From NCBI RefSeq assembly GCF_002833405.1, contig NZ_CP025135.1, positions 1,345,501-1,409,500 of the forward strand: a DNA stretch of 64,000 nt. Direction: 5' to 3'. The notes below the pieces were generated by a model. That model was not told where the DNA came from. It ran no database searches and saw only the letters and a program-made list of their open reading frames with translations. Positions within the stretch are counted from its first letter, which is position 1. Every line of letters starts with the position of its first letter. Below, piece after piece: positions 1 to 64,000 of this stretch. The position numbers were made by a program, and so were the translations under genes. This DNA comes from Planococcus sp. MB-3u-03 (lineage in GTDB: Bacteria; Bacillota; Bacilli; Bacillales_A; Planococcaceae).

Positions 1-383
1 AGAAAACTGGCGAACAAAGAGAAAATCATGGGCTTCGGCCACCGCGTCTACCAAAAAGGCGACCCGCGCGAAGCATTTGCGTGAAATGTCGCAAAGCTCA
101 CAGAGCTTCGCGGCGAATCGAAATGGTATGACATGTCCGTGAAAATCGAAGAATTGGTGACCAGCGAAAACCGCTTCCGCCAAACGTCGATTTCTATTCG
201 GCTTCGGTCTATCACTCGTTGAACATCGAGCATGACTTGTTCACGCCGATCTTCGCGGTATCCCGTGCGTCGGGCTGGCTCGCGCACATCCTAGAGCAAT
301 ACTCGAACAACCGCTTGATCCGCCCGCGTGCGGAATACATCGGGCCTGGCATGCAGACCTATGTGCCGGTTGAAGAACGTTAA
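1..383 (+). CDS. citZ: Citrate synthase, C-terminal part (frameshifted, cut by window start)
   Basis: Citrate synthase condenses acetyl-CoA and oxaloacetate to citrate, the entry step of the TCA cycle. Read with frame changes, the fragment gives the typical C-terminal third: the MGFGHRVYQ block with the active-site histidine, then [25 protein letters not shown] and the ending [16 protein letters not shown]. Frame is lost near 90, 108 and 180 by single-base changes, so the reading frame as given stops early at 84-86. The TAA at 381-383 is the natural stop. It lies directly before icd and mdh, as in B. subtilis citZ-icd-mdh. The indels are more likely sequence errors than decay, because icd next door has the same kind of lesions. 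Confidence 0.9.
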
Positions 384-409
384 TTCAGGCAATACAATAA
401 AATTTGATG

Positions 410-431
410 GGGCTGACACAATGTGCAGCCC
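410..431 (+). other. Intergenic hairpin between citZ and icd
   Basis: GGGCTG (410-415) pairs with CAGCCC (426-431) and an inner CAC/GTG extends the stem. No T-run follows, so it is not a standard terminator. It could be an mRNA processing or stability element separating citZ from icd (inference). Confidence 0.4.
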
Positions 432-461
432 TATGACTTTGAACTCAGGAGGAACTTACAC

Positions 462-1727
462 ATGACGAACGGCGAAAAATCTCAGTAGAAAATGGCGTCT
501 TGAACGTCCCTAACAATGCAGTCATCCCATTCATTATCGGTGACGGAACTGGACCGGATATCTGGAACGCAGCTTCACGCGTATTGGAAGAATCGGTAAA
601 CAAAGCTTATAACGGCGAAAATCAATCGTCTGGAAAGAAGTTTTGGCTGGCCAAAAGCTTTCGACGAAACTGGCGAATGGCTTCCAGAAGAAACTCTTAA
701 CGTTATCCGCGAATACTTGATCGCAATCAAAGGGCCTCTTACTACGCCAATCGGCGGCGGTATCCGTTCATTGAACGTGGCACTTCGCCAAGAGCTTGAC
801 CTATACACTTGCTTGCGTCCTGTACGTTATTTCGAAGGCGTGCCTTCACCAGTTAAACGCCCTGAAGATACTGACATGGTCATCTTCCGTGAAAACACTG
901 AAGATATCTACGCTGGTATCGAATACGCTAACGGCAGCGACGAAGTGAAAAAATTGATCTCATTCCTTACTGACGAAATGGGCGTCAAAAACATCCGCTT
1001 CCCTGAATCATCAGGTATCGGCATCAAACCGATTTCTGAAGAAGGAACAAAACGTTTGGTACGTGCTGCTATCAACTACGCGTTGACTGAAGGCCGCGAT
1101 TCCGTAACGCTTGTACACAAAGGGAACATCATGAAGTTCACTGAAGGAGCTTTCAAAAACTGGGGCTATGAAGTGGCTGAGCAAGAATTCGGCGACAAAG
1201 TCTTCACGTGGAACGAATACGATGCAATCAAAGACGAAAAAGGAACAGATGCTGCGAACAAAGCGCAAGAAGATGCTTTGGCTTCAGGCAAAATCCTTGT
1301 TAAAGATTCCATCGCTGATATCTTCCTTCAGCAGATCCTTACACGTCCAAGCGAGTTCGATGTTGTTGCAACAATGAACTTGAACGGCGACTATATTTCT
1401 GATGCACTTGCTGCGCAAGTCGGCGGAATCGGAATTGCACCTGGCGCGAACATCAACTACGACACAGGACACGCAATCTTCGAAGCGACTCACGGTACGG
1501 CTCCGAAATATGCTGGACTAGATAAAGTAAACCCATCTTCTGTTATCCTTTCAGGCGTCTTGATGCTTGAGCATCTTGGCTGGACAGAAGCTGCGAAGTT
1601 GATTACATCTTCTATGGAAAAAACGATCGCGTCTAAAGTTGTCACTTATGACTTCGCTCGTCTAATGGACGGCGCTACAGAAGTGAAAACATCTGCATTC
1701 GCTGATGAGCTAATTAAAAACATGTAA
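462..1727 (+). CDS. icd: NADP-dependent isocitrate dehydrogenase (frameshifted near 5' end)
   Basis: Oxidative decarboxylation of isocitrate to 2-oxoglutarate with NADP in the TCA cycle. The start is the ATG at 462, nine bases after the SD AGGAGGA (447-453). The reading begins MTNGEK and, after one missing A near 480, continues as [18 protein letters not shown] with the [10 protein letters not shown] motif. Two further missing A residues near 620 and 654 break the frame before the long clean part from about 700. Substrate-binding residues appear in the block [18 protein letters not shown], and the family pattern [17 protein letters not shown] is present. Full length is about 422 residues, as in B. 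subtilis Icd. The three lesions are all in A-runs, which points to sequencing error. Confidence 0.93.
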
Positions 1728-1732
1728 AATGA

Positions 1733-1759
1733 AAGAGGAGGCTTCTGCCTCCTCTTTGT
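1733..1759 (+). terminator. Rho-independent terminator/attenuator after icd
   Basis: AAGAGGAGGC (1733-1742) pairs with GCCTCCTCTT (1747-1756) around a 4-base loop, followed by a short T-rich tail. It lies between icd and mdh and may lower read-through into mdh. Confidence 0.7.
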
Positions 1760-1789
1760 TGTATCATCCGACGGAAAGGGGAGTTTTTC

Positions 1790-2728
1790 ATGACATTCAA
1801 ACGCAAAAAGATTTCGGTAATCGGTTCTGGATTCACAGGCGCCACGACAGCATTCCTGCTGGCGCAGAAAGAATTGGGGGATGTCATCATCGTTGATATT
1901 CCTGCAATGGAAGATCCGGCCAAAGGAAAAGCGCTGGATATGGCGGAAGCAGCGCCTGTGTTGAATTTTGATGCACATATTACAGGAACTTCGGATTACG
2001 GGGACACGAAAGATTCCGACCTCGTCATCATCACGGCGGGCGTAGCCAGAAAACCGGGCATGAGCCGCGATGATTTAGTGCAGACCAATCAGAAAGTCAT
2101 GAAATCCGTCACAAAAGAAATCGTCGCCCATTCGCCAAATGCGACAATTTTGGTGCTGACCAATCCGGTGGATGCAATGACTTACACTGTTTTTAAAGAA
2201 TCCGGTTTTCCGAAAGAACGGGTCATCGGCCAATCCGGCGTGCTTGATTCGGCACGTTTCCGCAGTTTTGTAGCAGAAGAGCTCAATCTGTCCGTCAAAG
2301 ACATTACAGGATTCGTGCTGGGCGGCCACGGGGATGATATGGTGCCGCTTGTCCGCTATTCATTTGCTGGCGGCATCCCGCTTGAAACCCTTATCCCGAA
2401 AGACAGGATCGAGCAAATTGTGGAGCGGACGCGAAAAGGCGGGGCAGAAATCGTCAACCTTCTCGGCAATGGCTCCGCGTATTATGCGCCTGCCGCTTCT
2501 TTGGTGGAAATGGCTGAAGCGATTCTTAAGGACCAAAAACGCGTCTTGCCGTCGATCGCTTATCTTCAAGGAGAATACGGCATGGACGGAATCTATCTGG
2601 GTGTTCCGGCAGTGCTCGGTGCATCCGGGATCGAAAAGATCATTGAAATCGAATTGAACGAAGAAGAAAAACAAGCGCTCGACAAGTCCGCTGCATCAGT
2701 CAAAGCGGTCATGGATGTATTAGCGTAA
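1790..2728 (+). CDS. mdh: Malate dehydrogenase
   Basis: NAD-dependent oxidation of malate to oxaloacetate in the TCA cycle; 312 residues, the usual size for the LDH-like MDH family. The Rossmann motif [12 protein letters not shown] lies at residues 10-22, and the acidic residue of IVDIP (about 36) fits NAD preference. [10 protein letters not shown] (about 123-132) and the catalytic histidine of GGHGDDMV (His180) are present, with the VLDSARFR substrate-binding block at about 151-158. The SD GGAAAGGGG (1771-1779) precedes ATG 1790. It follows icd after a hairpin and is followed by its own terminator, ending the citZ-icd-mdh unit. Confidence 0.95.
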
Positions 2729-2736
2729 AACACGGA

Positions 2737-2766
2737 GCCGGGCAGGATTTCCTGTCCGGCTTTTTC
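2737..2766 (+). terminator. Terminator after mdh
   Basis: GCCGGGCAGG (2737-2746) pairs with CCTGTCCGGC (2751-2760) around ATTT, followed by TTTTT. Confidence 0.88.
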
Positions 2767-2887
2767 TATACATATAGACAAGCTAATTCGAGCGTTCGTT
2801 CAATGGGCATCAAAGCGAGCGAACTTGCACTTGTGCGCATGGAATTGATACTATAAGGATATGAACCACTTAGGGGAGGGAAAGCCT

Positions 2888-3364
2888 GTGTTGCTCGGAA
2901 AAAAACGCAAATTAGGCAGGAAGATTGAAGACATTACAGTCGGCGAGAAGTTGAAGTTGACGGAAAAGATCGAAGATAAGGATTTGCTCTTGTATCTCGG
3001 CTTGACGAACGATGGAAATCCTTTGTATATCCAGCATGATTTTGCATCAACGACCAGTTTTGAAAAACCGGTCGTGCCGAACATCATGTTGACGGGAATC
3101 GTCACATCAGCGGTATCCAAGTACATGCCAGGCCCAGGTTCGTATATTTGCGAACAGCATTTGGTTTTCAAAAAGCCTGTCTACCATTACGCGACAGTCG
3201 ATTTCCTATTGGAAGTGACCGATGTGGATGTAAGGGGGAATTTGGCGACCATCCGTGTAGAAGGCACAGATGAAGAAGGCGCCATTTGCATAGAAGGAAA
3301 GATCGTGGCACAACCGCCGAAGACCTCAAACAAATTGACGACGCAGGCGATGGAGAATTTCTAA
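2888..3364 (+). CDS. MaoC-like hot-dog protein with altered hydratase motif
   Basis: A 158-residue single hot-dog domain related to (R)-specific enoyl-CoA hydratases of the MaoC/PhaJ family. The start is taken as GTG 2888 (or TTG 2891) because the SD GGGGAGGG (2873-2880) sits just before it; an upstream in-frame ATG at 2861 has no SD. The hydratase-2 signature is recognisable as TNDGNPLY, but the catalytic His of the usual D-x-N-P-(L/I)-H is Tyr here, while the Asp is kept. The HG that usually follows in PhaJ (VHGML) is replaced by VVPNIML. It may therefore be a non-catalytic or differently acting acyl-CoA binder. It stands alone between mdh and phoP with its own upstream region. Confidence 0.75.
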   Translation: MLLGKKRKLGRKIEDITVGEKLKLTEKIEDKDLLLYLGLTNDGNPLYIQHDFASTTSFEKPVVPNIMLTGIVTSAVSKYMPGPGSYICEQHLVFKKPVYHYATVDFLLEVTDVDVRGNLATIRVEGTDEEGAICIEGKIVAQPPKTSNKLTTQAMENF

Positions 3365-3409
3365 AGCGGTTTGGGATGGGGGTTCCAAATTGAGTGTGGA
3401 GGATGCAAA

Positions 3410-4117
3410 ATGCCGAAGAAACTTTTGATCATTGAAGATGAACATTCGATTGCAACGCTATTATCGTATAATTTGGTGCAGGCGGGGTATGAAACGATTA
3501 TCGCGAATGACGGAAAACAAGGCTACGATCTTGCGCTGAGCGAAAAGCCGGATTTGATCGTGCTGGATTTGATGTTGCCGTCAATGGATGGCGTGGAAGT
3601 GTGCAAATCACTGCGCCAGCAGAAAGTGAACACTCCGATCATCATGCTGACGGCAAAAGGCGATGAATTCGATAAAGTGCTTGGCTTGGAGCTTGGCGCC
3701 GATGATTATATGACCAAGCCGTTCAGCCCGCGTGAAGTAGTTGCCCGCATCAAGGCGGTATTGCGCCGGGCAGAGACAAGCCCTGTCATTCAGCAGGATG
3801 GGTCTGTCCCGTATGTGTTCGGAGAATTACAGATTTTCCCAGATAGATTTGAAGTGTTTTTGGACGACAAGCAATTGGAATTCACGCCTAAAGAATTCGA
3901 ACTGCTCGTCTACTTGGCCGAAAACAAAAATAGGGTGTTGACCCGCGATCAATTATTGAGTGCCGTATGGAAGTACGATTTTGCCGGCGATACACGCATT
4001 GTCGATGTCCATGTCAGCCATTTGCGCGAAAAGATCGAAGCGAATACGCGCAAGCCGACTTATATCAAAACGATCCGTGGCTTGGGTTATAAATTCGAGG
4101 AGCCGAAAAGTTCATGA
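3410..4117 (+). CDS. phoP: Phosphate response regulator PhoP (OmpR family)
   Basis: DNA-binding response regulator, 235 residues, predicted to control phosphate-starvation genes. The receiver domain covers about residues 1-120 with acidic pocket IIEDE, phospho-acceptor Asp53 in IVLDLMLPSMDG, switch TAKGDE and Lys in DDYMTKPFSPRE. The C-terminal winged helix (about 145-232) contains LTRDQLLSAVW and the ending IKTIRGLGYKF, typical of OmpR/PhoB. ATG 3410 follows SD GTGGAGGA (3396-3403); an upstream in-frame TTG at 3371 lacks an SD. Its last bases overlap the start of phoR (ATGA). The neighbourhood mdh-phoP-phoR-polA is that of B. subtilis. Confidence 0.93.
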   Translation: MPKKLLIIEDEHSIATLLSYNLVQAGYETIIANDGKQGYDLALSEKPDLIVLDLMLPSMDGVEVCKSLRQQKVNTPIIMLTAKGDEFDKVLGLELGADDYMTKPFSPREVVARIKAVLRRAETSPVIQQDGSVPYVFGELQIFPDRFEVFLDDKQLEFTPKEFELLVYLAENKNRVLTRDQLLSAVWKYDFAGDTRIVDVHVSHLREKIEANTRKPTYIKTIRGLGYKFEEPKSS

Positions 4118-5514
4118 CTTTCCGGCGCCGCCTGCTGATCTCCTTGCTGCTGTGGATCGGTACGCTGCTCGTCGGGCTCTATTTGATCGTGCTTCAGTTT
4201 CTTCCTTTATATGAGGAGGCGGCAAATAAATCCGCTGTGTGGTTGGCGTTGGGGCTTATTTTCTTGGTAGGCCTCGGGGCATCCGCTGTCATCGGAAACC
4301 GTATCATCCGTTTGCAAGTAGAGCCGGTAGAAAATGCTACGGCGACCGCAGTGGAGCTCGTGAAGGGGAATTACCGCGCACGCGCTTATGAATCCGATGC
4401 CCAGGGCAGCTTGGAGTTGAACAAGACGATCAACGTACTTGCCCGCAATCTGCAGGAAATCGCGACTGTCCGCCTCATGGAGCAGGAGCGGCTGAAAACC
4501 CTGATTGAGAATATGGGCAGTGCACTGGTCATGATTGACCGACAAGGGACGATTTCCTTGGTCAACAGGGCTTTTCTCGAAGAAACCGGCTTGAGCAGTG
4601 AAGCGGTTCTTGGCAGTTTGTATCGTGAAATTAATATTGCGCCCGAGCTGAAATCCTTCATTGAAACTGTGTTCATGACTGAAACGCGTTCGCGCGATCA
4701 AATCGAGTTTGCCGAAGGGCTGAAAATGAAGAACCTGGATGTCTACGGGGCGCCGGTCATCGGCGAACACGAACGCTGGCTCGGTGTGGTCATCGTTTTC
4801 CACGATATTACCGAGTTGAAAAAATTGGAGCAAGTGCGCAAGGATTTTGTGGCGAATGTTTCCCACGAATTGCGCACGCCCGTCACCTCCATCAAAGGGT
4901 TTTCCGAAACCTTGCTGGATGGCGCTTACCAGGATACGGATACCTTATTGTCATTTTTGGAAATTATCCAGACGGAAAGCAACCGCTTGGAAATGCTCAT
5001 CAATGATTTGCTCAACCTGTCGAATATGGAACGTTCTGCTTTTCATATCGAATTAGAGCCGACGGACATGAAAGCCGTCATTGAACGGGCCGTCGAAACG
5101 GTGCACCCGAAACTGACAGAAAAGAATATTCGCCTTGAATTGGATCTGGCACCAGTTATCGTGAACGGCGACGGGAACCGGCTCATCCAAGTAATCGTCA
5201 ATTTATTGATCAATGCCGCCACTTATTCACAGGAAAACACGAGAGTTTCGCTGAAGCTTTATGCTGAAGGGGATCAGGCCATCGTGAAAGTGGAAGATCA
5301 AGGCATCGGCATCGAAGCATCCGAAATCGGCCGCTTATTTGAACGTTTTTACCGAGTCGACCGGGCCCGCAGCCGGAATTCGGGAGGCACGGGACTGGGG
5401 CTTTCGATCGTCAAACATATCATTGAAGCGCATCATGGCAATGTCGAAGTGGAAAGCGAAGTCGGCGTTGGGACGACCTTTACCGTTTATTTGCCGCTTG
5501 CGGAAGAAATTTAG
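4114..5514 (+). CDS. phoR: Sensor histidine kinase PhoR, short form without extracellular sensor domain
   Basis: Membrane histidine kinase partner of PhoP, 466 residues, clearly shorter than the roughly 580-residue B. subtilis PhoR. Two transmembrane helices (about residues 7-33 and 42-60) are separated by a loop of only about ten residues, so the large extracytoplasmic PAS-like domain is missing. Next come HAMP (about 61-115), a cytoplasmic PAS domain (about 122-235), HisKA with phospho-acceptor His251 in NVSHELRTPVTSIKGF, and the ATPase domain with N-box INAATYS, G1 DQGIGI and G2 GGTGLGLSIVK. Start ATG 4114 overlaps the phoP stop, giving translational coupling. Signal input probably comes from the membrane or cytoplasm rather than an external ligand (inference). 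Confidence 0.9.
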   Translation: MTFRRRLLISLLLWIGTLLVGLYLIVLQFLPLYEEAANKSAVWLALGLIFLVGLGASAVIGNRIIRLQVEPVENATATAVELVKGNYRARAYESDAQGSLELNKTINVLARNLQEIATVRLMEQERLKTLIENMGSALVMIDRQGTISLVNRAFLEETGLSSEAVLGSLYREINIAPELKSFIETVFMTETRSRDQIEFAEGLKMKNLDVYGAPVIGEHERWLGVVIVFHDITELKKLEQVRKDFVANVSHELRTPVTSIKGFSETLLDGAYQDTDTLLSFLEIIQTESNRLEMLINDLLNLSNMERSAFHIELEPTDMKAVIERAVETVHPKLTEKNIRLELDLAPVIVNGDGNRLIQVIVNLLINAATYSQENTRVSLKLYAEGDQAIVKVEDQGIGIEASEIGRLFERFYRVDRARSRNSGGTGLGLSIVKHIIEAHHGNVEVESEVGVGTTFTVYLPLAEEI

Positions 5515-5523
5515 GAGGAACAT

Positions 5524-6744
5524 ATGGAAACCAAACACCCATTTTTGCCGATCATCGTCGGCACCGATATGAATGCTTATAATATGGCGATTTCATTTCA
5601 TGAAGCATACGGCATCAAGCCGATTTTGATCGGCAAAGAGCCATTATCCTTCACGGAGATGAGCTCGATCACTGAAACCATCGAATTTGATAAAAAACTA
5701 TCCGAGCCGGAACATTTCGCTGATATTTTAATCGGCATGGCGGATAAATACAGAGCTCCCGGCAAAACTTTGCTGCTGGTCGGCACGAACGATTTATACG
5801 TGCGCTTGATCATCGAAAATGCCAAAGTGCTGCGCGAGCATTATGTGTTCAACTATCCAAACGAAGCATTGATGAACCAGCTGCAAATGAAAGCGAATTT
5901 CTACGAATTATGCAAAGAGCACGGCATCGATACACCGACGACTTATTTTTACGACTGCAGCCAGGATGTGCCGTTCGACGATAGCGATATGATGTATCCG
6001 GTCGTCGTCAAGCCGAGCAATGGCATCGAATACAGCCGCAATAAGTTCGAAGGCCAGGAAAAAGTCTATAAAGTGGATAGCCCGAAAGAGTTGTTCGAAG
6101 TCGTTCAGAAAATCAAGGCAAGCGGCTACCGTGATGAATTGATCATTCAGGATTTCATTCCAGGCGATGATACATATATGTGGGATTCTGTCATTTACGC
6201 CAATTCGAAAGGCCAGACGCAATTGGTGACCTTCGCACAAGTTGTTTTGCAGGAGCATACTGTGACGGCCATCGGCAATTACACGGCGCTCATCACGCGC
6301 TTCGACAAGGAAATGATGCAAAAGCTCCAGCATTTCCTCGAAGCGGTCGGCTATACCGGCTTCGCCAATTTCGATTTGAAATACGATTCGCGTGACAAGA
6401 AGTTCAAGGTCTTCGAAGTGAATATCCGCCAAGGGCGCTCGAGCTATTACGTGACGGCGCTTGGCCACAATATGGCACAGTACTTGGTCGATGACTTGAT
6501 CTACAAAACAGAAAAGCCGATCACATATTTAAATGAAGATTTCTTATTCACAGTGGTCCCGAAAGTGGTATTGCGCAACTTCGTCCAAAACCAAGCTGTT
6601 CAAAAAGACATCAAGCGCTTGATCAAGGAAAAGAAATACGGCAATCCGCTGTTCTATAAAAAAGATACCCATATGAAGCGCAAACTGTATCTTTTTGCGC
6701 GCCAAGTGAATTATTATAAAAAATACAAAAACAATCAATGGTAA
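5524..6744 (+). CDS. ATP-grasp carboxylate-amine ligase, candidate D-Glu/D-Asp peptidoglycan bridge ligase
   Basis: A 406-residue ATP-grasp enzyme of the COG3919 type (family assigned from memory). An N-terminal pre-ATP-grasp domain (about 1-110, beginning MILPIIVG-like) is followed by the nucleotide site YPVVVKPSNGIEYSR (about 158-172), IIQDFIPGDD, and the metal-binding FEVNIRQGRSSYY near residue 300. SD TTAGGAGGA precedes ATG 5524 just after phoR, so it is probably co-transcribed with phoPR. This family includes the D-aspartate ligase of Enterococcus faecium, which builds the interpeptide bridge; Planococcus cell walls are of the L-Lys-D-Glu type. A role in adding D-Glu to the stem peptide is therefore a reasonable guess, but other carboxylate-amine ligations are possible. 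Confidence 0.7.
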   Translation: METKHPFLPIIVGTDMNAYNMAISFHEAYGIKPILIGKEPLSFTEMSSITETIEFDKKLSEPEHFADILIGMADKYRAPGKTLLLVGTNDLYVRLIIENAKVLREHYVFNYPNEALMNQLQMKANFYELCKEHGIDTPTTYFYDCSQDVPFDDSDMMYPVVVKPSNGIEYSRNKFEGQEKVYKVDSPKELFEVVQKIKASGYRDELIIQDFIPGDDTYMWDSVIYANSKGQTQLVTFAQVVLQEHTVTAIGNYTALITRFDKEMMQKLQHFLEAVGYTGFANFDLKYDSRDKKFKVFEVNIRQGRSSYYVTALGHNMAQYLVDDLIYKTEKPITYLNEDFLFTVVPKVVLRNFVQNQAVQKDIKRLIKEKKYGNPLFYKKDTHMKRKLYLFARQVNYYKKYKNNQW

Positions 6745-6819
6745 GTTTACAAAGGCTTAACACCAGCTTCACAATCAGGTGCTATTCTTTAATAGAACCC
6801 CCTTCAACCGCATGACTTG

Positions 6820-6848
6820 AAAAAGAGCCCCTCCCCGGGCTCTTTTTC
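6820..6848 (+). terminator. Terminator after the ATP-grasp ligase gene
   Basis: AAAAGAGCCC (6821-6830) pairs with GGGCTCTTTT (6837-6846) around CTCCCC, ending in a T-run. It closes the phoPR-ligase unit before hflK. Confidence 0.88.
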
Positions 6849-6915
6849 TATTTTCCTGAAACTATTTCACTATCATTCCGTATACATAGTTATAAAGATA
6901 AAAGGGGGAAACACC

Positions 6916-7890
6916 ATGACTACGAAACGAGTGCTGACGATTATTGGCTTATCGATTGCGGGCATACTTTTATTGGTCGCTGTCTTTACTTCCTGGTATA
7001 CGGTCGATGAATCGGAACAGGCAGTCATCATAACCTTCGGAGAAGCGGGGGAAACGGTCACGGAATCAGGCCTTCATTTCAAGATGCCTTGGCCAATCCA
7101 AAAAGCGGAAGTGATGTCGAAAGAAACCTATAGTCTTCAATTCGGCTATGACCAAAACGAGGACGGCGAAGTTACTGCATACGATAAAGAGACCAAAATG
7201 ATTACAGGAGACGAAAACATCGTCTTGACGGATCTCGTCGTCCAGTGGAAAATCACCGATCCGAAAAAATTTCTCTTCAATGCGGAAGACCCTCGGGAGA
7301 TGCTTCACGATGCCACCTCAGCATCCATCCGCTCAATCATCGGAAGCTCCTTGATCGATGATGCCTTGACTTCAGGAAAAGCGGAAATCGAAGCGGAAAC
7401 ACGCGACCTGCTATCATCGCTTATCGAAGAATACGATATCGGCATTTCCGTCTTGGCCGTGAAGCTTCAGGATGTGGAGCTGCCGAACGAAGAAGTCCGC
7501 GCAGCGTTCACGAACGTGACGGACGCAAGGGAAACGATGAATACGAAAATCAACGAAGCGAATAAATACGAAAACCAGAAACGCAACGAAGCTCTAGGTG
7601 AGAAATCAGCCATTAATTCACGGGCGGAAGCGCAGAAAGTCGAACGGGTCGAACAGGCGCGTGGCGACGTAGCGGTATTCGATAAACTGTATGCCGAATA
7701 CGAAAGCAATCCGGAAGTGACCAGGCAGCGTTTGGTCATGGAAACCTTGGAGTCTGTGCTGCCGGACGCCAAATTGTATATCATGAACGACGATGAAGGA
7801 ACGATGAAGTATTTGCCGCTCGGTGAAATGCAGACCGCAATACCGCCGGCAGCGGAAGAAGAAACAACTGAAGAAGGGGGCGGCAACTGA
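6916..7890 (+). CDS. hflK: FtsH protease modulator HflK
   Basis: Membrane SPFH/prohibitin-domain protein that with HflC forms a large ring complex modulating the FtsH protease. 324 residues with an N-terminal transmembrane helix (about 7-25), then ESEQAVIITFGE opening the SPFH domain and the HflK-like TGDENIVLTDLVVQWKI block. A charged alpha-helical stretch (about 200-265, rich in EANKYENQKRNEA) forms the coiled-coil part. Start ATG 6916 follows SD AAAGGGGGAA (6901-6910). The stop overlaps the start of hflC (TGATG), as expected for partners made in equal amounts. The order hflK-hflC upstream of polA is an insertion relative to B. subtilis phoR-polA. Confidence 0.9.
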   Translation: MTTKRVLTIIGLSIAGILLLVAVFTSWYTVDESEQAVIITFGEAGETVTESGLHFKMPWPIQKAEVMSKETYSLQFGYDQNEDGEVTAYDKETKMITGDENIVLTDLVVQWKITDPKKFLFNAEDPREMLHDATSASIRSIIGSSLIDDALTSGKAEIEAETRDLLSSLIEEYDIGISVLAVKLQDVELPNEEVRAAFTNVTDARETMNTKINEANKYENQKRNEALGEKSAINSRAEAQKVERVEQARGDVAVFDKLYAEYESNPEVTRQRLVMETLESVLPDAKLYIMNDDEGTMKYLPLGEMQTAIPPAAEEETTEEGGGN

Positions 7891-8870
7891 TGGATCCAAA
7901 ACAGCCATTCGGCAATTCCAATACGACGGATATCTTCGGCAATAAAAATCGGGCCAAAAAACCGAGAGAGCCAAGAGAACCGATCAATTACCGGAAATAC
8001 TGGAAACCGATCCTCATCTCAACCATCGTCTTTTTCGCATTGTTGATCGTCCTGACCAATACCTACGTCGTGAAGGAAAACGAGTACCGCGTTGTCCGGC
8101 AGTTCGGCGAAGTCGTCAAAATCCAGGAAGATCCAGGCATCAAAATGAAAATCCCGTTCATCCAGAGCGTCACGACGATTCCGAAATACCAGATGACCTA
8201 TGATGTGTCGGAAGCGGAAATCAATACAAAAGACAAAAAGCGTATTTTGATCGATAATTACGCCGTATGGCGAGTGACCGATCCCCTGAGCATGATTTCG
8301 AATGCAGGCACGATCGTCAATGCCGAGTCGCGCATGGAAGAGTTCATTTATTCCGTCGTGCGCACCGAGCTCGGCCAGCTGGATTATGACGAAATCATCA
8401 ACGATGAGAATTCATCGCGCGGAAGCTTAAACGATACGGTCACCGAAAGAGTCAATGAATTGCTCAACACAGATCAATATGGCATCGAGGTTGTCGATGT
8501 GCGGATGAAGCGTACCGATTTGCCATCGGAAAACGAACAAGCCGTCTTTACGCGGATGATCTCGGAGCGGGATTCGACTGCGCAGGATTATTTGTCGCAA
8601 GGAGATGCACGCAAGCGTGAAATCGAGGCGCAAGCCGAACGCGAAGCCCAGGAAGTCATTGCGACCGCCAAAAAAGAAGCGGCCTTGATCCAAGCGGATG
8701 GCGAATCGGAAGCAGCCCAGATCTACAACGAATCGTTCTCGAAAGACCCTGAATTTTATGAGCTATACCGTTCACTCGAATCGTATTCGAAAACGGTCGG
8801 TGAAGATACGGTCATCATCATGCCGTCGGACTCACCATATGCAAGACTGTTATCCGGAAATCTTGAATAG
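7890..8870 (+). CDS. hflC: Protease modulator HflC
   Basis: Second subunit of the HflKC membrane complex, 326 residues. A proline- and lysine-rich cytoplasmic N-terminus (about 1-35) precedes a transmembrane helix (about 36-57), then KENEYRVVRQFGEVV starts the SPFH domain and IDNYAVWRVTDP marks the HflC type. The C-terminal helical region contains AQAEREAQEVIATAKKEA and ends near the segment DTVIIMPSDSPYARLL. The ATG overlaps the hflK TGA by one base, so translation is coupled. Nothing looks unusual apart from its position before polA. Confidence 0.9.
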   Translation: MDPKQPFGNSNTTDIFGNKNRAKKPREPREPINYRKYWKPILISTIVFFALLIVLTNTYVVKENEYRVVRQFGEVVKIQEDPGIKMKIPFIQSVTTIPKYQMTYDVSEAEINTKDKKRILIDNYAVWRVTDPLSMISNAGTIVNAESRMEEFIYSVVRTELGQLDYDEIINDENSSRGSLNDTVTERVNELLNTDQYGIEVVDVRMKRTDLPSENEQAVFTRMISERDSTAQDYLSQGDARKREIEAQAEREAQEVIATAKKEAALIQADGESEAAQIYNESFSKDPEFYELYRSLESYSKTVGEDTVIIMPSDSPYARLLSGNLE

Positions 8871-8877
8871 CGCCTGG

Positions 8878-8947
8878 AGCCGTCATTTCTCTTCTATTTG
8901 CCTGCGTGGTAAAATAAAGGGAATGACGGCTTTTTTATGGAAAGGGG
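8878..8947 (+). terminator. Long-loop terminator, with a possible polA promoter in the loop
   Basis: AGCCGTCATT (8878-8887) pairs perfectly with AATGACGGCT (8932-8941) and a T6 run follows, so transcripts from hflKC should end here. The 44-base loop contains TGGTAAAAT (8907-8915), an extended -10 box, which could start a polA transcript inside the hairpin. The terminator is well supported; the promoter is inference. Confidence 0.6.
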
Positions 8948-8954
8948 TAATTTT

Positions 8955-11566
8955 GTGTCAAAGAAAATCTTATTGCTCGATGGCAACAGCCTGGCATACC
9001 GCGCATTTTTCGCGCTGCCATTATTGACGAACGACAACGGAGTGCACACGAATGCAGTTTACGGCTTCACGACGATGCTGCAAAAGCTATTGGAGGAAGA
9101 AAAGCCGACACATATGATGGTGGCATTCGATGCCGGGAAAACAACTTTCCGCAACGAAGCATATAAAGAATACAAAGGTGGACGGCAAAAGACTCCACCT
9201 GAACTGTCCGAGCAATTCCCATATTTGCGCAAGCTGCTTTCAGCCTACCAAATCAAACAATACGAACTTGATAATTACGAAGCGGATGATATTATCGGCA
9301 CGCTGAGCCTTCAAGCCGAACAGGCAGGCGATCAGGTCGTCGTCGTCTCGGGAGACAAGGACTTGACGCAACTCGCTTCAGATTCGACAGTCGTCTACAT
9401 TACACGAAAAGGTATCACCGATATCGAGAAATATACGGTGGACCATATCCAAGAAAATACGGCCTGACGCCGCTGCAGATTATCGATATGAAAGGCTTGA
9501 TGGGCGATTCCTCCGATAACATTCGGGAGTGCCGGGCGTCGGCGAAAAGACGGCTTTGAAGCTGCTCGCCAAACACGGATCGGTTGAAGGAGTCTGAAGC
9601 AATCGAAGAGCAAAAGGCAAAATGAAAGAAAAGCTCGTGGAAAATGAAGAGCTTGCCTATCTGTCCAAAAGCTCGCGACGATCGAACGTCAAGCACCAGT
9701 GGAAGTGTCGATCGATGAACTTGATTATGCAGGCCCTGACCAGGATGAATTGGTGCGTATCTGGAACGAGGCTCGCCTTTAAATCATTGCTGGAGAAGCT
9801 GGATTATACCGCAGAGGAAACTGAGAAGGAAGAGCTGCATTTCGAAGTGCTTGAAACGGTCGATAAGAGCTTGCTCGAAGACGGCATGGCGGTCCATCTG
9901 GAACTATATGATGAGCATTACCATAGCTGCGATTTACTGGGCGTTTCATTGGCATCCGACAAAGCGACTTATGTCATCCCGATGGAAGTGGCGGAACAAT
10001 CGGAAGCGCTGAAGGCGTGGCTCGAAGACGCGGCGGCCAACAAAATATGTCCGATTCAAAGCGGCGACTGCGGCATTCCTCAGAAAAGGCATTAAGATCG
10101 ATGGGGTCGACTTTGATTTGATGCTCGGCGCCTATATCGTCAATCCGTCGCTGAAGTATACGGACTTGGCTGATATTGTCCGTGAATACGGCTATTCGGA
10201 TGTCTCGACCAACGAGCAGGTCTATGGCAAAGGGGCGAAGAAGAAAGTTCCTGAAGCGGCTGAATTGAATGAACATATGGCGAGAAAAGCGAGGGCGATC
10301 TATAATGTGCGCCCCGTGGTCGTCAAAAAGCTGGAAGAAAACGAGCAATTTGACTTATACGATAAATTGGAGCTGCCGCTCGCAAAAGTGCTCGGGCAAA
10401 TGGAATCGCTCGGCGTCAAAGTGGACCGCGGCCAATTGGCTGACATGGGCGTGGAATTGAAGCGCAAGCTCGGCATGATCGAACAGGAAATCTATTCGCT
10501 TGCCGGACAGGAGTTCAATATCAATTCGCCGAAGCAGCTTGGGGTCATCCTATTCGAACAATTGGGCTTGCCGGCGATCAAAAAAACCAAAACCGGCTAC
10601 TCGACTGCAGCGGATGTGCTGGAGAAATTGGAAGGCAAACACGAAATCATCCACCATATCCTGATGTATCGCCAGCTCGGCAAATTGCTGTCGACGTATA
10701 TTGAAGGTTTATTGAAAGAGATTCACGAAGACGGCAAAGTCCATACCCGTTTCCAGCAAGCCTTGACGACAACCGGAAGGCTCAGTTCCACGAACCCGAA
10801 CTTGCAAAACATCCCGGTGCGCCTGGAAGAAGGACGCAAAATCCGCAAAGCGTTCGTCCCTTCAGAACCTGGATGGGTCATGGTTGCGGCGGATTATTCA
10901 CAGATCGAATTGCGCGTGCTTGCCCATATGTCGAAAGACGAGAGCTTGATCGAAGCTTTCCAATCGGATATGGATATCCACACGAAAACAGCTAGCGACG
11001 TCTTCAATGTGTCGCTCAAAGAAGTGACTTCCGACATGCGCCGTGCTGCCAAAGCGGTCAATTTCGGCATCGTCTATGGCATCAGCGACTACGGCTTGTC
11101 GCAAAACTTGAATATCACCCGCAAAGAAGCGGCTGACTTTATCGAGCGGTATTTGGCAAGTTTCCCAGGCGTGCAGGGCTATATGACCTCAATTGTCGAA
11201 CAGGCGAAAAAAGATGGTTTTGTCACGACATTGATGAACCGCCGCCGCTATTTGCCGGACATCAACAGCTCGAATTTCAATTTGCGCAGTTTTGCGGAAC
11301 GCACCGCGATGAATACGCCGATTCAGGGAAGTGCGGCCGATGTCATCAAGCAGGCGATGATCGAAATGGATATTGCACTTGAACGCGAAGGGCTGCAGTC
11401 GAAGATGATCTTGCAAGTGCACGATGAACTGATCTTTGAAGCACCTGCCGAAGAACTCGAAAAACTCATGGAACTGGTTCCGGAAGTCATGGAGTCTGCC
11501 GTGAAACTCAATGTGCCATTGAAAGTCGATATCGCATCAGGCGATACTTGGTACGATACAAAATAA
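8955..11566 (+). CDS. polA: DNA polymerase I (frameshifted in the middle)
   Basis: Polymerase for Okazaki fragment processing and excision repair; about 870 residues. The start is GTG 8955 after SD GGAAAGGGG (8939-8947), giving MSKKILLLDGNSLAYRAFFALP. The N-terminal 5'-nuclease domain includes YEADDIIGTL and VSGDKDLTQL. Several single-base losses between about 9455 and 10070 break the frame (for example near QEKYGLTPLQ and DNIPGVPGVGEKT). From 10118 the polymerase domain is intact: TTTGRLSSTNPNLQNIPVR, motif A DYSQIELRVLAH, O-helix RRAAKAVNFGIVYG and motif C QVHDELIFE. As in Bacillus Pol I, the 3'-5' exonuclease region appears degenerate. The break cluster lies in an essential-type gene and is likely sequencing error. 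Confidence 0.93.
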
Positions 11567-11579
11567 GGAGGAATGTATG

Positions 11580-12449
11580 ATGCCGGAACTTCCGGAAGTA
11601 GAAGGGGTGGTCCGGCAAATCCGCCCTGTGTCGATCGGCAAACGCATCGTCTCGGTCGATGTGTCCGATACGATCCGAAAATCAAAGCAATCGGGCAAAG
11701 AAGCGATCTTGAAGCGCATCGAAGCGGATGACTTTCAAGAGCGTCTGACCGGTGCCCAAATACTCGCCGTCGAACGGCGCAGCAAATATATTTACATGAC
11801 CATGAAAAACGAGCAGGAATTCCTGCTCGTCAACCATCTGGGCATGTCGGGGGCCTGGTTTTTCGTCGATAGCCTGCTGTCGATCCCGGAAGATAAGTTC
11901 AGGCGGCACGTTCATGTGGTGCTGACGCTCGATGACGGCAACTTGCTGGCATTCTCGGATATCCGGCGTTTCGGGGAAATGCGTGTGCTCGGAACCGAAG
12001 CGGATTTTCCGCCGCTTCTATTGATGGCGCCGGAGCCTTTTGCCGACGGGGCACTTGAATGGTTTTTGCAGCAATCGGAAAGCCCGAAATTCCGCAACAA
12101 GCCGATCAAGGAAGTTATTATGGACGGCACGGTCATCTCGGGATGTGGCAATATATACGCCACAGAAGCGCTATTTCGCATGAAGATCCACCCGAAACGC
12201 GCCGCAAGCCGCATCAGCCGCAAGCGTAAAATTGAATTGTTCCAGGCCATTGCCGCCATTTTGCTCGAGAGCATCGAAGCGGGGGGCAGCACGATTTCCG
12301 ATTACCGAAAGATCAACGGAGAATCAGGCAGCATGCAGAATCGTTTTGGCATGTACGGCAAGAAGACGTGCACGGTTTGTGGGACAGAGACCAAAACAGT
12401 GAAAATCGCAAGCCGGGCGTCTGTCTATTGCCCATCTTGCCAGAAATGA
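11580..12449 (+). CDS. mutM: Formamidopyrimidine-DNA glycosylase
   Basis: Removes 8-oxoguanine and other oxidised purines and nicks the abasic site. The start must be the second of two tandem ATGs, at 11580, because processing then exposes the N-terminal proline nucleophile of MPELPEVE, with the catalytic Glu next to it. About 289 residues, the normal size. A lysine-containing block and helix-two-turn-helix lie in the middle and the C-terminus carries a zinc finger with four cysteines (CTVCG and CPSC). SD AGGAGGA lies at 11566-11572. It directly follows polA and precedes coaE, as in B. subtilis polA-mutM-(ytaF)-coaE, with ytaF missing here. Confidence 0.95.
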   Translation: MPELPEVEGVVRQIRPVSIGKRIVSVDVSDTIRKSKQSGKEAILKRIEADDFQERLTGAQILAVERRSKYIYMTMKNEQEFLLVNHLGMSGAWFFVDSLLSIPEDKFRRHVHVVLTLDDGNLLAFSDIRRFGEMRVLGTEADFPPLLLMAPEPFADGALEWFLQQSESPKFRNKPIKEVIMDGTVISGCGNIYATEALFRMKIHPKRAASRISRKRKIELFQAIAAILLESIEAGGSTISDYRKINGESGSMQNRFGMYGKKTCTVCGTETKTVKIASRASVYCPSCQK

Positions 12450-12458
12450 GGAGAATAC

Positions 12459-13055
12459 ATGATCATCGGATTGACCGGCAGCATCGCGAGCGGCAAAAGC
12501 ACCGTCTCGCAAATGCTCAAGGAATTGGGATATCCGGTCGTTGACGCAGATCTGGTCGCCAGACAAGTGGTCGAGCCCGGAACGGAAACATTGAACAGCA
12601 TCGAGCAAGCTTTCGGCGCGGAAGTGATACGCGCTGACGGGTCGATGGACCGCGAGAAAGTCGGGGCAATCATCTTCAACGATCCAGCGAGCCGAAAAAA
12701 ATTGAATGACATCATCCACCCGGCAATACGCCGGGAAATGCTTAGGCAGCGCCAAGCATTTTTGGATGAAGGATATGAAACCGTTATCATGGACATTCCG
12801 CTGTTATTCGAAAGCAAACTCCAGCATATGGTCGACAAGATCCTGGTCGTCACTGTATCGGAGCAGGAACAGCTAAAACGCCTGATGGAGCGCAATGGAT
12901 TGGCTGAACAGGAAGCAAAAGCGCGGATCGCTTCGCAATTGCCGTTAAGCGTTAAAGAACAAGGGGCGGATGAAGTGCTCGATAACAACGGTTCTCTTGA
13001 TAACACAAAGCGCCAATTAATGCGCATATTAGACAATTGGCAGACACATCCGTAA
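12459..13055 (+). CDS. coaE: Dephospho-CoA kinase
   Basis: Last step of coenzyme A synthesis: phosphorylates the 3'-hydroxyl of dephospho-CoA. 198 residues with the P-loop GLTGSIASGKST at 4-15, DADLVARQVVEPG in the CoA-binding region, MDIPLLFES and the lid segment RLMERNGL. ATG 12459 is nine bases after the mutM stop, with SD GAGGAG overlapping that stop. Probably co-transcribed with polA and mutM. Confidence 0.95.
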   Translation: MIIGLTGSIASGKSTVSQMLKELGYPVVDADLVARQVVEPGTETLNSIEQAFGAEVIRADGSMDREKVGAIIFNDPASRKKLNDIIHPAIRREMLRQRQAFLDEGYETVIMDIPLLFESKLQHMVDKILVVTVSEQEQLKRLMERNGLAEQEAKARIASQLPLSVKEQGADEVLDNNGSLDNTKRQLMRILDNWQTHP

Positions 13056-13100
13056 AAAGTATGCGCTTTCTTTTGTTTTCAGGTTCTCTTAAGTAAATAA

Positions 13101-13111
13101 TGTGTTATACT
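13101..13111 (+). promoter_or_regulatory. gapB promoter -10 region with CcpN operator match
   Basis: TGTGTTATACT fits every position of the CcpN consensus TRTGHYATAYW (consensus recalled). It contains the -10 box TATACT (13106-13111); the -35 candidate TTCTCT at 13084-13089 is weak. CcpN represses gapB and pckA of B. subtilis under glycolytic conditions, so the same control is likely here. Confidence 0.6.
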
Positions 13112-13161
13112 ATATATCGAATTAAAATATAAGTATGACTTATTTAATTGGGGACAAATAC

Positions 13162-14181
13162 ATGACAGTTTCGATTGCAATTAACGGGTTTGGCCGCATC
13201 GGCCGTATGGTTTTCAGACAAGCAGTTTTGATGGATGACGTGACAATTTCGGCGGTCAACGCCGGTTATCCGGCAGAAACACTTGCTCACTTGATTAAGT
13301 ATGACACAAATCACGGTACCTTCTCCGGTGAAGTGAAAGCGGAAGAAAATGCGTTGGTTGTAAACGGAAAGCGTATTCAATTGGTTAACGAGCGCGATCC
13401 ATTGAAACTCCCATGGGGGGAAATGGGCGTCGATATCGTCATCGAAGCGACAGGCAAGTTCAACTCGCGCGATAAAGCTGCGCTTCATTTGGATGCGGGA
13501 GCGAAGAAAGTCATCTTGACTGCTCCTGGTAAAAATGAAGACATCACGATCGTGATGGGTGTCAATGATGATAAATTGGATGTCGACAAACATCACATCA
13601 TCTCCAACGCCAGCTGCACGACGAATTGCTTGGCGCCTGTCGCTAAAGTGCTGAATGATGCATTCGGCATCGAAAACGGCTTGATGACAACGGTTCATGC
13701 GTATACCAATGACCAAAAGAATTTGGATAACCCGCATAAGGATCTTCGCCGCGCACGCGCTTGTGGACAGTCGATTATTCCGACTTCAACGGGGGCTGCC
13801 AAAGCTTTGTCGCTCGTTCTTCCTGAATTGGAAGGGAAATTGCATGGCCTAGCGCTTCGTGTCCCGACGCCAAATGTGTCGCTCGTCGACCTTGTCGTTG
13901 ATGTCCAGCAGGATGTGACGGTAGAAGACGTCAATCGTGCATTCACGGATGCATCGGAAGGCGCGCTTGCAGGCATTCTCGATTTGACGATGGAGCCGCT
14001 TGTGTCGATCGACTTCAATACGAACCCAAGTTCTGCAATCGTTGACGGCTTGACTACCATTGTCATGGGCGACCGCAAAGTGAAAGTGCTCGCTTGGTAC
14101 GATAACGAATGGGGCTACTCGGCCCGCGTTGTTGACTTAATGAAAAAGGTAGCCAATTCTATGGCTGTCGCTTCAAAATAA
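13162..14181 (+). CDS. gapB: Gluconeogenic NADP-type glyceraldehyde-3-phosphate dehydrogenase
   Basis: Interconverts glyceraldehyde-3-phosphate and 1,3-bisphosphoglycerate, in the GapB type mainly in the gluconeogenic direction with NADP. 339 residues; ATG 13162 follows GGGGAC (13150-13155), while an in-frame ATG at 13135 lacks an SD. The Rossmann motif INGFGRIGRM is at 7-16 and catalytic Cys152 lies in SNASCTTNC. The position that is Asp in NAD-using GapA (AVND) is Ala here (AVNAGYPA, about residue 34), which supports NADP use. The neighbour is speD as in B. subtilis gapB-speD, but here a terminator and a new promoter separate them. A CcpN site covers the promoter. Confidence 0.93.
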   Translation: MTVSIAINGFGRIGRMVFRQAVLMDDVTISAVNAGYPAETLAHLIKYDTNHGTFSGEVKAEENALVVNGKRIQLVNERDPLKLPWGEMGVDIVIEATGKFNSRDKAALHLDAGAKKVILTAPGKNEDITIVMGVNDDKLDVDKHHIISNASCTTNCLAPVAKVLNDAFGIENGLMTTVHAYTNDQKNLDNPHKDLRRARACGQSIIPTSTGAAKALSLVLPELEGKLHGLALRVPTPNVSLVDLVVDVQQDVTVEDVNRAFTDASEGALAGILDLTMEPLVSIDFNTNPSSAIVDGLTTIVMGDRKVKVLAWYDNEWGYSARVVDLMKKVANSMAVASK

Positions 14182-14186
14182 TGCAA

Positions 14187-14231
14187 AAAGATTCCGCTTT
14201 TCTTCTTATTAGAATAGCGGAATCTTTTTTT
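14187..14231 (+). terminator. Terminator after gapB
   Basis: AAAGATTCCGCT (14187-14198) pairs with AGCGGAATCTTT (14216-14227) and a T-run follows. It separates gapB from speD. Confidence 0.88.
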
Positions 14232-14272
14232 GTCGTTGTATTAAAAAAAATGCCCGCTGGAGCATTTATTTA

Positions 14273-14301
14273 TTGCATTTCGAAAACATTCATCATATAC
14301 T
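14273..14301 (+). promoter_or_regulatory. speD promoter
   Basis: TTGCAT (14273-14278), a 17-base spacer, and TATACT (14296-14301). Transcription would start near 14308, giving a leader of about 185 bases before speD. Confidence 0.75.
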
Positions 14302-14308
14302 ATGAATC

Positions 14309-14493
14309 GTAGCCAAAAACGGCTACCACTTCTCAATTCTATTTATTATGTAGAGCAAGGAATTAGGAGCGTATATTATTATTCTTATGACTGCTTAAAG
14401 GGTTAGGACCTCTCTGGACTAACTTTCCCCCGTGGTAGTCAACTTTGAATATTTTGCGCAAAACCAAAATGTTATCAAAGGGGGAAACGAACC
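14309..14493 (+). ncRNA. Structured speD leader able to sequester its Shine-Dalgarno
   Basis: The leader opens with a hairpin GTAGCC (14309-14314) / GGCTAC (14321-14326). A second hairpin pairs GTTAG (14402-14406) with CTAAC (14419-14423). Immediately after it, TTTCCCCC (14424-14431) is perfectly complementary to GGGGGAAA (14480-14487), which contains the speD ribosome-binding site nine bases before the ATG. The second hairpin and this 8-bp long-range helix could form or exclude each other with a third partner, as in translational riboswitches. The ligand could be a polyamine or S-adenosylmethionine, but this is speculation. I recognise no named RNA family. Confidence 0.5.
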
Positions 14494-14877
14494 ATGGAAA
14501 CTATGGGACGTCACGTAATCGCAGAACTTTGGCAGTGTGATTTTGACAAATTAAACGATATGGATTATATCGAAAAGACTTTTGTTGATGCAGCACTCAA
14601 ATCAGGTGCGGAAATCCGCGAAGTCGCTTTTCATAAATTTGCACCACAGGGTGTCAGCGGCGTAGTCATCATTTCGGAATCACACCTGACTATCCACAGC
14701 TTCCCGGAACACGGGTACGCGAGTGTCGATGTGTATACTTGCGGTGATCTTGATCCAACAATTGCAGCTGATTACATTGCACAAGCTTTGGATTCAAAAC
14801 AAAGCGAAGTAACTGAAGTGCCACGCGGCATGGGACCAGTCGGCGCCGGAGCGACAAAAGTGTCACTAACGGTGTAA
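14494..14877 (+). CDS. speD: S-adenosylmethionine decarboxylase proenzyme
   Basis: Makes decarboxylated SAM, the aminopropyl donor for spermidine. 127 residues, the short bacterial class. The self-cleavage site is Glu62-Ser63 in [16 protein letters not shown]; Ser63 becomes the pyruvoyl group. The proton-donor block YTCGDLDP is also present. SD GGGGG (14480-14484) lies nine bases upstream of ATG 14494 and is the segment that can pair with the leader. No spermidine synthase gene is in the window. It has its own promoter and terminator. Confidence 0.95.
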
Positions 14878-14901
14878 CTGGCCGCTAATAACGCAAAACA
14901 C

Positions 14902-14931
14902 AAGCAGAGGAGAAAATCCTCTGCTTTTTCT
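14902..14931 (+). terminator. Terminator after speD
   Basis: AAGCAGAGGA (14902-14911) pairs with TCCTCTGCTT (14918-14927), followed by TTT. Confidence 0.85.
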
Positions 14932-14998
14932 AATGTTTGGGGAATTTTTTTGTTATACTGTTACTACCAGATAGAGAATTTTCGGGGAGATGTCTACC

Positions 14999-15475
14999 AT
15001 GAAATGTCCAGCTTGCCAGCATAACGGCACCCGCGTAGTAGATTCGCGGCCAATAGATGAAATGAAATCAATCCGCAGGCGTCGTGAATGTGAAGCATGC
15101 GGCTATCGCTTCACCACGTTCGAGAAGGTGGAGGAGATGCCGCTGATCGTCGTGAAAAAAGATGGATCCCGTGAAGAATTCAGCCGCGAGAAAGTGTTGC
15201 GCGGCTTGATTCGCGCGTGTGAAAAACGCCCAGTCTCGCTCGACATGCTTGAAGGGGTCGTTTTCGATATCGAAAAAGAACTTCGCCGGAGCGGAAATCC
15301 TGAAGTGAAATCGGAAGAAGTCGGAGAACTGGTCATGAACCGGTTAGCGGATATCGATGAAGTGGCCTATGTCCGCTTCGCATCCGTCTATCGCCAGTTC
15401 AAAGACATTACGGTCTTCATCGATGAACTCAAGGATCTGCTTGACCGCAATCCCGGTGACAAGGACAGCAAATAA
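14999..15475 (+). CDS. nrdR: Transcriptional repressor NrdR
   Basis: Zinc-finger/ATP-cone repressor of ribonucleotide reductase genes. 158 residues. The start is set at ATG 14999 ([18 protein letters not shown]) because the earlier in-frame ATG at 14990 touches its SD (GGGGAG, 14984-14989). The zinc ribbon has CPAC and CEACGYR, and the ATP-cone starts at about residue 46 with [23 protein letters not shown] extended -10 region is seen near 14951. It heads nrdR-dnaB-dnaI, the same arrangement as in B. subtilis. Confidence 0.93.
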
Positions 15476-15487
15476 GGCGGTGAGCAC

Positions 15488-16858
15488 ATGACGATGTACA
15501 AAGAACTCCAGCCCGCCGACTTGTACCGGATCCGCATGCCGTATCCATTTTCCAATTACGACCGACAATTGCTGACGCTTCTCTATCAGCCGATGATCGG
15601 ATCGGATGCCATCTCCCTCTACTTGACACTGTGGGCAGATGCGGAAATGCGGTCCGAGGATTCCACGCATTATACATTAATGAACACGCTCGGAAAACCG
15701 GTCAAGGCGATTTTCGAATCCCGCATCCAATTGGAAGCAATCGGCTTATTGAAAACTTTCCGGAAAGACGGGGAAAACCGTTCCTTCATATATGAGCTGT
15801 GTCCGCCGCTCGACCCCAAAACCTTTTTTGCCGATCCGCTTTTATCGATGTTCCTGTTCAGTAAAATCGGGGAATCGTCTTACCGCTGGGTCCGCGACCG
15901 GTTTGTCATCCAGACGCCGCTCGCTTCAGGATACGAGGAAGTCTCCAGGACCTTCACGGATATTTTCCAACCGGTGCATGCGAAGTCCGGATACCCTGCA
16001 GACCAAAAAGAGCTTGAATCACGGACAGACGGGGAATATGAGATGGAACAGGACTTTGACTTTGCGCTGCTGCGCCAGGGCCTGTCCGAACAACTCGTGC
16101 CGAAGCGCGTGCTGACGCCGGCCATCCGCAACTTTATCGTAAAACTTTCGTTCCTCTACGGTTTCGGCCCGCTTGAAATGCAAAAAGTCGTATTGTTGGC
16201 GATCGAAGATGATTACCGGATAGATGAGGAAGGGCTGCGCAAGGCTGCTTCCGATTATTATAAAATGACCGTCACGACGACTGCACCGAAACTCGAGCCG
16301 GTTAAAAAGGCAGAACCGAAAACGCAACAACCTGAAGCAAAACAAGGCCCTGTAAACAAAGAAGACGAGTTGATCGCATATTTGGAATCAGCCTCGCCGA
16401 TTCAAGTACTGCGCGATATCGCAGACGGCAAAGAACCGCTGCCGGCCGATGTGCAATTAGCGAACCAGTTGGTGACGCAGCATGGCATGGAGCCGGCTGT
16501 CGTTAATGTATTGCTTCAATACGTCCTATTGCGTACGGATATGAAACTGACAAAAGCGTATGTAGAAAAAATTGCATCGCATTGGTTGAGGAAAAATGTC
16601 ACGACAGCCAAGCAGGCAATGGAATTTGCACGCATCGAGCATACGCAGTATATGAAATGGAAAAATGAATCAGGCGCCGCGCCTAAAAAAGCGGCATCTT
16701 CCGGCCGCAAGCCGATCCGCGAAGAAAAGTTGCCTGAATGGTTCAATAAGAAAGACGAAGTGGAAACGCCTGGACAAGGAGCTTCAAGTGAACAGCTCGA
16801 ACAGGAAAAACAGAAATTGCTTGCGAAGCTTGCGTTGAAGAAAAGGAAGGGTGATTAG
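15488..16858 (+). CDS. dnaB: Replication initiation and membrane attachment protein DnaB
   Basis: Bacillota-type DnaB, which helps load the replicative helicase at oriC and PriA-dependent sites together with DnaD and DnaI; it is not the helicase. 456 residues. The N-terminal winged-helix part (about 1-120) contains LLTLLYQPMIGSDAISLYL. A low-complexity linker (about 260-290, rich in K, P, E and Q) leads to the DnaD-like C-terminal part with YLESASPIQVLRDI and the ssDNA-binding region MKLTKAYVEKIASHWL. ATG 15488 follows GGCGGTGAG. The stop TAG is directly followed by the ATG of dnaI. Confidence 0.92.
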   Translation: MTMYKELQPADLYRIRMPYPFSNYDRQLLTLLYQPMIGSDAISLYLTLWADAEMRSEDSTHYTLMNTLGKPVKAIFESRIQLEAIGLLKTFRKDGENRSFIYELCPPLDPKTFFADPLLSMFLFSKIGESSYRWVRDRFVIQTPLASGYEEVSRTFTDIFQPVHAKSGYPADQKELESRTDGEYEMEQDFDFALLRQGLSEQLVPKRVLTPAIRNFIVKLSFLYGFGPLEMQKVVLLAIEDDYRIDEEGLRKAASDYYKMTVTTTAPKLEPVKKAEPKTQQPEAKQGPVNKEDELIAYLESASPIQVLRDIADGKEPLPADVQLANQLVTQHGMEPAVVNVLLQYVLLRTDMKLTKAYVEKIASHWLRKNVTTAKQAMEFARIEHTQYMKWKNESGAAPKKAASSGRKPIREEKLPEWFNKKDEVETPGQGASSEQLEQEKQKLLAKLALKKRKGD

Positions 16859-17793
16859 ATGGAACCGATTCGTGAAACGATGAAGCGAGTGGTCAATGCG
16901 CCCTCATTTTCCGAGCGCTATGATGCGATGAAGAAAGAAGTGCTGGAACATCCCGGCGTCCTCAAATTCCTCAAAGAACACGAAGAGGAAATCGACGGGC
17001 CGACAGTAGAAAAAGGGATGGGCAAGTTATACGAGTATATCGACCAATCGCATGACTGCAATAAATGCCCGAACCTCGGCGGATGCATCAATCACTTAAA
17101 AGGATTCGAACCGAATCTTGTATTGGAGCGCGGCAATATCGGCATTTCGTACACCAAATGCCGGTTGAAGACCGCTGAAGACAATAAGCGGCATGCATCC
17201 TCTTTGATCCACAGCATGTACATGCCAAAGAAGTGATGGCGGCGAGAATCGAAAACTTCGAGCTGGACGACCGCAGGCTGCCTGCTTTCCGTGCAGTTGA
17301 TGATTTCCTGGAGAAAGCGACAGGCCCGGACTCGCTCCTGAAAAAGGCTTGTATTTATATGGCAAGTTCGGGACTGGCAAATCCTATTTGCTGAGCGCTG
17401 TCGCGAATGAGCTGGCAGAGATCAACGTGAAAACGGTTCTCGTGTTCGTGCCGGAATTCATGCGCGAAATGAAGCAAGCGATCGGCGACCATACACTTCA
17501 GGAGAAAATCGAATACGTCAAAAAGCCGATGTGCTCATGCTCGATGATATCGGGGCTGAAGCGATGTCGAGCTGGACGCGTGACGAAGTGCTCGGTACGA
17601 TCCTTCATTACCGGATGGCGGAAAAATTGCCGACTTTCATGAGCTCGAACTTCAGCTATTCTGAACTCGCGCACCATTTGACCTATTCACAGCGTGGCGA
17701 AAAAGAAGACCTGAAGGCGGCGCGCATTATGGAACGGATCAGGCATTGACCGTCCCAGTCAAACTTGAAGGCGAAAACCGCCGCAACAAGTAA
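16859..17793 (+). CDS. dnaI: Primosomal protein DnaI, helicase loader (frameshifted)
   Basis: AAA+ ATPase that loads the replicative helicase. The N-terminal zinc-containing domain (residues 1-125, 16859-17233) with CNKCPNLGGC is intact. A TGA at 17234 and further indels near 17345, 17530 and 17745 break the ATPase part. Read across them it gives LYLYGKFGTGKSYLL (Walker A), VLMLDDIGAEAMSSW (Walker B) and MSSNFSYSELAHHL, ending KLEGENRRNK at 17793. Total is about 311 residues, the normal size. The lesions cluster in 560 bases of an essential gene, suggesting poor sequence rather than a pseudogene. Neighbour ytxC of B. subtilis is not found before thrS. Confidence 0.9.
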
Positions 17794-17835
17794 GAGAAAC
17801 TATTGCCTTTTGATTTTTCATCGTATAGTAAGAAA

Positions 17836-18086
17836 CATCAATAATGATTTACATGCAATGACAAGGACATGAGCGATCGCGCGGCACACAGAGAGGAAGA
17901 CATGGCTGAAAGCTTCCCGGCACAGCGTTTTCGTTTACCCCCTTCGAGCAGCGCCTGCGAACTTCAGTAACAGGCGACGGTACCGGCCCGTTAGCCGATG
18001 CAGAGCTTCATTCCGCGCAAAATTGTGCGGAAGAGAAGGTGGAACCACGAACAGAGCTTCGTCCCTTTTGGGATGGGGCTTTTTGT
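17836..18086 (+). ncRNA. T-box leader of thrS with terminator
   Basis: The T-box sequence AAGGTGGAACCACGA is at 18036-18050. Its TGGA tetramer predicts a U discriminator base, as expected for tRNA-Thr. Stem I shows GCTGAAAG near 17915 and a specifier candidate ACC (Thr) at 17937-17939, about 24 bases after CTGAAAG, the same spacing as in the pheS leader of this window. The terminator AGCTTCGTCCC/GGGATGGGGCT (18055-18080) ends in TTTT. Uncharged tRNA-Thr should allow read-through into thrS. A weak promoter TTGCCT-15-TATAGT lies at 17803-17829. Confidence 0.88.
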
Positions 18087-18190
18087 GTGGAAAAAAAGAA
18101 AAGCTGAAGCTAGACATCAAAAAACCTGAAGCGCTGAACCAGACCCTGTGGTTCTCGATTCACCCGATATCATTCAAAGGAGAGATTCAT

Positions 18191-20144
18191 ATGGCAGACA
18201 TGATTCAATTAACATTCCCAGACGGCGCAGTAAAAGAGTTCGCCAAAGGAACATCTACAGAAGAAATTGCTCAATCCATCAGCCCGGGCCTTCGCAAAAA
18301 AGCGGTAGCAGGCAAGCTTTCCGGCAACTTGGTCGATTTGAAAGCCCCTCTTGAGGCGGATGGCGACATCGCGATCATCACACCAGAATCCGAAGAAGCA
18401 TTGGAAGTACTTCGCCACAGCTCAGCGCATTTGATGGCTCAAGCAGTCAAACGCCTGTATCCGGATGCCAAGCTTGGCGTTGGGCCGGTCATCGAAAACG
18501 GCTTCTATTACGATATCGATACAGAGTCGGCGATTACAGCTGAAGATCTGCCGGTCATTGAAAAAGAAATGAAGAAAATTATCAACGAAAACTTGGACAT
18601 CGTCCGTGTGGAAGTATCGAGAAATGAAGCGCAGCAACGCTTTGAAGCGATCAACGACCCATACAAGCTGGAGCTTCTAGAAGCAATTCCAGAAGATGAG
18701 CAAGTGTCGATCTACGAACAAGGCGAATTTTTCGATTTGTGCCGCGGCATCCACGTACCGTCAACTGGCAAATTGAAGGAATTCAAATTACTAAGTGTCG
18801 CTGGTGCCTACTGGCGCGGCGATAGCGACAATAAAATGCTTCAGCGCATCTACGGAACAGCTTTCTTTAAAAAAGAAGAATTGAAAGCCCATCTTGAAAT
18901 GCTTGAAGAAGCGAAAGAGCGCGACCACCGCAAAATCGGCAAAGAGCTCAATTTGTTCATGAACTCCCAAAAAGTCGGACAAGGCTTGCCAATGTGGCTG
19001 CCGAAGGGTGCAACAATCCGCCGCATCATCGAACGCTATATTGTCGACAAAGAAGAGCGCATGGGCTATGACCACGTGTATACACCGGTCATGGGCAGTG
19101 TCGAACTATATAAGACTAGCGGCCACTGGGATCATTACCAGGAAAATATGTTCCCGGTCATGCAAATGGACAATGAAGACTTGGTGCTGCGCCCGATGAA
19201 CTGCCCGCATCACATGATGATCTACAAGCAGGGAATCCATTCCTACCGCCAATTGCCGATCCGTATCGCAGAACTTGGATTGATGCACCGCTATGAGATG
19301 TCGGGTGCCTTGTCCGGCCTACAACGCGTGCGCGGCATGACATTGAACGATGCCCATCTTTTTGTGCGCCCGGACCAGATCAAAGAAGAATTCAAACGTG
19401 TCGTCAATCTCGTCATCGAAGTATACAAAGACTTCGATTTGAAAGATTATTCGTTCCGCGTATCCTACCGCGATCCGGCAGACAAAGAAAAATACTATGA
19501 CGATGACGCCATGTGGAACCGTGCGCAATCGATGCTGAAAGAAGCGATGGATGAACTCGGCCTCGATTATTTCGAAGCAGAAGGCGAAGCGGCATTCTAC
19601 GGGCCAAAACTCGACGTTCAAGTGAAAACAGCGCTTGGCAAAGAAGAGACTTTATCGACTGTCCAGCTCGACTTCCTATTGCCTGAGAAATTTGATTTGA
19701 CGTATATCGGCGAAGATGGCAAACAGCACCGCCCGGTTGTTATCCACCGTGGGGTCGTCTCGACTATGGAGCGTTTCGTCGCATTCTTGATCGAAGAATA
19801 CAAAGGCGCATTCCCGACATGGCTCGCGCCGGTACAAGTGGAAATCATCCCGGTATCGCTCGATGTGCACAGCGAATACGCAAAAGAGCTACAGGAAAAA
19901 TGCAGCAGCATAAATTGCGCGTCGACATCGATGAGCGCGATGAAAACTGGGGTATAAAATCCGCGAAGCACAAATGCAGAAAGTTCCTTATATGCTCGTT
20001 ATCGGCGATAAGGAACTTGAAAGCGGCTCGGTCAATGTCCGCAAATATGGCGAGCAGAACTCCGAGAGCATGCCATTTGAAGAGTTCCTTAAACTCGTCC
20101 AATCGAACTTCGCTAAAGTGCTTGACAGTAAAAGTGCTGCGTGA
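18191..20144 (+). CDS. thrS: Threonyl-tRNA synthetase (frameshifted near 3' end)
   Basis: Class II synthetase attaching Thr to tRNA-Thr. Start ATG 18191 follows SD AAAGGAGAG (18177-18185). The N-terminal TGS domain begins with [12 protein letters not shown]. The second additional editing domain includes [14 protein letters not shown], and the catalytic core shows motif 1-like [26 protein letters not shown] and the zinc ligands (Cys, His, His). A base is missing near 19905 and one near 19952, after which the anticodon-binding domain continues ([29 protein letters not shown]) to a TGA at 20142. About 650 residues. Controlled by the T-box upstream. Confidence 0.94.
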
Positions 20145-20150
20145 TATTCT
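20122..20150 (+). promoter_or_regulatory. Promoter of the infC-rpmI-rplT operon
   Basis: TTGACA (20122-20127), a 17-base spacer, TATTCT (20145-20150). The -35 box lies within the last codons of thrS. Predicted start is near 20157, leaving a leader of about 217 bases. Confidence 0.75.
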
Positions 20151-20156
20151 TATTTA

Positions 20157-20373
20157 GGTTATTGAATACTTATATGTGCAAGCAGGAGCGCCCGCTTCTC
20201 ACCTGATCGACCGAATGTTGGCAGGTAGACACGATTGACTTTACATGCAACTAGCATGTGTCATATTATGGCGGGCGAACTCCTCGGGGTTCGCCCGCTT
20301 TTGTTTGCGCCTGTGAACCGGATCGTCCGGTTTACACATTTAAGCTATTCGCGACACTACCCGGAGGTGGATC
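20157..20373 (+). ncRNA. L20-type autoregulatory leader of infC-rpmI-rplT
   Basis: A long leader precedes infC and contains a strong terminator, GCGGGCGAAC (20271-20280) pairing with GTTCGCCCGC (20289-20298) and TTTT. In low-GC Gram-positives, ribosomal protein L20 binds such leaders and promotes termination, so the operon limits itself; this is family knowledge applied by position and structure. The L20-binding core was not resolved by eye. Confidence 0.65.
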
Positions 20374-20895
20374 ATTATTAGCAGAGACAACAATGTAAAC
20401 GAAGGCATTCGTGCACGTGAATTACGGGTTATTGACCAAAATGGTGAACAGCTCGGAATCAAATCACGCAACGAGGCGCTCGAGATTGCAGCCCGTGTCA
20501 ACTTGGATCTAGTACTAGTGGCTCCTCAAGCTAAGCCGCCGGTCGCACGGATCATGGACCACGGCAAGTTCAAATTTGAACAGCAAAAGAAAGAGCGCGA
20601 AATTCGTAAAAACCAAAAAATCATCAACGTCAAAGAGGTTCGTTTGAGCCCTGGCATCGATGACCACGATTTTAACACGAAGCTCCGCAACGCGATCAAG
20701 TTCCTTGAAAAAGGCGACAAAGTGAAAGCTTCAATCCGTTTCAAAGGCCGTGCGATTACGCACAAAGAAATCGGACAACGTGTCCTTGAACGCTTCGCAG
20801 AAGAGTGCAAGGGTGTCGCGACGGTTGAACAGCGCCCGAAAATGGAAGGTCGCAGCATGTTCTTGATGCTGAACCCGATCAACGAGAAGGAATAA
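20374..20895 (+). CDS. infC: Translation initiation factor IF-3, ATT start codon
   Basis: Keeps ribosomal subunits apart and proofreads initiation. The only start that fits is ATT 20374 (ATT-ATT-AGC), four bases after SD GGAGGTGG (20363-20370); it gives [20 protein letters not shown], matching the N-terminus of B. subtilis IF-3, which also uses ATT. 173 residues. [16 protein letters not shown] and [17 protein letters not shown] belong to the N-domain; [19 protein letters not shown] and the C-terminus form the 30S-binding domain. The rare start is the basis of IF-3 autoregulation in other bacteria. It heads the rpmI-rplT operon. Confidence 0.93.
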
Positions 20896-20923
20896 CAGTA
20901 TATTTGTTTAGGAGGAACCCGAA

Positions 20924-21124
20924 ATGCCGAAAATGAAAAGCCACAGTGGAGCGTCTAAACGCTTCAAGAAAACTGGAACTGGTAAAGTAAGACGCAACCG
21001 TTCCCACACTAGCCACTTGTTCGCAAACAAATCGACTAAGCAAAAACGTAAGCTTCGCAAGAGCTCATTGGTTTCTGCAGGCGATTTGAAACGCATCAAA
21101 TCATTGATCTACAACATGAAGTAA
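20924..21124 (+). CDS. rpmI: 50S ribosomal protein L35
   Basis: Small basic protein of the large ribosomal subunit, 66 residues, with the family N-terminus [18 protein letters not shown] and the basic run [20 protein letters not shown] precedes ATG 20924, 29 bases after infC. A repeat element separates it from rplT. Confidence 0.96.
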
Positions 21125-21126
21125 GA

Positions 21127-21245
21127 ACGAAAAGCGGAAACGGCCGCTCAGCTCCGGCAGACTTAAGATGAACTTCCGAAGCGGCGCTCTATGCCGTACA
21201 GGAAGGGCAGCTTAAGGCCGAGGAGTTGGCCGTTGAAGTCTAGAC
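21127..21245 (+). repeat. REP-like inverted-repeat element between rpmI and rplT
   Basis: About 120 bases, more GC-rich than the flanks, with imperfect complementary ends: 5' CGGCCGCTCAGCTCC, CTTAAGATGAACTTCC and 3' GGAAGGGCAGCTTAAG, CGAGGAGTTGGCCG. The outer ends are AAAAGCGGAAACGG and GAAGTCTAGACATC. A trace of the same 3' end (GAAAAGCTGAAGCTAGACATC minus one base) occurs at about 18100 in the thrS leader. It matches from memory a repeat type scattered in Bacillales genomes. Confidence 0.65.
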
Positions 21246-21301
21246 ATCACCAACTACTACAAAAATCGAATTTTTCATATTCAAGCAGGAGGTAATTCAA
21301 T

Positions 21302-21661
21302 ATGCCACGCGTAAAAGGCGGAACAGTGACGCGCAAGCGTCGTAAAAGAGTATTAAAATTAGCTAAAGGTTATTACGGTTCCAAGCACTTACTATTTAAA
21401 GTAGCGAACCAACAAGTCATGAAGTCAGGTAACTATGCTTACCGTGACCGTCGCAACAAAAAACGTGATTTCCGCAAATTGTGGATCACACGCATCAACG
21501 CAGCAGCTCGTTTGAATGATATTTCTTATAGCCGCTTGATGCACGGGTTGAAACTTGCTGGCATCGACATCAACCGCAAAATGCTAGCTGAAATCGCTGT
21601 ATCTGATGCAGCTGCTTTCACAGCTTTGGTTGACCAAGCGAAAAAAGCATCTAACAACTAA
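21302..21661 (+). CDS. rplT: 50S ribosomal protein L20
   Basis: Early-assembly 23S rRNA-binding protein, and in Bacillota also the repressor that binds the infC leader. 119 residues, with [16 protein letters not shown] and [13 protein letters not shown] typical of L20. SD AGGAGGTAA precedes ATG 21302. The gap to rpmI (177 bases) is unusually long because a REP-like element lies in it; this could affect the ratio of L20 to L35. Confidence 0.96.
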
Positions 21662-21692
21662 TTCACACTGGGCCCAGCGCCTAGTTCGATAG

Positions 21693-21724
21693 AAAAAAGG
21701 CCGGCTAATTGCCGGCCTTTTTTT
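21693..21724 (+). terminator. Terminator after rplT
   Basis: AAAAAAGGCCGGC (21693-21705) pairs with GCCGGCCTTTTTT (21711-21723) around TAATT. Confidence 0.9.
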
Positions 21725-21750
21725 ATTGAAGCCGATGGGGAGGGAAGATA

Positions 21751-22014
21751 ATGATCATATTGGCAGCTTATTTGGCCGCCATGTCGAGTTTTGCCTTTAT
21801 CATGATGTGGGCGGACAAGCGGCAGGCGCAAGCACGCGGGCCGCGCATCCCAGAAAAACGCCTGTGGCTTGTCGCGGCAATTGGCGGCGGCATCGGGGCA
21901 TACGCAGGCATGATGTTGTTCAGGCATAAAACGAAGCACACGAATTTCCGCCTTGGCTTTTTTGCCTTGGCATTGATACAGGCAGTTTTGCTTGTTTGGG
22001 TGGCGTCTCAATAG
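21751..22014 (+). CDS. ysdA: DUF1294 family small membrane protein YsdA
   Basis: 87 residues with three predicted transmembrane segments (about 1-18, 39-57 and 64-85). The family signature is visible as DKRQAQARGPRIPEKRLW followed by GGGIGAYAGMMLFRHKTKH. Function unknown. SD GGAGGGAAG precedes ATG 21751. Its place after rplT is the same as in B. subtilis, where ysdA and ysdB also follow. Confidence 0.88.
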   Translation: MIILAAYLAAMSSFAFIMMWADKRQAQARGPRIPEKRLWLVAAIGGGIGAYAGMMLFRHKTKHTNFRLGFFALALIQAVLLVWVASQ

Positions 22015-22050
22015 AAAAAGAGGAAGAAGCTCAGGCTTCTTCCTCTTTTT
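22014..22050 (+). terminator. Bidirectional terminator between ysdA and ysdB
   Basis: GAAAAAGAGGAAGAAGC (22014-22030), loop TCAG, GCTTCTTCCTCTTTTT (22035-22050). The long stem has T-runs on both strands and overlaps the ysdB stop, serving both convergent genes. Confidence 0.88.
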
Positions 22051-22423
22051 TCATCAATTGTTCGATTGGGCTTTTCCAGGAAATGTCCGCATCCGGATAG
22101 TTCATGCGGATCTCCTTCTCCAGAAAATGAAAATCCTCTTTAGAGAAGCCGATCAGCTTGTCGGGCGTCTCGGTCCATATGAAAATGGATACGACATCAA
22201 ATGCCTCTTTGGTGGTCCCTAAATATTTCTCGCCTTCAAAAAGAACGCCACGCATGGCGATGAAAAAATTCTTGCGGACATTCCCCACATCATCATGGAA
22301 ATAATAAGTGCCGGATTCGAGCGCGGCATCAAGCTTGCGCTTCGGGTCAAAAATGAATTTGAGGAGACGGTAAAATAGGTAGATGATCAAGGCGATGATG
22401 ATCAAGCGGATCAAAAATGCCAT
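22031..22423 (-). CDS. ysdB: Sigma-W pathway membrane protein YsdB
   Basis: 130 residues, one N-terminal transmembrane helix (about 3-25) and a cytoplasmic domain starting FDPKRKLDAALESGTYYFHDD. It matches B. subtilis YsdB in length, sequence feel and position (between ysdA and ysdC, opposite strand). YsdB is reported to influence the sigma-W anti-sigma cascade. The start on the minus strand is ATG ending at 22423 with SD AAGGGGGG upstream. A perfect sigma-W type promoter lies 38 bases upstream, which fits self-related control. Confidence 0.85.
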   Translation of the reverse strand: MAFLIRLIIIALIIYLFYRLLKFIFDPKRKLDAALESGTYYFHDDVGNVRKNFFIAMRGVLFEGEKYLGTTKEAFDVVSIFIWTETPDKLIGFSKEDFHFLEKEIRMNYPDADISWKSPIEQLMKKEEEA

Positions 22424-22460
22424 CGGATTGCCCCCCTTATCAGGATAGTCTTGTGTATAA

Positions 22461-22486
22461 TACGTAACAGAAGCTTGGAAGTTTCA
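22461..22486 (-). promoter_or_regulatory. Sigma-W promoter of ysdB
   Basis: On the minus strand TGAAAC (22486-22481), 16 bases, CGTA (22464-22461): an exact match to the sigma-W consensus. It points into ysdB. A plus-strand TATAAT (22456-22461) for the next gene overlaps it. Confidence 0.8.
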
Positions 22487-22513
22487 CAATTTTTATCGAA
22501 AAGGAGAAAGTCT

Positions 22514-22999
22514 ATGAACCTTCAGGAATTATTTCACATGCAGCGGGAGCTCGACCGCTATATCCAATCGAACAGAAACGTCGAGGAATCGGTGTTCCGC
22601 AAGAAAGTGCTAGCGCTTCAAGTGGAATTGTCGGAGCTTGCTAATGAAACGAGATGCTTTAAGTTCTGGAGCACGAAAGGCCCGTCGGATAAAAGCGTTT
22701 TGCTCGAGGAGTACGTCGATTGCATTCATTTCATCCTGTCGCTCGGCATTGAAAAGGGCTTTGATTCACTAGAGCAATGGCCAGCTCCGACCAGTGAACA
22801 AGATTTGACGGAACTGTTCCTCTCTGCGCATCAAGGAGTCGGACGCTTTGCAGAACAAGCGACCCCGGAAGAATACCAAAGCTTGTGGCGGACGTTCGGC
22901 GCCCTGGCGGAAGCACTCGGCTTCAGCTATGAGGAAGTGCTGACGGCTTATGTTGAAAAGAATGAAACCAACTACAAACGCCAGCAGCAAGGGTATTGA
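22514..22999 (+). CDS. Dimeric all-alpha dUTP diphosphatase
   Basis: Predicted to hydrolyse dUTP to dUMP, lowering uracil incorporation in DNA. 162 residues, all helical, of the MazG-like dUTPase_2 type. Metal-binding helices are suggested by LQVELSELANETRCFKFWS and EEYVDCIHFILSLGIEKG. Start ATG 22514 follows SD AAAAGGAGAAAG; the open frame reaches upstream to 22451 without an SD. It is divergent from ysdB with overlapping promoter elements. Could also act on related nucleotides. Confidence 0.85.
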   Translation: MNLQELFHMQRELDRYIQSNRNVEESVFRKKVLALQVELSELANETRCFKFWSTKGPSDKSVLLEEYVDCIHFILSLGIEKGFDSLEQWPAPTSEQDLTELFLSAHQGVGRFAEQATPEEYQSLWRTFGALAEALGFSYEEVLTAYVEKNETNYKRQQQGY

Positions 23000-23070
23000 A
23001 TGAATCTTTTGATAACGTAACCGCTTTCCTATATACTGAAAAAGCAATGACTATTTAGGAGGTCGAAATA

Positions 23071-24159
23071 ATGTCGAAATTAGATGAAACACAACAAATG
23101 TTGAAAGATTTGACAGACGCGAATGGCATTCCCGGCAATGAACGCCAATCCCGCGAGGTTATGAAGAAATACATAGAGCCATTTGCCGACACGATCGAGA
23201 CGGATAATCTCGGCAGCTTGATCGCCAAAAAAGAAGGGCTTGCAGATGGGCCGAAAATTATGGTCGCCGGACATTTGGATGAAGTCGGCTTCATGATTTC
23301 CCAAATCGACGACAAAGGATTCCTGAAATTCCAAACGGTCGGTGGCTGGTGGAACCAGGTCATGCTTGCTCAGCGCGTGACGATTACAACGCGCAGTGGA
23401 AAAGAAATCACAGGGGTTATCGGATCCAAACCGCCGCATATCCTGTCTCCGGAAGCACGCAAAAAACCGGTGGAAATCAAGGACATGTTCATCGACATCG
23501 GCGCATCTTCACGTGAAGAAGCAAAAGAATGGGGGGTAACGCCAGGCGATATGGTCACTCCTTATTTCGAGTTCACGGTCATGAACAACGATAAACTGTT
23601 GATGGCAAAAGCTTGGGACAACCGCATTGGCTGCGCCATCGCCATCGATGTCTTGAAAGGCTTGAAAGGCGTCGACCACCCGAATGTCGTCTATGGCGTC
23701 GGAACGGTCCAGGAAGAAGTCGGCCTGCGCGGCGCAAAAACGGCGACTTCATTCATCCAGCCGGACATCGGTTTTGCAGTGGATGTCGGCATCGCAGGAG
23801 ATACGCCAGGTGTCACATCAAAAGAATCCAACAGCAAAATGGGCGACGGCCCGCAAATCCTGTTGTTCGACGCCTCGATGGTGTCTCACCGCGGCTTGCG
23901 TGAGTTGGTCGTCGATACAGCGGAAGAATCAGGAATCCCGTTCCAGTTCGAAACGATTGCAGGCGGCGGAACAGATGCCGGCTCCATCCACTTGACAGCA
24001 AATGGCGTACCGGCCTTGTCGATCGGTGTAGCGACGCGCTATATCCATTCACACGCAGGCATCTTGCACCGCGACGATTACGAAAATGCTGTGAAATTGA
24101 TCATTGAAGTAATCAAGAAGCTCGACCGCGACACGGTAACAAAAATTACATTCGACTGA
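23071..24159 (+). CDS. ysdC: M42 family glutamyl aminopeptidase / endoglucanase-like protein YsdC
   Basis: Cytoplasmic metallo-aminopeptidase of the M42 (tetrahedral aminopeptidase) family, 362 residues. Metal ligands and catalytic acids are visible: GHLDEVGFM (His and catalytic Asp), [22 protein letters not shown] (catalytic Glu), [10 protein letters not shown] and [26 protein letters not shown] precedes ATG 23071. In B. subtilis ysdC is next to ysdB in the same region. A terminator follows directly. Confidence 0.92.
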
Positions 24160-24164
24160 TTTTG

Positions 24165-24191
24165 AAGCCCGGCAGATGCCGGGCTTTTTTT
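24165..24191 (+). terminator. Terminator after ysdC
   Basis: AAGCCCGGCA (24165-24174) pairs with TGCCGGGCTT (24177-24186), followed by TTTTT. Confidence 0.9.
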
Positions 24192-24297
24192 ATGTCCAGA
24201 ATAAAATCGAAAAGCCAATGACCAAACAGTGTGGATCTAAACTTTCTTTGAGTATTTATAAAGCCAATGCCTCCTCATGTTTCAAATACTTCAAAAG

Positions 24298-24465
24298 GGA
24301 AGCGATTCCCCCACTAGCCGGCAACTAACTATAGAAGCAGAACCATTTGAACAAGCTAACAACAACGAAATCTCTCAGCCGCCCAGCGCCAAGGGTGAGC
24401 CGAAGCAATGAGACAGATGTTCTTTCTGGCTCATTGTGAGAGGCCAACCCAAAGCAGGGCGGCGA
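24298..24465 (+). repeat. Structured direct repeat, copy A
   Basis: A 168-base unit starting GGAAGCGATTCCCCCACTAG and ending GCAGGGCGGCGA. It recurs at 24545-24714 with about six differences. Internal pairings: CTCTC with GAGAG, GCCGCCC with GGGCGGC, and either TGAGCC with GGCTCA or CAATGAG with CTCATTG; the last two exclude each other because they share bases. No open reading frame, no T-run. The rest of the 690-base gap between ysdC and the HTH gene holds only an 80-base unique spacer and flanks. Confidence 0.85.
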
Positions 24466-24544
24466 ATACCAAGGCGAAGCACACATCAACTCCAGCAACA
24501 TATCCACAGGAAAACTCTTATTCTCGAGTTCTACGCTAGCTCCA

Positions 24545-24714
24545 GGAAGCGATTCCCCCACTAGCCGGCAACTAACTATAGAAGCAGAACCAGTTGAACA
24601 AGCTAACAACAACGAAATCTCTCAGCCGCCCAGCGCGCCAGGGGTGAGCCGATGCAATGAGACGGATGTTCTTTCTGGCTCATTGTGAGAGGCCAACCCA
24701 AAGCTGGGCGGCGA
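24545..24714 (+). repeat. Structured direct repeat, copy B
   Basis: Second copy, 170 bases. Here the outer stem is perfect (GCCGCCCAGC with GCTGGGCGGC), while copy A has one mismatch. It ends about 135 bases before the HTH regulator gene, so it could form part of that gene's leader or be a mobile REP-type unit. Confidence 0.85.
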
Positions 24715-24853
24715 CTTCCAATTGGATGTTCGAAAAAAGGTTGATGCACTTTCACACTTAAGCATTAGGAAAAAGATGTTAGGTAAACTTGACTTAATGT
24801 TAATTATACATTACATTATGTTAAATAAACTATACATGAAACGAGGGATGCTG

Positions 24854-25054
24854 ATGCTGAAAAACCGGGTGAAAGAGCTGCGGGCGCGCTATGGGTTTAC
24901 GCAAAGCGAGCTGGGCAAGCAAGTGGATGTGACGCGGCAGACGATCGCATTTATTGAGAAAGGCGAATTTTCACCATCGATTACATTGGCCTTGAAGCTC
25001 GCTAAGGTCTTGCAAGTGGAAGTAGGCGACTTATTTTGGCTGGAGGAGGAATAA
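24854..25054 (+). CDS. Small XRE-family HTH regulator
   Basis: A compact helix-turn-helix protein of about 66 residues, starting at ATG 24854 (or 24848, both in frame after GAGGGA at 24843-24848). The HTH is GFTQSELGKQVDVTRQTIAF with IEKGEFSPSITLALKLAKVL, and it ends GDLFWLEEE, typical of YozG/YvaO-like regulators usually paired with a membrane protein gene. Its stop overlaps the start of exactly such a gene. A TTACATTATG-containing AT-rich region lies upstream. Target unknown; autoregulation of this three-gene unit is likely (inference). Confidence 0.85.
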   Translation: MLKNRVKELRARYGFTQSELGKQVDVTRQTIAFIEKGEFSPSITLALKLAKVLQVEVGDLFWLEEE

Positions 25055-25551
25055 TGATGAAACAGGATTTTCGGATGACGTACCCGCTTTGGAATATGGC
25101 GTTTATATTGATACTGGCTGTGATGGCGGTCGGATTCACTTCAAGCTTCGTCAATGTCACCAAGACAGAGGCGAGCTTGAGTATCGAAGCGCAGGCATTT
25201 GAAGGATTTTTGACTTTCGCTGCCCTGATTGCCTATTTGGTGCTGATCACGATTTATTTGTTTGCACTGAAATCCTATAACCGGAAGAATCCGGATAAGA
25301 AAATTCCCCCCTTTTCGATGCGCCCTCCTGAATACATGGAACAAGACGAGGGAATGACGTTCATCACAAGGAAAGCGGTGCAGAAAGTATATACATTCAT
25401 TACCTGGACATTGCCGTTCTTCGCATTGATTGTTATGCTTTTCCCGATTCCGAGACTCTTTATCGTCTGGGGAATCCTCGCGGTCGCATTCGGCCAGAAC
25501 CTGATTTACTATATGGAGATGCGCAGGCATCTGAAGGAGGCGGCTGAATGA
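25054..25551 (+). CDS. Four-helix membrane protein paired with XRE regulator
   Basis: 165 residues with predicted transmembrane segments at about 10-30, 47-70, 108-130 and 134-150 and a cytoplasmic loop rich in K, P and E between the second and third. I do not recognise a catalytic motif. ATG 25054 overlaps the upstream stop (TAATG) after SD GGAGGAGGA. XRE plus small membrane protein pairs of this layout are common in Bacillota, where the regulator controls the membrane partner. Its last codons overlap the next gene (ATGA). Confidence 0.75.
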   Translation: MMKQDFRMTYPLWNMAFILILAVMAVGFTSSFVNVTKTEASLSIEAQAFEGFLTFAALIAYLVLITIYLFALKSYNRKNPDKKIPPFSMRPPEYMEQDEGMTFITRKAVQKVYTFITWTLPFFALIVMLFPIPRLFIVWGILAVAFGQNLIYYMEMRRHLKEAAE

Positions 25552-25991
25552 TTTATGAATACGCATTAATATTCCTCGGGGCGGCGATTCCGTGGTTTGA
25601 AATCGCACTCGTCATCCCGCTCGGCATCGTCTGGGGCTTGTCGCCGGTATGGGTCATGATCACGGCCTTCGTCGGCAATATGCTGACGGTGATGCTGCTC
25701 ATTATCGGTTTCGACAAATTCCGCATCTGGTACGACAAGCGCCAGCAAGCGAAAGGCAAGGAGCCGTCGAAGAAAAACGAACGCGCGGTGCGCATCTGGA
25801 ATAAATACGGGCTGCCGGGGCTGTCGCTTTTAGGGCCAATCCTGATCGGTACGCATATCGCGGCGTTCATTGGCATGACTTTGGGTGCGACGAAGCGCAA
25901 TACGACCGTATGGATGATTATCAGCATCGGGGTCTGGACGCTCGCGTTTGGGATTTTGACAGCACTTGGCTTTGATTTCTTTACTGCGTAA
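25548..25991 (+). CDS. Small multi-drug export family membrane protein
   Basis: 147 residues resembling the COG2426 small multidrug export protein family. Predicted helices at about 4-25, 30-52, 86-108 and 120-142; the family-type blocks GAAIPWFEIALVIPLGI and GLPGLSLLGPILIGTHIAA, with a SNARE-associated-like GP-loop, are visible. The name is historic and transport function is not proven. ATG 25548 overlaps the previous stop, so the three genes 24854-25991 form one coupled unit. Confidence 0.8.
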   Translation: MIYEYALIFLGAAIPWFEIALVIPLGIVWGLSPVWVMITAFVGNMLTVMLLIIGFDKFRIWYDKRQQAKGKEPSKKNERAVRIWNKYGLPGLSLLGPILIGTHIAAFIGMTLGATKRNTTVWMIISIGVWTLAFGILTALGFDFFTA

Positions 25992-26042
25992 ATCGGCCCT
26001 ATGCTATACTGGAGCTATTCTGAAAAAAGTGGTGAACGTATT

Positions 26043-26816
26043 ATGAAACGAATTGAATCATTGCAGAACTCGCTCGTCAAACATTGGAAGAAACTGAGCA
26101 CGACCCGTAAAGAGCGTGATAAATTCGGGGAATTCCTCATCGAAGGATTTCATTTGACGGAAGAGGCATTGAACAAGAAAGACGGCATCAAAGGTTTGAT
26201 CGTCCGTGAAGGCACGGATATTCCGGATGCTTGGGACATCGAAGGCCTCACGCTTTATGTGGTAACGGCACAGATTGCGAAAGAGATTGCGGAAACCGAA
26301 CATACGCAAGGCATTTTCGCACATTGCGCTCAGCCGGAGTATGGCGACTCTATGCAAGAGCAATGGAAGACGCTGCTCTTGATCGACGCCGTGCAAGACC
26401 CGGGCAATGTCGGGACGATGATCCGCACCGCCGCAGCGGCCGGGATTGACGCTGTCGTTCTCGGAAAAGGTTCGGCGGATGCGTACAATCCAAAAACGGT
26501 CCGTTCGGCGCAAGGCGCTCATTTCCAAGTGCCGATCGTCAAAGGTGATTTGTTCGACTGGGTCGAACGCTTGAAGAGCCGCAGCATTCCGGTTTATGGA
26601 ACGGCGCTTTACCAATCAGTGCCGATGTACGAGGCTGAGTCGAAAGAAAGTTTTGCGCTCATCGTCGGAAATGAAGGAAGCGGCGTCGAGCCGCAGCTAC
26701 TCGAGCAAACTGACCAGAATTTGATGGTGCCGCTGTACGGCCCGGCAGAATCATTGAACGTGGCCGTGGCAACTGGAATTCTATTGTATAGCCTCGTTCC
26801 GAAAACTGGTGTTTGA
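26043..26816 (+). CDS. ysgA: TrmH/SpoU family RNA 2'-O-methyltransferase YsgA
   Basis: Predicted SAM-dependent rRNA/tRNA ribose methyltransferase, 257 residues. The N-terminal substrate-binding domain starts MKRIESLQNSLVKHWKKL. The knotted SPOUT domain has LLIDAVQDPGNVGTMIRTA, IVGNEGSGV and PLYGPAESLNVAVA, the three SpoU motifs in order. Start ATG 26043 with a weak SD (GGTG); an in-frame ATG at 26001 has none. The stop overlaps the -35 of the pheS promoter. ysgA-pheS-pheT order is as in B. subtilis. Confidence 0.9.
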   Translation: MKRIESLQNSLVKHWKKLSTTRKERDKFGEFLIEGFHLTEEALNKKDGIKGLIVREGTDIPDAWDIEGLTLYVVTAQIAKEIAETEHTQGIFAHCAQPEYGDSMQEQWKTLLLIDAVQDPGNVGTMIRTAAAAGIDAVVLGKGSADAYNPKTVRSAQGAHFQVPIVKGDLFDWVERLKSRSIPVYGTALYQSVPMYEAESKESFALIVGNEGSGVEPQLLEQTDQNLMVPLYGPAESLNVAVATGILLYSLVPKTGV

Positions 26817-26841
26817 TTAACGGGGGAAAGTTCATTATAAT
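26813..26841 (+). promoter_or_regulatory. pheST promoter
   Basis: TTGATT (26813-26818), 17-base spacer, TATAAT (26836-26841). Start near 26848, just before the T-box leader. Confidence 0.82.
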
Positions 26842-26847
26842 TGAAGA

Positions 26848-27099
26848 GAAATAGCAAAAGCGTTGACCGGGAAAAGTACCTTGTTCCCCTGCATCCTAGG
26901 AAGTCCGCCCTCGACTGAAAGCGCGGATATGCAGGGCCATCGGAAGTTCACCCCGCGAGCTGCTAGACGGGGACCGGCCGTGTGCCGTAAAGTCTGGCCG
27001 GTGATGAGCCGTTATTCAATGAAGTGATCGCATGCGTGCGATAACTAGGGTGGTACCGCGAATCAATGCCTCGTCCCTTTTTGGGGGCGGGGCTTTTTT
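26848..27099 (+). ncRNA. T-box leader of pheST with terminator
   Basis: Stem I contains AAAAGTACC (AGTA motif) near 26875, CTGAAAG near 26920 and the specifier TTC (Phe) at 26947-26949 in GAAGTTCACC. The T-box AGGGTGGTACCGCG is at 27047-27060; its TGGT predicts an A discriminator base, right for tRNA-Phe. The terminator GCCTCGTCCC/GGGGGCGGGGC (27068-27093) is followed by TTTTTT. Confidence 0.94.
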
Positions 27100-27119
27100 A
27101 TGTTCAAGGAGGAGAGAAA

Positions 27120-28157
27120 ATGGAAGCAAGATTGCAGGAATTGAAAAATGAAGCATTGGAGAAAATCCAAGCGGCGCAAACGGTCAAGGAATTGACGGAC
27201 GTGCGCGTAGCGTATTTAGGGAAAAAAGGGCCGATCACTGACGTCTTGAAAGGCATGGGCAAATTGCCGGCGGAAGAGCGTCCGAAAATGGGCGCGCTCG
27301 CAAACGAAGTGCGTGCAGAAGTGACAGAATCACTCGATGCACGCATGGTCCTATTGGAAGAGCAGGCGATCAACGAAAAGCTGCAAAGCGAAACGATCGA
27401 TATTTCCTTGCCGGGGCGTCCTGCGAAGACAGGCAATCCGCATCCGTTGACACGGGTCGTCGAGGAAATCGAAGACTTGTTCTTGTCGATGGGCTACGAG
27501 ATCGCAGAAGGCCCGGAAGTCGAAAAAGATTATTATAATTTCGAAGCGCTCAATTTGCCGAAAGGGCATCCGGCGCGCGATATGCAGGATTCCTTCTATA
27601 TAACAGAAGATATTTTGCTGCGTACGCATACGTCACCGGTACAGGCGCGCACGATGGAAGCAAAAGGCGGGGAACCGATCAAGATCATTTGCCCGGGCAA
27701 AGTCTATCGACGCGACAATGACGACGCAACGCATTCGCATCAGTTCACGCAAATCGAAGGGCTTGTTGTCGGCGAAGATATCCGCATGAGCGATTTAAAA
27801 GGGACTTTGTCCGTCTTCGCCAAGAAGATGTTCGGCGAAGACCGCGAAATCCGCCTGCGCCCGAGCTTCTTCCCGTTCACGGAGCCTTCCGTTGAAATGG
27901 ATATTTCCTGTTTCAAATGCGGCGGGTCTGGCTGCAATGTCTGCAAAAAGACCGGCTGGATCGAAATTTTGGGCGCCGGCATGGTGCATCCGAACGTTCT
28001 GGAAATGGCCGGCTATGATTCGAAGCGCCTTACAGGATTTGCATTCGGCATGGGGCCGGAGCGTATTGCGATGCTGAAATATGGCATCGAGGACATCCGC
28101 CATTTCTACACGAACGACGTGCGTTTCTTGACGCAATTTCAACGGACGGAACTTTAA
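27120..28157 (+). CDS. pheS: Phenylalanyl-tRNA synthetase alpha subunit
   Basis: Catalytic subunit of the alpha2-beta2 PheRS. 345 residues; ATG 27120 follows SD GGAGGAGAG. The N-terminal coiled coil (about 1-85) binds tRNA. The class II core has [19 protein letters not shown] (motif 1), [20 protein letters not shown] (motif 2) and [14 protein letters not shown] (motif 3). A CX2CX2CX2C-like cysteine group ([16 protein letters not shown]) is typical of Bacillota PheS. Expression depends on the T-box; pheT follows 12 bases later. Confidence 0.96.
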
Positions 28158-28169
28158 GGAGGAACTTTC

Positions 28170-30569
28170 ATGTTAGTATCGACAAAATGGTTGAAAGAAT
28201 ATGTAAATACACAAGATTTGGCCCCAGCGGAACTAGGGGAAAAAATCACGCGCGCAGGAATCGAAGTTGACGCCGTAATTGACCGTTCGGAAGGACTGGC
28301 GAATTTAGTCGTCGGTTATGTGACGGATTGCGTGAAGCATCCGGAAGCCGATAAACTGTCAATCTGCCAAGTGGACGTCGGCGGCGGGGAAATCGACCAG
28401 ATCATCTGCGGCGCACCGAATATCGCTAAAGGGCAGTCGGTCATCGTGGCGCGTCCGGGCGCGAAGCTTCCGGGCGGCATGAAGATCAAAAAAGCGAAGC
28501 TGCGCGGAGAAGTATCGAACGGCATGATCTGCTCGCTCCAGGAACTCGGCATTGAAACGAAACTTGTGCCGAAAAGTTATGCAGAAGGCATTTATGTCTT
28601 GCCTGAAAAAGCAGAGCCTGGCACAGATGTGCTGTCTTATCTGGACTTGGACGATACGGTCCTTGAACTTGGCCTCACGCCGAACCGTGCGGATGCGATG
28701 AGCATGCTCGGTGTCGCTTATGAAGTCGGCGCCATTTTAGAAGAAGAGGTTAGCTTGCCGGAAATCGAATATGCTGAAGCAGCAGACTCTGCGGAAAGCA
28801 TGCTGTCGCTCGAAGTGGATGCACCAGAAGCGAACCCTCTTTATGTCGCGAAAGTCGTGCGCAACGTCAAAGTGAAAGAATCCCCGCTTTGGCTGCAACA
28901 GCGTTTGATGGCAGCCGGCGTGCGCCCGCATAATAATGTCGTCGATGTGACCAACTACATTTTGATGGAATACGGCCAGCCGCTCCATGCGTTTGACTAT
29001 GATTCCCTTGGGACAGGCAACATAACCGTTCGCCAGGCAAAAGAAGGCGAAAAAATCACAACCCTTGATGACACGGAACGCACCTTATCTGCGCATCAAT
29101 TGGTCATCACCAACGGCACAGATCCTGTTGCACTTGCCGGCGTCATGGGCGGGGCGAATTCGGAAGTGAGCGACGAGACGACAACGGTCGTCATCGAATC
29201 GGCTTATTTTGCTTCAGATTCGATCCGCCGTACGTCGAAAGACCATAACTTGAGAAGCGACGCGAGCTCACGCTATGAAAAAGGCGTCGACCCGAACCGC
29301 GTCATCCCGGCTGCAGAACGCGCTGCCCAATTGCTGGCTGAACTTGCAGAAGGGGAAGTGCTTGCCGGATCGCTCATCTTCGACCAGCTCGATAAAGAAG
29401 AGCGCATCGTCAAAGTTTCTCCGGACTTCATCAATAGCCGCCTCGGCATGAAGATCCGCCTTGAGGACATGCTCGACATCCTCAGCCGTTTGAAGTTCAA
29501 GACAGAAGCGGTGAACAACCAATTGGTCATTGAAGTGCCGACACGCCGACAGGATATCCAGATCGAAGAGGATGTCGTGGAGGAAATCGCACGTCTTTAC
29601 GGCTACGACGAGATTCCGGCAACGTTGCCGCGTACCGATGCTACACCTGGCGGATTGAGCCCTTACCAGGCGAAACGCCGCATTGCACGCCATTTCCTTG
29701 AAGGTGCTGGCTTACTCCAGGCTACGACATATTCCTTGACCTCGGAAGCGGCTGCAACGCAATTTGCGCTGGAGCCTACGGAAACGACCCGTCTCTTGAT
29801 GCCGATGAGCGAAGAGCGCAGCATTTTGCGCCAAAGCTTATTGCCTCATTTGCTCGAATCGCTTTCGTACAATACGGCTCGCCGCATCGATTCGGCAGCA
29901 TTGTATGAAACGGGTTCGGTGTTCTTGAAGGGGCAGGATGAACTGCTCGATGAACAAGAACATTTGGCGATCGTCATGACTGGACTGTGGCTCGACCATA
30001 GCTGGCAGGGCGAAAAGAAAGCTGTCGACTTTTTCGTGGCAAAAGGCATTGTAGAAGGGCTTGCTGAAAAGCTGGGCCTTGAATTGTCATTCGAACGCGG
30101 CGAAATGGACGGTTTGCATCCAGGCAGAACCGCATTCATCCTGCTCGATGGCAAGCGCATCGGTGTCATTGGCGCCTTGCACCCGTCCGAGCAGAAAAAA
30201 CGCGATTTGAAAGAAACGATCGTGGTGGAATTGAACTTGGCAACTTTGCTGACGCGCGAAACGGAAGCGCTTGTCTATACACAAGTATCCCGCTACCCGA
30301 CGATTTCACGCGACGTGGCTTTGGTCTTGTCGAATATCGTGGAAGCGCAGACGATTGAAGGGGTCATCCGCAAAGCGGGCGGCAAGCTTTTGAAAGATGT
30401 CCGCGTCTTCGACCTATACGAAGGCGACCGCATGGATGAAGGCAAGAAATCCCTGGCGTTCTCGCTAAGATATTTCGACCCGGAGAAAACACTGACCGAT
30501 GAAGAAGTGAACGCAGCACATGAGAAAATCATCAAAGCGCTCACAGAATCAGGAGCGGAACTCCGTTAA
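28170..30569 (+). CDS. pheT: Phenylalanyl-tRNA synthetase beta subunit
   Basis: 799 residues, full length. Domains in order: N-terminal OB-fold/EMAP-like tRNA-binding domain (about 40-150, with VGYVTDCVKHPEADKLSICQ), B3/B4 editing domain (about 210-395, with DVTNYILMEYGQPLHAFD), B5 (about 405-480, starting RIVKVSPDFINSRLG), the catalytic-like core (about 490-690) and the C-terminal ferredoxin-fold anticodon-binding domain (about 705-798, starting YTQVSRYPTISRDVALV). ATG 28170 follows SD AAGGAGGAAC. A bidirectional terminator follows. Confidence 0.96.
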   Translation: MLVSTKWLKEYVNTQDLAPAELGEKITRAGIEVDAVIDRSEGLANLVVGYVTDCVKHPEADKLSICQVDVGGGEIDQIICGAPNIAKGQSVIVARPGAKLPGGMKIKKAKLRGEVSNGMICSLQELGIETKLVPKSYAEGIYVLPEKAEPGTDVLSYLDLDDTVLELGLTPNRADAMSMLGVAYEVGAILEEEVSLPEIEYAEAADSAESMLSLEVDAPEANPLYVAKVVRNVKVKESPLWLQQRLMAAGVRPHNNVVDVTNYILMEYGQPLHAFDYDSLGTGNITVRQAKEGEKITTLDDTERTLSAHQLVITNGTDPVALAGVMGGANSEVSDETTTVVIESAYFASDSIRRTSKDHNLRSDASSRYEKGVDPNRVIPAAERAAQLLAELAEGEVLAGSLIFDQLDKEERIVKVSPDFINSRLGMKIRLEDMLDILSRLKFKTEAVNNQLVIEVPTRRQDIQIEEDVVEEIARLYGYDEIPATLPRTDATPGGLSPYQAKRRIARHFLEGAGLLQATTYSLTSEAAATQFALEPTETTRLLMPMSEERSILRQSLLPHLLESLSYNTARRIDSAALYETGSVFLKGQDELLDEQEHLAIVMTGLWLDHSWQGEKKAVDFFVAKGIVEGLAEKLGLELSFERGEMDGLHPGRTAFILLDGKRIGVIGALHPSEQKKRDLKETIVVELNLATLLTRETEALVYTQVSRYPTISRDVALVLSNIVEAQTIEGVIRKAGGKLLKDVRVFDLYEGDRMDEGKKSLAFSLRYFDPEKTLTDEEVNAAHEKIIKALTESGAELR

Positions 30570-30573
30570 AACC

Positions 30574-30616
30574 AAAAAGCTATCTTGGGCTCACGATGAG
30601 CCCAAGATAGCTTTTT
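30574..30616 (+). terminator. Bidirectional terminator between pheT and rnhC
   Basis: AAAAAGCTATCTTGGGCTC (30574-30592), loop ACGAT, GAGCCCAAGATAGCTTTTTT (30598-30616, 19 of the bases paired). It serves pheT on the plus strand and rnhC on the minus strand. Confidence 0.92.
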
Positions 30617-31552
30617 TTAGTTGCGTTTTTTCTTTGCTGCCAAGGCTTGCGCTTTTTTCGTGTTGGCAAAATGGGCTTTCGTGATACTTTTCAGGAAGGC
30701 TTCGCCGCGCGACAACAAGATCTTTGCTGCAGCTTCATCGACGATCGCCCCGGCGCCTTTTGGCAGGGCCACACCGGCAACTGTGCTGAGCCGGTCCATT
30801 TCATCTAAGAAAGCGACACGCGCAATGATCGATGCGCAGGCGACCGATACATGGAGATTTTCCGCTTTCGTGGAAAACAGCACATTCTCGCGGATGATGT
30901 CGGGTTCTTGTGCGATGTGCCGATAGTAGATGCCGCGCTCTGCGAATTGGTCGATCAGGATCGCTTCGGGTTTTTCTGGTGCCATCTTACGCAATACATG
31001 CTTCAGCGCCTGATTGTGGAGCAATGCTTTGATCTTGCCTTGCGACCAGCCCTGTGCCTGTACTTGATTGTATTTCTCGTTGTCCAAGGTTAGCACGCTA
31101 TAGGTGAACGCCGCTTTCAGGTCGGGCGCGATTTTCCGCATATAATCATCCGTCAATTGCTTGGAATCCTTGACGCCGAGTTCTTTTGCAAGTTCAACTT
31201 GCTGTGCGGGCACAAAGCAGGCGGCGACGGTGATTGGGCCGAAAAAATCGCCTGTGCCGGTTTCATCTGAGCCGAGCACAGAGCGGTTGGCAAAATCGGG
31301 CGGCAATTGATCGCCTTTCGCTGTTGCGGTTTTCTCTTTGATCTTGTCGGCAGCGCCCCATTTTGCTGTTTCGCGTTCAGCGCCGGCGCCTTGGAACATC
31401 ACTTTGCCGGATGTGTAGACGGTGATCATCGCATCCGGCAGTTTCGCAGCAAAGCGGGCATGGGGATTCTTGGTGTTTATTTCCTTGTTTTGGTAATGTG
31501 CAATCAGCCGTTTCAAGGCTTCTTCTGGCAGTTTCAAGACGCTGTTGGTCAT
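30617..31552 (-). CDS. rnhC: Ribonuclease HIII
   Basis: Cleaves RNA in RNA-DNA hybrids. 311 residues, with the HIII-type N-terminal TBP-like substrate-binding domain (about 1-85) before the RNase H fold. Catalytic acids are seen in [16 protein letters not shown] (Asp and Glu), KDSKQLTD and near the [19 protein letters not shown] block. The minus-strand ATG (31552-31550) is preceded by SD AAGGGGA. It lies divergent to zapA, as in B. subtilis, where rnhC also adjoins zapA (yshA). Confidence 0.94.
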
Positions 31553-31573
31553 TGGGAGTCCCCTTTCTTATGA

Positions 31574-31603
31574 TTCACAATCCGCTCGAGTTCGTGTTAT
31601 GAT
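31574..31603 (+). promoter_or_regulatory. Possible promoter of zapA-cvpA
   Basis: TTCACA (31574-31579), 18-base spacer, TATGAT (31598-31603) in the divergent gap between rnhC and zapA. The match is moderate. Confidence 0.45.
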
Positions 31604-31634
31604 GGTCTATAGAATTCCAAAGGGGGAACGCGCA

Positions 31635-31895
31635 TTGCAAGAGCAGCATAAAATTCGCACTGTCGTTGATATATATGGCCATACATACAAGATGCTCGGT
31701 ACTGAGACATCCGGCCATATGAGGCTTGTCGCTTCCATGGTCGACAGCAAGATGCGGGAGATCAACGCCGCCAATCCATCGCTTGACCAAGCGAAACTAG
31801 CCGTATTGACCGCGGTAAATGCGACACATGAATATCTTAAACTGAAAGAGCAGCTAGAACAAATGGAAATTGAATTGAATAACTTGAAGGGCTGA
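31635..31895 (+). CDS. zapA: Cell division protein ZapA
   Basis: Small FtsZ-ring stabiliser, about 86 residues. TTG 31635 is chosen as start because SD AAAGGGGGAA (31618-31628) lies before it and the product [20 protein letters not shown] then aligns with the N-terminus of Bacillus ZapA; the longer open frame reading back to 31545 crosses the promoter region. The body [16 protein letters not shown] and the C-terminal coiled coil ([20 protein letters not shown]) are typical. cvpA follows six bases later. Confidence 0.9.
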
Positions 31896-31900
31896 CGGAT

Positions 31901-32437
31901 ATGCTTGATTTAATCTTATTGGTATTGCTTCTGGCGGGGATTTTGGTCGGCTTCAAGCGAGGGCTGGTGCTGCAGTTTCTGCACATGGTCGGCTTTGTTG
32001 TCGCGCTCATTGTCGCCTATACGTATTATAAACCGCTATCGGAAAACTTTGTATTATGGGTTCCATATCCGACGGTCGACGAAAGCTCGCGCTTTGCGAT
32101 CGCTGTCGAACAATTGAATTTGGACGAGACATTTTATCAGCTGTTGGCTTTCGCACTCATTTTCTTTGTTGTGAAATTTTTGCTGACGCTGATCGCATCG
32201 ATGTTCGATTTCATCAAATACATCCCTGTGCTCGGCTTCCTGAGCCGCATTTTCGGTGCGGTCCTCGGGCTCATCGAAGCGCACATCCTGTTGTTCATCG
32301 GACTCTACGTATTTGCGTTATTGCCGATCGATGGGATTCAAAACCAGATCGAAAATTCCGGGATCGCCCGCGCCATCCTCGAACATACGCCTTATTTCTC
32401 TGAGAAAGTGAAGGAATGGTGGTATATTTATATGTAG
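31901..32437 (+). CDS. CvpA family membrane protein (YshB)
   Basis: 178 residues with four predicted transmembrane helices (about 1-20, 24-45, 78-105 and 120-145). The family start MLDLILLVLLLAGILVGFKRG is recognisable in part and GFLSRIFGAVLGLIEA is the central CvpA motif. CvpA proteins are linked to envelope homeostasis; precise function unknown. Its ATG lies six bases after zapA with a weak SD, suggesting coupling. Confidence 0.88.
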   Translation: MLDLILLVLLLAGILVGFKRGLVLQFLHMVGFVVALIVAYTYYKPLSENFVLWVPYPTVDESSRFAIAVEQLNLDETFYQLLAFALIFFVVKFLLTLIASMFDFIKYIPVLGFLSRIFGAVLGLIEAHILLFIGLYVFALLPIDGIQNQIENSGIARAILEHTPYFSEKVKEWWYIYM

Positions 32438-32441
32438 TAGG

Positions 32442-32470
32442 AACTTCTCTCTTACGAGGGAAGTTTTTTT
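32442..32470 (+). terminator. Terminator after cvpA
   Basis: AACTTCTCTC (32442-32451) pairs with GAGGGAAGTT (32456-32465), with one G-U pair, followed by TTTTT. Confidence 0.8.
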
Positions 32471-32498
32471 ATGAACCGATTAGGGAGGTTTGTTTGGC

Positions 32499-34202
32499 AT
32501 GAATAAAAAAATCATTATCCGCACATTGGAAAATATTGCGTTATATATGGAATTAAAAGGGGACAACCCGTTTAAAGTATCAGCTTTCCGCAAAGCCGCC
32601 CAAGCACTTGAACTCGACCAGCGCAGCTTGGATGAGATTGAAGATGTCACGAAGCTAAAAGGCATCGGAAAAGGCACAGGCGATGTCATCACGGAATTGC
32701 TTACCGACGGCAAATCTTCTGTTCTCGAAGAACTCCAGGAAGAAGTGCCGAAAGGGCTTGTGCCAATGCTGAAACTGCAAGGGCTTGGCGGCAAGAAAAT
32801 TGCCAAGCTCTACAAAGAACTTGGCGTGGATTCAATGGAATCCTTAAAGCAGGCGTGCATCGATGGGCGTGTCCAAGCGCTTCCGGGGTTCGGCGCAAAA
32901 TCCGAAGAGAAAATCTTGCTTGAGCTGGAAAACTTCGAAACCGACCCGGGACGCCACCCGATCTGGAAAACGGAAGAAACCGTGGCATTCATCGAAAACT
33001 TGTTGACGACGATTTCCGATGTTGCGGAGTTTTCAGTTGCCGGAAGCTTCCGCCGGACGAAAGAGACGAGCAAAGACCTTGACTTTATCGTAGCGACCGA
33101 TGAACCGGCAAAAGTGAAAGAACAGCTGCTTGCCGGCTTGCCGGTAAAAGAAACCATCGCATCAGGGGACACGAAAGTCTCTGTAGCAGTAGAAGTGGTC
33201 GAGCCGATTGATGTCGATTTCCGCCTCGTTGCACCTGAAGAATTTGCGACGGCGCTGCATCATTTTACCGGATCGAAAGACCATAATGTCCGCATGCGCC
33301 AATTGGCCAAAGCGAAAAAAGAGAAAATCAGCGAATACGGCGTGGAACAGGAAGACGGTTCCGTGTTGACATTCGAATCAGAAGAGGCATTTTTCGCCCA
33401 TTTCGATTTGCCGTTCATCCCGCCGACCGTGCGCGAAGATGGCCGTGAAATCGACCGAATTGCCGAATTGCCGTCGCTTGTCTCACTCGACGATATCCGC
33501 GGCGACTTGCATATGCACACAACCTGGTCGGACGGTGCACATTCCATCGATGAAATGATCAATGCTTGCCAAGACCGCGGTTACGAATACATGGTCATCA
33601 CCGATCATTCACAATACCTGAAAGTCGCGAACGGATTAACGCCTGAGCGCTTGATGGAACAAAACGGGAAATTGCGAGAGGCCAATAAACGCCATGATGG
33701 CATCGAAGTGGTGTCCGGAACGGAAATGGACATTTTGCCGGATGGCAGTTTGGATTTTGACGACGAAGTGCTCGCGCAATTGGATTTTGTCATCGCGAGC
33801 ATCCATTCGAGTTTCCAACAGCCGCAAGAACAGATCATGGCACGCATTTTGACGGCGATGAAAAACCCGTATGTGCATATGATCGCGCATCCGACCGGTC
33901 GCATCGTCGGAAAACGCGACGGCTATAATCCGGATGTTGAACAAATTTTGGATTGGGCAAAAGAATACGGCAAAATCGTTGAGTTGAACGCGAGCCCGTA
34001 TCGCCTCGACCTCGCCGTCGAATGGCTGGTCATGGCACAGGAAAAAGGCGTGCCGGTCGCCATCAATACCGATGCCCATGCAATCGAAGGGCTAGAGGTC
34101 ATGGCCACAGGCGTGCGCCACGCGCAGAAAGCATGGCTGAAAAAAGACAATGTGGTCAATACATGGCCGCTTGAGAAGTTAAGAGATTTCTTGAAACGAT
34201 AA
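32499..34202 (+). CDS. polX: Family X DNA polymerase with PHP nuclease domain
   Basis: Repair polymerase with a 3'-5' exonuclease in the PHP domain, 567 residues. Start ATG 32499 is ten bases after SD GGAGGT (32483-32488). The N-terminal helix-hairpin-helix domain includes [12 protein letters not shown] and [13 protein letters not shown]; the polymerase palm has [18 protein letters not shown] (metal-binding aspartates). The C-terminal PHP domain (about 330-565) starts [15 protein letters not shown] and includes the metal ligands of MIAHPTGRI and AINTDAHAI. It precedes mutS2 by 13 bases. Confidence 0.94.
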
Positions 34203-34215
34203 AGGAGGAGTTTAT

Positions 34216-36576
34216 ATGATCGCAGAGCGCGCATTACGAACTCTCGAATTCTATAAAATCCGCGAAGAAGTGGCGGCATTCTGTACCTCATCACTTGGAA
34301 AAGGATTAGTGAAAGAATTGTTGCCGTCTACTGACATCGCGGAAGTGAACCGTTTGCTGGAAGAAATGGATGAAGCGGCGCAATTATTGCGCATCAAGAA
34401 CAATGTGCCGATGGGCGGGATCTCCGATATCCGCCCACACGCCAAACGTGCACAAATCGGCGGAAGTCTGAGCCCGGTAGAGTTGATGGAAGTTTCCTCG
34501 ACGATCCGCGCAAGCCGCATTTTACGCCATTTCCTAGAAGCCATCGACGCGGAAGAAGATATCGACATTCCGCATTTCATGGAGAAAAAAGAAAGCATGC
34601 CGATTTTGACGCAGCTCGAACACGATATCAATGCCTGCATCGACGATAACGGGACCGTGGTCGATAGCGCGAGCTCAGAACTGCGCAGCATTCGCCAATC
34701 GCTGCGTGCGCAGGAAAGCCGCGTACGCGAAAAACTCGAGAGTTTGATCCGCGGGCGCAATGCATCGAAAATGCTGTCGGATTCGATTGTCACCATCCGC
34801 AATGACCGTTTCGTCATCCCGGTCAAGCAAGAATACAGAAGCCATTACGGCGGCATCGTGCATGACCAATCCTCATCGGGCCAGACGCTGTTCATCGAAC
34901 CGGATGCAGTCGTGCAGGCCAACAATGAAGTGCGGCGGCTGAAGCTGAAAGAACGAGAAGAAATAGACCGCATCCTGCTGATGTTGTCTATGAAAGTGCA
35001 GGAAGTCGCTCATGAATTGTTCACTTTGGTCGGCGTATTGGCGGAAGTCGATTTGATCCTGGCAAAAGCGAAATACGGACAAGCGCATAAATGCTCGAAA
35101 CCTGAGATGAACACGGAAGGCTATATCAATTTGAAGAAAGCACGCCATCCGCTCATTCCACAAGATGAAGTCGTGCCGAACGATATCGAGTTCGGCCGGG
35201 ACATCACGGCGATTGTCATTACCGGGCCGAATACAGGCGGGAAGACGGTCACCTTGAAAACGGTCGGCTTGTCGACATTGATGGCGCAGGCGGGGCTTCC
35301 CGTGCCGGCGCTTGAAGGATCGGAACTTGCCGTGTTCGATCAGATCTTCGCCGATATCGGCGATGAGCAATCGATCGAGCAAAGTTTGAGTACATTCTCT
35401 TCCCATATGGTCAACATCGTCGACATCCTCGAGAAATTCGATGAGAACTCACTTGTCATTTTCGATGAACTTGGTGCCGGCACTGACCCGCAGGAAGGGG
35501 CGGCGCTTGCCATTTCCTTGCTCGATGAAGTGCATGGCAGAGGCGCGCGTGTTATCGCGACGACGCATTATCCGGAACTGAAAGCTTATGGCTACAACCG
35601 GGAAGGCGTCGCCAATGCCAGCGTCGAATTTGATGTAGAGACGTTGAGCCCGACCTACCGGTTGCTGATCGGCGTGCCGGGGCGCAGCAACGCATTCGAA
35701 ATCTCCAAGCGCCTCGGCTTGCCGGAGCATATCATTTCCCATGCGAAGAGCTTCACGGGAACCGACCGCAAAGAAGTCGACTCGATGATCGCCTCGCTTG
35801 AGAAGAGCCGGCGCGAGGCGGAACGCGATGCAGAAGAAACCCGTTCTGTGCTTGAAGAATCCGAGACGCTGAAAGAAGACTTGGCGAAACGCCTCGCAGA
35901 ATATGACAGCCGCAAAGAGCAATTGGAAGACAAAGCGAAAGAAAAAGCGCGCAAAATCGTCGACCAGGCGCGAGCGGAAGCGGAAGCGGTCATTAAGGAA
36001 CTGCGCCAAATGCAGCTTGCACAGCAGACCGGCGTGAAAGAGCACCAGCTGATAGATGCGAAAAAACGGCTGGAGAATGCCATGCCGGAAAACCGCGTCT
36101 TGAAAAAAGCGAAGAAAAAAAACGAACCGGTCGCCTTGAAACCGAACGACGAAGTGAAAGTGCTGTCTTACGGGCAAAAAGGGACCTTGGTCGAAAAAGT
36201 TTCCGACACTGAATGGGTCGTCCAGGTCGGGATCTTGAAAATGAAGCTGCCTGAATCCGACCTCAGCTACACAAAACCTGAAAAGCAAAAAGAAACACGC
36301 ACGATGACTAGCTTAAAAGGCCGGGAAGGCTACACGAAAATGGAGTTGGACCTTCGCGGTGAGCGCTATGAGGATGCCTTGTCGCGCGTGGAGAAATATT
36401 TGGATGATGCTTTATTGGCGAATTACCACCAAGTATCCATCATCCACGGCAAAGGAACGGGTGCGCTTCGGCAAGGCGTGCAGCAGTATTTGAAGAAACA
36501 TCCACGCGTCAAAAGCTACCGCTTTGGCGAAGCGGGTGAAGGCGGATCCGGAGTGACGGTCGCTGAATTGAAGTAA
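34216..36576 (+). CDS. mutS2: Endonuclease MutS2
   Basis: 786 residues. MutS-like ATPase without the mismatch-recognition domain, reported in Bacillota to suppress recombination and to rescue collided ribosomes. The core/lever domain (about 1-300), Walker [10 protein letters not shown] (about 334-342), Walker [18 protein letters not shown] and the signature [10 protein letters not shown] are present. A coiled-coil clamp (about 515-630) leads to the C-terminal Smr domain with [12 protein letters not shown] and the HGKGTGALR nuclease motif. SD AAAGGAGGAG precedes ATG 34216. Co-transcribed with polX and probably the DUF350 gene. Confidence 0.95.
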
Positions 36577-36597
36577 GGGCGGAAGGGGAGCTTGTAA

Positions 36598-37011
36598 ATG
36601 TTCGAAGAAGGATTTTGGACCCACCCGCTTGTCGAGACGGCTGGCTATTTCAGTGTGGTGGTTTTATGCTTGATCGTAGCGATGGTCATCTTTGAAGTCG
36701 TGACGAAATATAAGAACTGGGAAGAAATCAAGAGCGGCAATTTGGCTGTAGCGATGGCGACGGGCGGAAAGATTTTCGGCGTCACGAATATTTTCCGCTT
36801 TTCGATTGAGCAGCACACGACGCTGTTTGAGATGATTGGCTGGGGGCTGTTCGGGTTCGTGTTGTTGATCTTTGCCTACATCCTTTTTGAGTTCTTGACG
36901 CCGAAGTTCAAAGTGGATGAAGAAATCGCGCGCGATAACCGTTCGGTCGGCTTGATTTCGATGACCATCTCAGTCGGCTTGTCGTATGTGATCGGTGCCA
37001 GTATTTCATAG
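36598..37011 (+). CDS. DUF350 family membrane protein (YshE)
   Basis: 137 residues, four predicted transmembrane segments (about 15-38, 50-70, 75-100 and 115-135). NLAVAMATGGKIFGV is the typical DUF350 motif and its repeat-like second half contains DNRSVGLISMTISVG. Function unknown; DUF350 proteins are often near stress or phage-shock genes. SD GGAAGGGGAG precedes ATG 36598, 21 bases after mutS2, and B. subtilis has yshE in the same place. Confidence 0.85.
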   Translation: MFEEGFWTHPLVETAGYFSVVVLCLIVAMVIFEVVTKYKNWEEIKSGNLAVAMATGGKIFGVTNIFRFSIEQHTTLFEMIGWGLFGFVLLIFAYILFEFLTPKFKVDEEIARDNRSVGLISMTISVGLSYVIGASIS

Positions 37012-37023
37012 GAGTTGGAGCGA

Positions 37024-37104
37024 ATGGAAAACCTGATCAAAATCTTAATCGTTTTTTGCATCTTGTTTGTGCTTGTAGGAATCATCTTCCTATTCGTATT
37101 TTAA
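37024..37104 (+). CDS. 26-residue hydrophobic membrane peptide
   Basis: A very short open frame, ATG 37024 to TAA 37104, giving a peptide that starts MENLIKILIVFC and continues as a single transmembrane helix rich in I, L, F and V with only one Lys and one Glu. SD GGAGTTGGAG (37011-37020) is well placed, twelve bases after the DUF350 stop, and a terminator follows its stop at once. No known family recognised. It may be a small partner of the DUF350 protein. Confidence 0.6.
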   Translation: MENLIKILIVFCILFVLVGIIFLFVF

Positions 37105-37130
37105 AAACGGCCTGTGCGCCGTTTTTTTTT
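37103..37130 (+). terminator. Terminator after the small peptide gene
   Basis: AAAAACGGC (37103-37111, approximately) pairs with GCCGTTTTT (37118-37126), followed by more T. Confidence 0.78.
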
Positions 37131-37158
37131 ATGGATTCATTTCGAAGGAAAATAATGT

Positions 37159-37187
37159 TTGAAAGCGTTATCATAATTCTTTATACT
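37159..37187 (+). promoter_or_regulatory. fadD promoter overlapped by a CcpA cre site
   Basis: TTGAAA (37159-37164), 17 bases, TATACT (37182-37187). TGAAAGCGTTATCA (37160-37173) fits every position of the cre consensus TGWAANCGNTNWCA and covers the -35 box, so CcpA binding should repress the beta-oxidation operon in sugar-rich conditions. B. subtilis lcfA is under similar control. Confidence 0.8.
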
Positions 37188-37238
37188 TAAAGTAGGAATA
37201 TTCTCACGATTCCGATAAAAGAGGGGGAGGTAGAAAGT

Positions 37239-38929
37239 ATGTCCGAAAAACCGTGGTTAGCCCATTATCCGCCGGAAGTACCGCACACGCTTACGTATCC
37301 GAGCATTCCAGTACAGGAATATTTGACGAAAGCCTATGAAGACTTTCCGCAAAAGAACGCAATCCATTTCCTAGGCAAGGACCTCAGCTATGAAGAGTTG
37401 TACGAATCTGCCATGAAGATGGCCAATTACCTTCAGAAGCTTGGCATCCAAAAAGGCGACCGGGTATCCATCATGCTGCCGAACTGTCCACAGGCAGTGA
37501 TCAGTTTCTACGGGATCCTATATGCCGGGGAGTCGTCGTCATGACAAACCCGCTTTATACAGAGCGGGAAATTTCCTACCAGATGAAAGATTCCGGTGCC
37601 AAGGCAATCATTGCGCTTGATATTTTGTTCCCGCGGATCAACAAAGTGATCAAAGAAACGGATCTTGAAAACGTCATCGTCACGGGCATCAAGGATTACC
37701 TGACATTCCCGAAAAACCTCGTGTACCCGTTCATCCAGAAAAAGCAATACGGCATGACGGTGAAAGTCGAACACCGGGGGATCAATCACCTCTTTACGGA
37801 AATCATGAAAACAGCTTCGCCGCAAATTACTAAGCCGCCATTTGATTTCGAAGAAGATTTGGCGCTTTTGCAATATACCGGCGGAACGACCGGATCGCCA
37901 AAAGGCGTCATGCTGACGCACCGCAATTTAATCTCCAATGCAACGATGTGCGACGCATGGCTTTATAAATCGAAGCGTGGCGAAGAAACGATCATGGGCA
38001 TCATTCCCTTGTTCCACGTGTACGGATTGACAACGGTCTTGATTTTATCTGTCATGCAGGGCAATACAATGGTGCTCTTACCGAAATTCGACCCAGAGCA
38101 GGCCTTAAAGACCATCAACAAGCAAAAGCCGACTTTGTTCCCTGGCGCACCGACTCTTTACATCGGCTTGTTGAACCATCCGGACATCAAGAAATACGAT
38201 TTGTCGTCCATTGAAGCATGCTTGAGCGGATCAGCGCCGCTTCCGACAGAAGTGCAGGAGAAATTCGAACGCATCACGGGAGGCAAGCTTGTCGAAGGCT
38301 ATGGCCTGACCGAAACATCACCGGTCACCCACTCGAATCTCGTATGGGGCGAACGGACAAAAGGTTCGATCGGCATGCCGTATCCGGATACGGATTGTGA
38401 AATTTTCCTTCCGGGAACGACTGATCCTGTACCAAACGGCCAGATCGGTGAAATCGCCATTAAAGGGCCGCAGGTGATGAAAGGCTATTGGAACCGTCCG
38501 GACGCTACGGCGGCTACGATTGTTGACGGCTGGCTATTAACTGGAGATCTTGGCTATATGGACGACGAAGGGCAATTCTTTATCGTCGACCGCAAAAAAG
38601 ACATGATCATTGCAGGAGGCTTCAATATCTATCCAAGGGAAATCGAAGAAGTGCTGTATGAACACGAAGCGATCCAGGAATGCGTCGTTGCCGGAATTCC
38701 GGACCCATACCGCGGCGAAACAGTAAAGGCATACATCGTGCTAAAAGAAGGGTATACTGTTACTGAAGAACAATTGGATAAACATTGCCGCGAACATCTC
38801 GCTGCGTTTAAAGTGCCGCGTATCTACGAGTTCCGTAAAGAACTTCCGAAGACGGCGGTCGGTAAAATATTGCGCAGATCGCTGGTGGATGAAGAAATCG
38901 CCAAACGCAATGAAGCAGTTCCTTCTTAA
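37239..38929 (+). CDS. lcfA: Long-chain fatty acid-CoA ligase (one frameshift)
   Basis: Activates long-chain fatty acids to acyl-CoA using ATP, the first step of beta-oxidation. ATG 37239 follows SD GAGGGGGAGG. One G is missing in the run at about 37528, where ILYAGG(V)VVMTNPLYTE should be continuous; otherwise the gene is clean. About 563 residues. AMP-binding motifs: YTGGTTGSPKGVMLTHRN, VEGYGLTETSPVT, GWLLTGDLGYMD and the C-terminal Lys in PKTAVGKILRR. It heads the operon-like array lcfA-fadR-fadB-etfB-etfA, the same as in B. subtilis. Confidence 0.94.
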
Positions 38930-38942
38930 CTAAGGCAAAAGC

Positions 38943-39006
38943 TTGACACAATTTAAACAAAACGATAATATGAAAATATGAATGAATCGCCATTCATATT
39001 TTCATA
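38943..39006 (+). promoter_or_regulatory. fadR promoter with FadR operator and large palindrome
   Basis: TTGACA (38943-38948), 17 bases, TAATAT (38966-38971). TGAATGAATCGCCATTCA (38979-38996) differs at two positions from the FadR operator TGAATGAMTANTCATTCA (consensus recalled). It is the core of a longer palindrome with perfect 16-base arms (38969-38984 and 38991-39006) spaced by six bases, covering the -10 and start region, so FadR probably represses its own transcription. Confidence 0.78.
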
Positions 39007-39023
39007 TTTTTGGTGGTGACAGG

Positions 39024-39608
39024 ATGGTAAAGAAGGATAAACCGAAATACAAGCAAATTATCGATGCTGCGGTCATCGTCATCGCAGAAAATGGTTACCA
39101 CCAAGCGCAAGTTTCGAAAATTGCCAAGCAAGCCGGTGTAGCGGACGGTACGATTTATTTGTATTTCAAGAATAAAGAAGACATTCTCATTTCCGTCTTC
39201 CAGGAGAAGATGGGCGTGTTCGTCAGCGAATTAGAGAAAATCATCGCGAAAGACGCAAGCGCTGCCGACCAGCTCGGCATGATGATTAACAGCCATTTCA
39301 GCTTGCTCGCAAACGATCTGCATCTGGCGATCGTGACGCAGCTTGAACTCCGGCAATCCAATCATGACATCCGCATGAAGATCAATAATGTCTTGCGGGG
39401 GTATTTGAAATTGATGGACCGGATTTTGATCAGCGGCATCGAGTCAGGGGAATTTGATCAAAATATGGATATTCGTTTAGCCCGCCAGATGGTTTTTGGT
39501 ACAATGGATGAGACCATTACTACCTGGGTGATGAACGATCACAAGTATGATTTGGTCGAACTCGCACCAAAAGTGCAGCGCTTATTGCTGAAAGGCATGC
39601 AAGCGTAA
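39024..39608 (+). CDS. fadR: TetR-family fatty acid degradation regulator FadR
   Basis: 194-residue repressor; long-chain acyl-CoA is the expected inducer. ATG 39024 follows GGTGGTGACAGG; the open frame reads back to 38982 into the operator. The N-terminal TetR HTH is [15 protein letters not shown] then [20 protein letters not shown]. The C-terminal ligand domain ends in [11 protein letters not shown]. Its operator lies just upstream, and the genes downstream (fadB, etfB, etfA) complete the regulated pathway. Confidence 0.92.
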
Positions 39609-39625
39609 AGGGAGGGGATGAGCAG

Positions 39626-40399
39626 GTGGAATTTATCAGCTGGAAAAAAGAAGATGGGGTAGCGATCGCGACGATCAACCGGCCGCCGGCAAATGCATTG
39701 TCTCGCGCGCTAATCTTGGAAGTCGATGCACTTCTGGATGAAGTGGAAAACGACTCGGATGTTCGTGCAATCGTCTTGCACGGGGAAGGCCGTTTCTTCT
39801 CGGCAGGCGCCGACATCAAGGAGTTCACGGAAGTGACTTCAGGCGAAGAATTCTCGAAACTGTCAGCGAGCGGCCAAGCCGTATTCGAACGTGTGGAAAC
39901 ATTCCACAAGCCGGTCATTGCCGCTATACACGGCGCCGCACTCGGCGGAGGTTTGGAGCTTGCAATGAGCTGCCATATGCGTTTTGTCACAGAAAATGCT
40001 AAACTGGGATTGCCGGAACTGCAATTGGGCTTGATTCCTGGATTTGCAGGAACACAGCGCTTGCCGCGATATGTCGGAGTGGCCAAAGCCGCTGAGATGC
40101 TCTTGACGAGCGATCCGATTACTGGCAAAGAAGCAGTGCAGCTCGGTCTTGCCAACCGTTCTTACGGCGAAGAAGACCTTCTTTCGCAAACGCTTTCAAT
40201 TGCGAAGAAAATTGCGAAAAAGAGCCCGGTATCCGTCAAGGCAGCTATCGACATGCTTCAGTATTCGAAGCGCGGGGCTTTTGAAGAAGGGGTCAAAGCA
40301 GAAGCGGATTCGTTCGGTACGGTTTTCGTATCGGAAGACGCGAAGGAAGGCATTAGCGCTTTCCTGGAAAAACGCGAAGCACAATTTAAAGGGAAATAA
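39626..40399 (+). CDS. fadB: Enoyl-CoA hydratase
   Basis: Crotonase-fold hydratase for the second beta-oxidation step, 257 residues. GTG 39626 follows SD GGAGGGGA (39611-39618). Oxyanion-hole and catalytic features: [13 protein letters not shown] and [19 protein letters not shown], then [21 protein letters not shown] carries both catalytic glutamates in family positions. Named after B. subtilis FadB (single-domain), not the bifunctional E. coli protein. 20 bases separate it from etfB. Confidence 0.93.
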
Positions 40400-40419
40400 T
40401 ACTTGGGAGGTTTACGTTC

Positions 40420-41192
40420 ATGAACATTTATGTATTGGTAAAACGTACGTTTGACACAGAAGAAAAGCTGGTTGTCTCCGGTGGCCAGATTCAAGAAGAC
40501 GGTGCTGAATTCATCATTAACCCATATGACGAGTATGCGATCGAAGAGGCCATCACGGTCCGCGACGCTCACGGCGGCGAAGTGACAGTAGTCACAATCG
40601 GCGACGAAGAAGCTGAAAACAATTGCGAACAGCACTTGCCATGGGCGCTGACAAAGCGGTCTTGATTAATACAGAAGATGATGTCGAGGAAATGGACCAG
40701 TTTACGGCAGCTTACATACTGGCAGAGTACTTGAAAGACAAAGAAGCGGACTTGATTCTTGCAGGTAACGTAGCGATCGACGGCGGGTCCGGACAAGTCG
40801 GCCCGCGTGTAGCTGACTTGCTTGATATCAACTACGTGACGACGATCACAAGCCTTGAAATCGAAGGCGAAACAGTGAAAATCGTCCGTGATATCGAAGG
40901 GGATGCAGAAGAGCTTGAAACTTCATTGCCTTTATTGGTGACAGCCCAACAAGGCTTGAACGAGCCGCGCTATCCATCTCTACCAGGAATCATGAAAGCG
41001 AAGAAAAAGCCGCTTGAAGAGCTTGAGCTCGATGATCTGGATATTGAAGAAGATGATGTAGAAGCGAAGACGGAAACAATCGAAGTTTACTTGCCACCGA
41101 AAAAACAAGCCGGCCGTATTTTGGAAGGCGAAATTCCAAGCCAAGTTTCTGAACTGGTCAGCTTGCTTCGCTCTGAAGCGAAAGTTATATAA
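40420..41192 (+). CDS. etfB: Electron transfer flavoprotein beta subunit (one frameshift)
   Basis: AMP-binding subunit of ETF, which takes electrons from acyl-CoA dehydrogenase. ATG 40420 follows SD TGGGAGG. One A is missing in the run at about 40617; across it the product reads ..GDEEAEKQLRTALAMGADKA. About 257 residues. The family block VAIDGGSGQVGPRVADLL and the recognition-loop region PLLVTAQQGLNEPRYPSL are clear. No acyl-CoA dehydrogenase gene is present in this array. Confidence 0.93.
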
Positions 41193-41241
41193 ACGTACGC
41201 CAATCATTCATTTTCACATCTACTTAGGGGGTTAACGGACT

Positions 41242-42210
41242 ATGTCGAAAAAAGTATTAGTATTGGGCGAAACGCGTGAAGGCGCTTTGCGCAACGTATC
41301 ATTTGAAGCAATTGCCGCAGCCAAGAAAATTTCAGGCGGCGGAGAAGTTGTTGCTGTCTTGCTTGGGGAAGCAGTGAGCGAGTTTGGAAACGAATTGGTA
41401 GCTTACGGCGCTGACCGCGTCATCACAGTTGAGCACCCGCACTTGAAATCCTATACATCCGATGGTTACGGCCAGGCGTTCATGGCAGTTGTTGACCAGG
41501 AACAGCCTGAAGCAATCGTCTTTGGCCATACTGCGGTCGGCAAAGACTTGTCGCCAAAAATCGCATCGAAATTGCAAACCGGCTTGATTTCCGATGTAAC
41601 CGATATCGAAGGGGAAGGTGCTGACGCTGTCTTCATCCGCCCGATCTATTCCGGTAAAGCATTCGAAAAAGTGAAACTGAAAGAAAATGGCGTTGTCTTC
41701 ATTACCGTGCGCCCTAACAACATCACGCCGCTTGAGCGCGAAGAGCGTTCTGGCGATGTATCGAGCTTGTCGGTCGATATTACGAACTTGCGCACGATCA
41801 TCAAAAACGTCGTCCGCAAATCCGCAGAAGGCGTCGACCTTTCTGAAGCGAAAGTCATCATCGCCGGCGGACGCGGCGTCAAGAGCAAGGAAGGTTTTGA
41901 ACCATTGCAGGAACTGGCTGACCTTCTCGGCGGCGCAGTCGGAGCATCACGCGGCGCATGTGACGCAGATTACTGCGATTATTCCTTGCAAATCGGACAG
42001 ACAGGGAAAGTCGTTACACCTGATCTGTACATCGCAGCGGGAATTTCCGGCGCGATCCAGCACATGGCAGGAATGTCCAACTCCAAAGTCATCGTTGCGA
42101 TCAACAAAGACCCGGAAGCGAATATCTTCAAAGTGGCAGACTACGGAATCGTTGGAGACCTATTCGACGTCATCCCATTGCTCACGGAAGAATTCAAGAA
42201 AGTCATGTAA
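41242..42210 (+). CDS. etfA: Electron transfer flavoprotein alpha subunit
   Basis: FAD-binding subunit of ETF, 322 residues. The C-terminal FAD domain has [48 protein letters not shown] and [18 protein letters not shown], all classic. ATG 41242 follows SD AGGGGG. Ends the beta-oxidation array and is followed by a terminator. Confidence 0.95.
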
Positions 42211-42215
42211 TCCAA

Positions 42216-42247
42216 GCAGCCCGCATTTATGCGGGTTGTTTTTTTGT
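42216..42247 (+). terminator. Terminator after etfA
   Basis: CAGCCCGCA pairs with TGCGGGTTG (one G-U) around TTTA, followed by TTTTTTT. Confidence 0.82.
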
Positions 42248-42253
42248 CTGTAA

Positions 42254-42440
42254 CTGGAGATGGAGCGAAAGGGGCCGACTCCTGCGGAAAAAGTGGGTTT
42301 GAGAGACCCCGGAATGAGCGTAGCGAATGAGGAGGCTCGATGCCCACTCCAATCACGGGCAGTGTAAAGCGCGACGTCCTGTCGCATACACTGCATGACT
42401 CGCATCCTGCGAGCCTAAAGCGTGCCCCTGTAGCGGAATC
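42254..42440 (+). repeat. REP-like intergenic repeat between etfA and trxA
   Basis: GC-rich noncoding stretch with motifs of a repeat common in Bacillales (from memory): GGGGCCGACTCCTGCGG, GAGAGACCCCGGAATGAGCG, GAATGAGGAGGCTCGATGCC and a closing AAAGCGTGCCCCTGTAGCGG. The ends GGGGC/GCCCC are inverted. About 65 bases (42352-42417) split the usual ending and contain their own inverted pieces (CAGTGTA/TACACTG). Downstream a 16-base direct repeat AACTACATCAAATCCA occurs twice with a 19-base period (about 42460-42495). Confidence 0.65.
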
Positions 42441-42565
42441 TCTCAGTCTTTAAATACATTGACTACATCAAATCCATTAACTACATCAAATCCAGGCAGT
42501 TTAACGCCAACAACAGCCGGGTATGGAAGGACTAGGCATATAAATAGCTAGCGTAAATCACGTCT

Positions 42566-42573
42566 GCTATAAT
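42566..42573 (+). promoter_or_regulatory. trxA promoter, extended -10
   Basis: TGCTATAAT (TG at 42565-42566, TATAAT at 42568-42573) is a good extended -10; the -35 region at 42545-42550 (TAGCTA) is poor. Start would be about 33 bases before the trxA ATG. Confidence 0.6.
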
Positions 42574-42612
42574 CGAAATATAGTTTGGTTATCACTTAAG
42601 GAGGAATTATAC

Positions 42613-42927
42613 ATGGCAATCGTTAAAGGAACAGATCAGAATTTCAAACAGGAAGTTTCAGAAGGTCTCGTATTGGTAGACTTTTGGGCAGCATGGTGCG
42701 GACCTTGTAAAATGATCGCTCCAGTTCTTGAAGAACTCGATGCAGATATGGACGATAAAGTGAAAATCGTGAAATTGGATGTTGATGAAAACCAACAGAC
42801 AGCTAGCGAATACGGCATCATGTCCATCCCGACACTTCTTTTGATGAAAAACGGCGAAACAGTCGATAAAGTCGTCGGCTTCCGTCCAAAAGAAGCTTTG
42901 GCTGAATTGGTTGAAAAACACGCATAA
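42613..42927 (+). CDS. trxA: Thioredoxin
   Basis: General disulfide reductase, 104 residues. Active site WCGPCK in [14 protein letters not shown], cis-Pro loop [23 protein letters not shown] precedes ATG 42613. A terminator follows before uvrC; the same order trxA-uvrC-lysC is found in B. subtilis. Confidence 0.97.
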
Positions 42928-42931
42928 TTCC

Positions 42932-42966
42932 AAAACCGGGTCCCATTCGTGGAACCCGGTTTTTTA
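42932..42966 (+). terminator. Terminator after trxA
   Basis: AAAACCGGG(T) (42932-42941) pairs with ACCCGGTTTT (42954-42963), followed by T. Confidence 0.88.
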
Positions 42967-42980
42967 AATAGGGTGAGGAA

Positions 42981-44772
42981 ATGAAAAATGAGATGATTCA
43001 ACATAAATTGGCAGTATTGCCGGACCAGCCGGGCTGCTATTTGATGAAGGACCGCCAAGGGACCATCATCTATGTCGGCAAGGCAAAAGTGCTGAAAAAC
43101 CGTGTGCGCTCCTATTTTACCGGCAGCCACGATACGAAAACACAGCGCCTCGTCAATGAAATCGAGGACTTTGAATACATCGTCACGTCTTCCGACAAAG
43201 AAGCGCTGATCCTTGAACTGAACCTGATCAAAAAGCATGACCCGAAATACAATATCCGCCTGAAAGACAATAAGACCTATCCGTATTTGAAAATTACAGG
43301 TGAACGCCACCCGAAATTGGTCATCACCAGACAGGTGAAAAAAGATAAAGGGAAATACTTCGGCCCTTATCCGAATGCCTATGCAGCAAGCGAAACGAAA
43401 AAACTGCTGGATCGTTTATACCCGCTCCGCAAATGCCATACGATGCCGGACCGCGTGTGCCTGTACTACCATCTCGGCCAATGCCTCGCGCCTTGTGTTA
43501 AGCCGGTGGAAAAGGATACGTACCGTGAAATGATCGACGGCATCAGCCGGTTCCTAAACGGTGGCTTCCGCGAAGTGAAGCAGGACCTGACCGAGAAGAT
43601 GAGCGAAGCGGCGGAGAATCTGGAGTTCGAACGGGCGAAAGAATACCGCGACCAGATCAGCCATATCGAATCGGTCATGGAAAAACAGAAAATGGCCATG
43701 AACGATTTCACCAACCGCGACGTCTTTGCTTACGCTGTTGATAAAGGCTGGATGTGCGTGCAAGTTTTTTTCGTGCGCCAAGGAAAGCTGATCGAGCGCG
43801 AAGTCTCGATGTTCCCGTTATACCGGGATCCTGAAGAAGAATTTTTGACATTCCTCGGCCAGTTCTATGAAAAGCCGGATCATATCAAACCGAATGAAAT
43901 CCTGCTGCAGGAAGCGGAAGATGAAGAATTCCTGAAAGAATGGCTCGGCGCGAAAGTGCTTGTCCCGCAGCGCGGCAAGAAGAAAGATTTGGTGCTGCTT
44001 GCGCGCAAGAATGCGGAAATCGCCATCAAGGAGAAATTCCAATTGCTAGAGCGCCAGGAAGAACGGACAGTCGGTGCGTGCAATGAACTCGGCGAAGCGA
44101 TGAACATCCACACGCCGCTGCGTATCGAAGCGTTCGATAACTCCCATATCCAAGGTGCGGACGCGGTGTCGGCGATGGTCGTCTTTATTGACGGCAAACC
44201 ATCGAAGAAAGATTACCGGAAGTACAAACCCGCTCCGCTCAGAAGCCCGATGATTATGCGGCGATGCGTGAAGTAGTCCGCAGACGCTACAGCCGCGTGT
44301 TGAAGGACGGCTTGCCGCTGCCCGACTTGATCATCATCGATGGGGCAAAGGCCAAATCGAATCGGCGCGTGAAATCATCGAAGACGAACTCGGACTCGAT
44401 ATCCCGATTGCAGGGCTTGCAAAAGATGCCAAGCACCAAACGTCTCAGCTTTTGTACGGCAACCCCGTCGAAATGGTGGAACTCAAGCGGACTAGTGAAG
44501 CGTTTTATTTATTGCAGCGCATCCAAGACGAAGTCCACCGCTTTGTCATCACGTTCCACCGCCAATTGCGCGGCAAGAATTCGATTCAGTCTGCGCTCGA
44601 CGGTTTGCAAGGTGTCGGCCCGAAACGCAAGCAGCAATTGCTGAAGCATTTCGGTTCCGTGCGAAAAATCAAGGAAGCGAACGCCGGAGAGATCCAGCAG
44701 GCCGGCATTCCCGAGAAACTGGCCATGGAAATTGAACGGCATTTCAAAGAACAGCCGTTGCAACAGGAATAA
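42981..44772 (+). CDS. uvrC: Excinuclease ABC subunit C (frameshifted)
   Basis: Makes both incisions in nucleotide excision repair with UvrAB. About 597 residues. The N-terminal GIY-YIG nuclease has [19 protein letters not shown] and LKNRVRSYF; the UVR domain shows [13 protein letters not shown]. Indels near 44243 and around 44345 break the RNase H-like second nuclease, which otherwise reads [46 protein letters not shown]. The C-terminal helix-hairpin-helix pair ([16 protein letters not shown]) is intact. ATG 42981 follows GGGTGAGG. Confidence 0.93.
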
Positions 44773-44786
44773 CTTCGTGGTATTGT
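44758..44786 (+). promoter_or_regulatory. lysC promoter
   Basis: TTGCAA (44758-44763), 17-base spacer, TATTGT (44781-44786), overlapping the end of uvrC. The lysine riboswitch begins about 20 bases after the predicted start. Confidence 0.6.
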
Positions 44787-44805
44787 AATAACACAATTGA
44801 ATCAC

Positions 44806-45056
44806 TTGTAAAAAGTGATGATAGAGGAGCGGACGTCAATAGTAAGCATTCCGAGATTTGCAGAATCTGTGAAGGATGCCAAAAGGGACGCTCGCCGAAG
44901 TTTACGGCGCACTGCTTGCGCGTATGCTGGTCCTGCATTTAAGAGATGCAGGGCTGTCAGAGTTTGACTCTGGAGGGCTATCTCACATGGACGTTTGAAA
45001 TCGTACATGAGAAGAGAGGTAGCTTGCCGGGCAATCGGCGAGTTGCCTCTTTTTTA
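44806..45056 (+). ncRNA. Lysine riboswitch (L box) with terminator
   Basis: Typical L-box elements in order: AGTGATGATAGAGGAGCG near 44815-44832, ATAGTAAGCA, GGATGCCAAAAGGGACGC near 44870-44893, a GC hairpin CGCCGAAGTTTACGGCG, GCATTT/GATGC, and GGAGGGCTATCTCACAT near 44972. The terminator AGAGGTAGCTTGCCG (45014-45028) pairs with CGGCGAGTTGCCTCT (45036-45050) and T6 follows. Lysine binding should cause premature termination before lysC. Confidence 0.92.
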
Positions 45057-45091
45057 TTGAGGGCCACTTATCTTAAGTGGGAGTGGAGAAA

Positions 45092-46318
45092 ATGACAACA
45101 ATTGTAATGAAATTTGGGGGGACGTCAGTGGCGTCTCCGGAGAAAATCGTCGGCGTGGCAAGACGTGCCATCCGGGAAAAACAACAAGGCAAGCGTGTCG
45201 TCATCGTTGTCTCGGCAATGGGCAAAACGACAGACACGCTGCTTGGCCTTGCGGGAGAGATTTCCGCTGAGCCGCCAAAGCGTGAAATGGACATGCTGCT
45301 GGCGACAGGTGAACAAGTGACCATTTCCCTTTTGGCGATGGCGTTCAAAAAACTCGGCCACGATGCATTGAGTTTCACAGGCTGGCAGGCGGGCATCGAA
45401 ACGGAATCCGTTCCGCGCAATGCGCGCATCGAAACAATCCATACCCAGCGTTTGGAGGAGGCACTTGACCTCGGCTTGTTCTGCGTGGTCGCAGGATTCC
45501 AGGGCGTCGACAAGAGCGGCAACATCACGACGCTTGGCCGCGGCGGATCCGATACGACCGCTGTAGCGCTGGCGGCGGCGCTTGGTGCTGAAAAATGCGA
45601 GATCTACACAGATGTTGACGGAGTTTACACGTCCGACCCGCGTTATGTCACAGGCGCACGCAAACTTGAACAGATTTCATACGACGAAATGCTCGAACTG
45701 GCCAATCTCGGAGCGGGAGTCCTTCATCCGCGCGCCGTGGAATTCGCCAAGAATAACCAAGTGCCCCTCTCTGTAAGGGCCAGCTACTCGGATGAACCGG
45801 GAACTATCATACAAGAGGTGATCACTGTGGAAAAAAATCTAATCGTGCGCGGTGTGGCATTCGAAAAAGACATCGCCCGCATCACTGTCAGCTATACGAA
45901 GCCATTTAACGGGTCGCTTGCCAACATCTTCACGACTCTGGCGGATCATTTGATCGATGTCGACATCATCGTTCAAAGCATCAGTGAGGAATTTCCTCCG
46001 TCGGTCTCCTTCTCGATCAAAGAAGATAGCCTGGCAGAAGCGCAGCGCGTATTGTCGGAAGCGCAGGAGCAGATCGGCTATAACGCCATCGATATCGAAA
46101 CCGGATTGGCGAAAGTGTCGATCGTCGGATCCGGCATGGTATCGAATCCGGGTGTCGCGGCAAAAATGTTCGATATTCTCCGCGCTCAAGACGTACCGGT
46201 GAAAATGGTCAGCACTTCCGAAATCAAAGTATCTGTCGTCGTGCCGGCGAGTGAAATGGAACGTTCAGCGAATGCGCTCCACGATGCATACGGACTGACG
46301 CCAGCGTCTGTCAGATAA
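45092..46318 (+). CDS. lysC: Aspartokinase II, lysine-regulated
   Basis: First step of the aspartate pathway (lysine, threonine, methionine, diaminopimelate). 408 residues; ATG 45092 follows SD GTGGAGAA, with an earlier in-frame start at 45077 lacking an SD. The kinase domain has MKFGGTSVASPEKI, TLGRGGSDTTAVALAAAL and EIYTDVDGVYTSDPR; two ACT domains follow (about 250-408). An in-frame GTG with its own SD at codon 246 could make a separate ACT subunit, as in B. subtilis LysC alpha/beta. Controlled by the lysine riboswitch. Confidence 0.95.
   Translation: MTTIVMKFGGTSVASPEKIVGVARRAIREKQQGKRVVIVVSAMGKTTDTLLGLAGEISAEPPKREMDMLLATGEQVTISLLAMAFKKLGHDALSFTGWQAGIETESVPRNARIETIHTQRLEEALDLGLFCVVAGFQGVDKSGNITTLGRGGSDTTAVALAAALGAEKCEIYTDVDGVYTSDPRYVTGARKLEQISYDEMLELANLGAGVLHPRAVEFAKNNQVPLSVRASYSDEPGTIIQEVITVEKNLIVRGVAFEKDIARITVSYTKPFNGSLANIFTTLADHLIDVDIIVQSISEEFPPSVSFSIKEDSLAEAQRVLSEAQEQIGYNAIDIETGLAKVSIVGSGMVSNPGVAAKMFDILRAQDVPVKMVSTSEIKVSVVVPASEMERSANALHDAYGLTPASVR
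45812..45829 (+). promoter_or_regulatory. Internal translation start for LysC beta subunit
   Basis: SD CAAGAGGTGAT (45812-45822) followed by GTG 45827-45829, in frame with lysC at codon 246. B. subtilis LysC makes its beta subunit from codon 247 by internal initiation, so this site is almost certainly its equivalent. Confidence 0.75.
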
Positions 46319-46320
46319 GC

Positions 46321-46347
46321 AAAAAGCCCGGCCAAGCTGGGCTTTTT
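46321..46347 (+). terminator. Terminator after lysC
   Basis: AAAAAGCCC (46321-46329) pairs with GGGCTTTTT (46339-46347); T-run included. Confidence 0.85.
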
Positions 46348-46362
46348 TATGTTCCCTAAAGT

Positions 46363-46420
46363 TTGTGCAAAAATTCACAATTTGTTCAAATTTGAAATGA
46401 TGCCGTTACGGTCCTATATG
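46363..46420 (+). promoter_or_regulatory. Upstream sdh promoter with Rex box
   Basis: TTGTGCAAAAATTCACAA (46363-46380) matches the Rex operator TTGTGAAnnnnTTCACAA at all but one defined position. Just downstream TTGAAA (46392-46397), 17 bases, TATATG (46415-46420) form a promoter. Rex senses the NADH/NAD ratio, so redox control of sdhCAB is suggested. The 380 bases between lysC and sdhC hold this, a second promoter and no convincing gene. Confidence 0.6.
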
Positions 46421-46563
46421 GGCTTATATAACAGTGAAACGGATGCCTGTATCCCGCCTGTTTCGAAATAAAAATATAGCTTTTCATGAATTCCTTCCTA
46501 TTTAATATCCGCAAAAATCGTCACAGACCCTAGACTGGATGCGTCCAAAAAGGCTTCCTTGCC

Positions 46564-46592
46564 TTGACGCTCCTAGAGGGGGGGAGTACAAT
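46564..46592 (+). promoter_or_regulatory. Proximal sdhCAB promoter
   Basis: TTGACG (46564-46569), 17-base spacer, TACAAT (46587-46592), start near 46599, leaving a 100-base leader before sdhC. Confidence 0.72.
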
Positions 46593-46698
46593 AAATATGT
46601 CATATTCTTGTACATGATGCTTATAGCAATGCAGAGATATTTTCCTGATATAGGAAAACTTTGCGCTGCCAACTAATGTTTTGAGGGGGGTAAAATTT

Positions 46699-47310
46699 TT
46701 GGATAACAATCGTGAATTTTTAATGCGCAGGCTGCACTCTTTACTCGGGGTCATTCCAATCGGATTGTTCTTGACGCAGCATTTGATCGTCAACCATTTC
46801 GCTACGCAAGGCGTGGAAGCGTTTAACCAAGCTGCCCACTTCATGGCAAATCTTCCATTCGTCATCTTCCTGGAGATTTTCGTCATCTACTTGCCGCTCA
46901 TGTATCATGCTTTTTACGGATTATACATAGCGTTCACAGCGAAAAACAACCCGGGGCATTACAGCTACATGCGCAACATCTTATTTGTTGCACAGCGTTA
47001 CACCGGGATTTTCCTTGTGGTCTTTATCGCATGGCACGTGTTTGAGACAAGATTCCAAGTTGCGATTGGTGCAGCAGAGGCAGATTTCAACATGATGGAA
47101 AACATCCTGTCGAATCCGTTCATGTTCGCCTTCTACGTATTGGGTGTCCTGTCCGCGACGTTCCACTTGGCGAACGGATTGTGGTCTTTCTTTGTGACGT
47201 GGGGAATCACGGTTTCAGAGAAAGCACAGCGCTACTCAACTTACTTCACACTTCTAGTCTTTATTGTATTATCGATCATTGGTATCAGAGCATTGTTTGC
47301 ATTCGTTTAA
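46699..47310 (+). CDS. sdhC: Succinate dehydrogenase cytochrome b558 subunit
   Basis: Membrane anchor of complex II, five predicted transmembrane helices, binds two hemes b and menaquinone. 203 residues from TTG 46699, chosen because SD GAGGGGGG (46683-46690) precedes it and MDNNREFLMRRLHSLLG aligns with B. subtilis SdhC. Candidate heme ligands are the histidines in RRLHSLLG, QHLIVNHF, LMYHAFYG, AWHVFE and FHLANG. yslB, which precedes sdhC in B. subtilis, is missing. Confidence 0.93.
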   Translation: MDNNREFLMRRLHSLLGVIPIGLFLTQHLIVNHFATQGVEAFNQAAHFMANLPFVIFLEIFVIYLPLMYHAFYGLYIAFTAKNNPGHYSYMRNILFVAQRYTGIFLVVFIAWHVFETRFQVAIGAAEADFNMMENILSNPFMFAFYVLGVLSATFHLANGLWSFFVTWGITVSEKAQRYSTYFTLLVFIVLSIIGIRALFAFV

Positions 47311-47355
47311 GGATGTCCCAAACATTGGTGAATTAAAAGAGGAGTGAACACTACA

Positions 47356-49104
47356 ATGGCGAAAGGCAAAATTTCTATCGTCGGTGGGGGCCTAGCTGGC
47401 CTAATGGCAGCGATCAAAGTTGCCGAAGCAGGAGCACCTGCCGATCTATTTTCCATCGTTCCAGTTAAACGGTCTCACTCTGTGTGCGCACAGGGCGGCA
47501 TTAACGGAGCGGTGAATACAAAAGGTGAAGGGGATTCCCCGGCAATTCACCTGGATGACACCGTTTACGGCGGTGACTTCCTAGCTAACCAAAAGCCGGT
47601 TAAAGCGATGGCCGATGCAGCACCTGGCATCATCCGCCTGCTTGACCGCATGGGCGTCATGTTCAACCGTACGCCTGAAGGACTTCTTGACTTCCGTCGT
47701 TTCGGCGGCACGATGCACCACAGAACGGCATTTGCCGGCGCGACAACTGGCCAGCAATTGCTATATGCACTAGATGAACAAGTCCGCCGCTATGAAGTCG
47801 CAGGCTTGATCACAAAATATGAAGGCTGGGAATTCCTTGGCCTCGTCATCGATGACGAAGGCGTTTCAAGAGGGATCACTGCACAGAACTTGACGACAAT
47901 GGAGATCAAATCGTTCCGTTCGGATGCTGTTATCATGGCAACCGGCGGACCAGGGATCATCTTCGGAAAATCCACGAACTCTGTTATCAACACAGGCTCT
48001 GCTGCATCGATCGTGTACCAGCAAGGCGCTTATTATGCGAACGGCGAATTCATCCAAATCCACCCGACAGCGATTCCTGGCGACGACAAGCTCCGCTTGA
48101 TGTCAGAATCTGCACGCGGTGAAGGCGGACGGATCTGGACGTATAAAGACGGCAAACCTTGGTACTTCCTGGAAGAAAAATACCCGGCTTACGGAAACTT
48201 GGTTCCTCGTGATATCGCGACACGCGAAATCTTCGATGTGTGCGTTAACCAAAAACTCGGCATCAACGGCGAGAACATGGTGTACTTGGACCTTTCCCAT
48301 AAAGATTCGAAAGAACTCGACATCAAACTGGGCGGCATCATCGAAATCTATGAGAAATTCACAGGCGACGATCCGCGTAAAGTTCCGATGAAGATCTTCC
48401 CGGCAGTCCACTATTCAATGGGCGGTCTATGGGTCGATGATCATCAGATGACGAATATCCCTGGCGTATTGGCAGCCGGCGAATGCGATTATTCCCAGCA
48501 CGGTGCGAACCGTCTCGGCGCAAACTCGCTTCTGTCAGCCATCTATGGCGGCATGGTCGCTGGACCGAATGCTCTTGAGTATGTCAAAGGCTTGGACGTC
48601 CTAGCTGAAGACCTGCCAAACGATATTTACGCGAAGCACGAAGCTGAAGAGCAGCGTAAATGGGATGAAATCCTGGCGCTTGACGGAACTGAAAATGCTT
48701 ACGTCCTGCACAAGGAACTAGGCGAATGGATGACGGACAACGTGACAGTCGTACGCTATAATGACCGCCTCGAAGAAACAGACCGTAAAATCCAGGAGCT
48801 TCTTGAACGCTTTAACCACATCAGCATGACGGATACACAACTTTGGAGCAACCAAGGGGCAATGTTTACCCGCCAGCTGAAAAATATGCTACATTTAGCA
48901 CGTGTCATCACTATCGGGGCGCTCAAACGCAACGAAAGCCGCGGCGCTCATTACAAACCGGAATTCCCGGAACGTAATGATGAGGAATTCCTGAAGACGA
49001 CTATGGCGAAATTCAACGGTTACGATGCGCCGATCTTCCATTATGAAGAAGTCGACACTGGCTTGATCCCGCCACGCAAACGCGATTATTCCGCGAAAGC
49101 ATAG
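47356..49104 (+). CDS. sdhA: Succinate dehydrogenase flavoprotein subunit
   Basis: Oxidises succinate to fumarate with covalently bound FAD, 582 residues. ATG 47356 follows SD AGAGGAGTG. Dinucleotide site IVGGGLAGLMAAIKVAEAG; the FAD-linking His lies in KRSHSVCAQGGINGA; catalytic region RFGGTMHHRTAFAG and IHPTAIPGDDKLRLMSE; FAD-domain end MGGLWVDDHQMTNIPGVLA and GECDYSQHGANRLGANSLL. Middle gene of sdhCAB. Confidence 0.96.
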   Translation: MAKGKISIVGGGLAGLMAAIKVAEAGAPADLFSIVPVKRSHSVCAQGGINGAVNTKGEGDSPAIHLDDTVYGGDFLANQKPVKAMADAAPGIIRLLDRMGVMFNRTPEGLLDFRRFGGTMHHRTAFAGATTGQQLLYALDEQVRRYEVAGLITKYEGWEFLGLVIDDEGVSRGITAQNLTTMEIKSFRSDAVIMATGGPGIIFGKSTNSVINTGSAASIVYQQGAYYANGEFIQIHPTAIPGDDKLRLMSESARGEGGRIWTYKDGKPWYFLEEKYPAYGNLVPRDIATREIFDVCVNQKLGINGENMVYLDLSHKDSKELDIKLGGIIEIYEKFTGDDPRKVPMKIFPAVHYSMGGLWVDDHQMTNIPGVLAAGECDYSQHGANRLGANSLLSAIYGGMVAGPNALEYVKGLDVLAEDLPNDIYAKHEAEEQRKWDEILALDGTENAYVLHKELGEWMTDNVTVVRYNDRLEETDRKIQELLERFNHISMTDTQLWSNQGAMFTRQLKNMLHLARVITIGALKRNESRGAHYKPEFPERNDEEFLKTTMAKFNGYDAPIFHYEEVDTGLIPPRKRDYSAKA

Positions 49105-49128
49105 CAATAAGAAGGGAGCTAATTTACC

Positions 49129-49899
49129 ATGGGTGAAGCAGCAAAAACGGTTATTTTCGAAATCGAACGACAGAACTCTACTGACGAAAGTTCGTACTGG
49201 GAAAAGTTCGAATTACCATATCGCGCCAACATGAACGTCATTTCCGCGTTGATGGAAATCCGACGCAACCCGGTCAACATGGACGGGAAGAAAACAACTC
49301 CAGTGAACTGGGACATGAACTGCCTTGAGGAAGTTTGTGGCGCATGTTCTATGGTCATCAACGGCAAAGCACGTCAGTCGTGTACAGCTCTTGTCGATCA
49401 GCTGGAGCAGCCGATCCGCCTTCAGCCGATGAGAACATTCCCGGTCGTCCGCGACTTGATCGTAGACCGCAGCCGCATGTTCGACTCACTGAAGAAAGTC
49501 AAAGCGTGGGTGCCGATCGACGGTACGCATGATCTTGGCGAAGGTCCACGTATGCCAGAGCGCAAACGCCAATGGGCTTATGAATTGTCTAAATGCATGA
49601 CGTGCGGCGTCTGCCTCGAGGCTTGCCCGAACGTCAACGACAAATCCGACTTTATCGGTGCGGCTCCGCTTTCTCAAGTCCGCTTGATGAACGCGCATCC
49701 AACAGGTGCCATGAACCGTGACGAGCGTTTGAACGCTATCATGGGCGAAGGCGGCCTTGCGGCTTGCGGTAACTCCCAAAACTGTGTGGAATCTTGCCCG
49801 AAAGGCATTCCTTTGACAACGTCCATCGCAGCTTTGAACCGCGACACGAACATCCAGATGTTCCGCAACTTCTTCGGAAGCGATCATATGGTCGACTAA
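49129..49899 (+). CDS. sdhB: Succinate dehydrogenase iron-sulfur subunit
   Basis: Electron relay of complex II, 256 residues. The N-terminal ferredoxin domain has CLEEVCGACSMVING and a later Cys for the [2Fe-2S] cluster. The C-terminal domain has CMTCGVCLEACPN, then CGNSQNCVESCPKGIPL for the [4Fe-4S] and [3Fe-4S] clusters. SD GAAGGGAG precedes ATG 49129. Last gene of the operon. Confidence 0.96.
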   Translation: MGEAAKTVIFEIERQNSTDESSYWEKFELPYRANMNVISALMEIRRNPVNMDGKKTTPVNWDMNCLEEVCGACSMVINGKARQSCTALVDQLEQPIRLQPMRTFPVVRDLIVDRSRMFDSLKKVKAWVPIDGTHDLGEGPRMPERKRQWAYELSKCMTCGVCLEACPNVNDKSDFIGAAPLSQVRLMNAHPTGAMNRDERLNAIMGEGGLAACGNSQNCVESCPKGIPLTTSIAALNRDTNIQMFRNFFGSDHMVD

Positions 49900-49906
49900 G
49901 AGTTAC

Positions 49907-49933
49907 ACTCCGCCTTTATGGCGGAGTTTTTTT
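49907..49933 (+). terminator. Terminator after sdhB
   Basis: ACTCCGCC (49907-49914), loop TTTAT, GGCGGAGT (49920-49927), then T6. Confidence 0.9.
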
Positions 49934-50030
49934 GTTTCAACTGAAAATCCTTAAGCTTGGCTGAAACAGATGTCCTTTGCGCCAGTTTTGCTATACTTAC
50001 AAAATGAGTAACGTATACAGGGGAACTGGA

Positions 50031-50496
50031 ATGAGAGCGTCTTACATAAACGATTTCAATGAATGGCAGAAAGGCTTTTCTTTTACGCGCCGGTTCATGT
50101 GCGCTTTTCCGAGACGGATATGTTTGCCACGTCAACAACACGGTGCCAATCGCTTATTTTGAATATGCACGGATCGAGTTCATGAAAGAAATGGGCTTGA
50201 TGCAAGGGTGGCTTTCACAAGGCAGTGACTTGATCCCGGTGGTGGCGGATATGCAGGTCGATTTCGTCCGCCAGGTATTCTTCGATGAACAATTGAGGAT
50301 TTACGTAAAAGTCGAGTCGATCGGAAGCTCTTCCGCAGACATTCATTATTGGGCGGTAAACGATAAGCAGGAAACTTGTTTTACCGGCAGGGGTGCTATC
50401 GTCCAGATTTCCAAAACAAGCGGCAAAGGCCATCCGTGGAGCGACGAGGAGAAGACGATGCTGCAAAGTGGAAATATGGCTTCTTCCGGCAAATGA
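50031..50496 (+). CDS. ysmA: Acyl-CoA thioesterase, 4-hydroxybenzoyl-CoA type (frameshifted)
   Basis: Hot-dog thioesterase of about 155 residues. ATG 50031 follows SD CAGGGGAAC. One T is missing near 50088 and one G near 50132; corrected, the N-terminus reads FYAPVHVRFSETDMFGHVNN, the family catalytic block with the essential Asp. YFEYARIEFMKEMGL and the C-terminal FTGRGAIVQIS are intact. Position after sdhB is as for B. subtilis ysmA. A possible promoter TATACTT lies at about 49992. Confidence 0.82.
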
Positions 50497-50570
50497 AGCC
50501 GTCCGTGTCATGCAAGAACGAAAGCGTCACGATGGAACAAATACCAGTAGCTAGGGAGTGAACCAAGTCC

Positions 50571-51016
50571 ATGACTGAAGACAACAAACCGCCGCCACGA
50601 CTTGGGCGTGTGGCATTTATGGAAAAGGAATTGCGTTATATCGGGAATCATCAAACAAAAGGCCGTGAAATCCTCAATTCGTATACCATCACGCCGCCCC
50701 AGTTCGTAGCGCTTCAATGGCTGTTCGAACATGGCGACATGACCATCGGCGACTTGTCGAACAAAATGTTTTGGCGTTCAGCACGACGACCGACCTGGTC
50801 GACCGGATGGAGAAGAACGATTTGGTCGTTCGCATCCGCGAAGAACAGGACCGCCGTGTGGTGCGCATCAAGCTATTGAAAGAAGGCGAGCGGATCATTG
50901 AGGAAGTCATCAAGAAGCGCCAGGATTATTTAGAAGCGGTACTGGAAGACTTCAGTGAAGAGGAAGTCGAGCAATTTTCAAGCTTGTTGGAGAAAATGCA
51001 CATCAACATGAAATAG
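50571..51016 (+). CDS. ysmB: MarR-family regulator (frameshifted)
   Basis: Winged-helix regulator of about 148 residues. N-terminal helix RLGRVAFMEKELRYIGNHQ, then ITPPQFVALQWLFEHGDMTI and the recognition helix AFSTTTDLVDRMEKNDLV after correcting indels near 50770; wing IREEQDRRVVRIKLLKEG. In B. subtilis gerE, a spore-coat regulator, lies between ysmA and ysmB; here the gap is only 74 bases, fitting a non-spore-former. It precedes racE by ten bases. Confidence 0.85.
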
Positions 51017-51026
51017 GAGCAGGGCT

Positions 51027-51827
51027 ATGACATTGAATGCGCCAATCGGAGTCATTGATTCGGGCGTCGGGGGTTGACCGTCGCCAAGGAAATCATGAAA
51101 CTTTTGCCTAATGAAAAATTATTTATATCGGTGACAATGCACGGTGCCCGTATGGCCCACGTCCGCTCGCGGAAGTTCGGCGCTACATGGCAAATGGCAG
51201 AAGCGCTTGTGAAAATGAATATTAAAATGCTGGTCATCGCCTGCAATACGGCAACAGCGGCAGCGCTCAATTCCTTGCAGAAAAATTGCCGATCCCAGTT
51301 ATCGGAGTTATTTTCCGGGTGCCCGCGCTGCCATCAAATCGTCTTCGACGAAGAAAATTGCGGTGCTCGGCACATCCGGAACCGTCAAGAGCGGGGCTTA
51401 CGAAAAGCCATCAAGTCGCTCGTTTCAGCTTCTGACGTTGTCCAATTGGCATGCCCACGGTTTGTGCCGCTCGTGGAAAGTGATGAGTATGAAGGGATTT
51501 CGCCAGCCGCATGGTGGCAGAAACGTTATCGGCGTTCAAATCGAAGGAATTCGATACCGCCATCCTCGGATGCACCCATTACCCGCTATTGCAGGGCTTT
51601 ATCGAGCAAGAACTTGGCAGCACCGTGACGGTTCTGTCGTCAGCTGAGGAAACGGCCAAAGATGTCTCTCGCCACTTAAGCTACCAGGACAAATTTGCGG
51701 ATCGCCGCAAACCGCCCGTCCATCAATTTTATACATCCGGTTCGACGGAGATTTTCCGCACGATCATCAAAAATGGCTTGCCATCGAAGATCCATGCATC
51801 CGTTCGATCCAGTTCCCGAAAACCTGA
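51027..51827 (+). CDS. racE: Glutamate racemase (several frameshifts)
   Basis: Makes D-glutamate for peptidoglycan. About 267 residues. Read across some six indels: APIGVIDSGVGGLTVAKEI, catalytic Cys in LVIACNTATAAALN, AVLGTSGTVKSGAYEKAI, second Cys in TAILGCTHYPLLQGFIEQ and the C-terminal FYTSGSTEIFRTI. ATG 51027 follows SD TAGGAGCAGGG. An essential gene with this many breaks in 800 bases must reflect sequence errors. Its product may also feed the ATP-grasp ligase encoded at 5524 if that enzyme adds D-Glu bridges. Confidence 0.9.
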
Positions 51828-51900
51828 CGGCATAGCCGCCGGTTTTTGTCGTCAAGGCAGAATTATGGTAAGATTTTTGAGTACATGAGGAGGATTCAAT

Positions 51901-52650
51901 ATGATGAGAATTGATAATAGACAAGCAGATGAACTGCGCCCGGTGGAAGTAGAGACGGATTATTTGATCCATCCAGAAGGATCGGTCCTGATTACGGTCG
52001 GCCAGACGAAAGTGATCTGCACAGCGACAATCGAGCCGCGTGTCCCAAGCTTTTTGAGAGGCCAGGGCAAAGGCTGGGTAACTGCGGAATATTCCATGTT
52101 GCCACGCGCGACAGGTAGCCGTAACCAACGCGAAGCAACGCGCGGCAAACTTGGCGGGCGCACGATGGAAATCCAGCGCCTGATCGGCCGTTCCTTGCGC
52201 GCTGTCGTCGATCTCGAGAAAATCGGCGAACGTACACTGTGGATCGATTGCGACGTCATCCAGGCGGACGGAGGGACGCGTACAGCGTCCATCACCGGAG
52301 CTTTTATCGCCATGACCATCGCACTCGGCAAATTAGACGTGCCGGTATTCCCAGTGACGGATTATTTGGCTGCAACAAGTGTCGGCATCAATAACAGCAA
52401 GCAAGCCATCCTGGACTTGAACTATGAAGAGGATTCAACGGCAGCGGTCGATATGAACCTGGTCATGACAGGATCCGGCGAATTCGTCGAAATGCAAGGC
52501 ACCGGCGAAGAAGCGACATTCAGCCGCAAGGAATTGAACGAAATGCTCGACCTCGGAGAAGCGGGGATCCAGCAATTGATCAAAATCCAACAACAAGCGA
52601 TCGGCGAATTGTCGTCGCGGATCGGCGAAAAGGTGGAATCTGCCCTATGA
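51901..52650 (+). CDS. rph: Ribonuclease PH
   Basis: Phosphorolytic trimming of tRNA 3' ends, 249 residues. Family blocks: [33 protein letters not shown], catalytic-region [20 protein letters not shown] and the conserved [22 protein letters not shown] 51901 follows SD GAGGAGG. Its last codon overlaps the start of the next gene (ATGA), as in B. subtilis rph-ysnA. Confidence 0.96.
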
Positions 52651-53243
52651 AAAAAATCGTCATTGCGACACAGAATAAAGGAAAAGCCAAAGACTTTGAA
52701 ACTTTGTTGTCTCCTCTAGGTTATGAAGTATTGACCTTGAGAGATGTGGCACAAGACCTGGACATCGAAGAAACCGGCACGACATTCGAAGCCAACGCCA
52801 TCCTGAAAGCGGAAGGTGTTGCCAAAGAACTCGGCATCCCGGTGATTGCCGACGACAGCGGCCTCGAGATCGATGCATTGGATGGAGAGCCGGGTGTCTA
52901 TTCCGCCCGCTATGCGGGTGGCGAAAAGAGCGATGACGCCAATATCGATAAAGTGCTGGAGAAATTGTCCGGCGTACCTGACGGCGAGCGCACCGCGCGA
53001 TTCCGCTGCGTCCTGGCAGTTGCGGCGCCGGGTAAAGAAACTCAAACCTTCTCCGGATCATGTGAAGGCGAAATCTTGCGTTTGCGCAGAGGCGACAACG
53101 GCTTCGGCTACGACCCGATCTTCTACGTTCCTGCCCAGGAGCGTGCCATGGCGGAACTTGAACCCGAAGAAAAAGCGGCCATCTCCCACCGCGGCCAAGC
53201 ATTACGCGAGCTCAGCGAAGCGATGCCAGAGTGGCTGAAATAA
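52647..53243 (+). CDS. ysnA: XTP/dITP diphosphatase (RdgB/HAM1 family)
   Basis: House-cleaning enzyme that hydrolyses deaminated purine nucleotides, 198 residues. [16 protein letters not shown] (substrate pocket), [16 protein letters not shown] (metal-binding Glu), [15 protein letters not shown] and YDPIFYVP followed by ISHRGQAL are the full motif set. ATG overlaps the rph stop. Last core gene before the tRNA and the integrated element. Confidence 0.95.
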
Positions 53244-53270
53244 GAATTTAGATATTTTTTTGAAATAGCA

Positions 53271-53299
53271 TTGACTTTTCCTCTGATGATTTCTATAAT
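53271..53299 (+). promoter_or_regulatory. tRNA-Arg promoter
   Basis: TTGACT (53271-53276), 17-base spacer, TATAAT (53294-53299), about 28 bases before the mature tRNA start. Confidence 0.85.
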
Positions 53300-53327
53300 T
53301 AAAATTGTCTTTCGTGAGGAAAGTCAT

Positions 53328-53401
<74 letters not shown>

Positions 53402-53560
53402 TAAAAGAAATGCTGACTAAGCATTGCTGTGATAGGGTTTTGAAGCATGTAGGGAATAGAACGGGGATACGAACCTTATAGTAATATCCCTGTTTTCGAC
53501 CTACTCACCAAACACAGACCGGAATTATCTTCTAATCAAAATTGATTAGGAGGTTTTTTT
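53402..53560 (+). promoter_or_regulatory. Left-end region of the element: inverted repeats before integrase
   Basis: Three inverted repeats lie between the tRNA and the integrase: AATGCT/AGCATT (53409-53425); ACGGGGATA (53461-53469) with TATCCCTGT (53485-53493, one G-T pair); and CTAATCA-AAAT-TGATTAG (53532-53549), whose 3' arm overlaps the integrase SD AGGAGG (53548-53553) and is followed by T7. They may be recombinase or excisionase sites and a control hairpin (inference). Confidence 0.5.
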
Positions 53561-54529
53561 ATGTCTAAAAGAAGTGGTGCATTTGATGTACAAGTGGATG
53601 TTAGCAAGTTAATACGTAACAATAGGCAGGGGCAAAGCAGCAAGAATGGCTCTGTGACACTTGAGAAAGCAATGGAGGTAATAGTTAAGCAAATGCAAGT
53701 GAGCGGCTTTAGAGAACGTACGATGAAGGATTACCAGCTGCACTGGCGTCACTTTGAAAAAGTCACTGGAACTACTTATTTAAATGAGATAGCAGCAGAT
53801 ACTATTTATATATGGCTTGAGTCAATGTCAGTAACCAATCAAACGAAACTCACTCGTTTGAAGTGTTTAAAGGCTATTCTAACGAAATGTTTCGACAATG
53901 GATGGATAGAACAGAAGTTTTGGAAAACAATTAGTATCAAGGTTGATAAAAACGTCAAAAAAGGGGCTACAAGCGATGATATAGAAATTCTGTTGTCTCT
54001 GCTTGATTTGAACTCTTTCGTCGGTCTACGAGACGCTGTAGCTATAATAACGCTATATAAGACTGGCATAAGAATTAACACACTAGGACAGTTGGAAGAG
54101 AAGCATATTGATTTCGATAACTTAACTTTAAATATTGATGGTTCTATCTTGAAAACCATAAGCTACTACAGTTACCAATTGACAAACAGATGGCAGATTT
54201 ATTTAAAGTTTTGATTAGTCATAATGAGAAAGTAAGAAGGAGGTTTAGTAAAACAAATAGGTTTCTATTTGTTAGTCAAAAAGGCACATCTCTTAATACA
54301 AAGTCTACAAACAATGCAATTTCTAAAAGATTGCACAAATACAGTCAGGAATTTTGTTTGGAGAATGTTAATCCACATGCTATAGAAGGGGTTCGCTAAA
54401 ATCTACTCGATAAGGGGCAGATATTGCTTTTTAATTAGTAAGGCTCTTTCGCATTGAATTTAGCAGTTACGACCCTGTATTTAGATTTAGATATTGAGGA
54501 AGTATCGAAAAATTAAGGGATTTTTATAA
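53561..54529 (+). CDS. Tyrosine recombinase (integrase), frameshifted in C-terminal half
   Basis: Site-specific recombinase, about 320 residues after correction, presumably integrating the element at tRNA-Arg. Core-binding SAM-like domain at about 30-125 (GFRERTMKDYQLHWRHFEKV). Catalytic residues: Arg in LYKTGIRINTLGQLEEKHI, His-x-x-Arg as NPHAIRRGFAK after one base is restored near 54384, second His in LSHSNLAVTTLYL, which also carries the nucleophilic Tyr. Indels also near 54152, 54400 and 54445. ATG 53561 follows SD AGGAGG. The end (about 54529) is approximate because of a T-run. AT-rich unlike the core. Confidence 0.85.
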
Positions 54530-54827
54530 AACGAGTTGTAAGATTCTTAGCATCTTGAAGTTTCAAATTTGAGTTAAAAGAGTAACAAACAAAGGAATGG
54601 AAGTATAAAGATTACTTTCAAGAAAGAAACTATAAAAGACTAGAAAATCTGACTCCTTTTGGGGTTGGATTTTTATTTTGACTGAAGCTTTCAAGTAAAA
54701 ATAACAATTTGAAAAAGTTAGAGTTAGGTAGTGAACATTTTGACTCATTAAATGAGGTATGTTATATTTTATTCAACCTCATACTAAAGGTCTTTGAGGT
54801 GAGTATGAAAAAGGAGATGAAGAATCA
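54530..54827 (+). other. Noncoding gap downstream of integrase
   Basis: About 300 AT-rich bases. An imperfect hairpin near 54645-54675 (AAAATCTGACTCC...GGGGTTGGATTTT) could terminate the integrase transcript. No gene can be supported. Confidence 0.4.
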
Positions 54828-55208
54828 ATGAAGGGTTTAGAATATATCAAAAGAATTTAAAATGGACTACAAAGAAATTGCAAGGAATCTTGGTGTAACT
54901 CCGTCAACACTTAATGATTGGGTCAATAAAACAAGAAGATTCCAGACAAACGACTAGACCAGCTAGAGAATCTATTTTCTTGCCCTAAAATTATTTTCAA
55001 AAGGAATTAAATTTCGAAGAAATGACAGAAATACGAATGCAATACATCAAAAGTATTTCAGAGAAGCAATCTGAACTTCCGTCTAATGAAAGTCGGAAAA
55101 TAGAAGGTTACTACATAAAAGAAAGTTATGAAGATGAGATAGAATTTCTAAAGAGTTTACTAAAAGAAAGAAAAACAAAATGACATTAGAAAATTGTCGA
55201 ATCTCTAA
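54828..55208 (+). CDS. HTH regulator of the element (frameshifted)
   Basis: Small DNA-binding protein of about 126 residues. ATG 54828 follows SD AAAAGGAGATG. After restoring bases near 54856, 54940 and 54985, the product has a helix-turn-helix MDYKEIARNLGVTPSTLNDW followed by VNKTRKIPDKRLDQLENLF, then a charged helical tail ending LEKLSNL. The layout is that of XRE/Cro-like proteins next to integrases. Likely controls element genes; target unknown. Its TAA overlaps the ATG of the next frame. Confidence 0.65.
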
Positions 55209-55467
55209 TGTCTAATGAATCAGTCTTTAATTTCGAGGAATTAGAAAATTATGAAATCAATAAAACCCCTTGCTGACAGATTCATCAGACACAGAAACAT
55301 TGAGTAAAGTAATGAGAATTATGACTAACGAAAGCCTAGCAAATAAATTTAAAGTTATCGTCTATATACTAAGTATTGACGAAGAATTGGGAGGTCTTCC
55401 TTTAACAGCAATATCGGAAGACTATAAAGGTTTAGCTGATGGATTTATACAACTACTAGAAAAATAA
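55208..55467 (+). CDS. Hypothetical protein of the element (one frameshift)
   Basis: About 86 residues starting MSNESVFNFEELENYEINKT. One C is missing in the run at about 55267, after which the frame is open to 55467 with LLTDSSDTETLSKVMRIMTN and ILSIDEELGGLPLTAISEDY. Acidic, soluble, no family recognised. It starts inside the stop of the HTH gene (TAATG) and lies 19 bases before the primase-like gene, so it is probably co-transcribed with both. Confidence 0.5.
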
Positions 55468-55485
55468 AAATAAGGAAGGATAAAG

Positions 55486-57350
55486 ATGAAGTTAATGTTA
55501 GACGTAAAAGAGTTTATGAAGAAACCAGAAGGGGAGAAGTAGGAAATATCAATAACAGGATAATCAAATATCCTGTAGATATTTCACCAAAAAATTAGCA
55601 AAGAATATAGCTAAAGGGAAGGCATTTACCCCGGCGTATTTTCAAGAAAATGAAGGGGCAGTGAAGAGGCAAAAGTCTTACTGGCATTCCCAGCAGGTAG
55701 TGGCATTAGATTTTGATGAAGGAGTAACATTAGAAGAAGCAGTTAATTTATTTTCTGACAAAGCTGTATTCATCTACAAAACCTTTCGCATACAGCACAT
55801 CGACATAAGTTTAGAGTAGTATTTGCTTTGGATAAGCCTACATACAGTATTGAAGCACTAGAAAATTACTGAATCGGTTACTTGTTGCTTATCCGGCAGC
55901 AGACAAACAGTGCAAAGATTCCACCAGATTGTTTTATGGTGGAACAGAGATTATAGAGTTTAATTACAACAATCGGATTAAGGTAACAGATTTTAATGAT
56001 AGGGTTTCTGGCAGGACAAAAGAGGGTGAACTAATATATCCTGTCAAAACCTCAAACAATCAAAACAGCCCTAATACCAAAAGCCGATTCAAAATCATAT
56101 AGTAACAAGAACAAAGCCAAAACATAGAATTGATTAGACAAAAGAATCTCAATGAATTACATAGAAGAATTAACGCAGAACCAAGAGAAGTGAATAACAA
56201 CTTTGAAATGATGGACTATCTAAAGCAACAAGATTTACGTCTTTTCTAGGCATTGAACATAGCGGAAGTTTTATCGATGTATTTCACGATGAATCAAAGC
56301 CGAGTGCGGGAATATTTCTGTCAAGTAAAGATAACGGTCACCAACTATATAAGTGCCACTCAGACTCCCACCCTTATGTAGGGACTATATTCCATATTGC
56401 GCAGTCCTTGCTAGGCTGTTCCATGGGGAAACTAGAAATTTCTTGATGAAAGTATATCGAGTTAATTTGGTAGAGAATGAAACACAGCAAAAGTTGCGAA
56501 TAGAAATCGATTGTTATAAAGAGCTGTTGCAGTCTGAAGACTTAGAGGAATTATATCCGAATTTTATAAACTATTTTCGAGATACAATTATTTCTCGGAT
56601 TTGTATGTAATATTGGATTTAGTAAAAGAACATCTTCCTGCTGGAGATGACCCTAGATTGCTATTTCATCATTCGCTTGAAACCATAGCTAAGAAATTAG
56701 GGAGAAGTACCAGTTCTACACATACGAGAATTAATATTTTGCATTCTTTAAGTTAGTTACAAAGCTTGAATCACATGAAGTGCCACCCCAATTATTGGAA
56801 ATACAGCAGGCGAGCAAGCAAAGAAAAGACATAAATATAGAAATTCCACTTATGAACTGCCACTCCATAATTATGATTTCTTTAGCGAACTGGAGAAGAT
56901 GAGCATCATTTGGCTGGAAAAAGGTTGTACAACAAATTCAATGAACTATGAAGGCGTTTTAAGGAATTTTGGTTTAGAAGAAGCAGACAGAACTTTCCCC
57001 AAGATAAAGGTCGGAACATTACTAAATTGGGTGAACACGTAACAAAGATTATCACCATGTCTACTATGCAGTTAATTGAAAAGTATGGCTTTACTACAGA
57101 ACAAGAAATTCTTGATACAGTGCAACTATACTTCAAGGGACAAAATAAATTTAAGAAAAAGCAATTTAAGATTTGCATGGGTGAAATGATAGAAGGATAC
57201 GACCTTGAAAGGATTCGTTTGAACAAAGGCTTAAAGATAGAATTAGATATTGATAGCAAGGGATTCAGTTATATAATCCGTCAAAAGAAGTACGTAGAAG
57301 AAGGAAAGGAAACACCAAGAAGTTTAAATTATTCTGAAATTTTGGATTAA
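55486..57350 (+). CDS. Primase-like replication protein, reconstructed across many frameshifts
   Basis: Reading across at least ten single-base indels gives one continuous product of about 620 residues from ATG 55486 (SD AAGGAAGGATAA) to TAA 57350. N-terminal part (about 1-200) resembles the archaeo-eukaryotic primase (AEP) superfamily: QVVALDFDEGV (DxD motif), HTAHRHKFRVVFALDKP (His motif) and CKDSTRLFYGGTEIIEFN (third motif). The middle (about 270-340) has a CHC2-like zinc-finger pattern: HDESKPSAGIF then YKCHSDSHPYVGTIFHIAQ. A C-terminal HTH-like segment is AKKLGRSTSSTHTRIN, followed by a helical region. It probably primes replication of the element. Family assignment is by eye; a relaxase or phage helicase-primase is an alternative. 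Confidence 0.6.
56002..56069 (+). repeat. 68-base direct repeat, copy 1 (inside the primase-like gene)
   Basis: Starts GGGTTTCTGGCAGGACAAA and ends AACAGC. It is coding here (product RVSGRTKEGELIYPVKTSNN). A near copy lies at 58129-58195 outside any gene. CAGGA and TCCTG within it form an inverted pair. Confidence 0.85.
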
Positions 57351-57491
57351 CTTTAGGTGAAACATAAAACATAAAAACGTAAATTTAATCGAGAATTTCA
57401 AACGTTAATGAATGAAAATTAAGATTAAATATGAAAGGAAAATAAAGTAGTAAGAGGTATGTATATCTTTACTTAAAATAAGGAAGGAAAA

Positions 57492-58080
57492 ATGACGAAA
57501 AGAAAGTATGAATTAACAGGACAAAATTTAAAGAATTTACTGTTTTAAATCTTAGTGACATAAAAGACAAAATGGTAAAAAGTGGAGATGTCAATGTAGC
57601 TGTGGAAATATCCGCTACATTTTAGCTTCAGAGTTAATGAGAGAAAAGGGCAAAAAGTTGTGGTTGTACAAGCATAAAGAATATTAAAGCAGCTAGAATA
57701 ACTCATGGTATGTCAAAAGTAGGCTTTATAATATCTGGTCTGGTATGAAAGGTAGATGTGGAAGAGTTAGTAGCACTAATTATCAATACTACGGAGCCTC
57801 GCGGAATAAGGGTTTGCGAGGAGTGGTTGAACTTTGTGCCTTTTATGATTTGGTCTCTTAACAATGGATATACTGATGAGTTGTCAATCGATAGAATCGA
57901 TTCAAATGGGAATTATCAGCCAAGTAATTGTAGATGGACGACTCAAAAAGTGCAGATGAATAACACAACTAGAACAAAAATTGCTTACAATGGGAGGATT
58001 TGTCGATAACTTTGTGGGCAGAAAAGTTAGGTATCCCTAAAAGTATTGGTATCCAGAATGACAGCCAACTGGAGCACTGA
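57492..58080 (+). CDS. HNH/AP2-like phage endonuclease-type protein (frameshifted)
   Basis: About 195 residues from ATG 57492 (SD AAGGAAGG). Corrected at some seven indels, the N-terminus has a zinc-ribbon CQCSCGN...CGC, then a block widespread in phage proteins: SRLYNIWSGMKGRC, NYQYYGARGIRVCEEW, LSIDRIDSNGNYQPSNCRW, then TTQKVQMNN and a terminal helical DNA-binding region ITLWAEKLGIPKS. Such proteins are annotated as AP2/HNH-type or homing endonuclease-like. It ends at TGA 58078. The catalytic residues cannot be fixed by eye. Probably a selfish or phage-derived gene placed after the primase-like gene. Confidence 0.65.
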
Positions 58081-58128
58081 AAAATCCTTTCTACGCCATC
58101 TTATGAAAATATAAGTTAATACTTAAAT

Positions 58129-58195
58129 GGGTTTCTGGCAGGACAAAGGGTGTGAACTAATATATCCTGTCAAAATCCCAAATAACCAAAACAGC
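58129..58195 (+). repeat. 68-base direct repeat, copy 2
   Basis: Near-identical to 56002-56069, with small indels (CAAAGGGTGTGAAC for CAAAAGAGGGTGAAC). Here it is not coding and runs into the terminator at 58190. It suggests that a segment of the primase-like gene was duplicated, or that recombination joined two related elements. Confidence 0.85.
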
Positions 58196-58240
58196 ATCTC
58201 TAGTTAAAGTAGTAATTTTAACTAGAGATGCTGTTTATTG
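58190..58240 (+). terminator. Strong hairpin, likely terminator
   Basis: ACAGCATCTCTAGTTAA (58191-58207) pairs perfectly over 17 bases with TTAACTAGAGATGCTGT (58218-58234), followed by TTATTGT. It separates the plus-strand genes from the convergent minus-strand endonuclease gene and can act in both directions. Confidence 0.75.
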
Positions 58241-58275
58241 TGCTTAGGTCTTATACTTAAGTACAATTGACTTCC

Positions 58276-59112
58276 TCATAAGCTATATTTAATTCCTTTT
58301 CTATGATTTAAATTTGATTCAAAGGTAACCGTCTTCGAATATATTAAGTTACATAGGTTCAGGATTTTAAAACATCTCTGTGACATGCGTTCTCTCTTTT
58401 GAAAGACATACATTTCTCCACAATCTTTATAGATTATATCGGCTAACCTTGGAATATCATGCTTACCAGAAACAAAACTCTGTATAATACTCTACCAAGG
58501 GGCGTTTTAGAAATGCGTATTGATGAGTTAAGATTCCATTTACGAAAACATCATGTAAACCGTTAGCAAAATCCTTACTGCCAGAAGTAACGTTCATTGT
58601 GTAGCCTGTTTTTGCACCCAACCATCGCCATCCACAACCCCTTATGAAATGAGGCATATATTTTCAGGTACGTTTGAAACCCCACACTTATGGACTTGCT
58701 CTTAAGAACCCCATAATTAGCGAGGTCATTTGTAATCTTTTTGAATTAATTAATAGTGCGGGGGTTCTTTTTCATGTCTAGCTACTACGAAATCAGCTTG
58801 CATAATAACTGCTACTTTTGAAGCATAAATTCATCTTTCTGAATCAAAATTAATGTTCTACCGTCGTTAGCAATACAGCCATCTGTTATAACTAAACCTA
58901 ATACCCAGGCCATGTCATCAGTCCAAGTTTTAAAAATCCTCATTCACTTTATGCTTGCGCGGACGCTGAATGCTATCAATTCCGCTCTTATACAGTACGT
59001 TCTGAATTGCGCGCTCTGTCAAACCTGCATAAGCAGCAAGCTCTGCATTAGAAAATCCTTCAGTATACTTGTTCAAAATCATTTGGTCGGTGATACCTAC
59101 TTTTCTGACCAT
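58276..59112 (-). CDS. LAGLIDADG homing endonuclease (frameshifted)
   Basis: Minus-strand gene of about 279 residues, ATG at 59112-59110 with SD AGGAGATG. The clean N-terminus has a helix-turn-helix (FSNAELAAYAGLTERAIQNV). Restoring a T-run near 58932 gives the first LAGLIDADG helix WVLGLVITDGCI (58884-58913) and restoring one near 58645 gives HFIRGFVDGDGW, the second. Between them LINSKKITNDLANYGV and after them NVTSGSKDFANGLHDVF and IYKDCGEMYVFQKRERM follow the single-chain endonuclease layout. Both helices end in Asp, the metal-binding residues. It stands free, not visibly inside an intron or intein. Several indels remain (58470-58500, 58760-58830). Confidence 0.75.
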
Positions 59113-59569
59113 AACGTGTCATCTCCTAAAGTAAAGTGAGTAGACTATATTATATCAAAATATTCTGATATCTAAGAGTGTTTTGAAATCATGTTAGATT
59201 TTTGAAATAACTGGGGTGTATATTTTTATGATATTGGTTTCGAAAACCTTTTAAAAGTATGTTCTCTTGCAGCAGTTTTTATATTGACAATAATTTGGAA
59301 ATGAAAGTAGAAGTCTTATCTAAAATTAATCTCACGCTCTGTGAAATGATTTTATGTTCATAAAGTTAAATGAAAAGCTCCCTTTGTTCAATGATTTTCG
59401 GTATTAATATTTTAGTAATTAATTCTCTTGTACCTTAAACTGAATTACTTTCATAAGATGTTATTGTTTTAGTTTAGCTATTTAAAAGAACAGTTTTAAC
59501 CATAAAAGGTGTAGCAGCTACAGACTCTTGTTAAATAGTGCACCGTGCAAAGCTTAAATAAAGCATTAA
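59113..59569 (+). other. AT-rich gap with no supported gene
   Basis: Holds the start region of the minus-strand endonuclease (SD and promoter-like AT-rich sequence near 59140-59165, with ATATCA/TGATAT inverted repeat at about 59153-59172). Beyond that I see no open frame with an SD, no repeat and no RNA motif. Confidence 0.4.
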
Positions 59570-59597
59570 TAAAGCTCTCAAATGAGGGCTTTTTTTC
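59570..59597 (+). terminator. Terminator upstream of the YHYH gene
   Basis: AAAGCTCTC (59571-59579), short loop, GAGGGCTTT (59584-59592), T-run. It insulates the next gene. What transcript it ends is unclear; a small RNA from 59500 is possible. Confidence 0.7.
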
Positions 59598-59672
59598 GTG
59601 CGCAATAGTTTATAGTCATTTATCTTCAAAGTACTTCACATGAATGAAAAATTTTTTAATACATGCGCAAAA

Positions 59673-59707
59673 TAATTACCAATTTAACGGTAATTATATA
59701 GTATAAT
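59673..59707 (+). promoter_or_regulatory. YHYH-gene promoter with candidate operator
   Basis: TAATTACC (59673-59680) and GGTAATTA (59689-59696) form a perfect 8-base inverted repeat with an 8-base spacer, directly before the -10 TATAAT (59702-59707). The -35 would fall in the spacer, so a bound protein would block the polymerase. No known consensus recognised. Confidence 0.6.
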
Positions 59708-59739
59708 ATAGTAAAGTAATCCAAATTGGAGGGATATAT

Positions 59740-61011
59740 ATGAAGAAATGGTCTTTGCTATTCGTTTTATTGCTATTCTTTTCGTTTAATTTAAATGCAG
59801 AAGCCCATTCTGGTCGCACAGATGGTAATGGCGGACATAACTGTTCGGAAAAATCCGTGGCGAAAGGGTTATGTACAGGCTATCACTATCACAATGGTGG
59901 GGGAGCTAGTACAACTCCAAAGTCTTCCCAACCAAGTACAAGTACAACGCCGAAAGTACAGGAACCAGTTTACAATCCGAAAGTCTACTATGACAATGGA
60001 TATAAAGCTGGTTACTCTAAAGGAATGGAGCAGGGTTATCGTGACGGTAACGCTGATATGGAGTCTACAGATTCCAATGATGACTATGTAGAAGGATGGA
60101 CTGATGGCTATGATAAAGGCTTTGCAGAAGGCCTAAAGAAAAAAGAGGCTGAAGAAAAATTAGCAAGAGAGAAAAAAGAAGCTGAGGAAAAGTTAGCGAA
60201 AGATAAAAAAGAGGGTGCAGAAAAAGGCAAAGTTGATGGAAAGGCCGCTTTTATTGCAGGAAAAGCGGTAGATGCCTTCACTCACGAAGTTGATGACTCT
60301 GAAGCGTATATCAAGGCTTATAATAAAACGTTTATTGCTTCATGGGAAACAGCCAAGAATGAAGAAGTCTGTTTTGAAGAGGGATATAATCAAGGAATGA
60401 AGCAAGATGAAGTAGTTGTTTCAGAAGACTGCAAAGAAGAGTCCTTACGTTCTGAGTTTGAACAAGGCCACAAAGAAGGGGTCGAGGAGAGGGATACTGA
60501 AGAAATCGAGAAGCTGACTCAACAAGGCGAAGTTGCGGGTTACGAAGTTTCAGAACTAGTAGTTCCTGAAGGTGCAGTAAAGCCAAGTTATCAAGCTGCT
60601 TTTGAAGAAGGATATGAAGCAGGGAAGAATAAACGACAGGAAGAAGTGAAGGTGGAAGGATATGAATCTGCTTTCAAACAAGTAGATTTTGTAGATGAAG
60701 CCTATACAGATAATGAAGTTCTTGGTACATGGTACAAAGAAGGGTACGAAAGCAATGACATTGCCAAAGAGATAAAGGCGAATGCTCAAACTCTTGGGGA
60801 AGAAAGCGAGGAGTACGTCATTGCAGAAGAATACCAGGTCAATGAAGACTCAATCAGTCTTTACGATTCTCTATTTGAAAAAGGCCAGGATATTAAAGAA
60901 GAGCGTGAAACAGAACAACGTAACCTCATGTTAGCCGTAGGCGCCATTGGAGCACCAGCAGTAGGTGGATTGTATTTCTGGAAGAGAAAGCGTAAAAACA
61001 ATACTCAGTAA
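59740..61011 (+). CDS. Secreted/surface YHYH-domain protein with GYxxG repeats and C-terminal anchor
   Basis: 423 residues, free of frameshifts. Signal peptide 1-23 (MKKWSLLFVLLLFFSFNLNA, cleavage after AEA). Residues 23-53 form a YHYH domain, HSGRTDGNGGHNC then GLCTGYHYHNGG, with two Cys and several His that may bind metal. A Ser/Thr/Pro linker follows. The rest is acidic and helical with repeated aromatic-glycine units: GYKAGYSKGMEQGYRDG, EGWTDGYDKGFAEG, EEGYNQGM, EQGHKEG, EEGYEAGK, KEGYES. A lysine/glutamate coiled coil sits near 135-165. A transmembrane helix near 398-415 with a basic KRKRKNN tail anchors the C-terminus. SD GGAGGGA precedes ATG 59740. Function unknown. Confidence 0.75.
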   Translation: MKKWSLLFVLLLFFSFNLNAEAHSGRTDGNGGHNCSEKSVAKGLCTGYHYHNGGGASTTPKSSQPSTSTTPKVQEPVYNPKVYYDNGYKAGYSKGMEQGYRDGNADMESTDSNDDYVEGWTDGYDKGFAEGLKKKEAEEKLAREKKEAEEKLAKDKKEGAEKGKVDGKAAFIAGKAVDAFTHEVDDSEAYIKAYNKTFIASWETAKNEEVCFEEGYNQGMKQDEVVVSEDCKEESLRSEFEQGHKEGVEERDTEEIEKLTQQGEVAGYEVSELVVPEGAVKPSYQAAFEEGYEAGKNKRQEEVKVEGYESAFKQVDFVDEAYTDNEVLGTWYKEGYESNDIAKEIKANAQTLGEESEEYVIAEEYQVNEDSISLYDSLFEKGQDIKEERETEQRNLMLAVGAIGAPAVGGLYFWKRKRKNNTQ

Positions 61012-61021
61012 CTTGATTGAG

Positions 61022-61062
61022 AAAAAAGCTGTCCTAAAAATTTAAAGGGGCGGCTTTTTCTC
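61022..61062 (+). terminator. Terminator after the YHYH gene
   Basis: AAAAAAGCTGTCC pairs with GGGGCGGCTTTTT, including G-U pairs, around an AT-rich loop. Confidence 0.65.
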
Positions 61063-61163
61063 TACTAATGACGCTAAAAAAGTAAGTATTAATGAAAACC
61101 TATAAAGGTTTTTTAAAAAAAGCCTGTAAATGAGTTAGGACTTAAGTAGATAAGGAGACTAGA

Positions 61164-62004
61164 ATGAATAAAAAATTATACTACTCGGAAAGAAAAATGG
61201 TTCTAGAAGCTAAAGTAACAATTAACCTCAATGAGTTAATTGATTATGTAAGTGAGGTATATGAACACTTTAAAGTAGAAGGTGGCTTAAATAATCTACC
61301 TCAAGAAGAGAGTGGAGAAAGTGTATTACTTTCAATTGATTACTTCAATAAGAAAAGTATACTTCCATTTAACAAGTTAAAGGAATACTCAGAAGAAGAG
61401 ATGTTTGATTTAATAGAGTTCTTTTATGACCAGTTAGAGGAATTTGAAAGTCCTCCTTCATACTATAGTAACGGACAACAAGTTCCAAACAGACTTATCG
61501 ATGATAGTGTGTTGCCAAAAGAATTTTACAGGCAGTTTATCGTGTCAAAATCAATAAAATTATATCTAAGTATGGATTAGGGTATGAATTAACAATTGAG
61601 GGGTACATTCGCGACTTAATAAGTAACGGATTAGAAGTGTTAGTGGACTCTGAACAGGAGTTAGAGACGATGAAGATTCAAGAAAAATAAAGGAAGCGAA
61701 GAACCTATTTCTTTCACATAAATCAGACGATGTTAAAAAGTGGGCTGCTATCAATTTATTAGGGGAGTTCTTGAGAAAATACAAAAACAAGTAAATTAAA
61801 CTTATATAAAAGGATGAAAATGAACTGTTTGAAGTTTTAAACAGGTTTAATATAAGACATAATAGACCAGACCAAATATCGAATTATGATAAAGAAGTTT
61901 TTATCCATGGATTTTATAATATTTTATCAGCATTAGACGCTTCATTAAAATACAAAAGAAAACAGTTCAAGATTGAAAGTCTTGATTGTATGAAAAAAAC
62001 CTAA
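61164..62004 (+). CDS. Abortive-infection-like protein (frameshifted)
   Basis: ATG 61164 follows SD AAGGAGA. The first 130 residues are clean (MNKKLYYSERKMVLEAKVTI). Restoring a base near 61553 and 61687 continues as INKIISKYGLGYELTIEGYI, then a helical region KEAKNLFLSHKSDDVKKWAA and LLGEFLRKYKN; another break near 61794 leads to LFEVLNRFNIRHNRPDQ and NYDKEVFIHGFYNILSALDA, ending about 62004. The total is about 275 residues. The second half resembles, from memory, C-terminal parts of AbiJ/STM4504-type abortive infection proteins. If the TAA at 61792 is real, the last part is a separate remnant. Likely a phage-defence cargo gene; not proven. Confidence 0.5.
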
Positions 62005-62226
62005 AATTATAGAGTTTTTCTTTTTGTTTCTATCAATTGAAAAAGGCTTATCATTGTTGAGTAACAATACTATCTTAAATGGATGCACGAAGTTTTACTT
62101 ATTAAAGGAATTAAGCTTCTGAAAAAAATTGAGATTGGAAAACTTACATAATACTATGACGAGAAAGGTATATGCTGAAGTAAAAGTGATATATTTGAAC
62201 TACTAAAATGAATGTGAGGAAAAAAG
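62005..62226 (+). other. Gap before the lipoprotein gene
   Basis: AT-rich, 222 bases. A short frame from ATG 62082 would give about 22 residues (MHEVLLIKGIKLLKKI...) without an SD. I see no supported gene. Confidence 0.35.
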
Positions 62227-62661
62227 ATGAAGAAATTGATGTTAGTTAATCTCTTATTAATGCTAGTTCTGCTATGTGGATGTTCCTCTAATGAAAGTGC
62301 TTTAGAAAAAGCTCCACCCTACATAAAAGAAACTTGGTTTTTTTATGAATCAATGAGTAAAGCAACAGATGCTTTAGATGGTGGGGAACATGTTGATATA
62401 GCATTTGATAAACATTTTTCGAATGAAAGTGAAATCATTTCCTATATTGATTCAGCGTCATCTGAAACAGAAGAAGAAGAACTGGTTAATCTAAATATTC
62501 ATCTGATGCATCTTCAATTGTCTACCCTGGGCATCGCTAACTTTAACGAATCTATGGGAGGCGAAACAGTTGATGTAGAACAATTTGTATATGACCTTCA
62601 AGTTCCAAGATATGAACTTGCAAAAATTTATGATAAATATGGATTGGAATACGAAGAATAG
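62227..62661 (+). CDS. Small lipoprotein of the element
   Basis: 144 residues. Signal peptide with lipobox LLCGC at residues 15-19; Cys19 would be lipidated and the mature protein anchored on the outer face of the membrane. The mature part is acidic (pattern SSETEEEELVNLNIHLMHLQ) and probably helical, with no family recognised. ATG 62227 follows SD GTGAGGA. A terminator lies about 75 bases downstream. Confidence 0.7.
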   Translation: MKKLMLVNLLLMLVLLCGCSSNESALEKAPPYIKETWFFYESMSKATDALDGGEHVDIAFDKHFSNESEIISYIDSASSETEEEELVNLNIHLMHLQLSTLGIANFNESMGGETVDVEQFVYDLQVPRYELAKIYDKYGLEYEE

Positions 62662-62737
62662 ACAGCACAAAGCCATATAGAAATAAAATCGCTTGCTTTA
62701 ATAAGTTTGATTCCTGCAAAAGAAAAGATTAAATAAG

Positions 62738-62772
62738 GAAGCACCTGTGATGTTGCAGGAGCTTCTTTTTTT
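62738..62772 (+). terminator. Terminator after the lipoprotein gene
   Basis: GAAGCACCTG (62738-62747) pairs with CAGGAGCTTC (62756-62765) with one mismatch, then T7. The rest of the gap to the recombinase gene (62773-62878) has TTGACTACACC and TTGACTGCACAG direct-repeat pieces that could belong to a resolution site. Confidence 0.75.
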
Positions 62773-62878
62773 ATTGTGTATCATTTGACTACACCTACTT
62801 GAAACACTTCTGAGTCATTGATATGATTGACTGCACAGAGTCTCATATACATGAATCAAAATGAAGGGTGGATAACAC

Positions 62879-63481
62879 ATGAAAAAGATAGGGTATGCAA
62901 GGGTATCATCAACAGGACAAAACTTATCTGCGCAGATTAATCAATTGAAAGAAGCAGGATGTATTACCATCTTCCAAGAGAAAGTATCTGGCAGGAAGAC
63001 AGCAAACAGAGAACAGTTTAACAACTTACTTGATGCTGTCTGTGAAGGTGATACTATTGTTGTGACAAAACTTGATAGGTTTGCCAGAAGCACTAAGGAT
63101 GCATTACATACTATTGAGCTTTTAAATAACAAAGGAGTCTCATTGATTGTATTGAATATGGGAGGGGACAGAGTAGACACAAGCACAGCGATTGGTAAGT
63201 TAATGATAACGGTGTTATCTGGGATTGCTGAATTTGAAGCAGATATGATACGGGAGCGGCAAATAGAAGGTATAGCAGAAGCTAAGGCTAGAGGAGTGTA
63301 TAAAGGCAGACCGCATACTTATACAGAGAGGCATAGTGGCCTAAAGCACGCTATAGAACTGTATGAACAAAGAAAGACCAATAAGAAGACCGTAAAGGAA
63401 ATTGCTAAGATTACCAATATAAGCAAAGCAACTATTTATAGAGCAATAAAAGAGAAAAAAGAAAAGCGGCAGCTCTTGTAA
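62879..63481 (+). CDS. Serine recombinase (resolvase/invertase family)
   Basis: 200 residues, intact. N-terminal catalytic domain: IGYARVSSTGQNLSAQ with the nucleophilic Ser10, EKVSGRKTANREQFNNLL, TKLDRFARSTKDAL (catalytic arginine region) and the E-helix region FEADMIRERQIEGIAEAKARG. The C-terminal HTH is KTVKEIAKITNISKATIYRA, typical of transposon and plasmid resolvases. SD GGGTGG is weak. It may resolve multimers or invert DNA of the element. It belongs to another recombinase class than the integrase at the left end. Confidence 0.9.
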   Translation: MKKIGYARVSSTGQNLSAQINQLKEAGCITIFQEKVSGRKTANREQFNNLLDAVCEGDTIVVTKLDRFARSTKDALHTIELLNNKGVSLIVLNMGGDRVDTSTAIGKLMITVLSGIAEFEADMIRERQIEGIAEAKARGVYKGRPHTYTERHSGLKHAIELYEQRKTNKKTVKEIAKITNISKATIYRAIKEKKEKRQLL

Positions 63482-63868
63482 CTTCTTCGTTAGCACTCAT
63501 GATTATTAAATTTTTTTACAGGTTGTATACATCTTCTGAAGAATGGTTGCAAAGGTTAGATAAGTTCTAATGAGGTTTAGAATTGATGCGTCTAGTATTT
63601 ACAGATTTTTAGTTAAGAAGTGTAAGTAAAAGTTGAAAGAGTTTTCGAATTACAAAAAAGTATGGGGGGTACATTTGACCAAATCATTACTACCTACTAC
63701 CCTATATACATACGCTGTTACGCTCCCAGAATAGGATTGCATATTATACAAAGTATATGGTGAGCCTCTCTATCCTTATTTTAAAACTTTGAATACACAA
63801 ATTGGTATATTGTGGTTTTTATGATTTAATTTGTAGTATATATGGACTGATTGTAGGAGGGGAAGATA
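63482..63868 (+). other. AT-rich gap before the repeat protein
   Basis: 387 bases. A TATACAAAGTATA palindrome lies near 63745, and promoter-like AT-rich sequence is found before 63860. No open frame with an SD is seen. Confidence 0.35.
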
Positions 63869-64000
63869 ATGGATGATTTTTCTAAGGAGTTTAACCAACA
63901 ACAAAGAACAATAGATGCAATAGTGCAAGGTTGGAAAAGCCCAATTAAGGAGTTCAACCAACATCAAAGAACAATAGATGCAATAGTGCAAGGTTGGAAA
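63869..64000 (+). CDS. Tandem-repeat protein, N-terminus only (cut by window end)
   Basis: ATG 63869 follows SD AGGAGGGGAAG (63855-63865). The 44 visible residues begin MDDFS and then show one full and one partial copy of a 21-residue unit: KEFNQQQRTIDAIVQGW plus KSPI, then KEFNQHQRTIDAIVQGWK. The frame is open to the window edge. The unit is predicted amphipathic helix. No family recognised. Confidence 0.6.
   Translation, partial: MDDFSKEFNQQQRTIDAIVQGWKSPIKEFNQHQRTIDAIVQGWK
63884..64000 (+). repeat. 63-base coding tandem repeat
   Basis: Unit 1 at 63884-63946 and unit 2 from 63947 (54 of 63 bases seen), with only two differences in the shared part. The array probably continues past the window. 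Confidence 0.85.

Follow-up and report, generated by a model that had tools for sequence, protein, structure and literature searches.

The leader of speD in Planococcus sp. MB-3u-03 carries a conserved RNA element (14388-14441, + strand; positions are those of the window, the whole 64,000-nucleotide stretch of DNA that was analysed), in which two helices, P1 and P2, frame a nearly invariant core. A run of five C residues within this core is retained together with a complementary run of five G residues in the Shine-Dalgarno (SD) sequence of speD, and the element is found directly upstream of speD in every model-found locus that was inspected. Judged from these sequence comparisons, the speD leader is probably an undescribed class of cis-regulatory RNA, namely a translational OFF riboswitch that is dedicated to speD and that would sense a product of the pathway.

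The speD locus and the layout of its leader

The regulated gene, speD, encodes an S-adenosylmethionine decarboxylase proenzyme (14494-14877, + strand, with the ATG at 14494 and a match of 137 bits to PF02675), and it is located between two frames that we name by family as gapB (13135-14181), the upstream neighbour, and nrdR (14990-15475). An intrinsic terminator (14902-14926, + strand) directly follows the gene and precedes nrdR, so that speD is probably monocistronic. A promoter of the form TTGCAT-17-TATACT is predicted from the sequence, with the -35 box at 14273-14278 and the -10 box at 14296-14301 (+ strand), and had been overlooked by a simple scanner because its -35 box is weak; transcription would start near 14308, and the anti-SD sequence would therefore be contained in the transcript. 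The initial annotation had considered that a promoter might remove the anti-SD from the transcript, which the predicted promoter (14273-14301), lying upstream of it, would not do. In 76 of 81 loci (the window and 80 named loci) a permissive promoter pattern precedes the core, as compared to the 2.9 expected from mononucleotide shuffles. The terminator scan lists no terminator on the + strand between 14309 and 14493, such as a riboswitch that attenuates transcription would require.

The leader had been described in the initial annotation as a 5' hairpin, a second hairpin, and an eight-base sequence complementary to the SD, and on direct reading all of these parts, and the SD itself, are present. 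The second hairpin (GTTAG..CTAAC, 14402-14423) falls within P2, whose strands are GGGUUAG (14400-14406) and CUAACUU (14419-14425), both on the + strand. P2 is in turn enclosed by P1, formed by UGACUGC (14388-14394, + strand) and GUAGUCA (14435-14441, + strand), and between the P1 strands lies the nearly invariant core UUAAAGGGUUAGGACCUCnnnGGACUAACUUUCCCCCGUG (14395-14434, + strand), about 40 bases that end in CCCCCGUGG. The anti-SD UUUCCCCC (14424-14431, + strand) includes CCCCC (14427-14431), the part that is general among the leaders, and its partner is the speD SD GGGGGAAA (14480-14487, + strand). As had been claimed, TTTCCCCC (14424-14431) is perfectly complementary to the SD-containing GGGGGAAA (14480-14487); it occurs as a single copy in the 171-base leader, and when the leader was shuffled 20000 times with its dinucleotides preserved, 45 of the shuffles contained it. 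A further hairpin in the linker, UUUGA/UCAAA (14444-14448 and 14475-14479, + strand), brings the SD near the core. Folding of the 232 bases from 14309 to 14540 gave a z of -2.4 with respect to shuffles, 3 of 200 shuffles being equally good.

The 5' hairpin (GUAGCC/GGCUAC, 14309-14326, + strand) does exist in the window, with a z of -4.1, but it lies outside the conserved core; an obvious 5' hairpin is absent from the leaders of many relatives, and as a component of the core it was rejected, the region having a z below -1.5 in 29% of 76 leaders and a mean of -0.98. Hairpins of differing sequence were observed at the same position at the leader starts of L062, L064 and L083 (z of -3.9, -4.8 and -4.7), and part of the group may have conserved the structure of a 5' stem.

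Conservation, distribution and complementarity to the ribosome-binding site

A fuzzy search of reference genome contigs recognised the core, CUUAAAGGGUUAGGACCUCnnnGGACUAACUUUCCCCCGUGG, upstream of speD in 80 of 80 named loci (the loci L001-L030, among which those on the minus strand are unoriented, are left out of all counts). The mean identity to the commonest base is 0.98 in the core, as against 0.43 in the upstream and 0.49 in the downstream flank, among 70 distinct leaders. The P1 helix covaries strongly: among 45 distinct sequences (alignment A1, the distinct 60-mers of the 81 loci) six of the seven P1 pairs have changed on both sides, with a covariation score that exceeded those of all 500 shuffles and of all slid versions of the helix. 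In a wider set of 86 hand-chosen rows, 85 of them distinct (A3), six of seven pairs were again changed on both sides and 84.5% of the P1 cells were paired, the outermost pair being weak; here the covariation score again exceeded all shuffles, and two coarser measures were equalled by 1 and 10 of the 500, it being understood that the shuffle tests ignore the relatedness of the sequences. P2 scarcely varies near Planococcus and has compensatory changes in more distant lineages. Among the 143 distinct cores (from 201 loci, less L236 and L308), its third pair is UA in 120, UG in 16, GC in 4 and mismatched in 3, and its fourth is AU in 96, GU in 32 and GC in 15. None of the 86 rows of the wider alignment departs from CCCC or from the GGG that forms the base of P2.

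A number of lineage-specific embellishments were observed. In L178 (1498-1609, - strand) the P2 tip holds about 50 extra bases, an indication that the element can do without it in its usual form. In distant lineages there seems to be an outer helix around P1, of the form AGGAxCC/GGUCCU or UAGGAUC/GAUCCUA; a rough text test found AGGA at this position in 55 of 103 loci, 47 of the 55 with a matching stretch. L280 and L295-L309, which belong to the class of genome G926, have an additional hairpin in the linker that joins P1 to the SD; its arms vary, its loop resembles CUGAAAGG or UUGAGAGG, and it may be a second switch module. The linker of L075 (Jeotgalibacillus) contains CUUAC, complementary to the P1 3' strand GUAAG and thus a possible competitor of P1.

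The covariance model R1 matched 190 of 398 Bacilli genomes and 87 of 145 genera, with one match per genome among the matches listed; in the order to which the window belongs, 78 of 200 genomes were matched. Within the family, SpeD matches above 200 bits fall in seven genera, and these are the same seven that are listed with the motif. A search across the phylum with model R2 matched 11 of 398 genomes, three of them outside the Bacilli. Two of these three represent further classes of Bacillota, and there model R3 matched 4 of 46 genomes in one class and 16 of 151 in the other (R3 is slightly weakened by the misalignment of L280 at P2 in alignment A4, a hand-chosen selection of 43 rows). All genome counts refer to sampled species under strict filters. 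The initial annotation had proposed an alignment of speD leaders from the Planococcaceae, and conservation extends far beyond that family, with covariation in P1 and P2, though the covariation that had been sought in the CCCCC/GGGGG helix is absent, as both of its sides are fixed.

The association with speD is a close one. The gene lies directly downstream in all 126 of the inspected model-found loci (100, 20 and 6, the 100 having been picked from the 142 loci L112-L253), and no second gene under the motif was seen among these 126; since the reading frame that follows speD differs between lineages, speD is the sole common target seen. A SpeD-family match was found in 292 of 398 Bacilli genomes, the motif in 190, and both in 189, a cross-table which presumes that the two samples hold the same 398 genomes, as the genus totals suggest. 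In the one genome with the motif and without a SpeD match (G438), the match lies 11 bases from a contig edge. This leaves 103 of the 292 SpeD-bearing genomes without an R1 match; of 30 such genomes re-tested with R3, six were positive (E <= 0.01), so that R1 undercounts diverged forms. Some speD genes do without the motif altogether, as a search of 39 motif-less loci with R3 returned no match at E up to 1. A shortened motif with a much reduced P2 was observed before speD in L315 (1501-1553, + strand; R3 E of 0.0078, nothing with R1), and the counts given here probably understate the spread of the motif. No copy was found in viral contigs, which were searched with one exact pattern.

The C-run and the G-run are retained jointly. 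Five or more consecutive C in the core, and five or more consecutive G in the last 45 bases before speD, are present in 180 of 180 loci counted (80 of them named and 100 model-found, among which species may overlap), and by eye the same is seen in 20 further model-found loci. Together with the conservation of the element and the covariation of P1 and P2, this supports the original suggestion that the leader has the layout of a switch that hides the ribosome-binding site. Among 164 distinct leaders the two runs lie 29-70 bases apart, the linker varying between lineages. The eight-base helix first described survives in its CCCCC:GGGGG part; the UUU:AAA extension was rejected as a general feature, as many leaders retain C5:G5 alone. 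With both sides fixed, the evidence for the C5:G5 helix is one of co-retention and not of covariation.

The starts of the neighbouring genes served as controls: in a 25-base window, a run of at least five G precedes speD in 80 of the 80 named loci (L031-L110), as compared to 1 of 79 usable nrdR starts and 12 of 60 usable gapB starts of the same loci. A G-rich SD also occurs where the motif is absent. Among 15 motif-less speD genes (51-56% identity), GGGGG was found in L260, L261 and L264, which belong to one genus, the remaining 12 having SDs such as AAGGAG or GGGAG; a six-G run occurs in one (L317) of seven further motif-less speD genes.

In nested folding of the 164 leaders, the C-run pairs with the SD with a median probability of 0.91 as against 0.02 for P1, the near-absence of P1 being due to the fact that it crosses the C:G helix. 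As P1 is clearly under selection and yet crosses C5:G5, the RNA is either a pseudoknot or a two-state switch; it is plausible that P1 and the C:G helix coexist as a pseudoknot.

Known RNA systems and the motif-less speD loci

Sequestration of the SD is a recurrent strategy among riboswitches. In SAM-II and preQ1-II the junction or loop of a receptor hairpin pairs with the downstream SD in a pseudoknot, and the SMK box (SAM-III), which senses SAM metabolism and precedes metK, pairs an anti-SD with the SD in its off form. The speD element differs from the SAM-II/preQ1-II type in its gene and core sequence, no Rfam family of this type being matched at E up to 10 by the window leader or at E up to 1 by seven diverged loci, and from the SMK box in its target, speD in place of metK, and likewise by the lack of an Rfam match. 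With respect to H-type pseudoknots, the speD element has a P1 that covaries and a C:G helix that is retained, and the two cross.

The window leader had no match in Rfam 15 at the gathering score, and at a relaxed threshold only a chance-level snoRNA match (E of 3.4) on the opposite strand; seven diverged motif loci had no match at E up to 1. The SAM-I aptamer fold (RF00162) was found neither in the speD leader nor in these seven loci, and the T-box (RF00230) had no match in the speD leader, the sole T-box of the window being a leader at 26854-27081 (+ strand, 105 bits). Other RNAs matched in the window are a lysine riboswitch (44814-44988, + strand, 112 bits) and a Bacillaceae-1 RNA (42351-42413, + strand, 43.9 bits with respect to a cut-off of 35).

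Within the open papers searched, the speD motif, RNA, leader or riboswitch is touched upon by a single study, in which co-immunoprecipitation with Hfq in B. subtilis yielded a 79-base peak (2966841-2966919) entered as 'Unknown or speD leader region' among the uncharacterised leaders that it tabulates; several of these leaders had patterns resembling those of known riboswitches (PMC3574147). Gene and position are those of the element described here, so the peak is likely to be the speD motif, whereas the accessible text of that study proposes no structure, motif or ligand (PMC3574147). The fragments of the core that were looked for do not occur in the open-access papers searched, so that a description in preprints, subscription papers or supplements is possible, and the terms polyamine, spermidine and decarboxylase are absent from the main texts, as accessible, of two genome surveys of structured RNAs (PMC11109978, PMC6429828). 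Of six open papers with a phrase on polyamine riboswitches, the only one that is by title a study of such an RNA concerns spermidine-sensing variants of the SAM-I riboswitch (PMC10853860). Like the speD motif, these variants belong to Gram-positive bacteria and precede spermidine-synthesis genes that include speD, and in the accessible text they are described as genetic off switches (PMC10853860). The variant derives from the SAM-I aptamer, whereas the speD motif is unrelated to it in sequence and fold; as far as tested, the speD element is a new class within the SD-sequestering riboswitches.

The motif-less loci offer a contrast within the same family. Among 12 of them (L281-L292), in all of which speD is preceded by a reading frame some 500 residues long, seven have an upstream SAM-I-like match of 38-45 bits (cut-off 44.4); the 15 SAM-I matches in the genome of the window itself score 66-100 bits, and the three SAM-I-like leaders examined in sequence depart from the SAM-I consensus. 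Pfam was applied to three of the loci (L282, L289 and L285), and in each the frame before speD is an Orn/Lys/Arg decarboxylase and the gene preceding that is the SAM synthetase metK, giving an operon metK-decarboxylase-speD; the SAM-I-like leader is present in L282 and L289 and absent in L285. Spermidine-sensing SAM-I variants occur, according to the accessible text of the study cited above, in Sporosarcina, Lysinibacillus and Viridibacillus among others, and include a metK leader from Oceanobacillus (PMC10853860). By resemblance, the SAM-I-like leaders among L281-L292 are candidates for further variants of this kind; it is also possible that they are weak ordinary SAM-I switches, because metK follows them in the loci tested. 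In an indirect manner, the SAM-I-like leaders on motif-less loci support a small pathway metabolite as the ligand of the speD motif, as does the scarcely changing RNA core in view of the divergence of SpeD.

Proposed mechanism and competing explanations

In silico, the speD leader combines the features generally asked of a riboswitch: a conserved, structured receptor with covarying helices in the 5' leader, an expression platform linked to it, and association with a gene of a single pathway. We infer that a small molecule is bound, that it is a product of the pathway, and that binding corresponds to the OFF state. During synthesis of the RNA, P1 and P2 would form a small receptor that holds the invariant junction, with UUAAA on one side and UUU-CCCCC-GUG on the other. 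The ligand would settle in this junction, and the CCCCC of the junction would capture the GGGGG of the SD across the linker of variable length, forming a pseudoknot in which the ribosome site is hidden. A pathway product, spermidine as the first choice and decarboxylated SAM as the second, would stabilise the closed form, and without the ligand the ribosome would win the SD. Product feedback is favoured as it is the simplest logic at the committed step of spermidine synthesis. To our knowledge, there is no riboswitch known for decarboxylated SAM.

An unlikely reading is a riboswitch of the opposite sense, in which the ligand, perhaps the substrate SAM, is bound by P1 and P2 and CCCCC is held in the junction, where its partner could be the GGG that is invariant at the P2 base, so that the SD is freed when the ligand is present and covered by the C-run when it is not. 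The invariance of GGG and CCCC in the 86-row alignment and the retained G-run of the SD speak for such a switch, as do the crossing of P1 with the C:G helix and an SD-covered form that is the default in nested folding, and induction of a decarboxylase by its substrate is physiologically sensible. However, the GGG is already paired in P2, the linker before the SD is free to vary in length, as a switch of the pseudoknot type would lead one to expect, and the nearest RNA regulator of the pathway that is experimentally known in Bacillota is, in the accessible text of its description, a spermidine OFF switch (PMC10853860).

It is also conceivable, if rather improbable, that P1 and P2 are bound by a protein that keeps the SD closed, be it a conserved RNA-binding protein or SpeD itself. 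Extreme conservation of loop sequence would also fit a protein site, and the restriction of the element to speD in the inspected loci would suit autoregulation. SpeD, however, falls to about 40% identity among the inspected motif loci, while the RNA core is almost constant, a contrast that points to a small ligand of unchanging structure rather than to SpeD itself. A regulator other than SpeD would probably act on several genes, in conflict with the one match per genome among the matches listed. There is very little to recommend a constitutive damper or RNA thermometer, whereby the C-run would lower translation of speD with no ligand involved: the C:G helix has the strength to form unaided, but a damper would require no covariation in P1 and P2 and no nearly invariant junction, and the element has been retained across many families. 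Finally, a leader peptide or ribosome-stalling attenuator, with the core as a short reading frame, was rejected as scarcely credible, for although many Bacillaceae cores can be read as one open frame with a UAG end within P1, single-base indels inside the core (L068, L084, L171, L216 and L238) break the frame, L178 has a long insert, a conserved start codon is not seen, and positions that could be silent vary no more than the others.

The product-sensing OFF riboswitch for speD can be extended to a broader statement, which we hold to be about as likely as not: that the motif constitutes a widespread new riboswitch class with a fold of its own, which senses spermidine or decarboxylated SAM, hides the SD in a pseudoknot, occurs in three or more classes of Bacillota and controls speD only. 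If true, it would be among the commoner unclaimed riboswitch candidates in Bacillota, given its presence in 190 of 398 sampled Bacilli genomes. The speD element also represents a concrete candidate, with one target gene, few candidate ligands and a construct only some 110 bases long. The contrast with the SAM-I-like leaders suggests that within one family two unrelated RNAs control the same step, and the proposed switch would, if true, explain how the motif-bearing bacteria restrain spermidine.
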